This document shows positions 1 to 64,000 of a DNA stretch of 64,000 nt, piece after piece (position 1 is the stretch's first letter; every line of letters begins with the position of its first letter). The stretch is from an uncultured cyanobacterium. Lineage in GTDB: Bacteria; Cyanobacteriota; Cyanobacteriia; Cyanobacteriales; Geitlerinemataceae. The position numbers were made by a program, and so were the translations under genes. The notes under the pieces are model-generated. The model saw only the letters and a list, made by a program, of their open reading frames with translations, searched no databases and was not told the DNA's origin. Where the stretch lies: NCBI GenBank assembly GCA_937899645.1, contig CALCCD010000049.1, positions 1 through 64,000 of the forward strand. The letters run 5' to 3'.

Positions 1-54
1 GAACCGCCCCTGCAACCAGCCCACAGGCACATACCCAACCTCCTCACCCCTCAC
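1..54 (-). CDS. hsdS: Type I restriction specificity subunit HsdS, N-terminus only (cut by window edge)
   Basis: Only the first 18 codons are visible, read leftwards from a GTG at 54-52. They translate to V/M-RGEEVGYVPVGWLQGRF. The pattern of acidic residues followed by a Y-x-P-x-G-W motif is typical of the start of HsdS target-recognition subunits, which choose the DNA site for the type I methylase and nuclease. The gene lies 27 bases downstream of the hsdM stop on the same strand, the usual hsdM-hsdS order. An in-frame stop at 69-67 leaves only the GTG or a TTG at 66-64 as starts. The assignment rests on this short motif plus context. Confidence 0.5.
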   Translation of the reverse strand, partial: MRGEEVGYVPVGWLQGRF

Positions 55-81
55 TATCCCCTGCAACTACTCCAACGCCCC

Positions 82-1875
82 CTATAACCCCTTTAGATCC
101 GCCGATCGCTCCCCATCCAACCCCATCTCATAACCCCGCACCACCCGATTGACCCCCTTCAACGCCCCACGCAACCCCGCAAAAAACGGCTCAAACCGCC
201 CCCAAAACTCCCGCTGCGCCCCATTGCGATCGTCCACCGACAACACACCCCGATCCAAATACGCCCCATACACCCCCTCCAACTCATCCAACCCCGACCA
301 CGCCGACCGCAACCCCGCGATCGCCCCCGCGCCCGACTCATCCAATAACCCCTCCGCCTGCGCCGCCACCGTATCCACCCGCGCCCGATTTTCCGCCAGC
401 GCCGCCATCCCCGCCGCCAAATAGCGATCGACCAACCCCACAAACTCCTCGCGCCGCCCCTTGTGCAACCGGCCGATCGTCGCGATATTTTCGATCTGCT
501 CCTCCGAAAACTTCCGGTGCGCCCGATCGATCTGCGTGAAAATATTGCGCGCATCGATGAACAGGATGCGATCGTCCGTCTTGCCCTTATCGAAAAACCA
601 CAGCGTCGCCGGAAGCGTCACCGTGTAGAACATATTCGACGGCAACGTCACCATCGCGTAAATCAGATTATTCTCGATTAACGTCCGACGAATCTCCGCC
701 TCCGAATGCCGCGCATCCGACGCCGAATTCGCCATCACCAACCCCGCACGACCCCCCGGATAGTTCCCATCCGGCTCCTTCAACGACGTGGCGAATAAAT
801 TGATCCAGAGATAATTCGCATTCGGAACCGTCTCTTTCGCGTCCTTCTCCTTGCCCTTCTTCGTCGTCTTCTTCGTCTTGCGCTGCGGCACACCGTAAGT
901 ATTGAACCGGCGATCGTTAACGACCCCATCTAGCGACACATCATCCACATTAAACGGCGGATTCGCCAGCACGTAATCAAACCGACCAAACGAATCAAAC
1001 ACATCCGCGTAATAGGTAATCGCCGGGGCAATCTCGCCGCGCAACCCGTTGACCGCCAGGTTCATTCGCGCCAGCTTCACCGTCTCGCCCTGCTTCTCCT
1101 GACCGTAAACATACAGACTCGTATCCTGCCCCGCCGCCCCTAGCTCCGCCCGCCGCTTGGCGATGAAATCCGCCGACTGTACGAACATTCCCCCCGACCC
1201 GCAGGCCGGATCGAACACCGTCCCGCCGTGGGGCTCGATGATTTCCACCATCAACCGCACCACCGATCGCGGCGTGAAAAACTCCCCCCCGCCCTGACCT
1301 TCCGCCAGCGCAAACTTACCCAGGAAATACTCGTAAATCTGGCCGAACACATCCCCCGTCGCCTCGTCCGGGATGTTGTCGAACTTCCGCAACAGCTCAA
1401 TCAGAATGTATTTCTTGTCGATTGAGTGGCCGCCTTCATCGTTCCCAAAATGGCGTTTGTACTCTTCTCTCGGTAACACCTCTTCGAGTTCGGGTTTGTA
1501 CTGCTCGATCGCCTCCATTGCCTTTTCGATCGCTCCGGCAATGTCCGCACTTTCCGGCAAATCCAGCAAATACTGATAGCGGGCACGATCGGGCAGATAG
1601 AACCCACACTTGGCGATCGCGATCTCCTCGATCGGCTTTTCCAGCCAGCCGCCCTTCAGCTTCTCGAACTCCGCGTTAATCTCGTCCTCATGGCGGCGAT
1701 AGTTGATATCCGCAAACTTAAGGAAAATCAGCCCCAGTACCGGCGTTCCGTACTCCGACGCCTTCAGATCCGAGTTTGCGCGGAGACTGTCCGCCGCCGA
1801 CCAAAGATCCTGTTCGAGTTGCTTGAGTTGTTCTGCGTTCAATTCTCTTACGGTAGATAAATCTAACGGCTGCAT
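82..1875 (-). CDS. hsdM: Type I restriction-modification system N6-adenine methyltransferase HsdM
   Basis: This 597-residue protein is the modification subunit of a type I restriction-modification system, which uses S-adenosylmethionine to methylate adenine in the site chosen by HsdS. An HsdM N-terminal helical domain (about residues 15-165) precedes the methylase fold. Motif I DPACGSGG is at 222-229 and the catalytic NPPF at 305-308. It is longer than usual because of a lysine-rich insert at about 331-349. The ATG at 1875 faces hisA across 78 bases. No hsdR is visible; it may lie left of the window. The last 150 or so codons are strongly G-rich on the coding strand, with Leu mostly TTG, unlike most neighbours, which would fit transfer or local mutation bias. 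Confidence 0.93.
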   Translation of the reverse strand: MQPLDLSTVRELNAEQLKQLEQDLWSAADSLRANSDLKASEYGTPVLGLIFLKFADINYRRHEDEINAEFEKLKGGWLEKPIEEIAIAKCGFYLPDRARYQYLLDLPESADIAGAIEKAMEAIEQYKPELEEVLPREEYKRHFGNDEGGHSIDKKYILIELLRKFDNIPDEATGDVFGQIYEYFLGKFALAEGQGGGEFFTPRSVVRLMVEIIEPHGGTVFDPACGSGGMFVQSADFIAKRRAELGAAGQDTSLYVYGQEKQGETVKLARMNLAVNGLRGEIAPAITYYADVFDSFGRFDYVLANPPFNVDDVSLDGVVNDRRFNTYGVPQRKTKKTTKKGKEKDAKETVPNANYLWINLFATSLKEPDGNYPGGRAGLVMANSASDARHSEAEIRRTLIENNLIYAMVTLPSNMFYTVTLPATLWFFDKGKTDDRILFIDARNIFTQIDRAHRKFSEEQIENIATIGRLHKGRREEFVGLVDRYLAAGMAALAENRARVDTVAAQAEGLLDESGAGAIAGLRSAWSGLDELEGVYGAYLDRGVLSVDDRNGAQREFWGRFEPFFAGLRGALKGVNRVVRGYEMGLDGERSADLKGL

Positions 1876-1953
1876 GTGGCGTGATTTCTACCGTATCAAG
1901 TTCGACGCCAGCCGATATACTCGATCGCCTAAGGTTTGTCTCTTGCTGAAACT

Positions 1954-2727
1954 ATGAACGTCATCCCCGCGATCGATCTGCTCGGTGGCCGCTGCGTCCG
2001 CCTGTACCAGGGCGACTACGACAAGTCGGAAACCTTCGGCGAAGATCCCGTGGCGATGGCGCAGCAGTGGGCGGCGGCGGGCGCGCAGCGGCTGCACCTG
2101 GTCGATCTCGACGGCGCGAAGGAGGGTAAGCCCACGAACCGCGAAGCGATCGCGGCGATTGCTTCCGCGCTCGATATCCCCATCGAGCTGGGCGGTGGCC
2201 TGCGATCGCGCGACGATGTGGCAGCACTATTCGAGACCGGCGTGCAGTACGCGATCCTCGGCACGGTGGCCGTCGAGCAGCCGGAACTGGTCGAGCAGCT
2301 CTGTGAAGAATTCCCCGGACGCATCATCGTCGGTATCGATGCCCGCAATGGCAAGGTCGCCACGCGCGGCTGGCTGGAGACCTCCGAGGTGATGGCGACC
2401 GAGCTGGCGCAGCGGATGGCGGGCTACGGCGCGGCGGAGATTATCTACACCGACATCCAGCGCGACGGCACGATGTCCGGGCCGAATCGCGAGGCGCTGC
2501 GGGAGCTGGCGCAGGCGATCGACGTGCCGGTGGTGGCATCGGGTGGCGTTAGCTCGGTGTCCGATCTGTTGGGATTGATTGCACTGGAGCAGTATGGCGT
2601 GACGGGCGCGATCGTCGGGCGGGCGATCTACACCGGCGATATCGACCTGGCCGAAGCAATTCGCGCCGTCGGTAACGGTCGCATTCAGGACGTGCCGCCA
2701 GATCTCGGGTCATCGGCGCTGGCGTAG
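1954..2727 (+). CDS. hisA: Phosphoribosylformimino-5-aminoimidazole carboxamide ribotide isomerase
   Basis: HisA opens the ribose ring of ProFAR to PRFAR in histidine biosynthesis, in the cytoplasm. The protein is a 257-residue (beta/alpha)8 barrel of normal length. It begins [12 protein letters not shown] with the catalytic Asp in IPAID, carries the second catalytic Asp in the [11 protein letters not shown] segment, and has the phosphate-binding VVASGGVSS and [10 protein letters not shown] loops. The ATG at 1954 is preferred over an upstream in-frame start at 1936 because it matches the family's usual N-terminus. It is divergent from hsdM and convergent with the tRNA nucleotidyltransferase gene; no other his genes are nearby, as is common in cyanobacteria. 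Confidence 0.95.
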
Positions 2728-2835
2728 CAACAGCGAACGAAAAATTCAGACGAAAAATCAGAAATCTACGATGCGGGCAATTTCCGCTCGTCCGGATCTC
2801 GTATTGCCGCCGTGCGCTTGGGGGATTTGCAAACC

Positions 2836-4152
2836 TCAGCGCACGGCGTCGCCGTACAAGGTCTGTGCCAGCTCGATCGCCGCATCTTGCGTCTCGACTT
2901 TGCCTTCTGCTCGCGCGATCGCCAGTTCGGTCAGCAGCTCGCCGACGATCGGGCCGCGCGGTAGGCTTAGCGCCTCGACGAGCTTTTGTCCGTTGACGAA
3001 CGGGGTCGGGTGGGCGATGTCGTGATTGGGGGTGCGGTACATCTCCAGCAGCGGCGCGATCGCGTCGTCGTCGATGCCCTGCGCAATCGCCCAGACGTAC
3101 CAGGCGAGAAACGTTTCGCCCAGATGCTTAAACCAGAAAAACAGCTCGCGCACTGTTAGCGATCGTACGCTGTCGGCGTCGGGAGTGGCTGAGGTCGCTT
3201 GGCGCAAATCGAGCACGGAGCGCCACTCCAGCTTGGAATATTTCAGCGCCTTGAGTTCGCGCTCGACGGTGTCGCGATCGCCATCGACGATCGAGGCGAG
3301 TTTCGCGATCGTCAGCGGTGTTGTTTCCAGAGTAGATCGAAGAGAAGTCGCGATCGAAGTGTAGAGCTGCGGATCGCGGTTTCGGATGGAGGTGGCCGCG
3401 CGATCGAGGTTAACGAGCCGCGCGGCGCGCTCTGCCGTGGCGCTGGGCAGGTGCTGGCCGAGCAGTCCGTCGGCGATCGCGCGCCGGAGCCAGTGCGTGC
3501 CGTTGGGTGTTGCGAGCAGGTAGCCCAGTTCGGTGCAAATCCGCTCGGCGGCCACGCGCGAGAGTTCCGGTGCGAGCTGGCGAATCGTGGCGCGGGTTTC
3601 GGCGTCGATCTCGAAGCCGAGCTGGGCCGCCTGACGGTAGGCGCGCAGCAGGCGCAGCGGGTCGTCGTGGAGGTTGTCTGCCGAGACCATCCGCAGGTGA
3701 CGGCGCTCCAGGTCGCGGCGACCGTCTAGCGGATCGATAAAACGCTCGGCGCGCGGGTCGTAGGCGATCGCGTTGACGGTGAAGTCACGCCGGTGCAGGT
3801 CGGCTTCGAGACTCATGCCTTCCTGCATAGCGAAATCGACGGTGGCGGAGGGGAAGACGACGCGGGCGATTTCGCGGGCTTTGTCGAGAACGACGAAACC
3901 GGCCTCGTGGCAGACCGAGACTTCGCGGGCGATATCGATCGCGCGGGCGGGCAGCACGAAGTCGAGATCGAGCCGTTCGACGCGACGCTCGAGTAAGGCG
4001 TCACGCACGGCTCCGCCGACTAGGCAGGCATTGCCGGGAAGTTCTTCAAGGGCAAACGGCCAGTTTTCAGGCGAGAGCGGTGAGGTAGCGAAACGTTTCA
4101 AAGCCGAATGTAGTGCGATGTAATTCGTGGATAGATCGAGCGATTTCGACAA
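2836..4152 (-). CDS. CCA tRNA nucleotidyltransferase / poly(A) polymerase family protein
   Basis: This 438-residue class II nucleotidyltransferase adds C and/or A to tRNA 3' ends. The head domain has the LVGGAVRDALL motif, the metal-binding LDLDFVLP segment, the RRDFTVNAIAYDP motif and the following FIDPLDGRRDLERRHLRMV stretch. The neck has DPLRLLRAYRQAAQLGFEID. A helical C-terminal body follows. Cyanobacteria may have either a full CCA-adding enzyme or split CC- and A-adding enzymes; the sequence alone does not decide which this is, so I give no gene symbol. It converges with hisA and is divergent from ycf34, with 62 bases between starts. Confidence 0.88.
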   Translation of the reverse strand: MSKSLDLSTNYIALHSALKRFATSPLSPENWPFALEELPGNACLVGGAVRDALLERRVERLDLDFVLPARAIDIAREVSVCHEAGFVVLDKAREIARVVFPSATVDFAMQEGMSLEADLHRRDFTVNAIAYDPRAERFIDPLDGRRDLERRHLRMVSADNLHDDPLRLLRAYRQAAQLGFEIDAETRATIRQLAPELSRVAAERICTELGYLLATPNGTHWLRRAIADGLLGQHLPSATAERAARLVNLDRAATSIRNRDPQLYTSIATSLRSTLETTPLTIAKLASIVDGDRDTVERELKALKYSKLEWRSVLDLRQATSATPDADSVRSLTVRELFFWFKHLGETFLAWYVWAIAQGIDDDAIAPLLEMYRTPNHDIAHPTPFVNGQKLVEALSLPRGPIVGELLTELAIARAEGKVETQDAAIELAQTLYGDAVR

Positions 4153-4214
4153 TCTGCGATCGAGGTGATTAGGATAGGAAGAAATCGAGCCTAACGTTTA
4201 TATCACGGGAACCT

Positions 4215-4463
4215 ATGTGTATCTGTGTGAACTGCCGCTACGTCGATCGCTGTACGACTTATCACGCTGTGGAGCATCAGCACGGCCAGCCGCACCTGAC
4301 GAACTGTCCGACGTTCGAGGCCACCGAACCGACGATCGAAGTGAATATCCGTACCCACTCGGAAGAGATCGAAATGGAGTGGGACGTGGTCGGCTGCGCC
4401 AGCTTCGTGGAAGAGTCGGGCAAGTGGTCGAAGCTTCGACCGGGTGAGCTGGTGCCGACCTAG
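4215..4463 (+). CDS. ycf34: Ycf34 family protein
   Basis: A complete 82-residue Ycf34 protein, found in cyanobacteria and some plastid genomes. The N-terminus MCICVNCRYVDRC holds four cysteines at positions 2, 4, 7 and 13, followed by the conserved TYHAVEHQHGQPHLTNCP segment. Ycf34 of Synechocystis has been reported to bind an iron-sulfur cluster and to affect photosynthetic electron transport; that is family knowledge, not visible here. The ATG at 4215 gives the canonical start. It is a single gene, divergent from the tRNA nucleotidyltransferase and convergent with ktrA; a palindromic repeat lies between ycf34 and ktrA. Confidence 0.93.
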   Translation: MCICVNCRYVDRCTTYHAVEHQHGQPHLTNCPTFEATEPTIEVNIRTHSEEIEMEWDVVGCASFVEESGKWSKLRPGELVPT

Positions 4464-4492
4464 AGCACACCAACAAAATAAACATCCAGTTT

Positions 4493-4575
4493 GTAGGGTA
4501 GGGGCCACGCGGCAGTGCGCCCGCGATATCATCCGCTCGACATCGACACCCGGACGCATTGCCATGCGTCCCTAC
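4493..4575. repeat. Palindromic intergenic repeat bounded by GTAGGG/CCCTAC
   Basis: The outer arms GTAGGG (4493-4498) and CCCTAC (4570-4575) enclose a perfect 8-bp hairpin, GGACGCAT at 4552-4559 and ATGCGTCC at 4564-4571 with a four-base loop. It sits between two convergent genes, where it could also terminate transcription. A related TTTGTAGGGACG start occurs at 47807-47818. Confidence 0.5.
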
Positions 4576-4605
4576 GACCGAATTAGCTGCTTATTTCCAA
4601 GGGCG

Positions 4606-5313
4606 CTAACAGTTTGTAAATCGATCGATATCTTCGTTGGAACCAAGGATTACCATCAGCTCACCGGCGTGGAGCTGGTGCAGCGGGTCGGGGTTGATAT
4701 CGAACTTGGTCTCGTCGTCGCCGACGGCTAGAACGCTGATGCGGTACTGCTGGCGAATATTCGAGCCGACGAGGGTTTTGCCTGCGAAGCGCTCGGGAAC
4801 GATCGTCTCGACGATGCTGTGTTCGGGGTCGAGCTCGAAGCGATCGAGGATACGCGGGCGGGTGAGCGATCGCGCCAGTTCGCAGCCCATCTCGCGCTCG
4901 GGAAAGACGACGCGATCGGCTCCGACTTTTTTCAGCAATTTGACGTGAGTGGCCGACGAGGCTTTGGCGACCACTTGGGAGACGCCGCCCTCTTTGAGAT
5001 TGAGGGTGGTGACAATGCTTTCGGCCAGGTAGTTGCCGATCGCGACGATCGCCGTATCGAATTCAAAAACGCCCGCCTCTTTCAGCGCAGAGGGCTCGGT
5101 GCTGTCGAGGCGGACGGCGTGATCGGCAACGCGATCGGCGATCGCCCGGTCGACGAGCTTTTCGTCGCGGTCGATCGCCAGCACCTCGTAGCGCAGCCCG
5201 TGCAGTGTCGAACAGACTGCCCGACCGAACCGCCCGAGACCGATGACGACGAACTGTTGGTTGACCGTCGCGTCCTGCGACGAGCGAAAAAGATTCAGCG
5301 ATCCGATGTTCAT
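4606..5313 (-). CDS. ktrA: Potassium uptake regulatory subunit KtrA (RCK domain)
   Basis: A 235-residue cytoplasmic gating subunit of a Ktr potassium transporter. The RCK_N Rossmann domain starts at VIGLGRFGRAVCSTL, the nucleotide-binding G-x-G-x-x-G loop, continues through the acidic AIDRDEKLV strand end, and is followed by an RCK_C domain (about residues 150-230). It lies 40 bases downstream of ktrB on the same strand, so the two are probably co-transcribed and form the channel and its regulatory ring. By analogy with Synechocystis, the system would take up K+ under osmotic stress with Na+ dependence; that is inference from the family. Confidence 0.92.
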   Translation of the reverse strand: MNIGSLNLFRSSQDATVNQQFVVIGLGRFGRAVCSTLHGLRYEVLAIDRDEKLVDRAIADRVADHAVRLDSTEPSALKEAGVFEFDTAIVAIGNYLAESIVTTLNLKEGGVSQVVAKASSATHVKLLKKVGADRVVFPEREMGCELARSLTRPRILDRFELDPEHSIVETIVPERFAGKTLVGSNIRQQYRISVLAVGDDETKFDINPDPLHQLHAGELMVILGSNEDIDRFTNC

Positions 5314-5353
5314 GTGTTCGTGGGCAAGCTGGAAGTCGGGCGTGGGGCGCGGG

Positions 5354-6685
5354 CTACCCGACGAGCAGGTCTTCCTCGGGATAATCGACCGTACTCGGGC
5401 AAGGATCGCCGAGCATCGCCTCCATTAGTAAAAGTACCCCGACCCGACCCACGTACATCAAACAGATCAGCACTACCTTCCCAAAAGTCGAGAGCTTGGC
5501 GGTGATGCCCATCGACAGCCCCACCGTCGCAAAGGCCGAGACCGACTCGAAAAATACTTCGACGAAAGACAGATCCGGATCGGAAATCGCGATCGCCACG
5601 ACGGCCACGATAACGGTCGTCAGCGAGCCCATCACCACGGCAAACGCCTTCATCAGCATTTCCTTAGGAACCTGACGCCGATACAAAATCACGTCGTCGC
5701 CGCCACGCAAGACGGTGTGGGTGCAGTTGGCCAGGATTCGCAGCGTCGTGGTTTTGAGGCCGCCACCGGTACTACCGGGGCTCGCGCCGACAAACATCAG
5801 CGCGATCGTCAGAAACAGCCCCGCCGTGCTCATCGCGCCGATTTCCATCGAATTAAAGCCCGCCGTCCGGGTCGTCACGGACTGGAACAGTGCCAGCCAG
5901 AGTCGATCGCCTGTGCTTTCGCCAGTCATCGCGCCGGTGTGCAGCTCGGTGCCATAGAACCCGAGAAAGCCGATCGCCAGCAGAAAAGCCGTGGTGCTGG
6001 TGACGGTCTTAAAGTGCATGGAAAACCGGAAGCGGCTGACGTTGGGGTTTACCCAGTCGCGCAGCCATAGGAAGCCCTCCATAATCGCCTGGTAGCCGAT
6101 GCCACCAAAAAAAATCAGTGCCGAGATCGTCAAGACGATCGGCGGCGAGACGGCGTAGCCCACCAGGCTGTCGGGAAATAGACTGAATCCGGCATTATTA
6201 AAAGCGCTAACACTATGGAAAAGCGCCTGCCAGAGCCCCTGGCCCCAGCCGAACTCCGGTACGAACTTCGCCATCAACAGAAACGTCCCAGTGAGCTCGA
6301 AAATTAGCGTTAGGGCGATCGTCGAGGTGACGAGCTGCGAGACGCTGGAGAGCCCGGCAGCGTCGAGGGACTCCTGAACGGCGACGCGGTGGCGCAGGCG
6401 CGATCGCTTGCCCAGCAGCAGCAGCAGAAACGTCGTCGCGGTCATATATCCCAAACCGCCGATCTGGATCGTCAGCAGCAGCACGGCCTGCCCGAATCCG
6501 GAAAAATACGTGCCGGTATCGACGATCGCGAGGCCGGTGACACAGGTGGCGGAGGTGGCGGTAAACAGCGACACTAGCGGGCTACCCCAGCTACCGTCGG
6601 CGATCGACCAAGGCAGCATCAGCAGCAGAGCACTGATGGCGATCGTTCCGAGAAAACCCAGGCAAATAGTACGAGCAACGGTCAT
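5354..6685 (-). CDS. ktrB: Ktr/Trk potassium transporter membrane subunit KtrB
   Basis: A 443-residue integral membrane K+ channel-like subunit. Four pseudo-repeated pore loops are visible, each with its filter glycine: SATCVTGLAIVDTG, SAFNNAGFSL, TTRTAGFNSM and SAFATVGLSMG. Multiple hydrophobic segments surround these loops. The length is normal for KtrB/NtpJ. It is the first gene of a ktrB-ktrA pair. The ATG at 6685 is divergent from clpS, so the roughly 165-base gap must hold promoters for both. Confidence 0.93.
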   Translation of the reverse strand: MTVARTICLGFLGTIAISALLLMLPWSIADGSWGSPLVSLFTATSATCVTGLAIVDTGTYFSGFGQAVLLLTIQIGGLGYMTATTFLLLLLGKRSRLRHRVAVQESLDAAGLSSVSQLVTSTIALTLIFELTGTFLLMAKFVPEFGWGQGLWQALFHSVSAFNNAGFSLFPDSLVGYAVSPPIVLTISALIFFGGIGYQAIMEGFLWLRDWVNPNVSRFRFSMHFKTVTSTTAFLLAIGFLGFYGTELHTGAMTGESTGDRLWLALFQSVTTRTAGFNSMEIGAMSTAGLFLTIALMFVGASPGSTGGGLKTTTLRILANCTHTVLRGGDDVILYRRQVPKEMLMKAFAVVMGSLTTVIVAVVAIAISDPDLSFVEVFFESVSAFATVGLSMGITAKLSTFGKVVLICLMYVGRVGVLLLMEAMLGDPCPSTVDYPEEDLLVG

Positions 6686-6851
6686 AGGACGGTCGTGGGG
6701 CGAGGAAAAAAAGTCGCGCTCGATGGGCGATCGTTAAAGCTTGTTAAGCCGCGATCGGCGTTCGGAGCGTTTGCCGCGCGCCTTCGTGACAGATGCGAGC
6801 AAGCCGACTACATTAAAGAACTGTAAACCCTTGAAGTTTTCTGATGTAGTC

Positions 6852-7133
6852 GTGGCAGTCGAAACGATTAAGAAGCGATCGACCGTTCGCAAACACGCTC
6901 CTCAATATAAGGTCTTGCTCCATAACGACGATTTCAATTCGATGGAGCACGTTGTCGAGACCCTGACGCAGACCATTCCCGACCTCAGCCAGCCTCAGGC
7001 CGTCAGCATCATGATGGAGGCTCACACAAACGGGCTGGCGCTGGTGATCACCTGCGCGATGGAACATGCGGAATTTTACTGCGAAACCCTGCGCGGTCAC
7101 GGCCTGACCAGCACGATCGAGCCGGACGAATAG
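6852..7133 (+). CDS. clpS: ATP-dependent Clp protease adaptor ClpS
   Basis: A 93-residue adaptor that delivers N-degron substrates to ClpC/ClpP. The core KVLLHNDDFNSMEHVV, the QAVSIMMEAHTNG helix and the CAMEHAEFYCETLRGHGL segment are standard ClpS. I choose the GTG at 6852 (V/M-AVETIKKRSTVRK), since it reproduces the usual cyanobacterial N-terminus; the reading frame stays open upstream to 6741 but that extension looks unlike the family. No good ribosome-binding site is visible. It is followed by a strong terminator. Confidence 0.93.
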   Translation: MAVETIKKRSTVRKHAPQYKVLLHNDDFNSMEHVVETLTQTIPDLSQPQAVSIMMEAHTNGLALVITCAMEHAEFYCETLRGHGLTSTIEPDE

Positions 7134-7167
7134 CCCCCCACTCGACCCGTCCACTCGACTCGAGCTT

Positions 7168-7206
7168 GCTAGCACGAGCGCAACACGGCGCTCGTGCTAG
7201 CTTTTT
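7168..7206 (+). terminator. Rho-independent terminator after clpS
   Basis: A perfect 13-bp stem, GCTAGCACGAGCG (7168-7180) and its complement (7189-7201), with an 8-base loop, runs directly into TTTTT (7202-7206). It ends clpS transcription 35 bases after the stop codon. Confidence 0.92.
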
Positions 7207-7235
7207 GGGACGCTGTTTCGCAACGGGTCATTTCC

Positions 7236-8096
7236 ATGCCCTCTAAGCCCCCAGAGGCTTTGCTCGCCCGGCTGCCCGCGATCGCGCGTATTGCCGCAAT
7301 GGCGATCGCGCTGGTGCTGGTGTGGCTGCCATTTGCCGTACCGATTTATCGCTGGGTCGAAGATCCGGGTGCGGTGTCGATCGCCTCGATGACAATCCTC
7401 TACGCCGAGTTTGTGATGCTGTCCTGGTTTTGGGGGCGGCGCGTGTGGGGCGAGGCCAGGCCGTTTCGGCGCTACGGCGTCGTCTGGAGCGGGCAAAGCG
7501 CGATCGAGCTGGTTCGAGGTCTCGGACTGGGCTGGGCGATCGTGATTTTCGTTTTTAGCGTGCAGACCGCTTTGGGCTGGGTGGCGTGGCCGGGGTTGGC
7601 CGACGCTAGTCTCGATCGACTGTTGGGCCTGCTGCTCGAAGGGGGCGCGCTGGCGATCGCGGTCGGCTGCGCGGAAGAATTCTTGTTTCGCGGCTGGATG
7701 TGGGACGAGCTTCGCCGCGACTACCGCAGCGCGATTGCCTTGCCGTTGAATGCGGGCATCTTTGCCGCGCTGCACTATATCCGCCCGCTCGAGCGAATCC
7801 TGGCGACGCTGCCGCAGTTTTTTGGGTTGTTCGTGCTCGGGTTGCTGCTGGGCTGGATGAAAGAGATCGGGCGCGATCGACTGGGTGGCGCGATCGGGCT
7901 CCACAGTGGTTTGGTCTGGGCCTACTATCTGGTTTCGGCGGGCAGCCTGGTGCGCTACACCGGCGCGGTTCCCGAATGGCTGACGGGCCTCGACGGCAAT
8001 CCGCTGGCGGGGCTGCTCGGGCTGTCGGTGCTGGGTGCGGTGGGCGTGGTGCTCGCGCAGCGGGCGCGATCGGTGGCGATGTCATCGAACCTCTAG
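7236..8096 (+). CDS. CPBP family intramembrane glutamic endopeptidase
   Basis: A 286-residue polytopic membrane protein of the CPBP (CAAX protease and bacteriocin-processing) family. The diagnostic motif EEFLFRGWMWDEL supplies the paired Glu and the Arg; downstream catalytic histidines are in NAGIFAALHYI and IGLHSGLVWAYY. The ATG at 7236 is preferred because a start at 7194 would lie inside the clpS terminator. The substrate is unknown. The stop codon TAG (8094-8096) lies within a CTAG tetranucleotide that flanks a small inverted-repeat element, so the present 3' end may have been set by that insertion. Confidence 0.9.
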   Translation: MPSKPPEALLARLPAIARIAAMAIALVLVWLPFAVPIYRWVEDPGAVSIASMTILYAEFVMLSWFWGRRVWGEARPFRRYGVVWSGQSAIELVRGLGLGWAIVIFVFSVQTALGWVAWPGLADASLDRLLGLLLEGGALAIAVGCAEEFLFRGWMWDELRRDYRSAIALPLNAGIFAALHYIRPLERILATLPQFFGLFVLGLLLGWMKEIGRDRLGGAIGLHSGLVWAYYLVSAGSLVRYTGAVPEWLTGLDGNPLAGLLGLSVLGAVGVVLAQRARSVAMSSNL

Positions 8097-8223
8097 AGGG
8101 TGTCATCAATTAGCGTCCAACCCTTTGCGGGAAAAGCAGTTGAGCGCCCGACCCAAAAATAAAACTAGGGGCTGGAACTCTCGCTGTGTAAGGACTGCAA
8201 ATTTAATTGATGACAGCCCCTAG
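8093..8223. mobile_element. Miniature inverted-repeat element (MITE-like), about 131 bp including CTAG flanks
   Basis: Terminal inverted repeats AGGGTGTCATCAATTA (8097-8112) and the complement of TAATTGATGACAGCCC (8204-8219) match at 14 of 16 positions. Each end is bordered by CTAG (8093-8096 and 8220-8223), which fits a 4-bp target duplication. There is no coding capacity. The CTAG target and end sequence suggest mobilisation by an IS5-like (IS427-type) transposase, an inference. A degenerate relative lies at 9375-9490. Confidence 0.7.
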
Positions 8224-8251
8224 AGAAACGGCGATCGCCCTTTGCCTTAAA

Positions 8252-8294
8252 CGGCCCAACCGCCCCAATCCGCCCCAATTCGCCCCAATCCGCC
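8252..8294. repeat. Short tandem repeat of CGCCCCAATC
   Basis: Three adjacent 10-base units (CGCCCCAATC, CGCCCCAATT, CGCCCCAATC at 8261-8290) with partial units on both sides (CGGCCCAAC before, CGCCGG after). It lies in the gap before the uracil-DNA glycosylase gene. No function is apparent. Confidence 0.6.
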
Positions 8295-8403
8295 GGAGCG
8301 TATGGGATGTATGGGACGATAAATCCCCCAGCCTGCTTCGTTTAACGACCTAGCAGTGACGCTGCGGCTTTACATCCGGCTTTTCCGCTCCCGCTCCTCA
8401 ATC

Positions 8404-9111
8404 ATGGCTCCAGACTCTCAGCTCGATCTGTTCGGCAGTGCCGGTATCGACCCAGTCGTGCCCGCCGAAGCCGTGGACTTCGACGCGATCCCCCTCAGTG
8501 CCAGCGTGCCGATCCCGCCGGAAACTTACGACAGCATCGCGGCGATAACGGCCCACTGCGATCGCTGCCAGCGCTGCGGCCTGAGCGAAGGGCGTACCCA
8601 TGCCGTCGTCGGGCGCGGCAATCCGTCGGCCCCGATCGCCATCATCGGCGAAGCGCCGGGGCAAAACGAGGACGAGCAGGGGTTGCCGTTTGTCGGGCGA
8701 TCGGGCGAGCTGTTGGAGAAAATTCTGGCGTCGGTGAACCTCAGCACCGATCGAGAGATTTATATCTGCAACGTCGCCAAGTGCCGTCCGCCGGGAAACC
8801 GCAACCCGACGCCTGCCGAGATCGCCGCCTGCAAGCCTTTTTTCCTGGAGCAAATCCGCCTCGTCGACCCGCAGATCGTTCTGCTAGCGGGCGCGACGGC
8901 GGTTAAAGCGACGATCGCCGACAAGCGCGGCATCACCAAAATTCGCGGCCAGTGGTTCGAGTGGGAGGGGCGGCTGTGCATGCCGATCTTTCACCCGGCC
9001 TATCTGCTACGAAATCCGTCGCGAGAAAAAGGCAAGCCCAAGTGGCTGATGTGGCAGGATATCCAGGCCATCCGGCGCAAGCTCGACGAGCTACAGGCTC
9101 CGTCTGTGTAG
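8404..9111 (+). CDS. Family 4 uracil-DNA glycosylase (4Fe-4S)
   Basis: A 235-residue uracil-DNA glycosylase that removes uracil from deaminated DNA as the first step of base excision repair. Motif A is GEAPGQNED (82-90) and motif B is HPAYLLR near the C-terminus. Cysteines at 55, 58, 127 and 143 fit the C-x2-C and C-x15-C pattern of the family 4 iron-sulfur cluster. The first 45 or so residues are an extra acidic, Pro-rich segment before the fold. The ATG at 8404 is chosen over an in-frame codon at 8356 because the protein then starts with MAPDSQLDLF, common in this family. It stands alone, flanked by repeat-containing gaps. Confidence 0.93.
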   Translation: MAPDSQLDLFGSAGIDPVVPAEAVDFDAIPLSASVPIPPETYDSIAAITAHCDRCQRCGLSEGRTHAVVGRGNPSAPIAIIGEAPGQNEDEQGLPFVGRSGELLEKILASVNLSTDREIYICNVAKCRPPGNRNPTPAEIAACKPFFLEQIRLVDPQIVLLAGATAVKATIADKRGITKIRGQWFEWEGRLCMPIFHPAYLLRNPSREKGKPKWLMWQDIQAIRRKLDELQAPSV

Positions 9112-9162
9112 ACCGGCGCGTCAGGATGGAGAGCTGTTATCGATCGCATCTGGAGCGCTTGT

Positions 9163-9278
9163 CTATAGCAAAACCCAATTTGCTTAGGACATTCGCCAAA
9201 AAACTTAAGGAGCGTTGAGCGGAGTCGAAACGCGGTCTCCAGTACTCGGTGTCTCAACCCAATCGATGATTGCTATAG
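9163..9278. mobile_element. Small inverted-repeat-bounded element, possibly IS630-derived
   Basis: CTATAGCAAAACCCAATT at the left end and the complement of AACCCAATCGATGATTGCTATAG at the right share the outer CTATAGCAA and an inner AACCCAAT/ATTGGGTT block in offset register. Ends with TATAGCA and TA targets are typical of IS630/Tc1-like elements; that link is inference. There is no open reading frame. Confidence 0.4.
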
Positions 9279-9374
9279 ACCCGGCGATCGCCTCCAGCAC
9301 AGTTTGGCGATCGGACATTCGATCGGCTGCCCTGCGCGGGTTTTGACGCGAATTGCTAACAGGCTCTGGCATTT

Positions 9375-9490
9375 TGAGGGTCTGTTATCGAGCTAATTCC
9401 AGGGCCCGTTTGAAGAAGACTCGACTTGGAAGAAAAGTGGCTGTGGCCTTTGTCAGGCAAAGACTGCAAATTTAACGAATGGCGGCTCTT
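9375..9490. mobile_element. Degenerate copy of the 8093-8223 MITE
   Basis: Starts with GAGGGTCTGTTATC, comparable with GAGGGTGTCATC of the better copy, and shares the exact block GACTGCAAATTTAA at the same distance from a preceding GGCTG motif and before a decayed right end (GAATGGCGGCTC against GATGACAGCCCC). The intervening sequence is diverged with small gaps. Confidence 0.4.
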
Positions 9491-9831
9491 CGCGCGATTT
9501 GCTAATTTTCTGCGTGGATTCCCCGTAGAAGTCGGGCCTCCTAGAAATCTGGTGCAAGCTCGAGAATCGCGTTATCTTAACTGAAATTCGCGAAAAATAT
9601 TAAGAATCTGTAAAGCCAAGGATTAAGCGAGGATTCGATCGCAAGGGGCGCAAAACCCCGGCAAAAATCGCGATCGCCGTCGTAAATCCGCAAAGCAATT
9701 TGCGAGAATAGAGGTACATCAACCGAAACGGCGATAGCAATAACGCTGGGAAATCGCTCGGTATCCGCGATCCCCGGCCGAAATTCACACGAAATTTCCC
9801 GCCCGACTAGATCTACACTCGAAAATTTTTT

Positions 9832-10215
9832 ATGAGCGTTAAATGTCATTTCATTGTTGACGGTAACCCAGCGATCCTGTTTGCAAGCCGTAACGGCCTG
9901 CCGGAAAAAGTCTTGCCGAAGCTGACTCGTCTGCTGAACAATTTTTGGGACGAGCGCGACACGGCGGGCGAGCATTCCTACACGCCAGAATGCCTGCTAG
10001 CGCAGCTCGTCGTACGCTTCGGGTTTGAGATCTGCGAGGACGATTTCTCGAACCTGCGCGTCGGTCTCGAGTACGACCCATCGGTGGACTACCTTTATTG
10101 GATCGGCGGCGATCGCAGCGTCAGCGTCTGGACGCCCCAAGATTCCTATCGCCAGGATGCGACGGTCGGTTTGGCCGGTTGTCGCCGCATGCCTCAGGAT
10201 GTCGCGGTAGCTTAG
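9832..10215 (+). CDS. Small acidic protein of unknown function (127 aa)
   Basis: The protein starts MSVKCHFIVDGNPAILFAS and contains a regular pattern of hydrophobic and charged residues (LPKLTRLLNNFW, ECLLAQLVVRFGFEICEDDF, GLEYDPSVDYLYWIG), consistent with a compact cytoplasmic alpha/beta fold. There is no signal peptide or membrane segment. Codon use matches the neighbours and the gene ends at a strong terminator, so I consider it real. I believe similar proteins occur in other cyanobacteria but cannot confirm that or name a function. It converges with the SPFH protein gene. Confidence 0.8.
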   Translation: MSVKCHFIVDGNPAILFASRNGLPEKVLPKLTRLLNNFWDERDTAGEHSYTPECLLAQLVVRFGFEICEDDFSNLRVGLEYDPSVDYLYWIGGDRSVSVWTPQDSYRQDATVGLAGCRRMPQDVAVA

Positions 10216-10238
10216 GCCGCGCTGGTAAAGAAAGCAGA

Positions 10239-10274
10239 AGAGGGAGCCGATCGCGCGATCGGCTCCCTCTTTTC
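10239..10274. terminator. Bidirectional terminator: perfect 16-bp palindrome
   Basis: AGAGGGAGCCGATCGC (10239-10254) is followed immediately by its exact reverse complement (10255-10270) and TTTC. Flanked by A-rich sequence on the left and T-rich on the right, it can terminate both the gene at 9832 and the convergent SPFH gene. Confidence 0.85.
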
Positions 10275-10380
10275 ATGACGAAGAATCGGTCTCTCCGATG
10301 ATGGCGGAGAAGTAGGGCTTTTTGGAAAAGTTGGAAAAGCCGGACTTCTGAAGCGGCTGAAGTCTTTGCCGGGGACGGCC

Positions 10381-11223
10381 CTAGTTCATATCGTCCAGGT
10401 TCAGCAGAAACGGCAGCGAGCCCGACTTCTCGCCCATCACCAGCACTTTCGGCATCTGCGAGCCGCCATCGCGCCACGCCTGGATCGCCTCTTTCTGCAA
10501 CACCAGCTCGCCCCCTTGGGCTTTCAGCGTTTCGGCCAGCAGCTTCTGCGCCTCGGCTTTACCGCGCGCGCGGTTGATGTCGGCCTGGGCTTCCTGCTCG
10601 GCCTGCTGCGCGACGTAGACGGCGCGGCGGGCCTGCTGCTCGGCGATTTGTTTTTCCTCGACGGCTTTGGCGAACTCCTTCGAGAAGTTCAGGTCGATCA
10701 CGCTCGTGTCGAGGACGATGATGTCGTAGTTTTGCAGGCGATCGGTCAAGGCGATGTCGAAGTCTTCTTTCAGCGCAGCCCGCTCGGTGATGCTCTCTTC
10801 GGCGGTGCGGCGTGCAGCGGCGATTTTGAACGCCTCCTGGGTTTGGGGCGCGACGATTTTGGCAACCAGGTTCGAGAGCGTGCCTTGGGTGCGACGGATA
10901 TTGACGATTTTGGCCGGGTCGAGGCGGAAGTTAATCGCGAAGCGCCCGTTGAGATCTTGCAGGTCGCGTGTCGAGCTTTGAGCGGGGACTTCAAACTTCT
11001 GAACGGTCACGTCGTACACATCGACCGCCGAGATGAGGGGTGGTTTGATGTGGATGCCTTCGAGCAGTGCGCCGTCGCGGGCTTTTCCGAGGATGCTAAT
11101 CACGCCCGCTTGGCCGGGGTTGATAATCACGAAGGAGCTAAGGGCGAGCAGGATCGCGAAAGCGATGACGACACCGCCGATGAGGGCGGATAAGTTCTGA
11201 ACGGGGGGCTGAGCGTTACGCAT
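10381..11223 (-). CDS. Prohibitin-like SPFH/Band 7 membrane protein
   Basis: A 280-residue protein of the SPFH family (prohibitin, stomatin, flotillin, HflK/C). A single N-terminal transmembrane helix (about residues 10-32) precedes the Band 7 domain (VIINPGQAGVISILGKARDG onwards). A long Ala/Glu/Lys/Gln-rich coiled coil follows (about residues 175-240, KAVEEKQIAEQQARRA). Such proteins form large ring or cage oligomers in membranes and often modulate FtsH proteolysis; that is family knowledge. I chose the ATG at 11223 because the open frame upstream, to 11757, encodes Pro/Arg/Ser-rich sequence antisense to the channel gene. It is downstream of the Kir channel gene on the same strand with a 133-base gap. 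Confidence 0.9.
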   Translation of the reverse strand: MRNAQPPVQNLSALIGGVVIAFAILLALSSFVIINPGQAGVISILGKARDGALLEGIHIKPPLISAVDVYDVTVQKFEVPAQSSTRDLQDLNGRFAINFRLDPAKIVNIRRTQGTLSNLVAKIVAPQTQEAFKIAAARRTAEESITERAALKEDFDIALTDRLQNYDIIVLDTSVIDLNFSKEFAKAVEEKQIAEQQARRAVYVAQQAEQEAQADINRARGKAEAQKLLAETLKAQGGELVLQKEAIQAWRDGGSQMPKVLVMGEKSGSLPFLLNLDDMN

Positions 11224-11356
11224 GATAAGTGGGGTAGGGAATGGGAAACGTGACGATCGTGGGTCGGCACAACGACCGTTTATCAGGCTAACAAACTCAC
11301 TTCGCGATGGTGCAGGCTGGGGGTGGCTGGGATTGGCGGTGAGATCGGCGACGGGA

Positions 11357-12580
11357 TCAGCGGATCGACTCCGTACGGCGCGATCGTCTGGGCGGTTGCG
11401 GAGGCTTGGGTGATTTGGGCGATTTGGGCGATTTAGGCGACTTCGGCAGTTTGGGGGGGTTAGGCGACTTGGGCGGTTTGGGCGGCATCGGGCGTTTGGG
11501 TCGATCGGGCCGGTCGGAGCTGCTAGAGCGCTGGCCGGGTCGTCTGGTTCGATCGGTTCGTCGATCTCGCTTGGAACGATCGGAAAAATCGAGCGGCTTT
11601 TGGAATTCGGGAATGGAGGGGAAGACGGCTTCGGTTTCGGAGTCGGCGTCGAAGACGTACTCGGTGTCGTGGAACTTCGTGTAGTCCAGGTGGCGATCGC
11701 CGTTGGGCTGTAGCTTGATGACATCGACAAACCGGCGGTTCCATTGCAGGTCGTCAACGGCGTAGAAGTGGCTGGCGTGGATAGTTTGGGAGACGGTTTC
11801 GTCCAGTCCGGTGAGCATCACGACGATCTGGGTCTGCCAGGCAATTAGCTCCTGGGGCGAGACGCCGTAAAGCGGGCTATCTTCGTCGATCGGGTGCATA
11901 ACCGTCATCGACATCGAGAACACCGGCGTCTCGGAACGGACCAGCTTCAGGTCGTGCAGGCGTCGGATAACGTGGCCTTCCGGCGAGATTTCCGGGCGCA
12001 GGATGGTGACGCGGAAGACCGCTTCGACGATAAAGTTGCTGCGCTGGTTGGCGGCGCGAAACATCAGGGTCGGAACGCCGTTGTAGGAACAGATCACGGC
12101 ATGGCGGCTGAACATGACCCGCGCGGTCGGCAGCGTAAAGCGGGCAAGTACCAAACCGGTTGCGACCGCTGTCCACAACATGCCGATTAAAACCTCGATC
12201 GTTACCAGAGTATGGACGTAGCCGCTGGTGGGATACATCGCGCCGTAGCCGATCGTCGCCATCGTCTGCACGCTGAAGAAAAAGGCGTTGACAGCGCTGT
12301 CGCCGGATTCAGCGATGCCGCCGAGGTCGAAAACATAAAAGAACGTAAAGACGACGTTGATCGCCAAGTACGCCAGACAGATCAGACCTAAAAACGATCC
12401 CCAGCCGATCGTCAGCAGCCAGTGCGATAGATCGCTCCAATCAAAAGCAGGCAGACCCTTCTGAATCAGACGATATTTACCCATGATGTGGATTCTTCCA
12501 CGGTGGGGACGCCACTTTTTGCGATCGCGCTTCAGCAGGCGATCGAAGAAATCTGTCCAGCTCAATCGAGGTTGGGTCAT
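11357..12580 (-). CDS. Inward-rectifier (Kir) type potassium channel with long basic Pro-rich tail
   Basis: A 407-residue K+ channel. Two transmembrane helices (about 55-82 and 120-145) flank the pore with filter TIGYG at 109-113 and the Kir-type slide helix before TM1. A cytoplasmic IRK-type immunoglobulin-like domain follows (about 150-330: LMFRAANQRSNFIVEA, SETPVFSMSMTVMHPIDEDSPL). The last 73 residues (335-407) are unlike KirBac proteins: a basic RSKRDRRTDR segment, a Ser/Arg/Pro stretch and a low-complexity run of PKSP and PPKPP units. The ATG at 12580 is the first that leaves a sensible N-terminus. It is upstream of the SPFH gene, perhaps in one operon. Confidence 0.9.
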   Translation of the reverse strand: MTQPRLSWTDFFDRLLKRDRKKWRPHRGRIHIMGKYRLIQKGLPAFDWSDLSHWLLTIGWGSFLGLICLAYLAINVVFTFFYVFDLGGIAESGDSAVNAFFFSVQTMATIGYGAMYPTSGYVHTLVTIEVLIGMLWTAVATGLVLARFTLPTARVMFSRHAVICSYNGVPTLMFRAANQRSNFIVEAVFRVTILRPEISPEGHVIRRLHDLKLVRSETPVFSMSMTVMHPIDEDSPLYGVSPQELIAWQTQIVVMLTGLDETVSQTIHASHFYAVDDLQWNRRFVDVIKLQPNGDRHLDYTKFHDTEYVFDADSETEAVFPSIPEFQKPLDFSDRSKRDRRTDRTRRPGQRSSSSDRPDRPKRPMPPKPPKSPNPPKLPKSPKSPKSPKSPKPPQPPRRSRRTESIR

Positions 12581-12964
12581 TACGGTTTGGGAGTGGGTCG
12601 AACTTTCCTGATGGCCTACAGGCGCGGCGTTGCAGGCAGGCTGCGAACGTTTTCCTCGGTCTCGAGGGTCGATTCTGCCGATTTGGCCGGTTCTGCCGAC
12701 TTTACCCGACATCACTCAACTTCGCTGGTGGTGTGCTGCCCCAGATTTACCTAGCTTCGCTCGGCGGCTCGACGTCGCTCGACTTTGCTTCGTCCGGGTT
12801 TGGGCGCTGGCAAATGGCGGCAAGCAGCGCAGAATCTCCAGAAGCGGCAGTACAACGACCACCGAAATCCTGGCACGATTTGGTAGATTGCCGACAGTGC
12901 AGATATCTCCTAAAAACGGTCGTGTTGTTTGGCGTTGCGTCAGAAAGATGCGGGGCAACGGTAC

Positions 12965-13006
12965 GCGGTTTAGATTCTCGGAGCTTACTCCGCCGATCTA
13001 AACCGC
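12965..13006. repeat. Large hairpin, 11-bp outer arms GCGGTTTAGAT
   Basis: GCGGTTTAGAT (12965-12975) pairs with ATCTAAACCGC (12996-13006); after a three-base mismatch the stem continues with CGG/CCG. There is no T tract, so it is not an obvious terminator. Confidence 0.6.
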
Positions 13007-13158
13007 AACCGCAATATACGCGACACATTCCGCGCGATACACTGCCGAAGTCGATCGCTATTCACCGTAAAGCTAGGATATCGCCGCGCTGAAGGGCTAT
13101 GCTCGAACGAAGGCGAGATGTCCGGGTTTGTCCAAATCTGCCCAGGTCTGCCCAGGCT

Positions 13159-13180
13159 TGCCCGTCTGCTCGTACGGGCA
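13159..13180. repeat. Hairpin upstream of the C39-like protease gene
   Basis: TGCCCGT (13159-13165) and ACGGGCA (13174-13180) form a perfect 7-bp stem with an 8-base loop, about 80 bases before the start codon. It could be a regulatory or leader structure. Confidence 0.4.
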
Positions 13181-13261
13181 GGATGTCCGAATTTGCCTTC
13201 GCCGCGATCGGCGCTCGATTTTCCGTTCGTTTAGTCCTTTGCTCGATACGACTGTGGTGCC

Positions 13262-14041
13262 ATGCCCTTAACGCTGCGTACGCTAACTAAGACCGTCTTC
13301 AAGCAACGCCCGCTGCAATCGACCGATCTCGAAGAGGCGGAGAAATTTATCGTCGAGGCGAACCGCGAGTTTTCGATCGACACGTTTACCGAAGAGCGCC
13401 GCCACCTGCGCTTTGCTCTCAGCGACGGCCCGATCGATGGGTTCGACATCTGGTACGGCTTCGAGGAACACGTCGAAATTACCGGCAACGCCAAGGGGCC
13501 GGACGGCCTGCTTTACCCCAAACCGCGACCGCGCGCCATCAAGCTCGAAGTGCCGTATCTGTCGCAGCTCGACAACTTCGAGAATCCGACAGGCTCGTGT
13601 AACGTCACATCGCTGGCGATGTGTTTAAAGTATTTCCGCGTGCCCCAGCGCACCCGCGCCGCCCAGTTCGAGGACGAGCTGTATCGCTACGCGATCGCCA
13701 ACGGCTACAGCCGCCACGATCCGTACGACCTGGCCCAAATCATGAACGACTACGGCTGCAAGGACGACTTTCGGATTACGGCGACAATCTCGGAGGTCAA
13801 AGACTGGTTGGCCGATCGCAAGCCCGCGATCGTCCACGGTTACTTCACGTCCTTCGGCCACATCCTCGTCTTGGTGGGCTACGACGAGAAGGGCTTCTAC
13901 GTCCACGACCCCTACGGCGAGTGGTTCGCGAGCGGCTATCGCACCGACTTGCCTGGTGACTACCTCCACTATTCCTACCGCCTAATCGAGGACGTGTGTA
14001 TCCCCGACGGCAACTTCTGGGTGCATTTCGTCGGGGTGTAG
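13262..14041 (+). CDS. C39-like papain-fold cysteine peptidase
   Basis: A 259-residue protein. The C-terminal two thirds (about 95-259) form a Peptidase_C39-like domain: LEVPYLSQLDN, then the nucleophile in GSCNVTSLAM (Cys113), the histidine in FGHILVLVGYDEKG (His200) and the acidic residue in YVHDPYGEW (Asp216). The first 90 residues (KTVFKQRPLQSTDLEEAEKF) are an N-terminal region I do not recognise, possibly a substrate-binding or regulatory extension. There is no signal peptide, so it probably acts in the cytoplasm. It is convergent with the M23 peptidase gene and separated from it by 66 bases. The substrate is unknown; bacteriocin-type leader processing is not implied without an exporter nearby. 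Confidence 0.85.
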   Translation: MPLTLRTLTKTVFKQRPLQSTDLEEAEKFIVEANREFSIDTFTEERRHLRFALSDGPIDGFDIWYGFEEHVEITGNAKGPDGLLYPKPRPRAIKLEVPYLSQLDNFENPTGSCNVTSLAMCLKYFRVPQRTRAAQFEDELYRYAIANGYSRHDPYDLAQIMNDYGCKDDFRITATISEVKDWLADRKPAIVHGYFTSFGHILVLVGYDEKGFYVHDPYGEWFASGYRTDLPGDYLHYSYRLIEDVCIPDGNFWVHFVGV

Positions 14042-14107
14042 CTGTCTCGTTAATCTCCCAGACCTTTGGGGTTTCCAAGACCTCACAGGTCTGGGGAGCG
14101 GCGGAAC

Positions 14108-15244
14108 CTAGCGGGCGGGCCGTACCTCGAATTCGATGCGTTTGCTGGCGATCGTTTCGCCATCGCGAGTCAGACTGTATTCACCGCGCCAGGTTCCCGG
14201 CACGATCGGGCGATTTGGCGTGTTGCGCTTACCGACGTAGCCCAGGCCGTTGATGCTGTTGGCTTCGATGGTTTGCTCGTAGTCGGTAATTAGGTTGCCC
14301 GCGCCATCGGTCAAGCGATAGTGCTCGATATCGCCTGCCTCGACGCCGTAGTAGTGCGCCCAGAACAGCAGTACCTCGGCGTCGGTGTCGATCTGCGGCG
14401 CGTCGAAAACACCGTCCCAAAGGTCGTCTACCGTCGGCGGGCGATCGGCGAAACCGAGGCTAATAATGCCTGTCTGCTTATAAGTTTGGGCTTCGGGATC
14501 GAGCCAAAGGGATTGCCCCGCTTGGTTGCAGCCGTTGGCGGTCGGTTGACCGGAGGCTGGGTCAATAACCTCGCCGTTACGGCTCAGGGTGAGGTGAACG
14601 TGGGGGAAGGTCGTCTTGCCGGAGACGCCGATCTGGCCGATCGGCTCGCCGCGCCGGACGCGATCGCCCGAAGCGACGGCGACGCTGCCCTGCTTGAGGT
14701 GGCAGTATTGGCCTTCCCAGCCGTCACCGTGGTCGATGACGATGCCGTTGCCGCACTCGATGCCCTGTGCGGCGATTTCATCGATTTCGGCGGCGGTACG
14801 CAGGCGGCGATCGGGCACGCCGTCGCGCAGCCGCAGCACCGTCCCGTCGGCGACGGCTAGCGCGTTCACGCCGCGATCGAGTTCGGCGACGCTCGCCACC
14901 GCGAAGTCCGTGCCCTTGTGAGTGTCGTAGGTTTGCCCGCCGCAGCCCGAGTCGCGGATACCGTCGCTGGGATCGACATCTGGGTACAGCAACACGAAGC
15001 AGTCTTCGCCGAGGTCACAGTCGATCGGCAACCCTAGCTCGATCGGGCGATCGGTGTTTGCATCTGTTGCGGAGGCTTGGGCGACGGCGATTTCCGGCGT
15101 CTCGGCTGTCTCGGTGGCACGATCGGCCTCGTTCGGCGGCGTTGTCGCGCAGGCCGTCGCGAAGGCGAGCGCGAACAGTACCGGCAGGGCGCGCCGATCG
15201 CGCAGTCGAGAGAGCAAACCGCGAAATGGGTTCGTCGCGTTCAT
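14108..15244 (-). CDS. M23 family metallopeptidase (LytM-like), probable lipoprotein
   Basis: A 378-residue envelope protein. The N-terminus LPVLFALAFATACATTPP is a signal sequence with a cysteine at 32 in an acceptable, though not ideal, lipobox. A LytM/M23 domain follows (about 90-250): HKGTDFAVAS holds the first zinc His and Asp, and FPHVHLTLSRNG the H-x-H motif. After it comes a roughly 110-residue C-terminal domain (about 265-378) rich in beta-strand pattern, unrecognised. M23 enzymes cut peptide cross-bridges in peptidoglycan or activate amidases. The ATG at 15244 is chosen because the upstream frame lacks signal features. It is divergent from the flavoprotein gene. Confidence 0.9.
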   Translation of the reverse strand: MNATNPFRGLLSRLRDRRALPVLFALAFATACATTPPNEADRATETAETPEIAVAQASATDANTDRPIELGLPIDCDLGEDCFVLLYPDVDPSDGIRDSGCGGQTYDTHKGTDFAVASVAELDRGVNALAVADGTVLRLRDGVPDRRLRTAAEIDEIAAQGIECGNGIVIDHGDGWEGQYCHLKQGSVAVASGDRVRRGEPIGQIGVSGKTTFPHVHLTLSRNGEVIDPASGQPTANGCNQAGQSLWLDPEAQTYKQTGIISLGFADRPPTVDDLWDGVFDAPQIDTDAEVLLFWAHYYGVEAGDIEHYRLTDGAGNLITDYEQTIEANSINGLGYVGKRNTPNRPIVPGTWRGEYSLTRDGETIASKRIEFEVRPAR

Positions 15245-15455
15245 GAAATTGTGGCTCCGGAGCGAGCTGAACTGTCGTTTCACAATTCTATCGACTGGAC
15301 AAAACCGACAGAAGAGCCCCCTGCGTTCGGCGTCGTCCGGCAAATGCCGTCATATCGATACCGAACCTTTGCACCCGATCGCGCGTAATCTGAAAGTGAG
15401 AGACCGAAATCCGACCGCAACGACCCGCATACGCCCCAAATCGCGCGACGACACC

Positions 15456-17036
15456 ATGACCTCGAACATTCCCGCCGACAGCCCCACTCCGTTCCAGCCC
15501 TTCGAGGTGCTACCCGCCGATCGCTACAACCAAACCCTGCTCGATCGCGTTCACCCCGCCGACTGGACGAACCCGACTCCGACCGGCCCCTACGACCTAG
15601 TCGTGATCGGCGCGGGCACGGCGGGGCTGGTTGTCGCGGCGGGCGCGGCAGGTCTCGGCCTGGGGTTGAAGGTGGCGCTAATCGAGCGGCATTTGATGGG
15701 CGGTGACTGCCTGAACGTGGGCTGCGTGCCGTCGAAGTGCTTGATTCGCTCCTCGCGCGTAGCGGCGGACATGCGCGCTACCGAAGCGTTCGGCATCAAC
15801 CCGCCGGAGAAAATTGACGTAGATTTTGCCGCCGTGATGGAGCGCCTGCGGAAGATCCGTGCGGGCATCAGTCACCACGACTCCGCCGATCGCTTCACTG
15901 GCATTGGCGTGGATATGTATATCGGCAGCGGCCGCTTCGAGAAAGACGGCAGCGTCACGGTAGCGGACGATCGCGGCGAAACTTCCTCGCTGCGCTACAA
16001 AAAGGCTGTCATCGCGACCGGAGCCCGAGCCGTCCGCCCAGACGTTCCCGGTCTGGAAGAGGCGGGCTATCTGACCAACGAGACGGTGTTTTCGCTGACC
16101 GAGCGTCCGGCGCGGCTGCTGGTGGTTGGCGGTGGGCCGATCGGCTGCGAACTGGCGCAGGCATTTTCGCGGCTCGGTTCGCAGGTGACGCTGATCCATC
16201 GTGGGGCGCACCTGCTCGATCGCGAAGACCCTGACGCCGCTGCAATCGTCCAGGAGCAGTTCAAAGATGAGGGTATCGAGCTGATTTTGGCCTCGCAGCC
16301 GAAGCGAGTCGAGAAGACGATGCTGGGCAAGACAGTCGTCTTCGAGCGCGATGGTGAAGAAGCCAGCGTTACGGTCGATGAAATCCTCATCGGAGCCGGT
16401 CGCGCGCCCAACGTCGAGCATCTGAACCTCAATGCCGTCGGCGTCAAATACGATCGGCGCGGCGTCAAGGTCAACGACTTTCTGCAAACCACGAACCCGA
16501 AAATCTACGCGGCGGGCGATATCTGCCTCGACTGGAAGTTCACCCATGCGGCGGACGCAGCGGCACGCATCGTCATTCAAAACACGCTGTTCGCGCCGTT
16601 CGGAAAATTCCGCGCCAAGTTTAGCGACGTGACGATCCCTTGGGTGACGTTCACCGATCCGGAGGTGGCGCATGTGGGGCTGTACGAGCGCGATGCCAAA
16701 GCGCGCAAAATCGCCTATGAGACGATCGTGATTGCGATGGAGAACATCGACCGGGCGATCGCCGATGGTGAAACCGATGGATTCCTCAAGGTCATCCACG
16801 CCAAGGGAAGCGACAAAATCCTCGGCGCAACGCTGGTGTCGCGGCACGCGGGCGAGACGATCGGGATGATGACCAGCGCGATCGTCAACGATATCGGCCT
16901 CGGCAGTTTGGCGAGCGTCATTCAGCCCTACCCAGTGCAGGCGGACTGCATCAAAAAAGCCGCCGACGCCTACAAGAAAACGAAGCTGACGGCCTTTACG
17001 AAGCGGCTGCTCGGCCTCCTGAATCGACTGGCGTAG
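15456..17036 (+). CDS. MerA-like FAD-dependent pyridine nucleotide-disulfide oxidoreductase
   Basis: A 526-residue flavoprotein resembling mercuric reductase and dihydrolipoamide dehydrogenase. An extra 45-residue N-terminus precedes the FAD loop LVVIGAGTAGLVVAAG. The redox pair is GGDCLNVGCVPSK (Cys85/Cys90). The NAD(P) loop is LLVVGGGPIGCELA and the second FAD motif NPKIYAAGDICLD. The C-terminal dimer domain ends VIQPYPVQADCIKKAAD, where classic enzymes have a His-x-Pro-Thr-x-x-Glu signature; His and Glu of the catalytic dyad are absent. Thus it is probably neither a true lipoamide dehydrogenase nor a mercuric reductase; such cyanobacterial proteins are often labelled mercuric reductase. 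The ATG at 15456 excludes an antisense-like upstream extension. Confidence 0.88.
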   Translation: MTSNIPADSPTPFQPFEVLPADRYNQTLLDRVHPADWTNPTPTGPYDLVVIGAGTAGLVVAAGAAGLGLGLKVALIERHLMGGDCLNVGCVPSKCLIRSSRVAADMRATEAFGINPPEKIDVDFAAVMERLRKIRAGISHHDSADRFTGIGVDMYIGSGRFEKDGSVTVADDRGETSSLRYKKAVIATGARAVRPDVPGLEEAGYLTNETVFSLTERPARLLVVGGGPIGCELAQAFSRLGSQVTLIHRGAHLLDREDPDAAAIVQEQFKDEGIELILASQPKRVEKTMLGKTVVFERDGEEASVTVDEILIGAGRAPNVEHLNLNAVGVKYDRRGVKVNDFLQTTNPKIYAAGDICLDWKFTHAADAAARIVIQNTLFAPFGKFRAKFSDVTIPWVTFTDPEVAHVGLYERDAKARKIAYETIVIAMENIDRAIADGETDGFLKVIHAKGSDKILGATLVSRHAGETIGMMTSAIVNDIGLGSLASVIQPYPVQADCIKKAADAYKKTKLTAFTKRLLGLLNRLA

Positions 17037-17048
17037 TTGCAATTACAC

Positions 17049-17156
17049 ATCGTTCCAACGCTCTGCGTTGGAATGCATCCCCAGACGCTCTGCGTCCCGT
17101 CAAAGCTCGACGCAGAGCGTCTTTCAGCCCGTTACCACGCAGAGCGTGGGAACGAT
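17049..17156. repeat. Long imperfect palindrome of the CTCTGCGT repeat family
   Basis: Left arm 17049-17096 and right arm 17109-17156 (48 bases each) are imperfect reverse complements; both carry the ACGCTCTGCGT core twice in complementary orientation and end in ATCGTTCC/GGAACGAT. It could fold into one long hairpin between the flavoprotein gene and murJ. The same core recurs at 55940-55977 and 56122-56145. Confidence 0.8.
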
Positions 17157-17217
17157 GGATAAGGTAAGGGCAAGGCAATCGTATAGAGTGTGCTTGTTCT
17201 TTTTCCAGACGCCCCCC

Positions 17218-18846
17218 GTGTCGCAAGACCCCCCCGATAAAGCTCAAAAGACAGGCCGCTCGATCGCCAGCATTGCCAGCATCGTCGCCGCCGCCACGCT
17301 GATCAGCAAAGTCTTCGGCCTGGTGCGCCAACAGGCGATCGCCGCTGCCTTCGGGGTCGGGCCTGCGGTCGATGCCTACAACTACGCCTACGTCATACCC
17401 GGATTTCTGCTGGTGCTGCTGGGCGGGATTAACGGGCCGTTCCACAGCGCGATCGTCAGCGTCGTCGCCAAGCGCGACAAGGAAGACACCGCCCCGCTCA
17501 TCGAAACGATCACGACGCTGATCGGCGGCATTCTGCTGGTGGTGACGATCCTGCTCGTCATCTTCGCCAACCCGCTGGTCGATCTCGTCGCGCCGGGACT
17601 CAACACCACCGACGCCGGACTGGAGATCCACGCGATCGCGGTGCAGCAGCTCCGCATCATGGCTCCGATGGCACTTCTCGCTGGCCTGATCGGCATCGGT
17701 TTCGGCACGCTCAACGCCGCCGACATGTACTGGCTACCGTCGATCAGTCCGCTGTTTTCCAGCGTGGCGCTGATTGGTGGTCTCGGCATCCTGGCGCTGT
17801 CGCTGGGCGGCGCGATCGTCGAGCCGCAGTATGCGATGGCGGGCGGTCTGGTTCTCGCCTGGGGGACGCTGATCGGGGCGCTGTTGCAGTGGTTGGTGCA
17901 GGTGGTGGCGCAGTGGCGATCGGGGCTCGGCACGCTGCGGCTGCGGTTCGAGTTTTGGCGACCGGGCGTCAAGGAAGTCTTGAAGGTGATGGGTCCGGCG
18001 ACGTTTTCGTCGGGGATGATGCAAATCAATGTCTACACCGACCTTTGGTTTGCGTCGTTTATTCCGGGGACGGCATCGGCGCTCGGTTACGCCGGATTGC
18101 TGGTGCAGACGCCGCTGGGTATTCTGTCCAACGCGATTCTCGTGCCGCTGATGCCGATTTTTTCGCGGCTGTCCGACCCGGAGAATTGGGACGAGCTGAA
18201 GCGGCGGATTCGGCAGGGGTTGGTGTTGACGGCGCTGACGATGTTGCCGTTGGGGGCGTTGATGGTGGTGTTGGCGATGCCGATCGTGCGGGCGGTGTAC
18301 GAGCGGTTTGCGTTCGATCGCGAGGCGACGGAGTTTGTGGCGGCGATCCTAGTGGCATATGGAGCGGGGATGTTTTTCTATCTCGGTCGGGATGTGTTGG
18401 TGCGGGTGTTTTACGCGCTGGGGGATGGCGATACGCCGTTTAAGATCAGCGTCGCGAACATTTTCCTCAATGCGCTGCTGGACTATCTGTTGATTAATGC
18501 GTTTGGTGCGCCCGGTTTGGTGTTGGCGACGGTGGGGGTGAATATTGTTTCGATGGTGGTGCTGATCGTGTTGCTCGATCGCAAGATCGACGGGCTGCCG
18601 TGGGGTGAGTGGTTCGTGCCGTTTGGCGGGCTGACGGTGGCGAGTGCGATCGCGGCGGCGGCGAGTTGGGGGACGTTGGTGGGGTTGGAGCGCGGGTTGG
18701 CGATGGATGGATTTTTTGGGGCGATGTTGGAGCTGGGTTTGGCGGGGACGTTGGGGTTGGGGGTGTTTGGCGCGATCGCGATGCAGCTAGGGTTGCCGGA
18801 AGTGGACTTGTTTGTCAGTCGGATTCGGGCGAAGTTGGGGCGTTAG
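17218..18846 (+). CDS. murJ: Lipid II flippase MurJ (MviN family)
   Basis: A 542-residue polytopic membrane protein that moves lipid II across the inner membrane for peptidoglycan synthesis. The MATE/MVF-fold N-terminus IVAAATLISKVFGLVRQ and the GINGPFHSAIVSV motif are characteristic, and about 13-14 hydrophobic segments are visible. The GTG at 17218 gives an N-terminus like other cyanobacterial MurJ proteins; an ATG at 17155 is possible but lies within the repeat. The second half shifts to Leu TTG and G-ending codons. The stop codon is one base from the convergent Uma2 stop. The last 15 codons are duplicated at 19478-19522. Confidence 0.93.
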   Translation: MSQDPPDKAQKTGRSIASIASIVAAATLISKVFGLVRQQAIAAAFGVGPAVDAYNYAYVIPGFLLVLLGGINGPFHSAIVSVVAKRDKEDTAPLIETITTLIGGILLVVTILLVIFANPLVDLVAPGLNTTDAGLEIHAIAVQQLRIMAPMALLAGLIGIGFGTLNAADMYWLPSISPLFSSVALIGGLGILALSLGGAIVEPQYAMAGGLVLAWGTLIGALLQWLVQVVAQWRSGLGTLRLRFEFWRPGVKEVLKVMGPATFSSGMMQINVYTDLWFASFIPGTASALGYAGLLVQTPLGILSNAILVPLMPIFSRLSDPENWDELKRRIRQGLVLTALTMLPLGALMVVLAMPIVRAVYERFAFDREATEFVAAILVAYGAGMFFYLGRDVLVRVFYALGDGDTPFKISVANIFLNALLDYLLINAFGAPGLVLATVGVNIVSMVVLIVLLDRKIDGLPWGEWFVPFGGLTVASAIAAAASWGTLVGLERGLAMDGFFGAMLELGLAGTLGLGVFGAIAMQLGLPEVDLFVSRIRAKLGR

Positions 18847-18847
18847 C

Positions 18848-19399
18848 TCAGTCGAGATTGCGGTAGAGGCGTTCGAGATCGAATTCGAGATCGAGGCTGG
18901 TGAGGGTGACGCGATCGCCTACGGCATAAATTTCGGTCTCCCAGGTGTTGTCGGTAGTGCGACGACGGCATTCGACCTGTTGGGTTTCTTGAGAAATCAA
19001 GATGTATTCTTCAAGGCTGTCGATTTTTTGATAGTCGAGAAATTTTTTGTCCCGATCGAAATCTTGGGTGCTTTGGGAGAGTACTTCGACGACGAGTTTT
19101 GGGTGACGTTTGATGTAGCGGTCTTCGCGATCGCGTGGGTCGCAGGTGACGAAGGCGTCGGGATAGTAGAAGAATTCGTCGGCGTGGCTGACTTTCATGT
19201 CGCCGTTGTAGAGGCGGCAGGGCGTGTCGTCGAGTTGAGGGTTGACGAGGCTGAGGAAGTTGACGGAGATGCGGGAGTGGTTGCTGGTCCCGCCTGCCAT
19301 GGCATAGACGAGACCTTGGCGATATTCGTGGCGGACGGGGTTGTCGCGATCGAGGAGAAGATATTCTTCAGGGCTGAAGCGGTTGGGGACTGCAATCAT
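18848..19399 (-). CDS. Uma2 family putative endonuclease (DUF820)
   Basis: A complete 183-residue Uma2/DUF820 protein, a family of PD-(D/E)XK-fold putative nucleases abundant in cyanobacteria. Visible motifs are SPEEYLLLDRD at the start, HEYRQGLVYAMAGGTSNHSRI, then the active-site Asp in YYPDAFVTCD and Glu in PKLVVEVLSQST, ending with SLEEYILISQ. Its physiological role is unknown. The stop lies one base from that of murJ, and a truncated second copy lies at 20123-20351. It is probably a transferred accessory gene. Confidence 0.88.
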   Translation of the reverse strand: MIAVPNRFSPEEYLLLDRDNPVRHEYRQGLVYAMAGGTSNHSRISVNFLSLVNPQLDDTPCRLYNGDMKVSHADEFFYYPDAFVTCDPRDREDRYIKRHPKLVVEVLSQSTQDFDRDKKFLDYQKIDSLEEYILISQETQQVECRRRTTDNTWETEIYAVGDRVTLTSLDLEFDLERLYRNLD

Positions 19400-19477
19400 G
19401 GCTTTTTCTGCTGTCGCTTTTACTGTTGGATCTCCTTCTTCAATGTTTTTATTTTGCCCTGAATCAAAATTGTCTGT

Positions 19478-19522
19478 GGATTTATTTATCAGTCGGATTC
19501 GGGCGAAGTTGGGGCGCTAGGC
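19478..19522. repeat. Duplicate of the murJ 3' end (15 codons)
   Basis: The segment repeats murJ 18802-18846, including its stop codon, with four visible base changes; it would read VDLFISRIRAKLGR-stop, differing from MurJ only by one Val to Ile. It sits 79 bases upstream of the Uma2 start codon. Its opposite strand provides the last codons (PTSPESD) of the nuclease gene that ends at 19489. Confidence 0.88.
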
Positions 19523-20121
19523 GGCGCGAGGATGCCGACCAAAATCGAGACCAGTTCTTCGAGATCGTCGGGAACGCGAAAGCCGCCGATGTCTTGGACG
19601 ATCGAATGCCGATCGCGATCGAGACAGCCAAACACCCAAAAGCTCCCTATCGTCACGGCTCCATAGATAACGGGCGGCGCGCCTTCTAGCATCGACAGCG
19701 CGATCGTCTCCACCGCAAGTTGCGTAAACCCGCGCGTCAGGTCGTCCCGTTTCGCCTCTACGACGACGACTTGGCTTTGCGATCGCAACAGATAATCCAG
19801 CGAGCCCTGAAGCCAGTTGTTCACTTTAACTGGATATTCAAACCGCAGCGTTTGCTGGCACAGCCGCGCGACCAGCAGCAAGACGGGCGCGACGAGGACT
19901 TCGCGTTTAGCGGCTTCGCTGGAGAGTTGGGCATAGGGCAGGTTGGCTTCGATTTGCGATCGCAGTGTGGCGGCTTCGGTCGTTCCCGTACTGTTGCGAG
20001 GCAGGGTCAAACGCTGCTGGGCGTAGCTGTAGCCAAATTCGGCGAGCACTTCATCTACGTCGTAGGGAAGCTGGAAAAACGAGCTAAAGGTGTAGTTGGT
20101 GTCGCGATCGAGCAGCGCCAT
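19489..20121 (-). CDS. Putative PD-(D/E)XK-fold nuclease, HsdR N-terminus-like (210 aa)
   Basis: The protein starts MALLDRDTNYTFSSFFQLP. A candidate nuclease core is SLDYLLRSQ with Asp, followed by VVVVEAKRDDL with the E-x-K pair and GFTQLAVETIALS, matching the layout of HSDR_N-type domains. Overall function is unknown; it could be a stand-alone restriction-like or housekeeping nuclease. The ATG at 20121 is chosen; the frame upstream is antisense to the Uma2 relic. Its C-terminal APTSPESD is encoded by the reverse strand of the copied murJ tail, so its end has been altered. It is one base from the end of the truncated Uma2 copy (TGA-A-ATG), hinting at former co-transcription. Confidence 0.75.
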   Translation of the reverse strand: MALLDRDTNYTFSSFFQLPYDVDEVLAEFGYSYAQQRLTLPRNSTGTTEAATLRSQIEANLPYAQLSSEAAKREVLVAPVLLLVARLCQQTLRFEYPVKVNNWLQGSLDYLLRSQSQVVVVEAKRDDLTRGFTQLAVETIALSMLEGAPPVIYGAVTIGSFWVFGCLDRDRHSIVQDIGGFRVPDDLEELVSILVGILAPPSAPTSPESD

Positions 20122-20122
20122 T

Positions 20123-20351
20123 TCAGTCGAGGTTGCGGTAGAGGCGAGCGATATTGAATTCGAGATCGAGGCTGGCGAGGGTGATGCGATCGCCTGCGGT
20201 GTAGATTTCAGTTTCCCGAGTGTTGCCAGTGGTGCGGCGACGGCATTCAACCGGTTGGGCCTCTTGTGAAGTCAGAGCGTACTCTTCGAGACTATCGAAG
20301 AATCGATAGTCGAGGATCGTCGGGGCTAAAACGCTTCGGGACTGCAATCAT
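20123..20351 (-). pseudogene. Uma2 family pseudogene with internal deletion
   Basis: The first codons (MIAVPKRFSP) match the intact Uma2 start (MIAVPNRFSP) and the last 60 or so codons (DSLEEYALTSQ to the terminal LYRNLD) match its C-terminus. About 100 central codons, including the catalytic Asp and Glu, are missing and the junction is out of frame. The 3' part remains open as a 74-codon frame. It is a decayed paralogue of the gene at 18848-19399. Confidence 0.85.
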
Positions 20352-20538
20352 AGCTTGGCGAACTAACCGTGGGGGGTATGCGACGGCGAGTCGGGAGTGC
20401 TCGTGAGCTTGGAGCACAGTCTGATGATAGATGGAGTCTTCGGACGATCGCGACGCGGGCGGCTGGAGGTGTCGGCTCGTTCGCCCGTCGGGTGCGGGCG
20501 AAGATGTTGAGCGACGTGGCGATGAGGCTACAGCGCCT

Positions 20539-20700
20539 TTACGAATATGGTGTCGCCCTCGATATTGCGAGCGGGTGTTCGGCAGCGAGATCGACGAAGA
20601 GATCGATATCGCCCCAGCGCAATCTCAGCGGGTTATCGATAATCGGCCAATCATCTTTCTTGTGGAAGCGATCGCGGGCTCTCGGATCTTCATGTGAACC
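20539..20700 (-). pseudogene. Unidentified gene fragment
   Basis: A stop-to-stop stretch of 53 codons without a start reads EDPRARDRFHKKDDWPIID followed by NPLRLRWGDIDLFVDLAAE. The density of charged and aromatic residues and the lack of low-complexity sequence suggest a genuine protein fragment in which flanking parts have been lost. I do not recognise the family. Confidence 0.35.
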
Positions 20701-20858
20701 TCACTGCAATCCTAATCGCCGGGAAGCAACCTCGATCGCACCCAGATCGCCCAGATTGCGATCGCGAAACTTAACGCTCTGAATCTACCAACCTAATTCC
20801 GCAGGTGTCGCTCGTTCGTTAAACTAATAAACCGAGAAGCATCCTTTTGACGCGAATT

Positions 20859-20912
20859 AACTCTGCCCTCGGATCTAGCGCTTCGCGCGCGTATGGCGGC
20901 AGAGTTTTGTTT
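20859..20912 (+). terminator. Possible terminator hairpin before moeB
   Basis: AACTCTGCC (20859-20867) pairs with GGCAGAGTT (20898-20906), followed by TTGTTTG. The 30-base loop contains a smaller CGC-rich hairpin. It may end transcription of a lost upstream gene. Confidence 0.35.
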
Positions 20913-21022
20913 GTTTATCCCGACATGGCGCTTGCGAACCGGAGGCAAGCTGGCATGAAACGAACGTCCACGTCTGGCTTGCCACACACAACGTTCCGAA
21001 ACTCGTTCCGAAACGAACTGTC

Positions 21023-22195
21023 ATGCTCAACCCAAATCTGGACGAGATCCAGTTAACCCAAGAAGATTACGAGCGCTACTCGCGCCACCTGATTCTGCCC
21101 GAGGTTGGCGTCGAAGGCCAAAAACGCCTCAAGGCCGCTAAGGTGCTGTGCGTCGGCACGGGCGGACTCGGCTCGCCGCTGCTTCTGTACTTAGCCGCAG
21201 CGGGTGTCGGCACGATCGGGATCGTCGATTTCGACGTGGTGGACTACTCCAACCTCCAGCGCCAAGTCATCCACGGCACGTCCTGGGTCGGCAAGCCGAA
21301 AATCGAGTCGGCGAAAGACCGCATCCACGAAATCAACCCCCACTGCAACGTCGAGCTGCACGAGGTGGCGCTCAGCTCCGAGAATGCGCTGGAAATCGTC
21401 GAGCCTTACGATCTGGTGGTGGACGGAACCGACAACTTCCCGACGCGCTACCTGGTTAACGACGCCTGCGTCCTGCTCGACAAACCCAACGTCTACGGCT
21501 CGATCTTCCGCTTTGAAGGCCAAGCGACGGTCTTTAACTACGAAGGCGGCCCCAACTACCGCGACCTGTATCCCGAGCCGCCGCCGCCGGGAATGGTTCC
21601 CTCCTGCGCCGAGGGTGGCGTTCTGGGCATCCTGCCGGGAATTATCGGCGTCATCCAAGCGACCGAGACGATCAAAATCATCCTCGGCAAAGGTACGACG
21701 CTCAGCGGTCGCCTGATGCTGTACAACTCGCTGGATATGACGTTCCGCGAGCTGAAGCTGCGCCCGAACCCAGTTCGCCCGGTCATCGAAAAGCTGATCG
21801 ACTATCAAGAGTTCTGCGGCATCCCGCAAGCGAAGGCCGCCGAGGAAGAAAGCATGAGCGAAATCCCTGAAGCGAGCGTCTCGGAGCTGAAGGCGGCGCT
21901 AGATAGCGACGCTGAAAATATTCTGCTACTGGACGTGCGTAACCCCCACGAGTACGAGATTGGCTACATTGACGGCTCGCTGCTCGTGCCGCTGGGTGAT
22001 ATCGAGGCGGGTAGCGGCATCGCTAAGGTGAAGGACGCGCTGGGCGACAAGAAGCTCTTCGTTCACTGCAAACTGGGTGGGCGATCGGCGAAAGCCGTGG
22101 CGCTGCTGCGCGAAGCGGGCGTTGAGGGCATCAACGTCAAGGGCGGCATTAACGCCTGGAGCCAGGAAATCGATTCGTCGATTCCGCAGTACTAG
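21023..22195 (+). CDS. moeB: Adenylyltransferase/sulfurtransferase MoeB with C-terminal rhodanese domain
   Basis: A 390-residue ThiF/MoeB-type E1-like enzyme that adenylates the C-terminal Gly of sulfur carriers such as MoaD or ThiS, fused to a rhodanese domain that can donate sulfur. The ATP site GTGGLGSPLLLYLAAAG is at 45-61, the DxxxxSNLQRQ segment follows, and the candidate catalytic cysteine is in PSCAEGGVLG. The tetracysteine zinc site of E. coli MoeB is not visible (NYRDLYPEPPPPG instead of C-x2-C). The rhodanese part (about 285-390) has its active Cys349 in HCKLGGRS. A terminator follows. Confidence 0.93.
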   Translation: MLNPNLDEIQLTQEDYERYSRHLILPEVGVEGQKRLKAAKVLCVGTGGLGSPLLLYLAAAGVGTIGIVDFDVVDYSNLQRQVIHGTSWVGKPKIESAKDRIHEINPHCNVELHEVALSSENALEIVEPYDLVVDGTDNFPTRYLVNDACVLLDKPNVYGSIFRFEGQATVFNYEGGPNYRDLYPEPPPPGMVPSCAEGGVLGILPGIIGVIQATETIKIILGKGTTLSGRLMLYNSLDMTFRELKLRPNPVRPVIEKLIDYQEFCGIPQAKAAEEESMSEIPEASVSELKAALDSDAENILLLDVRNPHEYEIGYIDGSLLVPLGDIEAGSGIAKVKDALGDKKLFVHCKLGGRSAKAVALLREAGVEGINVKGGINAWSQEIDSSIPQY

Positions 22196-22234
22196 AAGAC
22201 CGGACTAGGCGACCCGCCAAGCGAGCTACGATGA

Positions 22235-22265
22235 AGCCGATCTGACATTTCAGGTCGGCTTTTTT
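22235..22265 (+). terminator. Rho-independent terminator after moeB
   Basis: AGCCGATCTGA (22235-22245) and TCAGGTCGGCT (22250-22260) form an 11-bp stem with one mismatch (G-T type) and a 4-base loop, followed by TTTTT. It separates moeB from the exported rhodanese gene, whose start lies 15 bases beyond. Confidence 0.85.
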
Positions 22266-22279
22266 GCGATCGGAGTGAC

Positions 22280-22747
22280 ATGAAAAAACGCACTGTTCGG
22301 CAACGGTTTTGGGCGATCGCGGTCGCCCTCTCGCTGCTGGCGACGACGATCGCCGTCGCGGCGTTCGGTATGCCCAATGCGATCGTGACTCTGACTTCGG
22401 AAGTTTCCTCGGTGGCCGCGATCCCTGAAATTGCGGCCACCGATCTCAAAGCGGCGCTCGATTGCGATCCGGACGGCATTTTGCTGCTGGACGTGCGGAA
22501 TCCCGATGAATTCGCGATCGGGCATATCGAGGGGGCGCAGCTCATTCCAGTGAGCGAACTGCGGGAAAAGCTCGACGCCGTGCGGGACGAACTGGGCGAT
22601 CGGCGTCTGGTGGTTTACTGCAAGCTGGGCGTACGCGGCGCGAGAGCGGTGCAAATCTTCGATGATGCGGGCATCGCGGCGACTAATCTCCAAGGCGGGA
22701 TCGACACTTGGAGCCGCGAGGTCGATCCGTCGATTCCGCGTTACTGA
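22280..22747 (+). CDS. Exported rhodanese-like sulfurtransferase
   Basis: A 155-residue protein with an N-terminal signal peptide (MKKRTVRQRFWAIAVALSLL...VAAFG) and one rhodanese domain. The active Cys114 is in YCKLGVRGARAV. The domain closely resembles the MoeB C-terminus just upstream (shared LKAALD, ILLLDVRNP, GGI-x-x-W and a PSIPRY/SSIPQY ending), so it is probably a duplicated MoeB rhodanese domain given a signal peptide. It would act in the periplasm or thylakoid lumen, in an unknown role. The moeB terminator lies immediately upstream, so it probably needs its own promoter or readthrough. Confidence 0.9.
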   Translation: MKKRTVRQRFWAIAVALSLLATTIAVAAFGMPNAIVTLTSEVSSVAAIPEIAATDLKAALDCDPDGILLLDVRNPDEFAIGHIEGAQLIPVSELREKLDAVRDELGDRRLVVYCKLGVRGARAVQIFDDAGIAATNLQGGIDTWSREVDPSIPRY

Positions 22748-22779
22748 AAGCTTCGCTCGACGACCGTAAAACAGCAGCT

Positions 22780-23115
22780 ATGAAACATACCGATCTGAAT
22801 CAAATCGCCGAGACGGGCGTTTCGCACAATCCGAGCATCCGAAAGCGCGTCATGCTCCGCAACGACGACCTGACGAATCTGACGAATTTCGCGCAGGCTC
22901 GCTTTGCGCCGGGGGATGTGGCGGCGGCGCATTCGCACGCGGACATGAGCGAGGTGTTTTTTGTGGAGGTGGGGACGGGGAATATTTGTGTGGATGGCGA
23001 AGATATCGCACTGGCCCCGGGTGTTTGCGTGGCGATCGGGCCCTCTGAAGTCCATGAGGTCAGCAATACGGGCAGTGAAGTGTTGGTGCTGACCTATTTC
23101 GGGATTCGGGCGTAG
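22780..23115 (+). CDS. Small single-domain cupin protein
   Basis: A 111-residue cupin_2 barrel. Motif 1 is GDVAAAHSHADMSEVFFVEVG (split as two His and a downstream Glu), and motif 2 is GVCVAIGPSEVHEVSNTG with the third His. These residues can bind one metal ion. There is no signal peptide. The ATG at 22780 follows the rhodanese stop by 32 bases, so the two may be co-transcribed. The substrate is unknown; small cupins include isomerases, dioxygenases and ligand sensors. Confidence 0.85.
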   Translation: MKHTDLNQIAETGVSHNPSIRKRVMLRNDDLTNLTNFAQARFAPGDVAAAHSHADMSEVFFVEVGTGNICVDGEDIALAPGVCVAIGPSEVHEVSNTGSEVLVLTYFGIRA

Positions 23116-23158
23116 TCTACACTGGGTCAGCGCTTGTGGAGCCTGTGTGCAACTTCCA

Positions 23159-23770
23159 TCACTTCAAACGAAAAGCCCGAGAAGTTTTTGAGTACGCAAA
23201 TTCTTTGTACACATCTGGGTAAGCCTCTTTCAGTGCTTTGCGATTTAAGTTCTCCCGTGACTGAGTTTTCCAAGTGGCAACTCCCTGGATGCCGTCCATC
23301 TTGCCAATCTTCAACTTCAGTCGTCTTTCCAGCATTTCTTGCTCTAACTCAAGCTTGGCAATATTTCGTCGCACTTCCAAAATCTGCCCATATAACTGCT
23401 CCGCCTCGGGATCTGGATCGATTTCTTCACCAGTTGTTTCCTCGGATGCTGCAAGCTCTTCGCTGTCTCGCTTGAGGTTGATGTACTCGTCAAGGAAAGC
23501 CCTGGCTTCTTCGAGGCCAGATTTCAGTCTGTCGGGCTCGATTTCAAAGTATTCGGTTGCGTCTCCGCCACGTATGCGATAAAGATCGAACTTCTTGTGT
23601 AAGTAGTTCTCAACGGCATTTGCTTCGTCAGTCTCGATTAGGTCGAAGACACTGATAGGGTGAGGATTACCTGTTGAAAGTTCTTTGCGACGCTTCTCGG
23701 GATCTTTCCTCGTCATCCCAATCTTGAAGAAGTTGCCGTCTCCACTTTGGAAGATATACACAAACGCCAT
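23159..23770 (-). CDS. GIY-YIG nuclease family protein (MUG113/T5orf172-like)
   Basis: A 203-residue protein. The N-terminal 90 residues (AFVYIFQSGDGNFFKIGMT, then KRRKELSTGNPHPISV) form a GIY-YIG-type domain of the T5orf172/MUG113 group, with VYI as the GIY-like strand, FFKIG as YIG, and Arg on the helix. Residues 90-160 are acidic and then a coiled coil (LEVRRNIAKLELEQEMLERR). The last 40 residues (VATWKTQSRENLNRKALKEAYP) resemble the tail seen after YqaJ-type phage exonucleases. It could be a phage-derived or defence nuclease. It lies convergent with the cupin gene. Confidence 0.82.
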   Translation of the reverse strand: MAFVYIFQSGDGNFFKIGMTRKDPEKRRKELSTGNPHPISVFDLIETDEANAVENYLHKKFDLYRIRGGDATEYFEIEPDRLKSGLEEARAFLDEYINLKRDSEELAASEETTGEEIDPDPEAEQLYGQILEVRRNIAKLELEQEMLERRLKLKIGKMDGIQGVATWKTQSRENLNRKALKEAYPDVYKEFAYSKTSRAFRLK

Positions 23771-23854
23771 GATGTGAGCCCTGAATCCAGCGCCTGGATC
23801 TTAACCAGATGCTGGCCTATTTGTAAGGTGAGGCAACTAAAGTCAGGCAGAATC

Positions 23855-26008
23855 TCAAAGACCCTCGAGCTGCGATCGCACCGCCGGATCGTACAACCGC
23901 ATGTAATTCCAATAATTCCCAAACACCGACGACACGTAGCCCCGCGTCTCGTTAAATGGAATTTTGCGGACGAACTCGTCCGGGTCGCCCAGCCCGAAGC
24001 GATCGACCCAATCTTCCACGTTCCCCGGCCCCGCGTTGTAGCTCGCCACCGCCAGCATTGAATTGTTGTCCCATTGCTCGTGAACGTACTGGAAGTAGAG
24101 CGTGCCGATGCGGACGTTGTCGCTCGGGTCGGTGAGGTCGATCGGCGGCGGCTCGCCCTTCTCAGCGGTGATCCAATCCGCCGTGCTGGGCAGCACCTGC
24201 ATCAAGCCCACCGCGTCGGCGACGGAGCGAATGTCGCTGACGAAGCGTGACTCTTGGCGGATTAGCGCGATCGAAAAGAGTGGATCGAGGCCGCGCCGCT
24301 GGGATGAGAGCGTGACGACGCCGCGATAAGGAAACGGGTAAAGCGCCAGCCAGTAGCCATCGCTCTCGCGCAGCTCTTGGAATTTGGCGCGATCTTCTGG
24401 TTCCTCAAACTGGTTGAGGCTGGTGAGCATGAAGATTCCGTCGAGGTAGTCGCCGACCGCCGTGCGGAGGATGCCGTCGGTGTACTGCTCGTCGAAGCTG
24501 GGGGTCTGCACCGCCTCGAATTCCACTTGCCACTGGGCCCAGGCGTCACGATCGAGCCCCATTGCGTATAGCTCGCTGAGGGTGGCCGACCCGGCGGGCA
24601 GGGCGCTGCGATACTCGGGCAGCTCGATCTGTGAGATGCGATCTCGCACGGTTGTAAAGTCGCCCACATCCCAGCCGAGGAGCGCTGCCGATCGCCATGC
24701 GTAATACGACCAGGGATAGCGTTCGATAACGTTCTGGAAAGCAATCTCGGCGCTCTCGGCGTCGCCTATCTTGGCGCGCCACTTCCCGAGCCAAAAGCCC
24801 GCTTCCGGCGCGAGTTCGCTGTCCGGGTTGGCCTCGACGAGCTGCTGCGCCCAGCCGATTGCGGTGCGGGCGTCGCCGGTCTTTGCCGCCTCGTTGGCGT
24901 AGCTCCAACGCAGTTCCGCTGCCGTTTCCGACTCGCTGTACTGAGTGAGAACGGACTTTTTCGCCTGCTGCGCCGAGGTTTTGCTGTTGAGTTCTTCGAG
25001 GGCGAGGGCGCGCTCGTAGAGGGCTTCGGCGGCGGAGTCGGGGAAGTCGGCGATCGCGCGATCGAGCAGCGGCAGCGAGTTGCCCTCGGGGACGAGGCGC
25101 GATAGATGCAGCAAACTGCGAGCGGTTTCGGGCTCGGTAGGGTAAGCGGCGATCGCGTTGCGGTAAGCGGCGATCGCCGCGTTTTTCTCGCCTCCAAGCT
25201 GAAGCGCGCGCGCCTGTCGGTAGCGGCTCTGCGAGGTGCTCGGCGCGTTGGCGTAAGCAAACCCAGCCTTGCGGTAGCTCAGCTCTTCCCAATAGCCGAA
25301 GGCGACATGCTGCCAGTCTTCTGGGGTCAGGGCATCTTTGTGGGCTTCGACAGTGCGATCGAGCCAGTCGGTGATGTCGGAGCGATAGTGGTGGCGGATC
25401 AGGACACGCAGGGCCGGTAGGGCAGCGGGTTTGTCCGCGCCCGTGGCGGCGATGCGGGCGATCGCGGCGTCGGCGGCACGCGGGTGAGTCGGGAAGCGCG
25501 CGAACAGCGCCTGCCACGCTTCCGATTGAGTGGTGTCGCCGTTGCCGATCTCGAACAGGGCTTCGGCGGCAACTGGGCGATCGCCAAAGCGGTCGAGCAG
25601 TTCTTGCAGCGTCTGGCTTTGCGCCTCCAGGTCGCCGAGCTGGCGCTGGGCGCGGGCGCGCTGCCACAGTACCCAGTCGCTGAGCGAGCTGTCGTCGAGC
25701 GAGCTGAGATAGTCGAGCGCGACTTCCGGCTGCTTATCTTCGATCGCCAGCAGCGCCAGCAGGTAGCGAGCCCGATCGCGATCGGGCGAAGGCGCACCCT
25801 CGGCGATCGCTTCGAGAGCAGAGAGGCGGGTTTCGGGCTCGTCGTCGATTAGCGCCGGAATATCTGAATCTTGGAGGGCGCGATCGCCTGCGTTCCCGCC
25901 GCTAAGATCCAGCAGCGACAGCCCCGCGCCGAGCGCCAGCGCCGCCGCACTAGCGACGCCCACCCCGATCGCCTGGTTGCGACTGAGCCCACCAAACGGA
26001 TTACCCAC
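23855..26008 (-). CDS. Soluble lytic murein transglycosylase, Slt70-like
   Basis: A 717-residue periplasmic enzyme that cleaves the MurNAc-GlcNAc bond of peptidoglycan to form 1,6-anhydroMurNAc. An N-terminal membrane anchor or signal (AIGVGVASAAALALGAGLSLL) is followed by about 500 residues of TPR-like helical superhelix rich in ALA/LE motifs. The C-terminal SLT domain (about 570-700) has the catalytic Glu586 in ALIRQESRFVSD, the GLMQVLPSTADWI motif and the AVASYNAGPGNVEDW motif. The length is normal for the family. It is divergent from nhaS3 with a 340-base gap. Confidence 0.93.
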   Translation of the reverse strand: MGNPFGGLSRNQAIGVGVASAAALALGAGLSLLDLSGGNAGDRALQDSDIPALIDDEPETRLSALEAIAEGAPSPDRDRARYLLALLAIEDKQPEVALDYLSSLDDSSLSDWVLWQRARAQRQLGDLEAQSQTLQELLDRFGDRPVAAEALFEIGNGDTTQSEAWQALFARFPTHPRAADAAIARIAATGADKPAALPALRVLIRHHYRSDITDWLDRTVEAHKDALTPEDWQHVAFGYWEELSYRKAGFAYANAPSTSQSRYRQARALQLGGEKNAAIAAYRNAIAAYPTEPETARSLLHLSRLVPEGNSLPLLDRAIADFPDSAAEALYERALALEELNSKTSAQQAKKSVLTQYSESETAAELRWSYANEAAKTGDARTAIGWAQQLVEANPDSELAPEAGFWLGKWRAKIGDAESAEIAFQNVIERYPWSYYAWRSAALLGWDVGDFTTVRDRISQIELPEYRSALPAGSATLSELYAMGLDRDAWAQWQVEFEAVQTPSFDEQYTDGILRTAVGDYLDGIFMLTSLNQFEEPEDRAKFQELRESDGYWLALYPFPYRGVVTLSSQRRGLDPLFSIALIRQESRFVSDIRSVADAVGLMQVLPSTADWITAEKGEPPPIDLTDPSDNVRIGTLYFQYVHEQWDNNSMLAVASYNAGPGNVEDWVDRFGLGDPDEFVRKIPFNETRGYVSSVFGNYWNYMRLYDPAVRSQLEGL

Positions 26009-26348
26009 AGACTGCCACCATTACTGAATTCGGTCTCACAATTAAGTTTCGCTCCCTGAATCGTCCAGTCGAGTTACGCTCGCGCCCGATTGCGTCGGCT
26101 CTGGCGCGAGCCTGCGGATACGAAAGTCAAATCAATCTGATTTATCAAATCGGGGCGAGCGGACACGGCAAAGGCGACCTTAAACCAAGCGAAGCCCCGA
26201 TTTATCGTAACAACTCTGTCCGCTGCCAGTCGATTGGGGCGAGTGCGACCGCGCGGTCGAGGCCGAACGGGTGAAGTTCGCACCATAAGGCGATCCCAGA
26301 AGCCTGTACATTAATACAAATGTAAGGTTCGGATTCGATATTGAAATC
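26009..26348. promoter_or_regulatory. 340-base divergent intergenic region with inverted repeats
   Basis: It lies between the lytic transglycosylase and the antiporter gene and should carry both promoters. AAATCGGGGC (26147-26156) pairs with GCCCCGATTT (26194-26203), and a second pairing, GCGGACA against TGTCCGC, lies at about 26158-26164 and 26217-26223, so the antiporter leader could fold into alternative structures. I see no open frame with family features. Confidence 0.45.
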
Positions 26349-27749
26349 ATGACCACCATTCCCCTCACACCACTCGACTGGCCGATCTCGCCCGTTGTGC
26401 CCCTGCTGGCGACGGCAACTGAAGCGGCTGAGGCCGAAGCCGACAGCAGTCTCGTCCTCGCAGGGGTTCTACTTAGCCTGGTTGCGATCTACTTTGCCAG
26501 CAAACTGTTCGGCGAGCTGTGCGCGCGCATCAATTTGCCGCCCGTCCTCGGCGACCTGATCGGCGGCGTTGTTATCGGCGTCTCGGTGCTCAATATCCTG
26601 GTCTTCCCTGAAGGCGGCGTCACGGCAGATAGCTCTGCCGTGATGAACTTCTTGCAATCGACCGCCGACCTGACCGCCGGGAGTCTCGAGGCAACCTTTG
26701 CCGCCCAGAGCGAGGCGATCTCGGTGCTCTCCGAGCTGGGGGTGATTATTCTGCTGTTTGAAATCGGCCTCGAATCCGAACTCGAAGAGCTAATTAAATA
26801 CGGCCCGCAGGCGGCGATCGTCGCGGTCGTCGGGGTCGTGCTGCCCTTTGCTTTGGGTACGGTCGGACTGATGTCGCTGTTCTCCGTCGAAGCGATCCCG
26901 GCCATCTTCGCCGGTGCGGCACTGACGGCCACCAGTATTGGTATTACCGCCAAGGTATTGGCCGAGATTGGCAAGCTCAGCTCCAAAGAAGGTCAAATCA
27001 TCATCGGCGCAGCAGTACTCGATGACGTCCTCGGGATTATCGTCCTGGCCGTCGTTGCCAGCCTGGTTAAAACGGGCGAAATCGAAGTTACGAACATCCT
27101 TTATCTGACCGTAAGCGCGGCGATCTTTCTGGTCGGCACGATCTTCCTCGGTCGTTTGCTCAACCCCTACTTCGTCAGTCTGGTTAAAAGCCTGAAGACG
27201 CGCGGCCCGCTGATTATCTCGGCGCTAATCGTCACCTTTATCCTGTCGTATATTGCCTCGGCGATTCAGCTCGAAGGCATTCTCGGCGCGTTTGCTGCCG
27301 GTCTGATTTTGGGTGAGAGCGAGCTACAGCGCGACCTGGAAGAGCAGGTCGTCCCGATCGCCGATATGCTCGTACCCGTTTTCTTCGTGGTGGTTGGCGC
27401 GCGCACGGATGTTTCGGTACTTAATCCGTTCGAGCCCGCCAATCAGGAAGGGCTGATTATCGCGGCTTTCCTGATCGCCGTGGCAATTATCGGTAAGGTC
27501 GCCACCAGTCTGACGGTATTCCAGTCGGGCATCAATCGTCTGGCGGTCGGCGTCGGCATGATTCCTCGCGGTGAGGTCGGTCTGGTGTTCGCCGGGGTTG
27601 GCGCGGCCAGCGGCGTCCTGTCCGAGTCGCTCGACGCGGCGATTATCGCGATGGTGATCGTAACCACCTTTATCGCGCCGCCGTGGCTGCGTAACGTCCT
27701 GGAGAAGGGCGAAGCCGCCGAGGCAACGGAAAAAGAAGAAGCCGCGTAA
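26349..27749 (+). CDS. CPA2-type Na+/H+ antiporter, NhaS3-like
   Basis: A 466-residue membrane protein with about 12-13 transmembrane segments. Features are LPPVLGDLIGGVVIGVSVL in the first helices, the LFEIGLESELEELI segment, the DDVLGIIVLAVVAS motif with the paired aspartates that bind cations in the CPA2/NapA fold, and IPRGEVGLVFAGVG near the end. It matches the NhaS3-type antiporter of cyanobacteria, reported in Synechocystis to be essential and thylakoid-located; the location here is inferred. No regulatory TrkA domain follows. It ends shortly before a terminator-like hairpin. Confidence 0.92.
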   Translation: MTTIPLTPLDWPISPVVPLLATATEAAEAEADSSLVLAGVLLSLVAIYFASKLFGELCARINLPPVLGDLIGGVVIGVSVLNILVFPEGGVTADSSAVMNFLQSTADLTAGSLEATFAAQSEAISVLSELGVIILLFEIGLESELEELIKYGPQAAIVAVVGVVLPFALGTVGLMSLFSVEAIPAIFAGAALTATSIGITAKVLAEIGKLSSKEGQIIIGAAVLDDVLGIIVLAVVASLVKTGEIEVTNILYLTVSAAIFLVGTIFLGRLLNPYFVSLVKSLKTRGPLIISALIVTFILSYIASAIQLEGILGAFAAGLILGESELQRDLEEQVVPIADMLVPVFFVVVGARTDVSVLNPFEPANQEGLIIAAFLIAVAIIGKVATSLTVFQSGINRLAVGVGMIPRGEVGLVFAGVGAASGVLSESLDAAIIAMVIVTTFIAPPWLRNVLEKGEAAEATEKEEAA

Positions 27750-27782
27750 TCGCCCCAGTAACATCGCGACCGATATCTACGT

Positions 27783-27824
27783 AATCCCGCAGATGCATCG
27801 AGACCCGCATCTGCGGGATTATTT
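27783..27824 (+). terminator. Terminator-like hairpin after the antiporter gene
   Basis: A perfect 14-bp stem, AATCCCGCAGATGC (27783-27796) with its complement (27807-27820), 10-base loop and ATTTG after it. The short T run makes it weaker than canonical. Confidence 0.75.
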
Positions 27825-27914
27825 GTATCGAGCGTTCTGTGAGTGCAGCGATCGCCTGTTTTTTGGGTGCGATCGTCACTTTGCCAATGCTTGCTGTCAG
27901 GATTTTGCTTCACC

Positions 27915-29435
27915 ATGTATTGTTCTCTTCCGCCTGAGTACGTTTCGCTGCGGCGCTCCCTACGCGAGTTGCAAGATCTCGATTTCGCGCTGTCGCTGAT
28001 GTACTGGGATCGTCAGACGTATATGCCCGACGGCGGGGCGATCGCGCGCGGAGACCAGGCTGCGACGCTCCAGCGCTTGCTCCACGAAAAGGCCACCGCA
28101 CCGGAGCTGGGCGACACTCTCGAGGCACTGCGCGACTTCGAGGACAGTCAGCCCTACAGCTCGATCGAGGCCAGTACGATCCGCATCGCTCGCCGCGACT
28201 ACACGCGCAAGGTCGCCGTTCCCAGCGAGTTCGAGGCACGCCTCGCCGCCCACCAAAACGTCTGCTACGCGGCTTGGGCAGCGGCGCGGGAGGCCAGCGA
28301 CTTTGCGATCGTCCGTCCGGCGCTGGAAAAGACGCTCGATTTGAGCCTGGAGTTTGCCAGCTTTTTCCCGCAGGCGGCGCACCCCGCCGACCCGGCGATC
28401 GACGCAATCGATCCGGGCGCGACGGTCGGTCAGTTGCGCAGGCTGTTCGGACAGTTACGCGAGCCGCTGGTGGAGCTGCTCGGCGCGATCGAGGCGTCGG
28501 GGCGATCGCGAGACGACACGCTACTACGCCAGCCTTTCGAGACGAACATTCAGCAGGATTTCTGCCGCAAAACCCTCGAGCGCATCGGCTACGATTTCCA
28601 GCGCGGTCGCCTCGACGAAACGATGCACCCGTTCACGGTCAGTTGCAGCGCCGACGACGTGCGCCTCACCAACCGCGTTATCCCCGAAGATCTGAGCGAG
28701 TCGGTGTTCTGCTCGCTTCACGAGATGGGGCACGGACTCTACGAACAAGGTCTCGACCCGGCGCTGCGCGGTACGCCCCTGGCGGCGGGGACTTCGTCGG
28801 GGATGCACGAAGCCCAGGCACGCCTTTGGGAAAATACCATTGGTCGCAGCCGCGCCTTTTGGGAGTGCTGTTTTCCCTGGTTGCAGGGCGCGTTTATTCG
28901 GCAGCTCGGCAAGGCGTCGGTGGGCGAGTTTTACAGCGCTGTCAACGTGGTGCGCCGATCGGCCCAACGCACCAGCGCTGATGAAGTCACTTACAACTTG
29001 CACGTGACGATCCGCTTCGAGCTAGAGCTGGCAATGCTGGAGGGCAAGCTGGCGATCGCCGATCTGCCCGATGCTTGGAATGCGGCCTACGCGCGCGATC
29101 TGGGCGTGACGCCGCCGAACGATCGCGAGGGCGTTTTGCAGGACGTGCACTGGTACGGCCATCGCATCGGCGGGCAGTTCCAGGGCTACGCGCTCGGCAA
29201 CTTGATCGCGGCGCAGCTCTACGAAACGGCGCTGCAAACGCACCCGGAGATCCCGGTCGATCTCGAGCGCGGGCGGTTCTCCACGCTGCTCGACTGGCTC
29301 GGGCGCAACGTTTATCGTTACGGGCGCAAGTTTACGGCGACGGAGCTACTAGAGCGGACGACGGGCCGCGTGTTGCAGATCGAGCCGCTCGTGGATGGTC
29401 TAACGCGCAAGTACGAGCAGGTCTACGGGCTATAA
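27915..29435 (+). CDS. Carboxypeptidase M32 (thermostable carboxypeptidase Taq family)
   Basis: A 506-residue cytoplasmic zinc metallocarboxypeptidase. The zinc motif HEMGH is at 269-273 (FCSLHEMGHGLYEQG) and the conserved GMHEAQARLWENTIGRSRAFWE motif follows about 30 residues later; ALSLMYWDRQTYMP near the N-terminus is also typical. The length fits the family. The ATG at 27915 is preferred over an in-frame codon at 27843 because the latter adds a Cys-rich, non-conserved stretch. It is a single gene. Confidence 0.93.
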   Translation: MYCSLPPEYVSLRRSLRELQDLDFALSLMYWDRQTYMPDGGAIARGDQAATLQRLLHEKATAPELGDTLEALRDFEDSQPYSSIEASTIRIARRDYTRKVAVPSEFEARLAAHQNVCYAAWAAAREASDFAIVRPALEKTLDLSLEFASFFPQAAHPADPAIDAIDPGATVGQLRRLFGQLREPLVELLGAIEASGRSRDDTLLRQPFETNIQQDFCRKTLERIGYDFQRGRLDETMHPFTVSCSADDVRLTNRVIPEDLSESVFCSLHEMGHGLYEQGLDPALRGTPLAAGTSSGMHEAQARLWENTIGRSRAFWECCFPWLQGAFIRQLGKASVGEFYSAVNVVRRSAQRTSADEVTYNLHVTIRFELELAMLEGKLAIADLPDAWNAAYARDLGVTPPNDREGVLQDVHWYGHRIGGQFQGYALGNLIAAQLYETALQTHPEIPVDLERGRFSTLLDWLGRNVYRYGRKFTATELLERTTGRVLQIEPLVDGLTRKYEQVYGL

Positions 29436-29823
29436 GTCCCGGTATCGTGCGGGGTTGCGAAATTCGGGACGATCGAGACGGTCGCGGCAGGGCAAACGCA
29501 TACAAAATTCCTGAGATCGATTGAGTCGGGATTCGAGCACTGAGCCCGTCGTTGGCATCGCCTCTGCGCAGCAGATCGTGCGTCACTTTTCGCGGACACA
29601 CCCAGGCTAACGGCGAGGCCGACGCGATGCGAGCGACAAGCTCCGCCTTCTACATATCGACTTTGTGCCTGAGAATTTTAAATATGCGTTCGCTCTGGTC
29701 TGCAAGGCGAGAAGATCGATTTCGCCCGACCCAGGCAGCTAGAATCAGAGGAACTGCGCGCTGTTTCACCAAGACTGGCAAGGCTCGCGAACACTCGCTC
29801 GTTTTCACCGTTGGAGTTTGACT
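29436..29823. other. 388-base gap, no gene recognised
   Basis: Only short, Ser/Arg-rich frames occur. A weak GTCCCG/CGGGAC pairing at about 29437-29497 follows the carboxypeptidase stop. The promoter of the Hpt gene should lie in the less G+C-rich part near 29650-29800. Confidence 0.5.
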
Positions 29824-30750
29824 GTGGCTTCTGAAGAAATCGTCCGCTTCTTTATCGAGGAAGGCAAAGAGCACCTCGATACCCTCGAAACGGGTCTGCT
29901 GGATTTGCAGGCCACCGTAGAAGACAGCGAGCAGATTAACGAACTCTTTCGCGCGGCTCACTCGGTTAAGGGCGGGGCAGCGATGCTGGGCTTTAGCAGT
30001 ATTCAGAAGGTGGCGCACCGCTTTGAGGATTACTTCAAGGTTCTCAAAGACAACACTTCGATTCCGATCGATCAGAAGCTCGAAAGCCTTTTTCTGAAGG
30101 GGCTCGACGCCTTGCGCGACCTGCTGGAGATGCTCCAGGGGCCGTTCGGGCTGCGGGACGAAGACGCCGCGAAGGTGATAGACGGGGTCGATCCGGTGTT
30201 TAACGATCTGAAGGAACACCTAGACTACCTGATGGCCGGAGGCGCGCCGGTGAACGCACCGACGACGGCGATCGCCCCGATCTCGCCCGCGTCCGGCTCG
30301 GCGCTGCCGGGTGACTTCGTCGCGCAGGTCGGCGACGCGCTCAAGCAGATGCTGACGGTATTTCGCAAGCCGGACGGCGATGAAACGCGCCAGCGCCTGG
30401 CGACCTTTTGCAACCATCTGAGCGAGATCGGCGCGGCGAACGAATCCTGGGGCGCGCTAGTAACGGCGGTCGATCGCGCGATCGCCAACCGCAACAACCC
30501 CTACACCGTGCTCGCACCGTTTGCGATTCGGGAGCTGCGCGAGGCGAGCTGTCTGCTAGCGGAGAATGCCAGCGCCACCGTTGCGCCCAGCCCTAGCTTG
30601 GTTCAACTCGCCGAGATCGAAACCGACGAGTGGGACGCGATCGCGATTGTCAAGCAAGACCTGCGATCGGCGGCGGATATCCTCACGAAAACCTTCGAGA
30701 AGGCGCAGCTCCTCAAGCTGGCGAAGGTGCTCTACAAAGCCGCACAGTAG
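29824..30750 (+). CDS. Hpt domain-containing phosphotransfer protein
   Basis: A 308-residue protein with an N-terminal histidine phosphotransfer domain (about 1-110). The phosphorylated histidine is in FRAAHSVKGGAAMLG, in the CheA P1-type context. The C-terminal 180 residues are helical (GDALKQMLTVFRKPDGDETRQ and later), apparently a second helical domain lacking a clear Hpt motif. There are no kinase or receiver domains, so it must work with partners elsewhere, perhaps in phototaxis or pili control. The GTG at 29824 is preferred because GGAG lies 7 bases upstream. Confidence 0.88.
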   Translation: MASEEIVRFFIEEGKEHLDTLETGLLDLQATVEDSEQINELFRAAHSVKGGAAMLGFSSIQKVAHRFEDYFKVLKDNTSIPIDQKLESLFLKGLDALRDLLEMLQGPFGLRDEDAAKVIDGVDPVFNDLKEHLDYLMAGGAPVNAPTTAIAPISPASGSALPGDFVAQVGDALKQMLTVFRKPDGDETRQRLATFCNHLSEIGAANESWGALVTAVDRAIANRNNPYTVLAPFAIRELREASCLLAENASATVAPSPSLVQLAEIETDEWDAIAIVKQDLRSAADILTKTFEKAQLLKLAKVLYKAAQ

Positions 30751-30935
30751 TTTCCCGCTGATTTGTCTCGCTGAGTTTCGCCGCTGAGTTTCGCCGCTGA
30801 CTCAGCCACTGACTCCGAACACGGGAGCGGAACTCGCGGCGCGATCGCGAGTCTGTAGTCTGAATATGGGCGTTCGTGCCGATCGCCTGCCCGTTTGCGC
30901 GCGTCCCGCACTCCTATTCGCTCGATTTCGCCGCC

Positions 30936-32432
30936 ATGTCTTCCCAGATTTCTGCCTCTATCGTTTCTAGCCCCAGCCCCGACGCGACGTCGATCGTCCA
31001 AACACCCCGATCGCGCGTTTCGATCCCGCAGACCGACCCGGACTTTGAGAGCTATGTCGTCGCCAGCGATGTCTACACCGGCGTCGTCGGCCTGAGCTTC
31101 GACGGCTCGATCGACGCGACGGGCGCGATGCTCTACAACGGTCGGCATATCCTCACCGCCGCTCACGTATTCGACAACGGCGACGGAACTGCCAACCTCA
31201 GCCCTAGCTCGGAGGGGTTGTCGATCGTTTTCGACCTGCCGACGGGACGCGTCACGCGCAGCGATATTAAGAAAATTACGGTCAACCCAGGCTGGACAGA
31301 CCAGCCGAACTTCAACAACGACATCGCCATTATCGAGCTGGAGTCCCAGGCTCCGGACGCGGCCGAGCGCTACCAGGTCTACGGCGAAACCAACGAAATC
31401 GGGCAGGTGTTCGATCGCGTCGGCTACGGCATCAAAGCGACGGGCTTTACCGGCGAGGTAGATAGCGACCCCAACCCGACAAAGCGTAACGGCCAAAACC
31501 GCTACGACGCCCTCGGAGAGGTGTTCGACAGCCGCCCGGATATCGCCCAGCCTCTGGGGATTTTGCCCGGAACCCAACTCGGCTACGACTTCGACAACGG
31601 CGTCGCGCAAAATGACGCCTTCGGCCAACAGTTCGGCATCGTCGATCTCGGCATCGGTCAGGTGGAGGTGGGCGTCAGTCCGGGAGATTCCGGCGGGCCG
31701 TCGTTTATCAATGACGCGATCGCGGGTATCGCCTCCTACGGGCTCGATCCGGCGATCGATCGGGTGGACTTCACCGGCTTCCAGAGCAATAACTCTAGCT
31801 TTGGCGAATTTTTTGTCGATACGCGCGTGTCGGCCTACCTCGGGTTTATCAACGAAACCCTGGCGCTGGCCAATGCAGGGCCGACGGTCGAAAACGGCAC
31901 GACCCGCAACGATACGCTGACGGGCAACGAGGGGGCTGACAGTCTGCGCGGCGCGGCGGGAAACGATGCACTGGTGGGCGGTCGCGACGACGACCTGCTG
32001 TTCGGCGACGACGGCGACGACACGCTGTTCGGCAACAAGCAAAACGACGCGCTCGATGGCGGTGCGGGTAACGACGTGCTGTTCGGCGGTCAGGACTCGG
32101 ACACGCTGGGCGGCGGCGAGGGCGACGATCGCCTGTCGGGCGACCTGGGAACCGACGTTCTGACCGGCGGCGCGGGTAAGGACACCTTTGTTATCGGCGC
32201 GGGCGATGAAGTGGTCGATCGCGAATTCGCCGATATCATCACGGACTTTAGCGTTGCCGATGAAGAGACGATCGAGCTGGGTAGCGGCCTCACTCCCGCG
32301 AACCTGCGACTGGAGCCTGCGCTAATTGCCGGACTGGGCGTGACGGTGCGCGTGCGATCGACCAACGTGGCGCTGGCCTTTGTTCAAGGCGTTACGGAAG
32401 AGGATTTGTCCGGTCGCTTCGTGACGCCGTAG
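30936..32432 (+). CDS. Trypsin-like serine protease with C-terminal RTX calcium-binding repeats
   Basis: A 498-residue protein. A chymotrypsin-fold protease (about 40-300) has the triad His77 (LTAAH), Asp129 (NNDIAII) and Ser252 (SPGDSGGPS). Residues about 320-420 are RTX nonapeptide repeats (GNEGADSLRGAAGNDALVGG, DDGDDTLFGN, GGAGNDVLFGG), which bind calcium outside the cell, followed by a roughly 75-residue C-terminal domain. There is no N-terminal signal peptide, as expected for type I secretion, whose exporter is not in this window. The ATG at 30936 is the first codon leaving a Ser-rich start. Confidence 0.9.
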   Translation: MSSQISASIVSSPSPDATSIVQTPRSRVSIPQTDPDFESYVVASDVYTGVVGLSFDGSIDATGAMLYNGRHILTAAHVFDNGDGTANLSPSSEGLSIVFDLPTGRVTRSDIKKITVNPGWTDQPNFNNDIAIIELESQAPDAAERYQVYGETNEIGQVFDRVGYGIKATGFTGEVDSDPNPTKRNGQNRYDALGEVFDSRPDIAQPLGILPGTQLGYDFDNGVAQNDAFGQQFGIVDLGIGQVEVGVSPGDSGGPSFINDAIAGIASYGLDPAIDRVDFTGFQSNNSSFGEFFVDTRVSAYLGFINETLALANAGPTVENGTTRNDTLTGNEGADSLRGAAGNDALVGGRDDDLLFGDDGDDTLFGNKQNDALDGGAGNDVLFGGQDSDTLGGGEGDDRLSGDLGTDVLTGGAGKDTFVIGAGDEVVDREFADIITDFSVADEETIELGSGLTPANLRLEPALIAGLGVTVRVRSTNVALAFVQGVTEEDLSGRFVTP

Positions 32433-32448
32433 CGATTTGGGTAACGGG

Positions 32449-33549
32449 CTAGCCGTCGTCCGGGCCGTTGTCGGGGACGGGCTGCGCGCCGCCGCCCGGA
32501 TCGGAGGCCGATCGCGACTGGCTGTAGGCGAGCACGAACGAGTCGTCGAGCAGCGGCTCGAGGGGCAGCACGCTCCGAATAAACCCGACGTCCAGCATAA
32601 AGTCTGCCGTTCTGCGGGCCGCGAAGGGCAAGCTCTGCATCGTGTCGCCGTCGCGGAAGGCGGTGAGATTGTCCTCGATGGTGAATAGCTTCGTTCCGTC
32701 CTTGAAGCGAGCGAGGTTTTCCAGGGCGACGTTGGCCCGAGCCGCAAGGATTTCGTCGCTGCGATCGGGATTGGCGTCCATGAACGCCAGGATGTCAAAC
32801 CAGGTGGCGACTAATCCTTCGACGATCTCCGGACGGCTGTCGATCAGGGTTTGGGTGACGACGAGCAGGTCGGGAATCGCGCCGGGAAACTGGGCCGACG
32901 ACACGATTTCCCGGCTGCCCTCGCGCGTGAGCGCCATCGCCCAAAATGGCGGGAAGGCTCCGACGGCGTCTACTTCTGCGTCGATAAAAGCCAAGGCGGC
33001 GTCGGCGGTGTCCATCCCGACGATCTCGATTTCGTCGCGGGACATGCCTGCGTCTTCGAGCGCGAGGGCGAGCAGAAAATCGACGACGACGCCTTGCTCG
33101 ATCGCCACCTGCTGGCCGCGTAGGTCTTCGAGGCGATCGATGCCCGCTGCGGCGACGATTTTGTCGTTGCCTGCCGAGTTGTCGTTCACGAGTACGGCGA
33201 CTTCGCCCTCGATCGCGTCAGCGGCGAAGGAAATTGTATCGCTCAGGGTTTGGCAGTTTGCGTCGAGCTGACCGGCGGCCAGGGCTTCCATCGACGCGCC
33301 GTAACTGTCGAACCAGAGGAGCCGAACGTTGATGCCGTTTTTTGCAAACAGCCCTTCTCGATCGGCAATCGCCCAGGGCCACCAACCGGGCCAACTGCTG
33401 TAGCCGAGGGTGATGGTAGGCAGATCGATCGCGGGTGGAGCGGCTTCTTCTATGGGTGGCTCGGAGGGCGCGCGGGCGCACCCGACGGCAAAGGCGAGCG
33501 CTGCACAGAAGAGGGCGATCGTCGAAAACCAGGTGCGGCGTTCAGTCAT
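32449..33549 (-). CDS. ABC transporter substrate-binding lipoprotein, NMT1/SsuA-like
   Basis: A 366-residue periplasmic binding protein. The signal peptide ends in a lipobox AVGC (Cys24). The fold begins TITLGYSSWPGWWPWAIAD and includes GQQVAIEQGVVVDFLL and EVDAVGAFPPFWAMAL, characteristic of the NrtA/SsuA/TauA/ThiY superfamily for nitrate, sulfonates or pyrimidine precursors. The ligand cannot be set from sequence. No permease or ATPase gene is adjacent, so it either serves a distant transporter or acts as a sensor. It is convergent with the RTX protease gene (16 bases apart). Confidence 0.88.
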   Translation of the reverse strand: MTERRTWFSTIALFCAALAFAVGCARAPSEPPIEEAAPPAIDLPTITLGYSSWPGWWPWAIADREGLFAKNGINVRLLWFDSYGASMEALAAGQLDANCQTLSDTISFAADAIEGEVAVLVNDNSAGNDKIVAAAGIDRLEDLRGQQVAIEQGVVVDFLLALALEDAGMSRDEIEIVGMDTADAALAFIDAEVDAVGAFPPFWAMALTREGSREIVSSAQFPGAIPDLLVVTQTLIDSRPEIVEGLVATWFDILAFMDANPDRSDEILAARANVALENLARFKDGTKLFTIEDNLTAFRDGDTMQSLPFAARRTADFMLDVGFIRSVLPLEPLLDDSFVLAYSQSRSASDPGGGAQPVPDNGPDDG

Positions 33550-33655
33550 GGGTCGGTCGTGAGTCGGGGGCGTAAGTCTGGAAAACTGTGGGTCGTAGCG
33601 ACAGAGAGAACGCGGCAACGCGCTATCCGCCATGCATAAGCTTAGCGAGGCGTCC

Positions 33656-33690
33656 GTTCGATCGCCTGTCGATCGCCCGTCGATCGCCGA
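33656..33690. repeat. Short direct repeats CGATCGCC(T/C)GT
   Basis: Three near-identical 11-base units built around CGATCGCC in the divergent gap between the binding-protein gene and the winged-helix gene. They may be HIP1-related expansion; an operator role is possible but unsupported. Confidence 0.4.
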
Positions 33691-33836
33691 TCGACTTTCA
33701 TTGAACCGTACTCGTGCCGGGTCTCTTTGCGATCGCCGAAACGCGGGTTAGTATAGACCCAAGATCCCCACTTGTCGGTCAGTTGAGCGAGATGAGCGGG
33801 CGATCGACTGCGATCCGACGCACGTTGGCGAGTGCT

Positions 33837-34775
33837 ATGGACTCTCGAGAACTGAAATTCGTCCTCAAGCTTTTGGGCGCGCCGGACTACCGCGCCCCGA
33901 TCGCCGAGATTAAGCCGAACTTGCGTACGAAGGCCGCCGAGCGCGACAGCATCTGCCGGGTTCTGCGCGATCGCGGCTTGGTGGACTGCAACGAGCAGGT
34001 GACGCGCTTTCGGCTGACGCCTGCCGGGAAAGCGCTACTGTCGCTGGACGTAAAGCGGCTGCCCGTTTCTCCGGATGAAATCGAGCTACTGCATGCCGGT
34101 GGGGACGCTCGCGTTGACGTAAAGGATATCGACCTGCCGAGCGATCGCCTGCAAGCCGCCCTCGAACGGGCGATCGGGCGCGGCTTTCTAAAGGTCGAAA
34201 AGGCGACGATCGAGACGGTCTGGCTGACCGAGCGCGGCCTCGACTATTTGCGCGACGAGTTTTCCCCCAGCGGTACGGCCCTGGAGCTGAGCCTCGATCA
34301 CCTGTCGGAATATTTGCGCTTTTTGCGCCGCTCCCAGTCCCGACCTCAGCCGCAGGCACAGGCGTCACTCCAGAATGCCGCGTCTGTCGTCGCGAACCCG
34401 GTGACGCTCGAGCCAAACGAGTTGGCCGAGCTGTCTGAATCGCCCGAGCTGTCTGAATCGCCCGAATCGCCATCACCCGTGCCGCAGGTTGCAATCGCGA
34501 CCGAGAGCCCGCCAACCGCCGACGAAGTTTACGCCGCGATCGTCGAACTCGATCGCGAGTACGCCACCGATAACTACCTGCCGCTCTACTACCTGCGCGA
34601 TCGCTTTGCCGCCCTCGATCGCGACGGTCTCGATCGCCTGCTGTACGCGCTCCAGCGCCAAGACCGCATCGAACTCAGCTCTCTCCAGGAAGCGGCCTTC
34701 TACAGCGCCGAACAGGTGGCGGCGGGCATTCCGCAGGATATTGGCGGGCCGTTGTTTTTCGCAATCCGCACCTGA
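33837..34775 (+). CDS. Protein with three apparent winged-helix domains (312 aa)
   Basis: I do not recognise a named family. The sequence divides into a winged-helix-like domain (about 1-65: MDSRELKFVLKLLGAPDYRA, ending FRLTPAGKALL), a second one (about 75-145, ending ETVWLTERGLDYLRDEF), a Gln/Pro/Ser/Glu-rich linker (about 170-225, with repeated ELSESPE), and a third one (about 230-312: TADEVYAAIVELDREYATDN through LDRLLYALQRQDRIELS). Each ends with a beta-wing-like stretch. It precedes the ATPase gene by 128 bases on the same strand and probably forms a two-gene unit. A DNA-binding or ATPase-adaptor role is inferred. Confidence 0.82.
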   Translation: MDSRELKFVLKLLGAPDYRAPIAEIKPNLRTKAAERDSICRVLRDRGLVDCNEQVTRFRLTPAGKALLSLDVKRLPVSPDEIELLHAGGDARVDVKDIDLPSDRLQAALERAIGRGFLKVEKATIETVWLTERGLDYLRDEFSPSGTALELSLDHLSEYLRFLRRSQSRPQPQAQASLQNAASVVANPVTLEPNELAELSESPELSESPESPSPVPQVAIATESPPTADEVYAAIVELDREYATDNYLPLYYLRDRFAALDRDGLDRLLYALQRQDRIELSSLQEAAFYSAEQVAAGIPQDIGGPLFFAIRT

Positions 34776-34802
34776 TTTCCGCTGCGGCTTTCTGCCGAAT
34801 CC

Positions 34803-34845
34803 ACCAAACCCGCCAAACCCGCCAAGCCCACTAAACCTGCCGAAC
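34803..34845. repeat. Microsatellite-like CCGCCAAA(C) repeat
   Basis: Four to five imperfect 9-base units of (A/C)CCGCCAA in the gap between the winged-helix and ATPase genes; no function apparent. Confidence 0.45.
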
Positions 34846-34903
34846 TCAACGCTCCCGCCAGTCTCGACGACCTCCGCGCAATCTAACCACCCCCCCGCTC
34901 GTT

Positions 34904-37159
34904 ATGCTCTCGATCGATCGCATCATCCAGCGCGACCCCAACCCCTTCGACACGGAAACGTTTTGGTCGGGCAACTTCTGGCAGGAGGAGCAAAACCCGG
35001 ATCTGACGGTGGACTCGATCCACGCCGAGACGATCCGCGAGCTGGAGGCGATTCTCGATCGCGTTCGGGCCGATCGGCGCACGCGGACAGTGATACTCGA
35101 AGGCGAGACGGGCTCGGGCAAGACGTACCTGCTCGGACGCATCAAGCGCAAGTTCAACCCGAAGGCGTTTTTCGCTTACATCGAGCCGTTCACTGCCAGT
35201 GACTACATTTGGCGGCACATCTTGCGCTACACCGTCGATAGCCTGCTGGAAACGCCGGAAGGGCAGAAGCAGTCGCAGCTCTTGCTCTGGCTCCAGGGGC
35301 TCAAGGCGTTTAAGCAGCGATCGGTGCTCGATCGCCTCCGGGGCGAGCGGCAGGTGTTTATCCGCAAGCTGATGGAGTCGTATCCGTCGGGCATCTACAA
35401 TGCCCAGGAGTTCTTCGGCGTACTCTACGGTCTGACCGATAGCCGCACCTACCTCGAAGCCTGCGAGTGGCTGCGCGGCGACGACCTCGATGACGAGACG
35501 CTGCGACGGCTGGGGGTGCGATCGTGCATTGACACCGAGGAAGCGGCGCAGATGATGATGGCGAACTTCGGACGGATCGCCATCGAAACGAAGCCGATCG
35601 TCCTTTGCTTCGACCAGCTCGACAACATCGCCCGCAACCGCGACGGCCAGCTCGATATCGAGGCGCTGTTTCGGGTCAACGCCATACTCCACACTCAGAA
35701 GCTGAAGAATTTCTCGATCGTTATCAGTGTGATTACGGACACCTGGCGGCAGAACTGCGAGCGCATCCCCCAAACCGATCGCGATCGCATCGACAACTTC
35801 CTCAAGCTCAAGCAAATCGGCCTCGACCAAGCTGAAGCGCTGTGGGCCAGCCGTTTGTACTTGCTGCACTACCAGGCGCGGCCCCAGCCCGAGTCGCCGA
35901 TTTACCCGCTCGATCGCCAGCATCTGGAAGCGAAATTCCCCGGCGGCAAAACGCGACCGCGCAATACGCTGATTCTCGGGCGGCGGCTGTTTCAGGAAAT
36001 CAAGATCGCGCTGCTCCAGGACGATCTCGACGATCGCCAGCGCAGCCCGGTGGCCGCGATCGCCAGCGGAGCCGCGACGGCCTTCGCGCCCGCAGCCAAT
36101 GATGCAGAACCGATCGAGGCGACCTTGGAATCGTCCCTGGGAGCGCCCCTAGAGCTGGCCGAGCCCGACCATTCCGTCCTCGGCGACCGTGACGACAATA
36201 TCGTCGAAGCCGAGATCGTCCACGACACCCGCGAGACTGCGCCCGTCGCGAGACCGATTGCCCCGGCCAACCGCAACCCCGAAGCCGACCCCCGCGTCGC
36301 CTTCAAGCTGGTCTGGCGCAAGAAGTTTCAGCAAACCCAAAGCCGTGTCGAGAAGATTCGCCAGTACGCCACACCGGAGCTGATTCAGATGTTGGCGGAG
36401 GTATTCGACGTGCTGGAGATTCCCGACGTGCGATCGCGCGTGTTGCAGAGTCGCACCTACGCCAGCTACTCCTTGAGCTATCGATCGCCCGTTACCGGCG
36501 AAAAAGTCGGCGTCGTCTGGTCGGAGGACGTCAACCTGGTGAAGCTATTTAATATGCTCAAAGCCTGCAAAGACGCCCTGGAAGCCGATCGCTGCACGGC
36601 GCTGCGACTGCTCCGCGCCGAGGGAATGGGCGCTCCGAGCAATCGCGGCTACAAGCTCTACCAGGAGCTGTTCGCGATCGATCGCCACCGGCACTTCGTC
36701 CCCGACCTAGCCTCGGTACATTTTCTGGTGACGTACCACTCTCTCGTTAACGACGCCCTTTCCGGCGACCTGGTGGTGGGCGATACAACGCCGGATTTGG
36801 TGCGCCTACAGGGACTGATGCGCGAGACGGGGCTGCTCGAAACCTGTGCGCTGCTAGAGCAGTTCGGGTTCGCCAAGCTGCGAGCCGCGCCGACCGGAGC
36901 GGCGGACGCACCGACCACTGAGGCGATCGCGGAGTTTATGGTCGATCGCGTCGTCAACCAGCAGTGCATGGCGATCGAGCAGCTCGTCCGCGAGGCCCTG
37001 ACTCAGTTCCACGGCTTCGAGGAAGAGCGTGTCGTCGGGCTGATCTACGACCTGGCACGGGGCGCGCAGCCGATCGCCGTCCTCGATGCTGAAGCCGATC
37101 TGACCGAGCAGCTCGTTTACGCGACCGCCACGTCGGACACGTCGGATACGTCGGGTTGA
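34904..37159 (+). CDS. P-loop ATPase with unrecognised C-terminal region (751 aa)
   Basis: A large cytoplasmic ATPase of the AAA/ORC-like class. Walker A GETGSGKT is at 67-74 and Walker B PIVLCFDQLD at 231-240; residues 100-215 form a helical insertion, and a sensor-like ISVITDTWRQ segment follows. Residues about 390-450 are an Ala/Glu-rich linker. The C-terminal half (about 460-640) has a patterned core (LQSRTYASYSLSYRSPVTGE, then VGVVW, LFNMLKACKDALEAD) that may be a separate domain, and a last helical region extends to 751. I cannot name the family. It pairs with the winged-helix gene upstream. DNA-directed ATPase activity, as in replication-, SMC-loader- or defence-associated ATPases, is inferred from architecture. 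Confidence 0.85.
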   Translation: MLSIDRIIQRDPNPFDTETFWSGNFWQEEQNPDLTVDSIHAETIRELEAILDRVRADRRTRTVILEGETGSGKTYLLGRIKRKFNPKAFFAYIEPFTASDYIWRHILRYTVDSLLETPEGQKQSQLLLWLQGLKAFKQRSVLDRLRGERQVFIRKLMESYPSGIYNAQEFFGVLYGLTDSRTYLEACEWLRGDDLDDETLRRLGVRSCIDTEEAAQMMMANFGRIAIETKPIVLCFDQLDNIARNRDGQLDIEALFRVNAILHTQKLKNFSIVISVITDTWRQNCERIPQTDRDRIDNFLKLKQIGLDQAEALWASRLYLLHYQARPQPESPIYPLDRQHLEAKFPGGKTRPRNTLILGRRLFQEIKIALLQDDLDDRQRSPVAAIASGAATAFAPAANDAEPIEATLESSLGAPLELAEPDHSVLGDRDDNIVEAEIVHDTRETAPVARPIAPANRNPEADPRVAFKLVWRKKFQQTQSRVEKIRQYATPELIQMLAEVFDVLEIPDVRSRVLQSRTYASYSLSYRSPVTGEKVGVVWSEDVNLVKLFNMLKACKDALEADRCTALRLLRAEGMGAPSNRGYKLYQELFAIDRHRHFVPDLASVHFLVTYHSLVNDALSGDLVVGDTTPDLVRLQGLMRETGLLETCALLEQFGFAKLRAAPTGAADAPTTEAIAEFMVDRVVNQQCMAIEQLVREALTQFHGFEEERVVGLIYDLARGAQPIAVLDAEADLTEQLVYATATSDTSDTSG

Positions 37160-37465
37160 ATCGAGGATCGGGCCGAGCGCTAGGCCGGGAACGGGCCGAA
37201 AAATCGAGTTTAAAGACCGAGCCAACGCCGGGACGCTTCCGGGTTTGGCTGCAATGCGCGTGAATACTCCGAGGCGCGCTCGCAAGGCTTTCGTCCATAA
37301 TGGAAGTTAGAGAAATGTTCGTGACGGGCGAAGCGATCGCACGTCTCGGCTCGCGATGTCCCCGCGCGTTCCCGCTCCTGCCGAACCGCGATCGCGAGTC
37401 AGCACGACCTTCTCCAGGGTGTCGTCTCCAAATACCTCCGACGGCCATGCATCCGGTCGATGTCT
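37160..37465. other. 306-base gap before the kinase gene
   Basis: I see no gene. A GGCC-bracketed short palindrome (GGCCGAGCGCTAGGCC, 37170-37186 region) follows the ATPase stop and may be part of a terminator without a T tract. The kinase promoter should lie here. Confidence 0.4.
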
Positions 37466-39193
37466 ATGACTTACTGCGTCAACCCCGACTGTCCCGCTCC
37501 TGAAAATCACGATTCCGCAGAGGTCTGTGCCGCCTGTGGCTCGTCGCTGTTGCTCAACGGGCGCTATCGTCCGATTCGCGTGCTCGGTCAGGGGGGATTT
37601 GGGGCGACGTTTATCGCGCGCAATACGTCGCTGCCCGGCCAACCCATTTTTGCTGTCAAACAGCTCCGTATCGCCTCGGAAAATCCCCAGGCCCTCGAGC
37701 GAGCGCGCCAGCTTTTCGAGCGCGAAGCTACGGCCTTGGGCAAAATCGGCAACCACCCCCAAGTGCCCAGCTTGATCGACTATTTCCAGGACGCACGCCA
37801 GTTTTACCTCGTGCAGGAATACGTCAAGGGCCTAACCCTCAAGCAAGAGGTCAAGCAGTCCGGCCTGTTCGACGAAACCAAGGTCTACGATTTTTTAATC
37901 GAGACGCTGACCCTGCTGAAATACTTCCAAAGCCGCGAGGTCATCCACCGCGATATTAAGCCCGCCAACATCATCCGCCGCAGCATCGACAACCGCCTCG
38001 TGTTTATCGACTTCGGCGCGGTCAAAGACGAAGTGACGCAGACGATGCTGCTCGACGAGGAAGACAATCCCAATACGGTTTTCGCGATCGGTACGCCGGG
38101 ATTCGCGCCGCCGGAGCAACTCGGACTGCGGCCCACCTTCGCCAGCGATATTTATGCCCTCGGCGCGACCTGTCTATATCTAATGACGGGGCAGTCGCCC
38201 AAGCGCTTTGGCCGCGACCCGCAGACCAGCGCGATCGAGTGGCGCGAGCGGCTGCAAGTTTCCGACGGGCTCGGCGCAATTCTCGACAAGATGCTGCAAC
38301 CGAGCACCACGAGGCGCTACTCTGCCGCTGCGCTGGCCATCAACGATCTCCAAAAGATCGACCCGCACGCGGTTGCCGTGCCCGCCGATATGCCGCCCCC
38401 GCCGCCCGCCGCCCGTTCGGCGGCCCGTCCGGCTGCCGCTATTCAAGCCGCCGCCTCGCCGCTGGCTTCTCCGTCCGCAGCCCGCAAGCCTGCTGCCCGT
38501 CCGCCCGCCCGCTCGGAGGCACGTCCCAAGGCCCGTCCTGAAGTCTCTCCTGCCGCCCGCCGCGATCGCGCCGATAGCAGCACCGATACGCCGAAAAAGT
38601 GGAAGTCCCTGTCGGAGTTGCGTGCCGAGCAGCAGCAGGACGGCGAAGCCGACAGCGACGCGAGTAGCGACATGCCGCCGCTCGATCGCTCGAACCTAGC
38701 CGCCGCACGTTTTCACGTGTCCTCGACCAACTCGCGAGCGGCGTCCCACACCAGCGGCGAGCGCGTCACGGTGCGATCGCTCTGCCGTTCCTACAGCCAA
38801 GGCCAGCGCGATTTTGCCAACTGCAACCTCAGCGGCGCGAACCTCCACGGCCTCGACCTGTCGTCGGTGAACTTCAACGAGTCAAAGCTGATCCGTACAA
38901 ACCTCAACGGCACGAATTTACACAAAGCCGACCTCAGTCAGGCCGGTTTAGCCCAGGCCAGCCTACGCGATGCCAACCTAATGGCGGCGTTCTTGAGCTA
39001 CGCCAACCTAGCCGGAGCCGACCTGCGCGGCGCGAACCTAACCGAAGCGCACCTCAGCTACGCCAACCTGTCGGGCGCGAACCTGTGCGGTGCGAACTTG
39101 TCGGGCGCGCGGGTGACACCGGAGCAGCTCTCCAACGCCAAAACTAACTGGCGGACGATTATGCCCAATGGCAAGCGCGGCCTGTTCCAGTAG
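37466..39193 (+). CDS. SpkB-like serine/threonine protein kinase with zinc ribbon and pentapeptide repeats
   Basis: A 575-residue Hanks-type kinase. An N-terminal zinc ribbon (Cys4, Cys9, Cys21, Cys24: MTYCVNPDCP and CAACGSS) precedes the kinase domain: glycine loop LGQGGFGATF, VAIL-type lysine in AVKQL, catalytic HRDIKPANII, DFG in FIDFGAVKD, and GTPGFAPPEQ. A Pro/Ala/Arg-rich linker (about 310-410) is followed by a block of pentapeptide repeats (about 445-555: A-N/D-L-x-x). This is the SpkB architecture of Synechocystis, linked there to oxidative stress. An ATG at 37460 is an equal alternative; 37466 gives the usual M-x-YCVNP start. Confidence 0.92.
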   Translation: MTYCVNPDCPAPENHDSAEVCAACGSSLLLNGRYRPIRVLGQGGFGATFIARNTSLPGQPIFAVKQLRIASENPQALERARQLFEREATALGKIGNHPQVPSLIDYFQDARQFYLVQEYVKGLTLKQEVKQSGLFDETKVYDFLIETLTLLKYFQSREVIHRDIKPANIIRRSIDNRLVFIDFGAVKDEVTQTMLLDEEDNPNTVFAIGTPGFAPPEQLGLRPTFASDIYALGATCLYLMTGQSPKRFGRDPQTSAIEWRERLQVSDGLGAILDKMLQPSTTRRYSAAALAINDLQKIDPHAVAVPADMPPPPPAARSAARPAAAIQAAASPLASPSAARKPAARPPARSEARPKARPEVSPAARRDRADSSTDTPKKWKSLSELRAEQQQDGEADSDASSDMPPLDRSNLAAARFHVSSTNSRAASHTSGERVTVRSLCRSYSQGQRDFANCNLSGANLHGLDLSSVNFNESKLIRTNLNGTNLHKADLSQAGLAQASLRDANLMAAFLSYANLAGADLRGANLTEAHLSYANLSGANLCGANLSGARVTPEQLSNAKTNWRTIMPNGKRGLFQ

Positions 39194-39277
39194 CTTGCTA
39201 AGTCTCAATGGGATACCCGCTGGATCCGACCGAACACCAGCTAGAGCACCAATAATCTTTCGAGGAACCTGTCGGCG

Positions 39278-39979
39278 ATGCGTTACTTCTTCTCCTCTGT
39301 TTCGCTAGCTCTGGTGGGTGCGATCGCTAGCGCCGGGCTCACTTCTAGTGCCGTGGCCGAAGTTTCCGAGTCGCCTGCTGCCCGACGCTTAACGGTAGAC
39401 GCCACCTGCCAGCTCGGCTCGACGATCGAGCGCAATCGCCGCCTGGAGGTGTCCGTGCCCCAGCGCTGCTTGGACGATCGTCTCGGTCTGTCGCAGCTTT
39501 TGGCCGACGCGCGCGATCGTGCTAACGAATTCGCCCAGAGCGCTGGAAGCGTCCCGCTCGAAGTCCGCTCGATCGCCTACCAACCGATCGTCGGCGGCCT
39601 GCAGGTCAGCGCCGATCTGGGCATCGACAACCCATTCCTGGGCTTCCTCGACTTTCGCGTCGTCCAGGACGTGATCGCCTCGGTTGACAGCGGCAAGCTG
39701 AGCCTGGAGGCCGGAGCGACGCGCCTGGTGATGGACGTGCCGATTTTCGGCGGCGGCGATCTGGAGGGCATCGCGCGCGGCGTCGTCGATCGTCAGCTTC
39801 AAGTCCTCAACGGTAAGCGCCTGAGCGAGCTAACCGTCGAAACCGGGCTCGATCGCATTATGGCCGAGCGCTCCGGCCTCAGCCGTGAAGCCGTCAACTT
39901 TATCGTCGCCTCCGTCGAGGACGATATCGACATCGCGATGACTGCCAGCGGCGCAATCGTGACGGTCGAATTTCGCTAA
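39278..39979 (+). CDS. Exported protein of unknown function (233 aa)
   Basis: Starts with a clear signal peptide (MRYFFSSVSLALVGAIASAG, cleavage expected near SSAVAEV). The mature part holds one Cys pair (DATCQLGS and VPQRCLDD) that could form a disulfide, then a region of alternating hydrophobic residues (GGLQVSADLGIDNPFLGFLD, VDSGKLSLEAGATRLVMDVP) suggesting beta-rich structure. I do not recognise a family; a lipid-binding DUF2993-like fold is a weak possibility. It follows the kinase gene by 84 bases and may be co-transcribed. Confidence 0.85.
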   Translation: MRYFFSSVSLALVGAIASAGLTSSAVAEVSESPAARRLTVDATCQLGSTIERNRRLEVSVPQRCLDDRLGLSQLLADARDRANEFAQSAGSVPLEVRSIAYQPIVGGLQVSADLGIDNPFLGFLDFRVVQDVIASVDSGKLSLEAGATRLVMDVPIFGGGDLEGIARGVVDRQLQVLNGKRLSELTVETGLDRIMAERSGLSREAVNFIVASVEDDIDIAMTASGAIVTVEFR

Positions 39980-40006
39980 CCGCCGCGATCGCGTCGCAAA
40001 CAAACC

Positions 40007-41128
40007 TTACGCGGGTGACTTCGGTCGTAGTTGCGGCTTGGGCTCGATCGGCGGTTCGGGGCGCTTCATTTCGATCGTTTGCGTTGCCGTATTCCAAACC
40101 AGCATTTCCGGTTCGCGCGTCCAGCGCCAGTGGGAGTCTTCCGGCGGGTAGCCGCAGCGAATATGTAGCGTAATCAGTGGCTTGTCGGACAGATTCGCTA
40201 TCTGGTGAGCGTGGTAGCGATCGACGAAGACCATCTCGCCAGGGGAATAGCGCTGAGCGGTGTGACGCTCGTCCAGCGTGGAATCCAGTTCGGCGAGTTC
40301 GTGCCGAATCTTATCGGCATCTTGCCGTTTCTCGACCTCTTCCGGCGTCAACAGCCAGTGGGTCATTTCGCCCTGGATCACCTTCGTCGTATGGAGTGCC
40401 GTGCCGTGGTGGTGAATGGTCGATTTCTGTCCGGGTTTCCAGGTGATGACGTAGACCGCCAGCGACCAGGTTCGGAAGACGAGCTGACGCAAAGATTCGT
40501 CGGTTTTGGAGATGTAGCGCTCGATAAAATCTTGCGGGAGATTGACTTGATTGACGAGTTCCTCGAACTCGCGACTTTCGAGATCTTCTGGCCGCGATCG
40601 CTCGACGCGCTTGACCACTTCACCGAGGACGAGAGCGCTCACGGCAAGATCTTCGTTCACCAGCCCAAAAGCGTGATTGTCTCGGACTTTCTGCAGGAAT
40701 AGATCCGCGCGATCGAGCCAGGGTTCGATGCCTGTGGACTGTGGCGCGACAAGCTTACGGGCAACGTGTTGGTTGCTGTATTCCAAGCGAAGCCGAAAGT
40801 ATGTCCGTATATTGCTTTGAACGCCGGGATCGAATAAATCTTTTTCGTGGCAAACCTCCATATCTTCAGGCAGCTCTGGGACACTGAAACGACCCGAATC
40901 AATCGTTTGAGAGGCGATGAAAATTTGCAAGAATCTGAATATTCCTTTGGCGATTCGTACGATAAGAGGAAAACCAGAACGTTTTAATCGATAATCCTCC
41001 TCCCAAAAATCTCCCATCGCTTCTTCACGAATTGTCTCGGAGACAAAAACATCAGCGATAGTTTCAATAAACTCTACTAGCATTTTCAAAAATTCAGTCT
41101 TGACTTGAGAGTTGTGGGCATGGAACAA
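40007..41128 (-). CDS. Cysteine dioxygenase-like cupin protein with N-terminal extension
   Basis: A 373-residue protein. The C-terminal half (about 215-350) is a cysteine dioxygenase-type cupin: VITWKPGQKSTIHHHGTALH holds the iron-binding His pair (within 239-241) and FVDRYHAHQIANLSDKP the third His. The first 190 residues are a helical, unrecognised extension (VEFIETIADVFVSETIREEA, then LIVRIAKGIFRFLQIF). Bacterial cysteine dioxygenases of about 200 residues lack it, so the substrate may differ from cysteine. A PadR regulator lies 166 bases upstream on the same strand and may control it. Confidence 0.82.
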   Translation of the reverse strand: MFHAHNSQVKTEFLKMLVEFIETIADVFVSETIREEAMGDFWEEDYRLKRSGFPLIVRIAKGIFRFLQIFIASQTIDSGRFSVPELPEDMEVCHEKDLFDPGVQSNIRTYFRLRLEYSNQHVARKLVAPQSTGIEPWLDRADLFLQKVRDNHAFGLVNEDLAVSALVLGEVVKRVERSRPEDLESREFEELVNQVNLPQDFIERYISKTDESLRQLVFRTWSLAVYVITWKPGQKSTIHHHGTALHTTKVIQGEMTHWLLTPEEVEKRQDADKIRHELAELDSTLDERHTAQRYSPGEMVFVDRYHAHQIANLSDKPLITLHIRCGYPPEDSHWRWTREPEMLVWNTATQTIEMKRPEPPIEPKPQLRPKSPA

Positions 41129-41294
41129 CGAGATGCGATCGACAAGCAGGCATCGTAGAGCGAGTCTTCGCAGACCAAGTCGAACGATTGAAAGTTTATT
41201 TTTAAAGTGCCGCTGGACTTACTTCACTTCAAACAGTTCTTAAGCACAACAGCGATTTCCCTCGATCGACGGTTTCTCAGTCTACCGATCGAGC

Positions 41295-41648
41295 TTAAGT
41301 ATCGAATTGTGGGTCGGTAGCATCGGGCGGATCTCCGCGATCGTCATCGTCAAAAGAGAAACATTCCCGAAGGCAACGCAGGTATTCCGCACCAGACTTT
41401 GTTATCCGATAGTACTTGGGCGGCTTCCCACGCCTGATCTCTAATATCTCTTGAGATATGTGGCGATCCGCGACCTGTGCGATGTAACCCTCTGCCTCCA
41501 GAGCTTTTAGCATTGGGTATAACGCTCCTAGAGAAATCTCGATACAGTAGTGCATGGAGACGTATTTCTGGATTTCCACGCCGTACTTGTCGCCGTGCAT
41601 CAACGACAATAAGGCAAAGCAATAGGTCAAGCTGCGAAAGTGATCCAT
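41295..41648 (-). CDS. PadR family transcriptional regulator
   Basis: A 117-residue winged-helix regulator. The sequence FALLSLMHGDKYGVEIQKYV, SLGALYPMLKALEAEGYIA and the wing RRGKPPKYYRITKSGAEYL are diagnostic of PadR. The C-terminal 20 residues are acidic (FDDDDRGDPPDATD) and the dimerisation helix is short. PadR proteins usually repress nearby genes and respond to ligands such as phenolics; the target here may be the dioxygenase-like gene downstream. It is preceded by an AT-rich region. Confidence 0.88.
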   Translation of the reverse strand: MDHFRSLTYCFALLSLMHGDKYGVEIQKYVSMHYCIEISLGALYPMLKALEAEGYIAQVADRHISQEILEIRRGKPPKYYRITKSGAEYLRCLRECFSFDDDDRGDPPDATDPQFDT

Positions 41649-41881
41649 CGAAGTAGATTAGTGAGAAGACATCAAGCATGCCTGCTTTGCCTCGCAATTT
41701 AACATGCAGGTTCTATTTTTAAAATCGAGACCTCGATCATATTCACCTGAAGGCTCCCCTAAAAATTCACCCACCAGTTTAGAACGGAGTTTTTATAAAA
41801 AAAACTCGATATTTAAATGCCGCTCGGCGCTGATAAAACAATAGGTATTACGCACTTGTTAAATTTATCTCTTGTAACACT

Positions 41882-42175
41882 ATGGCTGGCTACTCTGGAA
41901 GATCTTGCCCGATTGATTCCTTCGGCAATCCTCGATGCTGTATTACAGCTCATCCCGATCGACCTCACGATAAGTTCTGCGCGACCTGCGAGAAAACCTA
42001 CCGCGATGCAAATCACACTCCCGCAGTGTTTGTGTTTTTGACGCTCCTGGTGTTTGCGTGGCTGGCGTTGGTGGAACATGAATCGCGCAATCCTGAAGCA
42101 CAACCTGTATCCAACACATTCCAGTCTTCCATCGAGCAACACGTGCCCATTAGCAATACTCGCGGCTCTAACTAG
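41882..42175 (+). CDS. Small zinc-ribbon-like membrane protein (97 aa)
   Basis: Not recognised as a named family. Cysteines in RSCPIDSFGNPRCC and FCATCEKTYRD could bind zinc; a single hydrophobic helix (AVFVFLTLLVFAWLALV) follows, then a Ser/Asn-rich tail. A strong terminator lies 60 bases downstream, which supports expression in this direction. The coding bias is weak and the longer minus-strand frame over the same region (41813-42253) has no features, so I call this one with moderate confidence. Confidence 0.5.
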   Translation: MAGYSGRSCPIDSFGNPRCCITAHPDRPHDKFCATCEKTYRDANHTPAVFVFLTLLVFAWLALVEHESRNPEAQPVSNTFQSSIEQHVPISNTRGSN

Positions 42176-42233
42176 GTGAACCCGAGCGGCTTCTGGGCTG
42201 CACCCTGCTGAACATGCGGGAAACCGCATCACG

Positions 42234-42284
42234 CGAAGAGCACTCTTTTGCAAAATTCTTGCAATAAGGAGTGCTCTTCGTTTA
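42234..42284 (+). terminator. Rho-independent terminator
   Basis: A perfect 12-bp stem, CGAAGAGCACTC (42234-42245) with its complement (42269-42280), followed by TTT; the loop itself contains a TTGCAA/TTGCAA pairing. It serves the small gene at 41882 and possibly also minus-strand transcripts. Confidence 0.8.
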
Positions 42285-42441
42285 TCGTTGTGTCAGCACC
42301 AAATGACTCCCGCAGCGAGCCCCGCTCGAGTCTGGCGATGCTGCCGGGATCTTTTGTCGATGCGTCGATGCCACTTTTGAGATTCCAGTGGTTTTGCTTG
42401 TCCAGTACCCAAGAGTCGTTACGTCTAGGAGTCGGTTGCAC

Positions 42442-42711
42442 ATGTCCGAGTCAGTACGCGCGCGGGTTCGCTCGATCGAGCGACTCTCGTCGCCTCAGGG
42501 ACAACGCTTCTACTGTGTTTTTCAGGTTCCCGGACGCGCGGATTTTGCGTTTTGGTCGCCGGATGTGGGTCAGTTCGCCCATCTCGAGGTGGGCTCGGAG
42601 GTTCCGCTCGTCGATAACGGTTCGGGGCAGTTACAGCTCGATCCGCTCTTTCAGGGCCTGGAATCAGAAAGGTCGAGCTATCCGTCTCGTCTGCTGTGGG
42701 GCTTGCTGTAA
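42442..42711 (+). CDS. Small conserved-looking protein of unknown function (89 aa)
   Basis: Begins MSESVRARVRSIERLSSPQG and continues QRFYCVFQVPGRADFAFWSP then FAHLEVGSEVPLVDNGSGQL. The alternation of strands and glycines suggests a small OB-like beta barrel. I believe comparable proteins occur in cyanobacteria but cannot confirm. The ATG at 42442 is preferred to an in-frame codon at 42388. It is not obviously linked to its neighbours. Confidence 0.6.
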   Translation: MSESVRARVRSIERLSSPQGQRFYCVFQVPGRADFAFWSPDVGQFAHLEVGSEVPLVDNGSGQLQLDPLFQGLESERSSYPSRLLWGLL

Positions 42712-42733
42712 CAGCGGTGGTCGTCGTTCGGCG

Positions 42734-43069
42734 ATGAGACCGTTTGTTTTTCGACGCATCGCTCCGAATGTTGCAGGCATCGCGTTGCGACCGGTGAGAG
42801 CGAACTTTCCTCAGTTCGAGTCGGAAAATTTATTGGAAGCGCCGGTGGCGTCCGCAGGTCGGACGATTGCGTCAGCGGTCTTGGAGTGCTACTCACGACT
42901 GCGCGACCTGGCGGCACGAACCGAAAGAATTGGCGATCGCGCGACCCGAGATTGGTACGAAACAATTCTGCCGATCGCGGTGGCTCACGCGGCACATGCC
43001 GATCGCTGTCTTGTTTGTGGGAGTCCGATGCGGGCTTTTGCAGTCGAGAGAGCGCCGCTGGCACGCTGA
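42734..43069 (+). CDS. Possible small protein with CxxC near the C-terminus (111 aa)
   Basis: The translation from the ATG at 42734 contains an Ala/Leu-rich helical stretch (GRTIASAVLECYSRLRDLA) and a terminal HADRCLVCGSPMRAF motif. The frame is open well upstream, so the start is uncertain, and I recognise no family. The amphipathic pattern makes it slightly better than chance; it could equally be spurious. Confidence 0.3.
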   Translation: MRPFVFRRIAPNVAGIALRPVRANFPQFESENLLEAPVASAGRTIASAVLECYSRLRDLAARTERIGDRATRDWYETILPIAVAHAAHADRCLVCGSPMRAFAVERAPLAR

Positions 43070-43374
43070 ATAAAACGTGCCTTTGTATTCAGCGCGCTGG
43101 CAAACGATCGTCCTTAGTGGGGTTATGCGGGTATTCGCCGCGTCTCGCCTCACCTGTAGGCCGTCATCGTTTAATCCTCAGTAAACCAAACTATCGCAGC
43201 GGGTCGCCCGCGCACGACGGCGGTCTCGCTGCTTTTTATTTCTTAATGCGAAATAGTACTAATAATTCTTGTTTCTACCACTGACTCCCCGTAGAGCGAT
43301 CGAGCCAGCAATCGCCCGACGGTCGATCGCGCTTTCGCTCCTCAACCTTCAACTGCATTTTCTCACTCCGACCT
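43070..43374. other. 305-base gap, nothing recognised
   Basis: The region is less G+C-rich near 43230-43290 (TTTTTATTTC and AATAGTACTAATAATTC), which would suit a promoter for the gene at 43375. Short open frames lack features. Confidence 0.45.
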
Positions 43375-43638
43375 ATGGAATTCATCGGCCCTTCCACTCG
43401 TTGGTTTAACGACCTGTCTCTAACGCCTGTCGATCGCCTATCGATTTCCCGGCGGCTTCAGGAGCTAGCGATTGGCTGCGAAGCTAAGCAAGCTAAGCGG
43501 CTGCGCGTTTGTATTCGCAACTGTTGCGACGCGATCCAGGTGTGGAGCGTGGTGCAGCAGGTGACCGCGCCGCGTTGCGCGCTCTTGACGCATTTGGAAA
43601 AATGTTGGCAGTCGATCGACGAGAGTCATCGCGACTAG
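43375..43638 (+). CDS. Asr1405/Asl0597 family protein
   Basis: An 87-residue protein resembling the small cyanobacterial Asr1405/Asl0597 family: RLSISRRLQELAIGCEAKQ at the start of the core, a central strand, then AIQVWSVVQQVTAPRCALLTHLEKCW. Function is unknown for the whole family. The ATG at 43375 follows a CCT-rich stretch without a strong ribosome-binding site. It precedes, in convergent orientation, the rpaB operon. Confidence 0.7.
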   Translation: MEFIGPSTRWFNDLSLTPVDRLSISRRLQELAIGCEAKQAKRLRVCIRNCCDAIQVWSVVQQVTAPRCALLTHLEKCWQSIDESHRD

Positions 43639-43879
43639 CTAGGCGAACCCGCCGCGATCGACAACGCTTCGGAACGGTAGCGGCCCCTAAAATCTTCAGC
43701 ATGACAAACCGGGTGACTGCGACTCGATGGCGATTTTGCTATCCGATCGCTGGAGTCCGGTTTTTATTTGGAAATTTTTGCGCCCGCCTGGGCGTCTCCT
43801 CGAATTTGCGGCGATTTCTGCCCACTCGCGACGCGCGCTAGGACACTGCGATCGCGAAGCCCCGAACTTTGGCACAGCG

Positions 43880-44578
43880 CTAAGTTTGGGCGGTGTTGGC
43901 AGCGTCGGCGAGCGGGACGAGACGCTCGAAACTCTCGGCTAGCTTATCGGCAATTCCGGCGATCCATTTTTCATCTTTGCGCGTGTAGCTGCGCGGCACG
44001 TTCGCGCCGAGGAGCAGCACGCCGCGATCGCCCAGCGGCTGACAAATAATTCCCTGGGTATTGTCGGGAAAATAGTTAAATTCAATCCGACCGGGATACA
44101 GCGCCAGCTTGACGAGGTACACCGGCTTTTTTAAGTTGAGGACGCGGTTGACGATCGCTCCGGGCGTCACGGTCTCCACGTCGGAAAGAATGCCGCGCCG
44201 CAGCAGCGTCTTGCCGTCTAGATATATCGCTACGGATTTGGTAACGGTGTTGGTCAGCAGCAGGTGTGTCGCCCAGGCCAGCTCGATCTGCAGTGCTTCC
44301 GGTAGGTTCTCGTCGATCGCCAGTCCCGGCTTGCCGTTGAGTTCCACAGCGTCCGGCGGTACGGGCTGGATGCGCTGCCAGAGCAGCCCGACCAAAATCA
44401 GCACTGCCGCCGCGATCGTACCGACCACGTCCGATCGCGCCTGGGACTCGGTCAGCACCGGTGTCAGGACGCGATTGGCGAACAGCGCTACCCCGGCAAT
44501 TCCGCCTGCAAAAAATGGCAGCAAGCGGACGGCGTTAACATCGCGTTCGGCCTTGTTTTTCGGCGCGCGATCGGGCAT
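43880..44578 (-). CDS. Cofactor assembly of complex C subunit B family protein
   Basis: A 232-residue membrane-anchored protein of the CCB (complex C biogenesis) family, implicated in attaching heme ci to cytochrome b6 in plastids and cyanobacteria. Two N-terminal transmembrane segments (VRLLPFFAGGIAGVALF and VGTIAAAVLILVGLLW) precede a soluble domain with ELNGKPGLAIDENLPEAL, KSVAIYLDGKTLLRRGIL and GVLLLGANVPRSYTRKDE. The ATG directly abuts the rpaB stop codon (TAG-ATG), so the two are co-transcribed and probably translationally coupled. Confidence 0.85.
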   Translation of the reverse strand: MPDRAPKNKAERDVNAVRLLPFFAGGIAGVALFANRVLTPVLTESQARSDVVGTIAAAVLILVGLLWQRIQPVPPDAVELNGKPGLAIDENLPEALQIELAWATHLLLTNTVTKSVAIYLDGKTLLRRGILSDVETVTPGAIVNRVLNLKKPVYLVKLALYPGRIEFNYFPDNTQGIICQPLGDRGVLLLGANVPRSYTRKDEKWIAGIADKLAESFERLVPLADAANTAQT

Positions 44579-45307
44579 CTAGTCCTCTCCGGGCTCGACG
44601 ATGCGCTGGAACAGGTAGCCCGTGCCGCGTGCGGTCAGGATTAGCTCGGGGTTGCTCGGGTCTTCTTCGAGCTTGGCGCGCAGCCGCGAAATGTGAACGT
44701 CCACCACGCGCGTATCGACGTGACGCTCGGGCGTGTAGCCCCAAACCTCTTGCAGGATTTCCGAGCGCGAGAACGGCTCGCCCGATCGGCTGACCAGCAG
44801 CTCCAGCAGGCTGAACTCCATTCCCGTCAAACGGATGCGCTCGTCGCCTTTGTACACCTGGCGCTTGTTGGTGTCGATACGGATATTGTTGATCTGGATG
44901 ACGCCGGAGCTGGGGATGCCGGTCGAGCCGTTCTTATCGACGCGGCGCAGTACCGAGCGAATCCGCGCTTCGAGTTCCTTCGGCGAGAAGGGCTTGACCA
45001 CGTAGTCGTCCGCGCCCAACTCCAGGCCGGTGATGCGATCGGCCACGTCGCCCAGCGCCGTCAGCATGATGATCGGCACGTCCGATTCCTTACGCAGCTC
45101 CTGGCAGACGCCATAGCCGTCGAGCTTCGGCATCATCACGTCCAGCACGACCAGGTCGGGGCCGGAATCCCGGAAGGTATCGAGGGCTTCTTCTCCGTCT
45201 GCGGCGGTCACCACGTCATAGCCGATCATCGCCAGCCGCGTTTCGAGGATGCGGCGAATGCTCGCTTCGTCATCAACGACGAGTATTCTTTCTTTCTGAT
45301 TGTCCAA
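44579..45307 (-). CDS. rpaB: Response regulator RpaB (OmpR/PhoB family)
   Basis: A 242-residue two-domain regulator. The receiver domain has ILVVDDEASIRRIL, phospho-acceptor Asp56 in LVVLDVMMPKLDG and Lys in YVVKPFSPKEL; the winged-helix DNA-binding domain has LTGMEFSLLELLVSR and RVVDVHISRLRAKLEEDP through RGTGYLF. It matches RpaB/Ycf27, the essential cyanobacterial regulator of high-light and photosystem genes through HLR1 elements, partnered with the Hik33/NblS kinase elsewhere. It is divergent from radA, with a palindrome in the 264-base gap. Confidence 0.95.
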   Translation of the reverse strand: MDNQKERILVVDDEASIRRILETRLAMIGYDVVTAADGEEALDTFRDSGPDLVVLDVMMPKLDGYGVCQELRKESDVPIIMLTALGDVADRITGLELGADDYVVKPFSPKELEARIRSVLRRVDKNGSTGIPSSGVIQINNIRIDTNKRQVYKGDERIRLTGMEFSLLELLVSRSGEPFSRSEILQEVWGYTPERHVDTRVVDVHISRLRAKLEEDPSNPELILTARGTGYLFQRIVEPGED

Positions 45308-45373
45308 GATTTGTTTCGCCCCTTAACCTATAGCGCTTTGATTTTTGAAGCTTGGTGTCTTTTAAGATTCGCT

Positions 45374-45387
45374 GACTCATATGAGTC
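45374..45387. promoter_or_regulatory. 14-bp perfect palindrome in the rpaB-radA intergenic region
   Basis: GACTCATATGAGTC is a perfect palindrome, extended by GCT on the left and TAGC on the right with a one-base bulge. It lies 67 bases upstream of rpaB and about 185 bases upstream of radA. It is a candidate operator; it is not an HLR1 element. Confidence 0.35.
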
Positions 45388-45571
45388 TAGCGCACCACCC
45401 GCTCGGTTGTGTCTTCCAAATCCTTACGCGCTATATCTTTCGAGGCTTTTGGGAGCATGGGCGTGCAAAAAGCTGGCGGGTTACTGGCGGGTTAAGAGAT
45501 GATGCGAGAATCGGCTACCGCCTGCCGCTCTCTCAGGCGCGATCGTCCCGACCCTTTCTTCGCTCTCCGGC

Positions 45572-47179
45572 ATGGCTAAATCGAAAACCACTTACATTTG
45601 TTCCGAGTGCGGCGCAGAGTCGCGGCAGTACTTCGGGCGCTGTACGGAATGTGGCAGTTGGGGCACGCTCGTGGAGTCGGTGGTCGAGTCTGCGCCACCG
45701 GCGGCGAGCAAGCGGGCGATCGACCTGGTGCGCGCGCCTGCCGAGACGCGATCGAGTGTGCCGCGCGCCGCGAAAGCGAAGGCCGCCGTGCCCGCCCGTC
45801 CGTCCCAGTCCGTGCGGCTGGCGGAGATGTCTGAGGTGGGCGTGGCGCGCACGTCGTCGGGCTATAACGAGTTCGATCGCGTCCTGGGCGGCGGCATCGT
45901 CGAAGGGTCGCTGGTGCTGATCGGCGGCGAGCCGGGGATCGGCAAATCGACGCTGATGCTGCAAACTGCCAGCCAGCTCTCCGGGACGCAGCGGGTGCTG
46001 TACGTATCGGCAGAGGAGTCCGGACAGCAGGTGAAGATGCGGGCGCAGCGGATTTTGGCCGACCTGGAAGAGTTTGGCGGCGAGGGCGAGATTGACGAGG
46101 ACGGTGCGGATTCCGCAGCGAAAACGGACGCAAAGCCGAAACGAGCTCCCAAGAAAGTAAAAAAATCGAGCCAAAGCCAGCCTGCTAGCCTCGATAACGC
46201 CGATTTCTACCTGCTGCCCGAGACCGACCTAGAGACCATCCTCGCCGAGCTGGAGTCGCTCCAGCCTCAGGTCGCGATCGTGGACAGCATCCAGCGGATC
46301 TATTTCCAGACCCTCGCCTCCGCGCCGGGATCGGTGGCGCAGGTGCGCGAGTGCACCTCGGCGCTGATGCAGGTTGCCAAACGCACTGGCGTCGCGCTAT
46401 TCATCGTCGGCCACGTCACCAAAGAGGGCTCGATCGCGGGGCCGCGCACCCTCGAACACCTGGTCGATACGGTGTTGTTCTTCGAGGGCGATCGCTTCGC
46501 CAGCCACCGCCTGTTGCGATCGATGAAAAACCGCTTCGGCCCCACCCACGAGATCGGCGTCTTCGAGATGGTGGCGCGGGGCTTGCGCGAGGTGACAAAC
46601 CCGTCGGAGCTGTTCCTCAGCAGTCGCGACGAGCTGGTGTCGGGAACCGCGACGATCGTCGCCTGCGAGGGGACGCGTCCGATCGTCGTCGAAGTTCAAG
46701 CCTTGGTCAGCCCCACTAGTTTCGGCACGCCGCGCCGATCGACCACTGGTGTTGACGGCAGCCGCTTGCAGCAAATTTTGGCGGTACTCGAAAAGCGGGT
46801 CGGTATCCCCCTCTCGAAGCTGGACACCTATCTAGCGTCGGTGGGCGGGATGCGCGTCGAGGAACCGGCGGCAGATCTGGGCGTAGCGATCGCGGTGGTG
46901 GCGGGCTTTCGCGATCGGGTGGCCGATGCCCACACGGTGATTATCGGCGAGGTGGGTTTGGGCGGTCAGGTGCGTCCGGTTCCGCAGTTGGAGCTGCGTC
47001 TGCGCGAGGCGGCGAAGTTGGGATTCAAACGAGCGATCGTGCCGCGTGGCAAAGTCCCACCGGGAATCAAAATGGAGGTCGTGCCGGTGGCGCGGGTGCT
47101 GGATGCGATTTTGGCGGCGTTGCCACGAGGTGAGGAGCCGGTGCGTCGCGATGACGAGGTTGGCGAGCTGGAGGTGTGA
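45572..47179 (+). CDS. radA: DNA repair protein RadA (Sms)
   Basis: A 535-residue RecA-like helicase that promotes branch migration of recombination intermediates. The zinc finger has Cys10, Cys13, Cys24 and Cys27 (YICSECGAES and GRCTEC). Walker A is GGEPGIGKST, the RadA motif KNRFGPT is present, and a Lon protease-like domain lies at the C-terminus (VGLGGQVRPVPQLELR). Residues about 165-210 carry an insertion absent from standard RadA: acidic (EEFGGEGEIDEDG), then lysine-rich (KPKRAPKKVKKSS). The following TRIC gene starts 5 bases after the stop. Confidence 0.94.
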   Translation: MAKSKTTYICSECGAESRQYFGRCTECGSWGTLVESVVESAPPAASKRAIDLVRAPAETRSSVPRAAKAKAAVPARPSQSVRLAEMSEVGVARTSSGYNEFDRVLGGGIVEGSLVLIGGEPGIGKSTLMLQTASQLSGTQRVLYVSAEESGQQVKMRAQRILADLEEFGGEGEIDEDGADSAAKTDAKPKRAPKKVKKSSQSQPASLDNADFYLLPETDLETILAELESLQPQVAIVDSIQRIYFQTLASAPGSVAQVRECTSALMQVAKRTGVALFIVGHVTKEGSIAGPRTLEHLVDTVLFFEGDRFASHRLLRSMKNRFGPTHEIGVFEMVARGLREVTNPSELFLSSRDELVSGTATIVACEGTRPIVVEVQALVSPTSFGTPRRSTTGVDGSRLQQILAVLEKRVGIPLSKLDTYLASVGGMRVEEPAADLGVAIAVVAGFRDRVADAHTVIIGEVGLGGQVRPVPQLELRLREAAKLGFKRAIVPRGKVPPGIKMEVVPVARVLDAILAALPRGEEPVRRDDEVGELEV

Positions 47180-47183
47180 GGCC

Positions 47184-47801
47184 GTGCCACTCTCCGCTGT
47201 CTTCTACTTCCTCGATCTGGCAGGCGTTGCGGTCTTCGCGGTGAGCGGCGTGCTGGCCGCGCGTCGTCGCAGATTGGATTTGCTCGGCGCGATCGTGATT
47301 GCGGCGATTACTGCGATCGGTGGTGGTACGCTCCGGGACTTGCTGCTCGATCGTCACCCCATTTTCTGGATCGCCGATGCACGCTATCTCATGACGATTA
47401 TCCTCTCGGCCTTGCTGACCGTGGGCTACGTGCGAGTCGGGCAAGTGCCGGGGAAGGCGTTGCTCGTGGCTGATGCGTTTGGGCTGGGGCTATTCGCGCT
47501 CTCCGGGGCTCAGGTCGCGGAAGCGGCGCAGTGTCCGGCGCTCATTGTCGTGCTACTGGGGACGATGACGGGCGTTGCAGGCGGGATCTTGCGGGATGTG
47601 ATTACGGCACGGGTTCCACTGATTTTGCGGCGAGATATCTATGCGACGGCTGCGATCGCGGGGATTGCGCTTTATCTGTTGCTGCAGGCGATCGGGCTGG
47701 AGCGCGCCGGGGCGTTTGCGGCGGGAATGGTGACGGTAACGGCGCTGCGGTTGATGGCGATCCGCTGGGGCTGGCGACTGCCAGTATTTCGCACGCCTTG
47801 A
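47184..47801 (+). CDS. Trimeric intracellular cation (TRIC) channel family protein (UPF0126)
   Basis: A 205-residue membrane protein with seven predicted helices in two inverted repeats, typical of prokaryotic TRIC/YadS proteins. Each repeat has a Gly-rich motif followed by RD: TAIGGGTLRDLLLDR and TGVAGGILRDVITAR. Members conduct K+ and other monovalent cations; that is family knowledge. I use the GTG at 47184 because GGAGG lies about 9 bases upstream, at the end of radA. The close spacing implies co-transcription with radA. Confidence 0.9.
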   Translation: MPLSAVFYFLDLAGVAVFAVSGVLAARRRRLDLLGAIVIAAITAIGGGTLRDLLLDRHPIFWIADARYLMTIILSALLTVGYVRVGQVPGKALLVADAFGLGLFALSGAQVAEAAQCPALIVVLLGTMTGVAGGILRDVITARVPLILRRDIYATAAIAGIALYLLLQAIGLERAGAFAAGMVTVTALRLMAIRWGWRLPVFRTP

Positions 47802-47806
47802 CCTTT

Positions 47807-47930
47807 GTTTGTAGGGACGTCGCGATCGGGCGGGAGATGCGGCGCGATCGGCATCGTTGAGAAACCGGGTTTCTGGCAGATCGCAACGATCGACGCGGCA
47901 TCGTCTCAGGAACCCGGTTTCCGAGCGGGC
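47807..47930. repeat. Dispersed palindromic repeats AGAAACCGGGTTTCT and GGAACCCGGTTTCC
   Basis: AGAAACCGGGTTTCT (47860-47874) is a 15-base self-complementary motif (bar its central base), and GGAACCCGGTTTCC (47909-47922) is a second, near-palindromic, related unit. They are separated by 34 bases. GAAACC(C/G)GGTTTC repeats are common in cyanobacterial intergenic DNA. The stretch begins with TTTGTAGGGACG, resembling the repeat at 4493-4575. Confidence 0.6.
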
Positions 47931-47968
47931 TGGGCTAGACTCGGGGTGACCTTTTCGGGCGGGTGACG

Positions 47969-50149
47969 ATGGCAAACCGGGAACAGGTGGCAATGCTGCG
48001 ACGGAGTGTGGCGGAGTGGAATGAATGGCGTAACCGTAATCAAAATATCACACCAGATTTTGTAGGAGCTAACTTCCGTGGCTGCGATCTGACTGGTGCA
48101 GATCTACGAGGCTCAGATATTCGGAGTGCGAGATTCAGCAAACTGAAAGAGAAAAAAACCAGATTAGGACAAGCAAACTTTGAGGGTGCGATTGCTGGAG
48201 GAAATATTAAAGTCTTGGCGGAGCAACTCATCTTAATCTGCGTTGCTTCTCTAATAGCGAGCGTATTTGCAAGTTACAGTGGATTGTGGAGCTGGGCATT
48301 AGTATTTCGCTCTAATTTCGGATTCTCTGATAGAGTCGCTATTGCCGCCCCAACCTTCATATGTCTGCTCGCTACATGCATTGTTATCTGCGTTCGAGGT
48401 CTCACATTTCACACACTTCAAGTATTGCTTGCAACCGTTACTTTAACCTTTTCCGCGGCTCTTGCGAGTTCGGGAAATCTTGATGGAGCTGTGGCGTTTG
48501 CCGGTGCTGGCTCAGTAGCCGGGGCGCTTGCAGTAGCCGGGGCCATTACATTTGCTGGGATTACGATTCTATCCTCCGAACTATTCTGTCCAGCAATATT
48601 TCTTTTGGCCGGGATTGTCGCTTGGGCTGGAGTGATTATGTTTACAAGTTCCTATACTAAGGTTGTAGCTTTTGATGAAACCGTAACTTATCTTGTGGCA
48701 GCAACCTTCACGACATTGTCGTTTGTTTTTGGTTGGCATATAGCACGGTGCGCGGGCAAGGGGGACGAAAGATTTATCGCTGTTCGCCAGAGTAGTCTCA
48801 GCATTATTGCCTTAGGCGGCACAACTTTTGAAGGTGCGGACTTGACTGATGCAGATTTGAGCGATGCCAGCTTCAAAAGTACAAGCTTCACCGACGCCAC
48901 CCTCACCCGCACCAACTTCACCGGCGCAACCCAACTCGACAAAGCCAAACCGGGCAACACCTACCTCGCCCACCTCCCCCTGCTCACACTCCTCACCGAC
49001 CCTAGCAGCGGCTACGAAATCGATCTCAGTGGCCAAAACCTGCGCGGCGTCTATCTCGCCAACGCCAACCTCGAAGCCGCCAACTTCACCAACACCGACC
49101 TCGCCGACGCCGACCTCACCAACGCCAACCTCAAAGACACCAACTTCCGCGAAGCCAACTGCATCGGCACCAACTTCACCCGCGCCTACCTCACCGGAGC
49201 CTGCCTCGAAGCCTGGAACATCGACCTCAACACCGTCTTCGAGGACGTTGATTGCCAATACGTTTTCCTCCGCAAAACCGCCAACACCAACGGCTCGCGC
49301 GAACGTCGCCCCCACGACCCCGACACCACCTTCAATCCCGGCGACTTCGAGAAACTCTTCAGCGAAGCCACCAACCTCGTCGAAATCCTCATCCGCGACG
49401 GCCTCGACCCCGAAGCCTTCAGCGCAACCTTCCAGGATCTAATCGATAAATTCGGCGTCACCCCTGCCGACGTGCGGTCGATCGAAAAGAAAGGCAACGA
49501 TGTCCTCGTCACTGTCGAAGTCCCTAACGACACCGAAAAAGCCGACTTCGAGCGCACCGCCCTCCGCAGCTACGAAGACAAACTCGCGAAACTCACAGCA
49601 GAGCGCGACGCCGCCCGCCTCGAAGCAGGCAAACAAGAACAACGCGCCGAAACCCTGCAAAGTTCGCTATTGCAAATCGCGACCAACCTTTCCAGCAACT
49701 CTCCTAACGTTCACATCGACACCCGCAGCATAGCCATGAGTCAAAACGACGGACGCAAAATCGAGATGGGCGACGGCAGCAGCTACACCGAAAACAACGT
49801 CAGCGGCAACGCCCAGCAAGCCGGACGCGACATCGTCAACAACAACGCTGCCGCAGGCATGACCAAAGACGACGTACTCGAACTCCTCACCTTCATCGAA
49901 ACCGCCATCCAAACCCGCGCCGACCTCCCCGAAGACCTCAAACAACGCTCCATGCGCTACCTCGGAGCTGCCACCGAAGAAGCCAAAGAAGCAAAACCCG
50001 ACAAAGCCCTGATGGCAGGCAACCTCAAAAAAGTCGGCTCCACGATCGCCGAAGCCGGAAGCACCGTCAAATCCGCCAAAGCATTCGCCACCGAAGTCGC
50101 CCCCACCATGATGAAGCTCGGCACGTGGCTCGGAACCGCCCTGCTATAA
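47969..50149 (+). CDS. Membrane protein with two pentapeptide-repeat blocks, coiled coil and Gly/Asn-rich tail (726 aa)
   Basis: Domains in order: basic N-terminus; a short pentapeptide block (about 31-75: FVGANFRGCDLTGADLRGSD); about six transmembrane segments (80-260); a second block (286-420: ANLEAANFTNTDLADADLTN); a helical linker with ERTALRSYEDKLAKLTAERD coiled coil (525-570); a tail with DGRKIEMGDGSSYTENNVSG (593-613) and QQAGRDIVNNN; and a final helical domain (631-726). The GSSYTENN-type motif is like that of cyanobacterial effector-associated or NACHT-linked proteins (inference). DNA coding residues 1-300 is A+T-richer and lacks GCGATCGC, whereas the rest is C-saturated at third positions, so the gene looks chimaeric. 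The ATG at 47969 is preferred to the GTG at 47963. Confidence 0.85.
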   Translation: MANREQVAMLRRSVAEWNEWRNRNQNITPDFVGANFRGCDLTGADLRGSDIRSARFSKLKEKKTRLGQANFEGAIAGGNIKVLAEQLILICVASLIASVFASYSGLWSWALVFRSNFGFSDRVAIAAPTFICLLATCIVICVRGLTFHTLQVLLATVTLTFSAALASSGNLDGAVAFAGAGSVAGALAVAGAITFAGITILSSELFCPAIFLLAGIVAWAGVIMFTSSYTKVVAFDETVTYLVAATFTTLSFVFGWHIARCAGKGDERFIAVRQSSLSIIALGGTTFEGADLTDADLSDASFKSTSFTDATLTRTNFTGATQLDKAKPGNTYLAHLPLLTLLTDPSSGYEIDLSGQNLRGVYLANANLEAANFTNTDLADADLTNANLKDTNFREANCIGTNFTRAYLTGACLEAWNIDLNTVFEDVDCQYVFLRKTANTNGSRERRPHDPDTTFNPGDFEKLFSEATNLVEILIRDGLDPEAFSATFQDLIDKFGVTPADVRSIEKKGNDVLVTVEVPNDTEKADFERTALRSYEDKLAKLTAERDAARLEAGKQEQRAETLQSSLLQIATNLSSNSPNVHIDTRSIAMSQNDGRKIEMGDGSSYTENNVSGNAQQAGRDIVNNNAAAGMTKDDVLELLTFIETAIQTRADLPEDLKQRSMRYLGAATEEAKEAKPDKALMAGNLKKVGSTIAEAGSTVKSAKAFATEVAPTMMKLGTWLGTALL

Positions 50150-50347
50150 GTCAGAACTCGATCGAGGCCAGCGAAAGCTCGCACAAATGAGCGTCGCCCA
50201 CCAGCCGTCATACTTCACGCGATCGAAAGCCGATCGCAGGCTCGGGTTATCTCCGAAACTTTTAAGGCTTCGTTGTCAGAGATCGGCTAGAAGCGCGAGA
50301 TCTCGTTCAAGCCTTCAAGGTCTACGTAAGTCCCGACCGGACTGATT

Positions 50348-50569
50348 TTAGAGCCAGTTTTCAACCAACATACTGAGAACGGAATCGATCTGCTCCGAGA
50401 GCTTATCCGACTGACGTTTGGCGACCCCGAATTTCATCTCGCTAGTGACGATAATGCTGGTGCAGACGCGATCGGGACTGACGTTCTGGATTTTGCGATA
50501 GACCTTGCCGCGAGGTTCGTATACGAGTGCTGAAACGATGTTGGTATCGAGCATGTACCGATAAGACAC
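50348..50569 (-). pseudogene. vapC: VapC-type PIN-domain toxin with internal deletion
   Basis: The 73-codon frame starts with a GTG at 50569 and reads MSYRYMLDTNIVSALVYEP, the PIN start with the first catalytic Asp, then CTSIIVTSEMKFGV with the conserved Glu. After SEQIDSVLSML it jumps to VENWL and stops; in full-length VapC (about 130 residues) VENW is the very C-terminus. Thus about 50 central residues, including later catalytic acids, are missing. It lies 24 bases after the antitoxin stop, the normal VapBC order. Confidence 0.75.
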
Positions 50570-50593
50570 GTTGGCAACCTCGTAGATGCTCGA

Positions 50594-50928
50594 TTAAGGA
50601 TTGTCGTTTCGGACGGTAACCGGCGGATCGTAAATTTCAGGGAAGTCGTCTTCCGGGCCGAGAGGCTCGAGGCTTTCGAGCATCACAAGCAGCGGATGGC
50701 GGTTGCCGTGTTCGTCTAGGTGTTTCGTATCCTCCGTATCGGGCGATTGCGAGCCGTTTGCGTCGGACTCGTCCGGTTCTGGGGGCGGGGCAATGTCGGC
50801 CTGGAGCGATCGCGCGATCGTCTGAATCAAATGGAGACGATCGGCTGAATCAAATGGAGACGATCGGCGGCGGGCAGCGCGAGTAGCTGCGCTTCGAGCT
50901 GCTGGAGCGTGAGGGATTGTACGGTCAT
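50594..50928 (-). pseudogene. vapB: VapB-like antitoxin disrupted by a 23-bp tandem duplication
   Basis: From the ATG at 50928 the frame reads MTVQSLTLQQLEAQLLALPA then ADRLHLIQ, and soon hits a stop. A 23-base segment at 50845-50867 is repeated exactly at 50822-50844; removing one copy restores a single frame of about 100 codons that continues TIARSLQADIAPPPEPDES and ends PPVTVRNDNP. An N-terminal helix followed by an acidic, disordered tail is typical of antitoxins paired with VapC. The duplication length is not a multiple of three. Confidence 0.85.
50822..50867. repeat. Exact 23-bp tandem duplication inside the antitoxin gene
   Basis: Two adjacent identical 23-base copies (50822-50844 and 50845-50867), each starting CTGAATCAAATGGAG. 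No differences are seen between copies, indicating a recent event. Confidence 0.95.
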
Positions 50929-51149
50929 GGGCAATTGTTGGCGCTGCTAGTGTGTGATGTCGAGCTTGACTCCACCGTACGCTCGACGCATGGCCGTCGG
51001 GCGCGTCGCAAATCCCGCCACGCCACAGACAGATTCCACCGCAGACCCTACAATCTTCTGTCATCAGGGATTGCCGATCGCCTCCGACGCCTCAGCCGCG
51101 CGATCGTTCCGACCCACTTTGCCCGCCAGAGAGCCTGTCAGAAAGATCC

Positions 51150-53753
51150 ATGTCCCACGCCTTTTTCGCCGCGCGCCCGTCCCACCACCGCTTCGAGCTA
51201 CCCGGAGCTAAGCCGCAGTACAAGCCCGATCGCCCCGGCCAGGTGAAACATATCGCCCTCGACCTGGCGATCGACTTTGAGAATCAGTCCTTTGGCGGGC
51301 GCTGCACGGTGCGCCTCGATCCCGTGCGCGATGGCCTGACGTTGCTGGCGCTGGACGCGGTGGATCTAACGATCGAAGCTGTGAAGGTCGGCGACGCGGC
51401 GCAGGATTACGACCACGACGGTAAGGTGCTGAACGTGTCGCTGGCGACGCCCACCGCAACCGGGAAAACGATCGAGCTGGCGATCGACTATCGCGTCGAA
51501 AATCCCCGACGCGGCCTCTACTTCGTCGCGCCGACCGACATCGAGCCCGACAAGCCAGTACAAGCCTGGACGCAGGGCGAAGATGAAGACTCGCGCTTCT
51601 GGTTTCCCTGCTTCGACTATCCCGGTCAGCTCTCGACCTCGGAGATTCGCGTGCGCGTGCCGCAAGAATTTATCGCGGTGTCGAATGGCGAGCTGATTTC
51701 TACCGAGGAGCAGGGCGTCGAAAAGGTCTATCACTGGTCGCAAAAAGAGGTTCACCCGACTTATTTGATGACGCTGGCGATCGGCAAGTTCGCAGAGGTG
51801 CGCGACGAGTGGGACGGCATCCCAGTGACGTACTACGTGGAGCGCGATCGCCTCGATGACGTAGAGCGGACGATGGGTAAAACGCCGCGCATGGTGGAGT
51901 TTTTCAGCAAGACCTACGGCCACCGTTACGCCTTCCCGAAATACGCTCAGGTGTGCGTCGATGACTTTATTTTCGGTGGCATGGAGAACACCTCCACCAC
52001 TCTGCTGACCTCGCGGTGTTTGCTCGACGAGCGGGCGGCGATCGACGACGAACGCAGCGAATCGCTGGTGGCACACGAGCTGGCACACCAGTGGTTTGGC
52101 GATCTGGTGGTGATCGACCACTGGTCGCACGCCTGGATTAAGGAGGGGGCAGCGTCCTACTCGGAGGTGCAATGGTTCGAGCACGAGCGCGGCAAAGATG
52201 ACGGTGCGTACTACCTGCTGGGCGAGGCGCGTAGCTATCTAGCGGAAGACAGTGGACGCTACCGCCGCCCGATCGTCACCCACGTTTACCGAGAGGCGAT
52301 CGAGCTATACGACAGCCACCTCTACGAAAAAGGTGCGTGCGTCTATCACATGATCCGCGCCGAGCTGGGTGACGAGCTGTTTAATCAAGCGATCGCCAAA
52401 TTCGTTAACGACAACGCCCACAGCACCGTCGAGACCATCGACCTGATTCGCGCGATCGAGTCGGCGACGGGTCGCAACCTTCGCTATCTGTTCGACCAGT
52501 ACGTCTATCGCGGCGGCCACCCGGACTACAAGGTCAGCTACGAGTGGGACGGCGATAGCAATCTGGCGAAGCTGACGATCGAGCAAACCCAGGCGAAAAA
52601 AGAAGGCACGACGCCACTGGAGCGCGGCCTGTTCGACCTAAAAATCCCGATCGCATTCGGCTTCACATCTGAAGATTTGAGTGCGGAGCCGACGCTGCAA
52701 ACTGTTAAAGTGCGCGTCAACGAACCCGAGCAAAGCTTCTATTTCCCGCTGGCGAGCAAGCCCGCTTTTGTCAGCTTCGATGCGGGCAACGCCACCCTAA
52801 AAACCGTCTCGTTGAAATACCCGACGCCGGAACTTAAGGCCCAGCTCAAGTCCGACCCCGACCCGATTTCGCGGCTCTATGCGGCGCATGCACTGGCGAA
52901 GAAAGGCGGCATTGAGGTCATTAAGGCACTGGGCGAGGCCCTGACGGGCGATCGCTTCTGGGGCGTTCGCAAAGAGGTGGCGGCGGCACTGTCCTCGATC
53001 GAGACCGTCCGGGCGTTCGAGACGCTGAAAGCTGGACTTAAAGACGAGGATGCCCGCGTCCGTGCCGGTGTTGTTGCCGGTCTCGGGAAGTACAAAACAC
53101 CGGAGGCATTTGCCGCTGCCGCAACGGTGTTAAAGACTGGCGATCGCAGCTACACCGTCGAGAGTGCTGCCGCCGTCGCCCTCGGGAAAATCGCCGCCGC
53201 CCAGGTGCAGAATCCGGAGCTGACCGATCGCGCGATCGCCGTTCTCAAAGACACCCTCGAAACCCGCGCGGGCTGGAACAGCATCGTCCAGAGCGGCGCG
53301 GTTTCCGGCCTCAGCAAGCTGACCACCAGCGAAGCCGCGCTGAATCTGCTGCTGGAATACACCCGCGCCGAGGTGCCGCAAGCGCTGCGCCGTCGGACGA
53401 TTTGGGCGCTCGGTTCGGCGTCTGTCGGCCAAACGGAGGCGAACGTCAACCGCGTCCTCGATCGCTTCTCGCAGCTCGTTGCCGAGGAGTTTTTCCTGGT
53501 TCAGGTATCGGCGGTGTCGGGTCTGGAGAGCATGACGACGCCCAAGGCGATCGGGATTCTGCAAACCCTGCGCGATCGCACGGCGGACGGGCGCGTGATT
53601 CGCATGTGCGACGAGGCAATTCGAGAGGTGCAGGACAGTTGCAGCGGCGATCGGGCGCTCGATCGGCTGCGCGACGAGCTGGACGAGGTCAAGCAGCAAA
53701 ATCGCGATCTGCTCGGTCGGCTAGATGCCCTGGAAGCGAAATCCAAGGCGTAG
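51150..53753 (+). CDS. M1 family metallo-aminopeptidase with C-terminal HEAT-like repeats
   Basis: An 867-residue zinc aminopeptidase. The substrate-binding motif is FGGMENTS (GGMEN rather than GAMEN), and the zinc site is HELAHQWFGD (His309, Glu310, His313) with Glu332 in WIKEGAASY. An N-terminal beta saddle (about 1-200) precedes the thermolysin-like domain. Residues about 575-830 are HEAT/PBS-lyase-type helical repeats (LGEALTGDRFWGVRKEVAAA; AGVVAGLGKYKTPEAFAAAA) as seen in cyanobacterial M1 enzymes, then a short coiled coil. No signal peptide is seen, so the enzyme is probably cytoplasmic, with a role in peptide turnover. Confidence 0.93.
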   Translation: MSHAFFAARPSHHRFELPGAKPQYKPDRPGQVKHIALDLAIDFENQSFGGRCTVRLDPVRDGLTLLALDAVDLTIEAVKVGDAAQDYDHDGKVLNVSLATPTATGKTIELAIDYRVENPRRGLYFVAPTDIEPDKPVQAWTQGEDEDSRFWFPCFDYPGQLSTSEIRVRVPQEFIAVSNGELISTEEQGVEKVYHWSQKEVHPTYLMTLAIGKFAEVRDEWDGIPVTYYVERDRLDDVERTMGKTPRMVEFFSKTYGHRYAFPKYAQVCVDDFIFGGMENTSTTLLTSRCLLDERAAIDDERSESLVAHELAHQWFGDLVVIDHWSHAWIKEGAASYSEVQWFEHERGKDDGAYYLLGEARSYLAEDSGRYRRPIVTHVYREAIELYDSHLYEKGACVYHMIRAELGDELFNQAIAKFVNDNAHSTVETIDLIRAIESATGRNLRYLFDQYVYRGGHPDYKVSYEWDGDSNLAKLTIEQTQAKKEGTTPLERGLFDLKIPIAFGFTSEDLSAEPTLQTVKVRVNEPEQSFYFPLASKPAFVSFDAGNATLKTVSLKYPTPELKAQLKSDPDPISRLYAAHALAKKGGIEVIKALGEALTGDRFWGVRKEVAAALSSIETVRAFETLKAGLKDEDARVRAGVVAGLGKYKTPEAFAAAATVLKTGDRSYTVESAAAVALGKIAAAQVQNPELTDRAIAVLKDTLETRAGWNSIVQSGAVSGLSKLTTSEAALNLLLEYTRAEVPQALRRRTIWALGSASVGQTEANVNRVLDRFSQLVAEEFFLVQVSAVSGLESMTTPKAIGILQTLRDRTADGRVIRMCDEAIREVQDSCSGDRALDRLRDELDEVKQQNRDLLGRLDALEAKSKA

Positions 53754-54100
53754 ACGCAATGCCAGGTAGAATCTCGGGTTTACGAGGTGCGAAACTGCTC
53801 CTGGCCAGCCCGAACGTGACCCAGAAATCGGGCGATCGCGGGCGAGAACGATCTGGATGCGACCTCGCAAGAACTGCTCGGCGCGCACAACGCCTACCGC
53901 GCGGAAATAGGGTGCGTTCGGATGGGCAGTGGAACTCGCCTTTACCCGCTCCCTCTCGAAAACGGCGCGATCGCCAATATCTCTCACCCCACTATCCGTA
54001 AACCCCGGCAAATAGATTGAATAAAGTGGTAGTGAGCCGAGCGTTCCCGGCCAAACTGGGCTACGGTCGATTCAGTCGTTTAAACCTCCATTAAAATCTC
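53754..54100. other. 347-base gap with a CAP-domain relic
   Basis: Apart from the decayed CAP fragment (53841-54001), it holds only the leader of the gene at 54101, including TTTAAACCTCCATTAAAATC just before the start. No other gene is visible. Confidence 0.5.
53841..54001 (+). pseudogene. Remnant of a CAP (SCP/PR1) domain secreted protein
   Basis: One frame (53841-53913) reads NDLDATSQELLGAHNAYRAE, matching the LLxAHNxYR start of bacterial CAP domains. After about 53910 the match shifts frame to VRSDGQWNSPL, comparable with the following L-x-W-N/S-x-x-L segment of the family. The remainder of the domain is gone. A single frameshift plus a 3' truncation would explain it. Confidence 0.45.
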
Positions 54101-54520
54101 ATGCGCAACTTCGCCCGTTTTGGCTTGGCATCGATCGCGACCCTCGCCGCAGTTTTGATGCAATCGACCGCTCCGGCAGCGGCACAATACGCGGAAGAGG
54201 AGCTGGCTGGCGAACTGACGGCGAGCGATACCGTCCTGGAGTTCGACGGCAGCTTCTACGACACCTACGACATCCAGGGTCGCGCGGGCGAGACCGTCGA
54301 GATCTACATGAATAGTGCCGAGTTCGATACCTATCTGTTGCTAGCCGATCCGACGGGTGAAGCGATCGCGCAGAACGACGATGCCGATGACGGCAGCGGC
54401 ACGACCAACTCCGCCCTCGTCTTCACCTTCCCAACAGACGGTACGTACCAGATCCTCTTCAACTCCTTCGGGGCGGGCGCGACAGGCGCGTACGAGGCGT
54501 TTATCTACTTCTACAACTAG
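54101..54520 (+). CDS. Secreted protein with a PPC-like (pre-peptidase C-terminal) domain
   Basis: A 139-residue protein. The signal peptide (FGLASIATLAAVLMQSTAPAAA) is cleaved near AAAQY. The mature part is one PPC-like beta sandwich: ELTASDTVLEFDGSFYDTYD, AGETVEIYMNSAEFDTYLLL, QNDDADDGSGTTNSALVFTF and DGTYQILFNSFGAGATGAYE. Such domains usually accompany secreted proteases or bind calcium; here it stands alone. A ribosome-binding-like AACCTCC sits upstream but is in antisense form, so the initiation signal is unclear. It is followed by transposase debris. Confidence 0.88.
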   Translation: MRNFARFGLASIATLAAVLMQSTAPAAAQYAEEELAGELTASDTVLEFDGSFYDTYDIQGRAGETVEIYMNSAEFDTYLLLADPTGEAIAQNDDADDGSGTTNSALVFTFPTDGTYQILFNSFGAGATGAYEAFIYFYN

Positions 54521-54527
54521 TGCATCG

Positions 54528-55143
54528 TCAAGATTTAGAATTAGGGTAGACCGAAGCCAGCTTGCAGCGAGCATCGTCAATCTGCCACCCCACGCCTCGA
54601 TGCTGTTCGTTGACATTGCTCGCCCAAGCTGCAGTCTCCGCCCGCAGACTATCAATGTTCGCAAAACGTCGGCCACGACAGCACTGGCGAGTCATCGCAC
54701 TCAGCTCGTTGTCGGCAATGTCGAGCCAACTTCCATGCTTCGTGGTGTAGCAAAACTCGATTCGACGCACCAAAGCGATCGCTCGGGCTCGAAGGCTTCG
54801 TAAAACGCACCTCGGGATGGGTGTTGAGGTTGTCGCACACCAACTGCACTCGCTCGCAGTCGCGGTAGCGACCCTCCAGCAAGGCGGCCACTTCCTCTGC
54901 CCAGTCCACTTTCTTCCGCTGCGGGCGTACCCACACTCGACGCTAACCTGCCAGCGGTTCGGCGAATACGAACAGGCTGGCTGTCCCCGCTCGTTCGTAT
55001 TCGTAATCGACCCGTTTTTCACGTTCGAGCGTCGCTGGGTGCGGCACGCGTCCTTCTCGCTGGAATTGCACCGGCTGTTCGTCCATGCAGATGAGCGGAT
55101 GAGTTGGTTTGTAAGGTCGAGAGTAGGCGGCGATCGGTATCAA
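54528..55143 (-). pseudogene. IS630 family transposase remnant, frameshifted and 5'-truncated
   Basis: Consecutive pieces in different minus-strand frames match the DDE half of IS630 transposases: RPYKPTHPLICMDEQPVQ, then DYEYERAGTASLFVFAEPLAG, then VQLVCDNLNTHPEVRFT, then RIEFCYTTKHGSWLDIADNE, then the terminal DDARCKLASVYPN. At least two frameshifts are needed. The N-terminal helix-turn-helix half is missing upstream of 55143. Flanking inverted repeats were not identified. Confidence 0.88.
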
Positions 55144-55144
55144 T

Positions 55145-55315
55145 ATGTTTGCGGCGTCTTTGGCGGTGGGCGATCTGCTGGCGCGTTTACCTCCGTATCG
55201 GGATAGACCGAACAGCTCGATCGCGTGGATCGAGTTTGGTTTGAACTGTCTGGAGTCCTTTCCAGATGAGGAGGGGGAACCGTTTCCGGTGCTTCGAGGT
55301 TGTGTTGGACTGTGA
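55145..55315 (+). other. Unassigned 56-codon open frame
   Basis: From the ATG at 55145 the frame reads MFAASLAVGDLLARLPPYRD and continues with IAWIEFGLNCLESFPDEEGE. The composition is protein-like, but I recognise no family; it begins where the transposase relic ends, so it may be the disrupted target gene. Confidence 0.25.
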
Positions 55316-55599
55316 GCCTCTGTTGGGCGAGGTGGAGTTGGCGATGCGGCTGGAGGGGTGATGATGTGGCGAGGGGTTGTGTTGCGCGATGGGGTTGGCT
55401 GGACTGTCTGGCGACCCGCCGCATCGTAGCTGCTGCCCGTATGGGGATTATCCGAGAGATCCTCTGTGGTGCTTTTGGGATGGCTAGCGAGAGCTAGCTG
55501 TTACCTGAGGAGTTGGCGTTGGTCGGGGCGGAGTGAGACCGACGGTGGTTGCAGGCGGGAGCAATCGCTTCTGCCTGAGGAGATGCCGATCGTCGGGTG

Positions 55600-55707
55600 C
55601 GGTTGGAGATTGTACGGGGGGTGTTGAAGGGCAATGCTCTGGAGGCGGTTAGTCAGATGACGGGGCTGGCTTTGGAGGAGGTGTGGGGTTCGGTGGAGGA
55701 GGGGTGA
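55600..55707 (+). pseudogene. Possible remnant of an Rpn/PDDEXK family protein C-terminus
   Basis: The reading RLEIVRGVLKGNALEAVSQM, then TGLALEEVWGSVEEG-stop, resembles the helical C-terminal segment of Rpn-like PD-(D/E)XK proteins, in which a level-of-LL-x-G-x-S/A-x-E-x-V-x-x-x-TGLS-L-E pattern ends the protein. Upstream frames are interrupted by stops (55576-55578 and others), so the gene is dead. Confidence 0.4.
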
Positions 55708-55939
55708 TGGTTTGTGGATGAAATAACTCGATCTTGTTTTGAGTGAGTTGGAGTCGGAGAGGCCGTGCAGGTTGGTGTTGTCAAGGCTAGCCGCTCGGAA
55801 ATTGAGGCGGGGGGCGATGACTACGGGGTCGCGAAGCAGGGGCGGCGGCTTCGGTCGCGAATGAGGAAACCGAGTGAGAGATATCTTTGAAGAAGGAGGC
55901 TGGATGCATACGGATGCCGTTACAGGTGATGGCGACGCA

Positions 55940-56145
55940 GAGCGTCCGTTGAGGCAGCTCTACGCAGAGCGTCTACCGTGTATACACAAGTTGTTCGTCC
56001 ATGCCCGAACACTCATTGATTCTCATTAAGACTGACCTATTGAAAGAGTGGTGGTGTTTCCTTCGCCCCTGAAGGGCTCTAAAAAAGGGCAGGGTAGGTT
56101 GGCTCAGAGTTGTGTATAAACCGTAGACGCAGAGCGTAGGAACGA
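55940..56145. repeat. CTCTGCGT-family repeats (two sites)
   Basis: ACGCAGAGCGTCC (near 55935-55948) and ACGCAGAGCGTCT (near 55963-55976) form one pair, and GACGCAGAGCGTAGGAACGAT (split by eye at 56125-56145) a further copy. The core matches the long palindrome at 17049-17156. Confidence 0.7.
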
Positions 56146-56404
56146 TTGTGACGACTGTGGTTGAGACATGAACTAGGCCGAGCGATCGCATCTTGAGAAT
56201 CGCCGCTTCTAGCTCCACCAAGCGCGGGTCTTCGCCCAAGGGCCGATCGAATACGCCCGCCTTCATCGCCTCGACGCGATCTTCGAGCGCCACCACTGCG
56301 TCCTCTGCCGCCAGAATTTCTGACTCGAGCTGCGCGACCTTCGATTCCTGAGTTGCGATTGCCTCCGATGATGGCCATCGCTTCTCTCCCTGCCTAACGA
56401 ACAA
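55973..56404 (-). pseudogene. Truncated coiled-coil protein gene with repeat-derived 3' end
   Basis: The frame begins MFVRQGEKRWPSSEAIATQE and continues as a coiled coil (KVAQLESEILAAEDAVVALE, DRVEAMKAG) to about residue 80 (56167). Beyond that, the translation (STTVVTIVPTLCVYGLYTT) is encoded by CTCTGCGT-family repeat and other intergenic DNA, so the original 3' part has been replaced. I cannot name the parent gene; it may also be a chance open frame. Confidence 0.4.
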
Positions 56405-56545
56405 ACGAATCGCTCACCGTGATTGCGAACGGCTTACAGCGAACGAGTGCTTCGACTTTCCACGGTGAATTCCCGAGAATTTAAATCGCTTGCCTCGGCA
56501 ACCTTCGAGATATTTCGACAACTGCCGCAACGATTTGCGCGAGCC

Positions 56546-59095
56546 TCAGCCTAACGCCGATGCCACCACCGACGCGATCCGCACGCGACCTTTAAGCCCT
56601 GGCAGCTTCTGTCCTGCATGTTCGCTGCCCAGCGCCGCGATCGTCGCCATCGGAACCGGGCGGGTGGTGTCGTCGCTAACTTCCACCACGAGATGGTCGC
56701 CCGCGCGCACCGTAACGATGCCCACCAGGCCGTCGGTCTTGGCTTTGAACTGCACCGCCTGAACGCCGATCGCGCCGCGCGTTCCCAGCTTCAGCTTCGC
56801 CACCGCCAGCGGCTTGACGAAGGCCGACTTGGAGACGATCGCTACCGTCTCGTCGGTGTTCGCCACCGTCGCTCCGGCCAGTTCTTCGCTCTTCCGCAAA
56901 CGCAAACCCTGGTTGCCCTGCGCCGTGCGACCCAACACCGGCACGCTTTTATCGTCGATCGTCAGCCGCAGCAGCCGACCGCCGGTAGAGGCCAACACCA
57001 GCTCTTGCCCATTGCAAACGGGTTGGGCAAGCAGAAGGCGATCGTCGTCTTTGAGCTTAATTGCTGTCAGCCCTCGCGCCGTCATGCTTTCAAGCTCCGA
57101 GAGCGCCAGTCGCTTAATCTTGCCCGACGCTGTAACCAGCAGCAGGTGGTCGGCATCGGCGGGTTCCCCGAGAACGAACTGGCACAGTACCGCATCCGGA
57201 TCGCCCTGCGCTGACGGCGGCAACAGCGACACCGCCGACTCGCCGCGACTGCGCCCACTGGTCACCGGCACGTCGCCGACTTCGGTGGCGTAGGCTTTCC
57301 CGTCGCGACAAATCGAAACGAGCTGGCGATCGGTGCGGGTGTCGAAGCGTGTCACCGGAATATCGTCGCCGCTCTCCATGATGTTGGGGACTTCGGCGTT
57401 TTTGCTGCGGCTGGCGGCTTTTGCGGTCAGGCGACGCACGTAGCCGCGATAGGTGGCTTCGATCGTCGCGTCTTCAGCCTGAATCTCCAGCTCTAAGGGC
57501 ATCGCAGCAGCAGGCTCGGCGTCTTTTTTATCGCTTTTAGCGCCTTTGGCACGGCCTTTTTTGGGCTTGTTGTCCGTGGCGACGGTTCCATCCACAGTGA
57601 TGATGCGCGTGCGACGCGGGTCGCCGAACTGTTTCTTGAGCGATCGCAGCTCTTTCTTGAGGGCTTTTTTAAACTCGCTCTCATTGTCAAGCAGCAGGCT
57701 CAGCTGATCGCGCTCCGTCGTGAGCTGCTCGATTTCCTCGCGCAGATTTTGGCGCTCGAGTCCCGTCAAGCGGCGCATCGGCATCGCCAGCACGGCGTTG
57801 GCCTGGGCTTCGCTGAACTCAAACTCCTCGTGAAAATGCTGCTTGGCAGTCGTACCGTCGGGGGCGTTGCGGAGGATGGCGATCGCTTCGTCGAGCCTTT
57901 CCAGCATTCGCTGCAACCCGTCGAGCAAATGGAGGCGCGCTTCAACGCGCTCCAGCTCGTGGCGATATTGCCGCATTAGCGTCTCGGTGCGGAAGTCCAG
58001 GAAGTGCTGCAAGATCTGCCGCAGCGGGAGCTGGACGGGCTGGCGATCGACCAGTGCCAGGAAGATCGCGCCGAAGTTTTGTTGGAGCTGGGTTTGCTTG
58101 TAGAGCTGCGCCAAGATCTTCTGGCGGTTGGCGTCGCGCTTGAGTTCGATGACGACGCGGATACCGTCACGATCGCTCTCGTCGCGCAGGTCGGAGATGC
58201 CGACGATCTTGCCGTCGTTGACCAGCGCCGCTAGCTTCTCGAGCCAGTTGGATTTTGCGACCTGATAGGGAAATTCGGTGACGACGATCGCCTGCCTGGT
58301 CGATTTACGCTTGCGACCCACCTCAATGTTTTCAAAGTGGACGACGCCGCGCATGGTGATGCTGCCGCGTCCGCTGGTGTAGGCGTCGCGGATGCCCTTG
58401 CGCCCGATGATTTCGCCGCCGGTGGGGAAGTCGGGGCCGGGGATGATTTCAAAAAGCTTGTCGTCGGAGAGGGTCGGCCGATCGAGCAATGCGATCGCGC
58501 CATCGACAACTTCGTTCAGATTGTGCGGCGGCACATTCGTCGCCATCCCGACGGCAATACCCGAGCTGCCGTTGAGCAGCAGCGTCGGCAGTCGCGCGGG
58601 CAGCACCACCGGCTCCTGCTGCGAGTTATCGAAGTTGCCGGTAAAGTCCACTGTCGCGTCGCCGATATCCGCCAGCATGGCGTCGTTGCCGACGGGCGAG
58701 AGGCGCGTTTCGGTGTAGCGCATCGCTGCCGCCGGGTCGTTGTCGATCGAGCCGAAGTTGCCGTGACCGGCCAGCAGCGGATACCGACTGGCGAACGGCT
58801 GCACCAACCGGACGAGCGCGTCGTAAACGGCCTGATCGCCGTGGGGGTGATATTTACCGAGGACATCGCCGACGACGCGAGCGCACTTGCGATAGGGGCG
58901 ATCGGGGCTCAGCCCTAGCTCGTGCATCGCGTAGAGGATGCGGCGGTGTACGGGCTTGAGGCCGTCGCGCACGTCCGGCAGCGCCCGCCCGACGATGACG
59001 CTCATCGCGTATTCCAAATAGCACTGCTGCATCTCTTCGTGCAGTGCCGTCGGAATGACGTTGCTATTCGAGAGGAAGTCGAGCTGGCTGGACAT
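56546..59095 (-). CDS. Type IIA topoisomerase subunit A (GyrA/ParC-like)
   Basis: An 849-residue DNA cleavage-rejoining subunit. The N-terminus [20 protein letters not shown], the [20 protein letters not shown] region, catalytic Tyr127 in [10 protein letters not shown], and [20 protein letters not shown] are standard. The C-terminal beta-pinwheel domain (about 525-849) lacks an evident GyrA box (Q-x-R-G-G-x-G); the corresponding turn reads [12 protein letters not shown], and a Lys/Ala-rich linker ([17 protein letters not shown]) precedes it. Hence it may be a ParC-like/topoisomerase IV subunit rather than a supercoiling gyrase, so I leave out the symbol. The position equivalent to E. coli GyrA Ser83 is Gln88. 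Confidence 0.93.
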
Positions 59096-59495
59096 AGGAG
59101 GCGATGCCGATCTGAAGGGTGCGGAGGCGGGCGAGGTGTGTGAGACGGTCGTTGAGAACGGTAGACAGCGAAGCCTTCATCGCGCAGACTCATCTTACGA
59201 TAATCGTACGAGAATCTTGCTGGTTGCGGGAGTGCCAAACGATTCGGTGGCGCGGCCGCGATCGCGGGCCGGGGCGATGCAGCTCGGAAAAGGCCAGGGC
59301 GATGGCGCGAACCCTCAAATGGCGTTAACGCTAGCATATAGGACGAATTTCGGATTGCGCAGCGCGAACTCCGTGCCGACGATTCGATCGGTGGTTCGAT
59401 CGCCAGTATCGTTACTGTTGAGGTTGCCGCTGGCGAGCGTAAGGCTCGGGTGGCGTTCGCGATACGGCCTGCGAAATCTCAGTAAGGTGTTCTCG
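59096..59495. promoter_or_regulatory. 400-base divergent region between the topoisomerase and kinase genes
   Basis: No gene is visible. TACGATAATCGTA (59196-59208) is a perfect 13-base odd palindrome about 100 bases upstream of the topoisomerase start codon and could be an operator. The open frame of the kinase extends to 59055 but the extension has no domain features. Confidence 0.4.
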
Positions 59496-61520
59496 ATGTC
59501 TGCTTTTCCTCTCGAGCTGCGCACGATCCCCATCGAGCCGCTCTACCCGGCGGTGGAGCCGGATATGACTCTGACGGCGGCGATATCGCTGGTGCGGACA
59601 GACTGCCGACTGGTGCTGTTTGTGGTCGAGTCGCGTGGAGATGGTGCGATCGACCTGCTCGGGATGGTGCCGCTTCTCGATTTGCTCGCGCAGATCGATT
59701 CGGGTCGGGGCGATCGGCCAGTGCGCGAGCTGGTCAAGCCCGTCGATCGCGTCGTGCGCCTTTCGGAAGTGGGCGATCTGACGGACTTGCTCGGTCGGTT
59801 CGGCGATCGCGATACGTGCGTGCCCGTTATTGGCGCGACGGGTGAGTGTCTTGGCGCGATCGACGGCTGGCAGTTGTTTGAGTGGTGGTGCGCGCAGCGC
59901 GGATCGGACGCAATCGCCCAAGGCAGCGGCAAAGCGCAACGCGAGTCGGACGCGCCGCACGCCGCCGCGCCACTCAGCAGCTACGCCCAAACTATCGATC
60001 GCCTGGAGGCCGATATCGCCAGCCGCAAGCTTTTGGAAGAAAAGCTCGCGAGCAGCTACACCCAGATGCAGGCTCTCTTCGACGTGATGCAGGACGTTGC
60101 CGCGATCGTGGCCACCACCGACGACGGCTTCGGGGTCAATATCCTCAGCGCCAGTCTCTTTGAAGACCCCGACCCGATCCGCATTGCCAGCATCAACCAC
60201 ACGATCGCGGCCTTTGTAGAAGCGCCAGCGACCAGCCCGCTGCACCAAAGCGTTTGGCGCGCCCTGCGGGAGGGCAAAACCACCGAATGCGCCTATGAGT
60301 TTTCGATCGACGGGCATCCCGTGTATTTCGAGGCACTGGTCTCACCGATCTTCAGCACCAGCGTTCTCTGGCTGGCCCGCGATATCACCGAGCTAAAGAA
60401 TACCGAGCAGGCGCTCAAAGCTTCCCAAGGGCGATTTCGCTATCTGCTGACCTCGAATCCCGCCGTGGTTTACACCTGCTCGCCGGACGATCGCGCCCAG
60501 ACGATGTTTATCGGCGACAACATTCGCGACCTACTGGGCTACCGCGTTGCTACCTGGACGGAAAACCCGGATTTTTTCTACGAGCGGCTCCACCCGGACG
60601 ATCGCGGCAGTCTCGAGGCCGGATTTGCCGAAGCGCGCGCGCGCGGTCACGCCGTTCTGGAATATCGCTTTTGCCATGCCGACGGGCACTACTGCTGGCT
60701 GCGCGACGAGCTGAAGCTGGCGATCGCGGCAGACGACAACACGCCGCTGGAGTACATCGGATCGCTGACCGATATCAGCGATCGCAAGCGCGCCGAGGCT
60801 GAAGTTTTCAAGAGCCTCGAGAAGGAGCGCGAACTGAGCGACCTGAAGTCGCGCTTTGTCTCGATGGCTTCCCACGAGTTTCGTACCCCGCTGGCGATTA
60901 TTCAGTCCTCGGCGCAGCTCCTGGAGCGCTACGAACTCGAGTCGAACGAAAAGCAAGAGCAGTTCGTCCAAATCCACGACTCGATCCAGCACATGAACCA
61001 GCTCCTGACTGACGTGCTGACACTGGGGCGGGCTGAGGCGGGCAAGCTGGCGTTCCAGCCGGAGCCGGTTCCGGTGATGTTTTTCTGTCAGAATCTGGTC
61101 GAGCGGCTTCGGGTGGCGCTGTCCTCGCATCAGATCGCCCTGGCCTTCGACGATCGCATCGACACCGCCACCATGTTCGATCTAGACGCCAAGCTGCTGC
61201 GTCAAATCTTGACGAACCTGGTCTCCAATGCTGTCAAATACTCGCCCGAGGCCGACAGCGTCGATCTCGAAGTGACGCTCGACGCGGATGGGTCGCTTTG
61301 CCTGCGAGTGCGCGATCGCGGTATCGGTATCCCCGCTAGCGATCTGCCTCGACTGTGCAGCTCGTTTCACCGTGCTGGCAACGTCGGTATGATTCAGGGC
61401 ACTGGGCTCGGCCTCGCGATCGTCCAGCGGTGCGTCAGTTTACACGGTGGTACAATCGACTTCAAAAGTCAGGTCGATTACGGCACCAGCGCCATCGTCC
61501 GAATTCCGCATCTGCCTTAG
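59496..61520 (+). CDS. Sensor histidine kinase with CBS pair and PAS domains
   Basis: A 674-residue soluble kinase. Order: tandem CBS domains (about 10-135: VEPDMTLTAAISLVRTDCRL, PVIGATGECLGAIDGWQLFE); a coiled coil (RLEADIASRKLLEEKL); a PAS-like domain (about 190-310); a PAS/PAC domain (about 320-430: IGDNIRDLLGYRVATWTENP, YIGSLTDISDRKRAE); HisKA with His460 in MASHEFRTPLAIIQ; and HATPase with NLVSNAVKYSP, RDRGIGIP and GTGLGLAIVQR. CBS domains may sense adenylates. The ATG at 59496 follows a GTAAGG stretch. The response regulator gene 183 bases downstream is the probable partner. Confidence 0.92.
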   Translation: MSAFPLELRTIPIEPLYPAVEPDMTLTAAISLVRTDCRLVLFVVESRGDGAIDLLGMVPLLDLLAQIDSGRGDRPVRELVKPVDRVVRLSEVGDLTDLLGRFGDRDTCVPVIGATGECLGAIDGWQLFEWWCAQRGSDAIAQGSGKAQRESDAPHAAAPLSSYAQTIDRLEADIASRKLLEEKLASSYTQMQALFDVMQDVAAIVATTDDGFGVNILSASLFEDPDPIRIASINHTIAAFVEAPATSPLHQSVWRALREGKTTECAYEFSIDGHPVYFEALVSPIFSTSVLWLARDITELKNTEQALKASQGRFRYLLTSNPAVVYTCSPDDRAQTMFIGDNIRDLLGYRVATWTENPDFFYERLHPDDRGSLEAGFAEARARGHAVLEYRFCHADGHYCWLRDELKLAIAADDNTPLEYIGSLTDISDRKRAEAEVFKSLEKERELSDLKSRFVSMASHEFRTPLAIIQSSAQLLERYELESNEKQEQFVQIHDSIQHMNQLLTDVLTLGRAEAGKLAFQPEPVPVMFFCQNLVERLRVALSSHQIALAFDDRIDTATMFDLDAKLLRQILTNLVSNAVKYSPEADSVDLEVTLDADGSLCLRVRDRGIGIPASDLPRLCSSFHRAGNVGMIQGTGLGLAIVQRCVSLHGGTIDFKSQVDYGTSAIVRIPHLP

Positions 61521-61703
61521 AGCGCGTCGTCCTAATCCGCGCTGAAATCCTGAAGGTACGAGCGTTCGCGCCCGGCTCGGTAGAAAAGTCGGGGCCGTTC
61601 CCCCTGCGATGTAAGTGCTGTAGGTTTAGTTGAAAACAGTCCCCGATGGCCGCGCGTTTAGAAAGAGCGCTGCCCCTCGCTTATACATCCCTACATCGAT
61701 GCT

Positions 61704-62378
61704 ATGAAAACGATCGTCGTCATTGAAGACGAACAAGCCCTGCTCAAAAACGTCGTGCGCATCCTCAAAGCTGAGGGGTACAACAGCGTGGGCGCAGAAA
61801 ACGGAAAAGCCGGAGTCGAACTCGTCCGCAGCGAGCTTCCCGACCTCGTCGTCTGCGACATTATGATGCCGGAAATGGACGGCTATCAGGTTTTAGAGGC
61901 ACTGCAAGACACGCCCCAAACGGCGCTGATTCCGTTTATCTTCCTGACGGCCAAAACCGAGCGCTCCGATATGCGCCAGGGCATCGAACTCGGTGCGGAC
62001 GACTACCTCACCAAGCCCTTTGAGACTGACGAGCTAATCGGCGCGATCGAGGCCAGATTCCGCAAGAGCGAGCGCGTTAAGGCCCGTATGGTCGAGCTGA
62101 ACGACGAGCTGGGTCGCCTGAGACAGGTGCTCGAAGCCAAAGACGACCTGTTTGAAAGCCTGAGCGAAGAGTTGCGCCGCCCGATGTCGAACATCAACGT
62201 GGCTCTGAAAATGCTCAGCGATCGCGACACGCCGGAAACCCGCGAGCGCTACGTCAAGATTTTGCAAGAGGAGTTCGCCCGCGAGCTGGGACTGCTCGAT
62301 CGCGTCTCCGAGATGAAAAAGCTGCTGACGCCGGAAAACGTCAGTCTGCTGCGCCAATTTAATATGCTCGTCCAGTGA
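61704..62378 (+). CDS. Response regulator with a HisKA-like domain lacking the phospho-acceptor histidine
   Basis: A 224-residue protein. The receiver domain (1-120) has acidic residues at 9-10, phospho-acceptor Asp52 in LVVCDIMMPEMDG and Lys104 in YLTKPFETDEL. A coiled coil (about 122-150: RVKARMVELNDELGRLRQVL) leads into a dimerisation-like helix pair (150-215) that resembles HisKA: LFESLSEELRRPMSNINVAL. Where kinases have S-H-E-L-R-T-P, this has SEELRRP, with Glu155 in place of His. No ATPase domain follows. It may be an output dimerisation module that docks to kinases. It lies downstream of the CBS-PAS kinase gene. Confidence 0.9.
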   Translation: MKTIVVIEDEQALLKNVVRILKAEGYNSVGAENGKAGVELVRSELPDLVVCDIMMPEMDGYQVLEALQDTPQTALIPFIFLTAKTERSDMRQGIELGADDYLTKPFETDELIGAIEARFRKSERVKARMVELNDELGRLRQVLEAKDDLFESLSEELRRPMSNINVALKMLSDRDTPETRERYVKILQEEFARELGLLDRVSEMKKLLTPENVSLLRQFNMLVQ

Positions 62379-62568
62379 GTTTCGGGCCTTATCGCGAACT
62401 TCGCAGGCAAGTGTGCCAAACGCCAAGGCCGTGTCGTTCGGAGACGCGCGGCCACGGTATGCTGCGCTCGGCCCCCGGCTTCGGTGCATTTGCGCGATCG
62501 CCGCTTCGATAGCGCTGCTTTTGCGCTAATTTTCAAGACAACACGACGTTTTACGCCACGATTGACCG

Positions 62569-63771
62569 ATGAATTTGGTATCCCGCCCTTCACGACTCCG
62601 ACGCAAGCTTGCGGCGGCGACTGTTTCGCTAGCCGCGATCGCGTCTGGTTTGACCGGCATCCGCGCGATCGCGGCTGACGCTCCCATCCTAGAAGTCGCT
62701 CCGTCTGTTGCCTCGCGGGTCGCTTTCCCCGAGCCGCCATCTTCCAGCAAGCCTCCCAGCAAGCCTCAATTCCGACTGCAAAAAAACGAAGACGAGCTGA
62801 ACGAATTGCTCGTACTCGGGCGCGAACAGGTGGACGAAGAAGACTATGCGGGTGCGATCGACACCTACCGCCAAGCCGCCCAGCTCGACGACACCAACCC
62901 GCTGATTTTTTCGGCGATCGGCTACCTCGAATCGCTGCAAGACAATTACCCGGCGGCGATCGAGGCGTACCAGCAGGCGATCGCCCTCGACGATAGCGAA
63001 GCGCGCTTCCACTATGCCCTCGGTTATGCCCTCGCCCAAGACGGCCAGTACGCAGAGGCTGAAGCCGCCTACCAGGACACGCTCGACCTCGAGGCCGATA
63101 ATATCAACGCCCTGCTCGGCCTCGGCGCGACCCGGTTTCGCCAGGAGCGCTATGCCGAGGCTCTCGAAGCCTACGAGCGCGCTGGCGAACTTTCGCCAAA
63201 CAGTCTGAACATTGACGGGTTTATAGGCTCGACGCTGCTCCAACTCGGTCGATTTGAAGAGGCGATCGAGAACTTCGAGCGGGTTACGACTCGCACGCCC
63301 AACGATCTCAACGCCCAGATCAATCTCGGGACGGCACTGCTCAATGTCGGACGCGACGAAGAAGCCTTCGAGGCATTCGATCGCGCCGAGCGCCTCAACT
63401 CCGATGACGGCCAGCTCCTCTACGACCTGGGCCAGCTCCTCGGCGAGCGCGGCGACACCGAGCGCGCCAAGCGCTACTACCGCCGCGCCTCAAATCTAGA
63501 CAACGACGGCGCACTCCAGCTCGACATCGGGCGCGCCCTACTGGACGCCGACGACTCGCTCTATGCCGTCTTGGCCCTGCGCGCGGCGATCGGGCTGATT
63601 CCCGACGAGCCCGAAGCCCACATTGCCCTCTCCGAAGCCCTGCGCGCCCAGAGCCGTACCGATGAAGCGATCGCCGAGCTAGAACAGGCCCGCGACCTGT
63701 ACGATGCTCGCGGAAATGCCGAAAAGGTCGAAGAACTGACTGCGGCGATCGCCGACCTCGACTCGTTGTAG
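62569..63771 (+). CDS. Exported TPR-repeat protein
   Basis: A 400-residue protein with a signal peptide (RRKLAAATVSLAAIASGLTG, cleavage near AIAADA), a Pro/Ser-rich spacer, and about nine tetratricopeptide repeats (from about residue 78: GREQVDEEDYAGAIDTYRQA, AIGYLESLQDNYPAAIEAYQ, and so on to ALSEALRAQSRTDEAIAELE). TPRs are protein-binding scaffolds; it would act in the periplasm or lumen, partner unknown. It lies 190 bases downstream of the response regulator with the same orientation. Confidence 0.9.
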   Translation: MNLVSRPSRLRRKLAAATVSLAAIASGLTGIRAIAADAPILEVAPSVASRVAFPEPPSSSKPPSKPQFRLQKNEDELNELLVLGREQVDEEDYAGAIDTYRQAAQLDDTNPLIFSAIGYLESLQDNYPAAIEAYQQAIALDDSEARFHYALGYALAQDGQYAEAEAAYQDTLDLEADNINALLGLGATRFRQERYAEALEAYERAGELSPNSLNIDGFIGSTLLQLGRFEEAIENFERVTTRTPNDLNAQINLGTALLNVGRDEEAFEAFDRAERLNSDDGQLLYDLGQLLGERGDTERAKRYYRRASNLDNDGALQLDIGRALLDADDSLYAVLALRAAIGLIPDEPEAHIALSEALRAQSRTDEAIAELEQARDLYDARGNAEKVEELTAAIADLDSL

Positions 63772-63879
63772 TCGCGGCCCTGGCGCTCTGGTCGCACCGA
63801 CGACGAGTCGGTTGCGCCTCTCGTCTTCAAATTCGTCTCTCATGTCCTTCACCGCTGCCGATCGCAGCGGAAATTGCCC

Positions 63880-64000
63880 ATGCCCACTACCGTCGTGACT
63901 GGCGCTGCCGGATTTATCGGCTCGCATCTCGTAGACGCCCTGCTCCAGCGCGGCGATACGGTGATCGGAATCGATGAGTTCAACGACTACTACGACCCGC
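63880..64000 (+). CDS. NAD-dependent nucleotide-sugar epimerase/dehydratase, N-terminus (cut by window edge)
   Basis: The first 40 codons from the ATG at 63880 read [20 protein letters not shown] then [20 protein letters not shown]. The T-G-x-x-G-F-I-G-S-H-L nucleotide loop and the D-x-x-N-D-Y-Y-D end are those of extended short-chain dehydrogenases, most like UDP-glucuronate 4-epimerase and related enzymes of surface polysaccharide synthesis. GCGGAAA lies 7-13 bases upstream. The rest is outside the window. Confidence 0.88.

Follow-up and report, generated by a model that had tools for sequence, protein, structure and literature searches.

A conserved gene pair encoding a winged-helix protein and an ORC/Cdc6-type ATPase in a cyanobacterium, a probable derivative of predicted HerA/FtsK capture operons

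The window analyzed here is a 64,000-nucleotide stretch of DNA from an uncultured cyanobacterium of the family Geitlerinemataceae. At positions 33837 to 37159 it carries two genes on the same strand, separated by 128 bases and encoding proteins of 312 and 751 residues; the coordinates, lengths, strand and spacing given in an earlier note, written from the sequence alone, all proved correct. The features of the locus are as follows:

33837..34775, + strand: winged-helix (WH) protein, 312 aa, three winged-helix domains (translation, homologue alignment, AlphaFold2 model)
33837..34046, + strand: winged helix 1, residues 1–70 (AlphaFold2 model; MarR-type folds in a VIA search over residues 1–145)
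34071..34271, + strand: winged helix 2, residues ~79–145 (AlphaFold2 model; VIA search over residues 1–145)
34344..34514, + strand: Ser/Glu/Pro-rich disordered linker, residues ~170–226 (low pLDDT; unconserved in the alignment)
34515..34772, + strand: winged helix 3, residues ~227–312, the best conserved part of the WH protein (alignment and AlphaFold2 model)
34904..37159, + strand: ORC/Cdc6-type AAA+ ATPase, 751 aa, copy A of the twin-ATPase form (model, VIA-align, tree)
34904..36043, + strand: AAA+ domain, residues 1–380 (VIA-align Z 15.4 to 7jgr_G; AAA_16 above cut-off)
35102..35125, + strand: Walker A GETGSGKT, residues 67–74 (motif tables; Lys invariant in 67/67)
35594..35623, + strand: Walker B PIVLCFDQLD, residues 231–240, Q replacing the usual catalytic E (motif tables)
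36281..36883, + strand: alpha/beta domain, residues ~460–660, candidate inactive restriction-endonuclease-like domain (DSSP of the model; motif tables)
36917..37126, + strand: C-terminal winged-helix-like tail, residues ~672–741 (H-E-H-H-E-E secondary structure of the model)

The mechanically called reading frame of the WH gene opens at a GTG at 33714; as aligned relatives begin at a conserved M-[DE]-x-x-[EQ]-[LIV]-K, the ATG at 33837 is the better supported start. The AlphaFold2 model of the protein, built with 37 homologues, has a mean pLDDT of 86.7, and the three winged-helix segments and the Ser/Glu/Pro linker that had been read from the sequence can be seen in it, the predicted domains spanning residues ~3–69, 79–141 and 228–311 and the linker about 170–222. 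Winged helices 1 and 2 match MarR-type regulators structurally, as might be expected of a plain transcription factor paired with an ATPase and acting on gene expression; we regard this reading as highly improbable, given that winged-helix folds are generic, that the partner is of the ORC/Cdc6 type, and that a fusion nuclease recurs as a third gene (see below).

In its own model (46 homologues; pLDDT 85.9, pTM 0.84), the ATPase has an AAA+ domain at its N-terminus and a C-terminal half, with residues 388–444 forming a disordered linker between them. The best structural match of the AAA+ domain in VIA-align is ORC/Cdc6 (7jgr_G, Z 15.4, 3.3 Å over 244 residues), and the same search returned TnsC (Z 14) and BrxC (Z 12.5). 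Both Walker motifs lie where the earlier note had placed them, although it overlooked the glutamine that stands for glutamate in Walker B, as well as the winged-helix-like element at residues 672–741. Its patterned but unrecognized domain at about 460–640 is modelled confidently (pLDDT >90 in most blocks), and the C-terminal domain has no Pfam or PDB sequence match; whole-model VIA and Foldseek searches gave little information on residues 500–751.

According to DSSP, the core of the alpha/beta domain at residues 490–570 runs helix, three strands, helix, strand, as restriction-endonuclease-like folds do. No conserved [D/E]xK or other nuclease motif was found in the domain, [D/E]xK occurring at a chance-like frequency in 8 of 67 sequences, and arginine 571 is invariant among the homologues. 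On the basis of this topology, and of its agreement with a published description (PMC10853773), we consider residues 460–660 a candidate inactive restriction-endonuclease-like domain.

We collected 67 full-length homologues of the ATPase from 57 loci of related cyanobacteria, for which the gene calls came from a simple longest-ORF procedure. A WH gene lies directly upstream on the same strand in 51 of the 67 cases, an association far beyond chance; the two genes thus form a conserved unit, adjacent in other genomes as well. Pairwise distances in the WH and ATPase trees correlate with r 0.74, compared with a maximum of 0.31 in the shuffled null, a value uncorrected for species kinship. The two genes do occur apart: the WH gene is kept without the ATPase at three loci (L066–L068), and the ATPase without the WH gene at two (L142, L143). 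The system was detected in 46 of 386 sampled cyanobacterial genomes; a contig-level genome scan returned only five close relatives. No homologue was found in the phages or viral contigs searched, and among the plasmids searched only a conjugative plasmid of Pseudanabaena PCC 7367 carries the system. Scans for promoters and terminators gave nothing clear. The kinase/pentapeptide gene at 37460–39193 was rejected as a member of the unit, being separated from it by a gap of 300 bp and not adjoining the pair in a second genome (G002).

In 35 of the 67 cases, the next gene in the operon is an intact fusion of an exonuclease, an Fe-S PD-(D/E)XK nuclease and an FtsK translocase (DNA_pol_A_exo1 4e-25, PDDEXK_1 6e-16, FtsK_alpha 2e-9, FtsK_SpoIIIE 3e-36). 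Across these 35 sequences the residues of the DEDD-type 3'-5' exonuclease (D25/E27/D90/D162) and of the nuclease (D365/E380/K382) are conserved, as are the cysteines of the Cas4/AddB-type Fe-S site (210/470/473/479) and the FtsK Walker motifs. Such three-gene operons occur in many families of the order to which the window belongs, as well as on the Pseudanabaena plasmid. They fit the Orc/CDC6-class HerA/FtsK capture systems that Rakesh, Aravind and Krishnan (NAR 2024, PMC10853773) predicted to be anti-invader defences and proposed to intercept invading DNA. The pair, put forward in the earlier note as the main candidate for an undescribed system, therefore does not represent one, the class having been described computationally in 2024, even though cyanobacteria go unmentioned in the main text of that paper.

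No nuclease gene adjoins the window pair, and a search of the window genome, which is 100% complete, for the fusion gave nothing but ordinary FtsK- and RNase D-like matches; decayed fusion fragments are present in three other genomes (G004, G077, G094). The two genes constitute a unit, but an incomplete one: most relatives have the nuclease-FtsK third gene, which was lost in the lineage of the window.

Nine more of the 67 ATPases are themselves second copies that lie behind a WH-ATPase pair. In the ATPase tree, clades A and B are each monophyletic (support 1.0 and 0.994); the window ATPase belongs to clade A, and another ATPase of the same genome (on contig C65, L046), which stands alone on that contig, belongs to clade B. 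A and B are adjacent behind a single WH gene at L047, L049, L050, L052, L055 and L058. At two further loci (L057 4827–15915 and L063 7689–17881), WH-A-B is followed on one strand by WH-ATPase-nuclease in a head-to-tail run of six genes, an arrangement that fits tandem duplication of the operon. Three genomes (G000, G003, G032) have the twin form without a nuclease gene, and a fourth (G004) has only a decayed remnant of one. Comparison of the genes of the window genome with those of G001 gave dN/dS values of 0.09 (A), 0.13 (WH) and 0.06 (B), which are rough because dS exceeds 1 but speak for purifying selection on each of the three. The window lineage lost its nuclease gene and kept the second ATPase copy.

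At L057 and L063 the twin form arose next to the complete one, and most genomes with the twin form also have the complete one. Both points would suit a self-protective regulator, in which a nuclease-less twin-ATPase complex holds the DNA sites of the complete system and so restrains it, surviving as a relic where that system is gone. We think this improbable, because a pure restrainer would not need the purifying selection apparent in the window genus, from which the complete form is missing.

AAA+ proteins usually carry a glutamate after the Walker B aspartate. In the twin form this residue is Q in 11 of 11 members of clade A and N in 11 of 11 members of clade B; in the ATPases of three-gene operons it is Q in 25 of 35, N in seven and E in three. 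As Walker A is kept and Walker B reads D-Q or D-N, we infer that both A and B bind ATP and hydrolyze it slowly, bearing in mind that a Walker B substitution is not proof of lost hydrolysis.

We propose, with a probability of roughly 0.55, that the pair is what is left of an Orc/CDC6-type HerA/FtsK capture system after loss of the nuclease, namely its DNA-recognition and AAA+ half, and that it now acts as an ATP-locked DNA clamp. The ancestral operon, known from synteny, encoded the WH protein, the ATPase, and the fusion of DEDD exonuclease, Fe-S PD-(D/E)XK nuclease and FtsK alpha and motor domains. In this ancestral form, the triple-WH protein would bind target DNA, the ATPase would assemble around the WH-bound DNA, as other ORC/Cdc6 proteins do, and the translocase would then be recruited and reel the DNA into the fused nucleases. 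Tandem duplication of the operon followed in the clade of the window, and one copy became WH-ATPase A-ATPase B with no nuclease gene; in the window genome, ATPase B was later relocated and the complete nuclease operon vanished. With ATP bound and hydrolysis slow, A and B could form a long-lived hetero-oligomeric clamp on WH-marked DNA, which would either be a roadblock or offer a platform to some nuclease or regulator provided in trans. A bolder version, in which the twin-ATPase form is a distinct and self-sufficient system whose triple-WH-guided, hetero-oligomeric ORC-like clamp of two slow-hydrolyzing paralogues would silence or block invading DNA and leave it uncut, seems to us possible but rather doubtful.

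The surroundings of the locus bear on whether such a clamp would serve defence. A location in a defence island found no support, the neighbours being ordinary genes with PADLOC matches in only two of 121 proteins. The locus often stands beside the same glycosyltransferase and ParA genes, in a location often common to different families, and because these neighbours recur it looks largely vertically inherited. The ParA gene is conserved downstream on the same strand, two to five genes away, at 14 of 57 loci (e.g., L134 13300–14184). It is also widespread in genomes without the system; we therefore rejected it as a fourth component and take it to mark a common location.

This largely chromosomal setting, with its recurring glycosyltransferase neighbours, its ParA gene at 14 loci and its scarcity of defence genes, together with the resemblance of the FtsK alpha and motor domains of the fusion to cellular FtsK, would agree with a housekeeping role in DNA repair or chromosome maintenance: the WH-ATPase pair would load the FtsK-nuclease onto broken or entangled chromosomes, and the twin form would regulate or replace it. 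We nevertheless consider such a role unlikely, as the system is missing from near-complete genomes and confined to the minority of sampled genomes noted above, has decayed repeatedly, and is found once on a conjugative plasmid; the ParA gene, for its part, marks a common location rather than a component. For the proposed capture-system derivative, defence is likelier than replication, segregation or regulation, in view of the class to which its relatives belong, their patchy spread, their repeated decay or replacement, and the plasmid-borne copy. The DNA-directed role proposed in the earlier note is reasonable, with defence as the leading option, although for the window genome, which lacks the only obvious effector, the case for defence is indirect.

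A two-gene cassette, comprising an HsdR_N-like nuclease domain fused to ParA and a ParB_N protein, is found at L181 (7979–10095), and also at or beside the operon in L182, L180, L142, L143, L066 and L140. In L181, L182 and L180 it adjoins a piece of the FtsK-nuclease gene that has stayed behind. At the common location in Nostocaceae, the operon is truncated at the cassette in L181 and L182, the remaining fusion fragments being 95% and 94% identical, and this site may thus be one where DNA-directed cassettes turn over.

Other relatives of the ATPase were also noted. A distant sister operon (L145–L147, L149, L152–L154, L157) encodes a WH protein, an ORC-like ATPase whose Walker B often reads D-E, and a protein of ~490 aa; the three of these third genes that were scanned (L145, L149, L153) all contain DUF1802, and two gave a weak match to Mrr nuclease. 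Related AAA+ proteins with an N-terminal 3'-5' exonuclease domain are encoded at L158 (4420–6771), L159 (3414–5936), L168 (6458–8890) and L169 (1791–4241), with RNase_T matches in those of L158 and L168; on a plasmid of Synechococcus elongatus, one such gene precedes genes for TIR and macro-domain proteins. The window genome itself encodes a further related ATPase of 771 aa (L179 4206–6521), flanked on one side by a likely membrane protein and on the other by a vWA-like one, and similar trios occur in L150 and L155.

Cyanobacteria thus present three natural states, the WH-ATPase pair with an intact nuclease-translocase, both forms together, and the nuclease gone with the rest conserved, a natural experiment in which the recognition step is separable from the killing step. 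The class has been predicted, and we found no experiment on any of its members in the literature searched. As the Walker B motifs of A and B are fixed differently, as D-Q and D-N, in every member, the twin form offers a testable prediction on ATP-locked DNA clamps.

Among known systems, the closest are the capture systems themselves. Their neighbourhoods, as set out in the main text of PMC10853773, combine an Orc/CDC6 ATPase, in which an inactive nuclease domain precedes the C-terminal wHTH, with an active nuclease, a HerA/FtsK protein and a protein of 2–4 wHTH domains; in some of them FtsK is fused to a 3'-5' exonuclease. The window locus shares the Orc/CDC6-type AAA+ ATPase, the extra alpha/beta domain before the C-terminal wHTH and the separate multi-wHTH protein, and its relatives share the active nuclease, the FtsK with FtsK-alpha and the fused exonuclease. 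Since translocase and active nuclease are both missing from the window locus, we treat it as a derivative rather than a member of the class, from whose described systems it also differs in having two paralogous ATPases, one with D-Q and one with D-N at Walker B, and in the mostly chromosomal, apparently stable location. The same paper describes an Orc/Cdc6 ATPase together with a Walker-B-disrupted Orc/CDC6 ATPase and a KAP NTPase, likewise a pair of Orc/Cdc6-type ATPases with altered Walker B; here, however, both copies and not one lack the usual acidic residue, the partner is a triple-WH protein, and no KAP gene was seen at the window locus.

SspFGH (PMC8092258) also combines a P-loop ATPase with a large protein having an FtsK-like C-terminus, and the FtsK part of the relatives' fusion (L053 10555–13212) matches the C-terminus of SspH at 3e-61. 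Membership was rejected, as the ATPase and WH profiles do not match SspF or SspG of the cyanobacterial loci L170 and L171, and no phosphorothioation genes adjoin the window pair. DndFGH was not matched by name in PADLOC. As to SMC-kleisin-KITE complexes, neither SMC nor kleisin was seen among the 25 commonest neighbour families, and a profile scan returned a weak match to MksE (0.034). With ORC/Cdc6 replication initiators the window ATPase has the fold alone in common. BrxC of BREX and BREX-related capture systems (PMC12839542) resembles it in joining an ORC/Cdc6 AAA+ domain to an alpha+beta domain and wHTH domains, whereas the window ATPase is much shorter and is seen with neither PglZ nor a methyltransferase.
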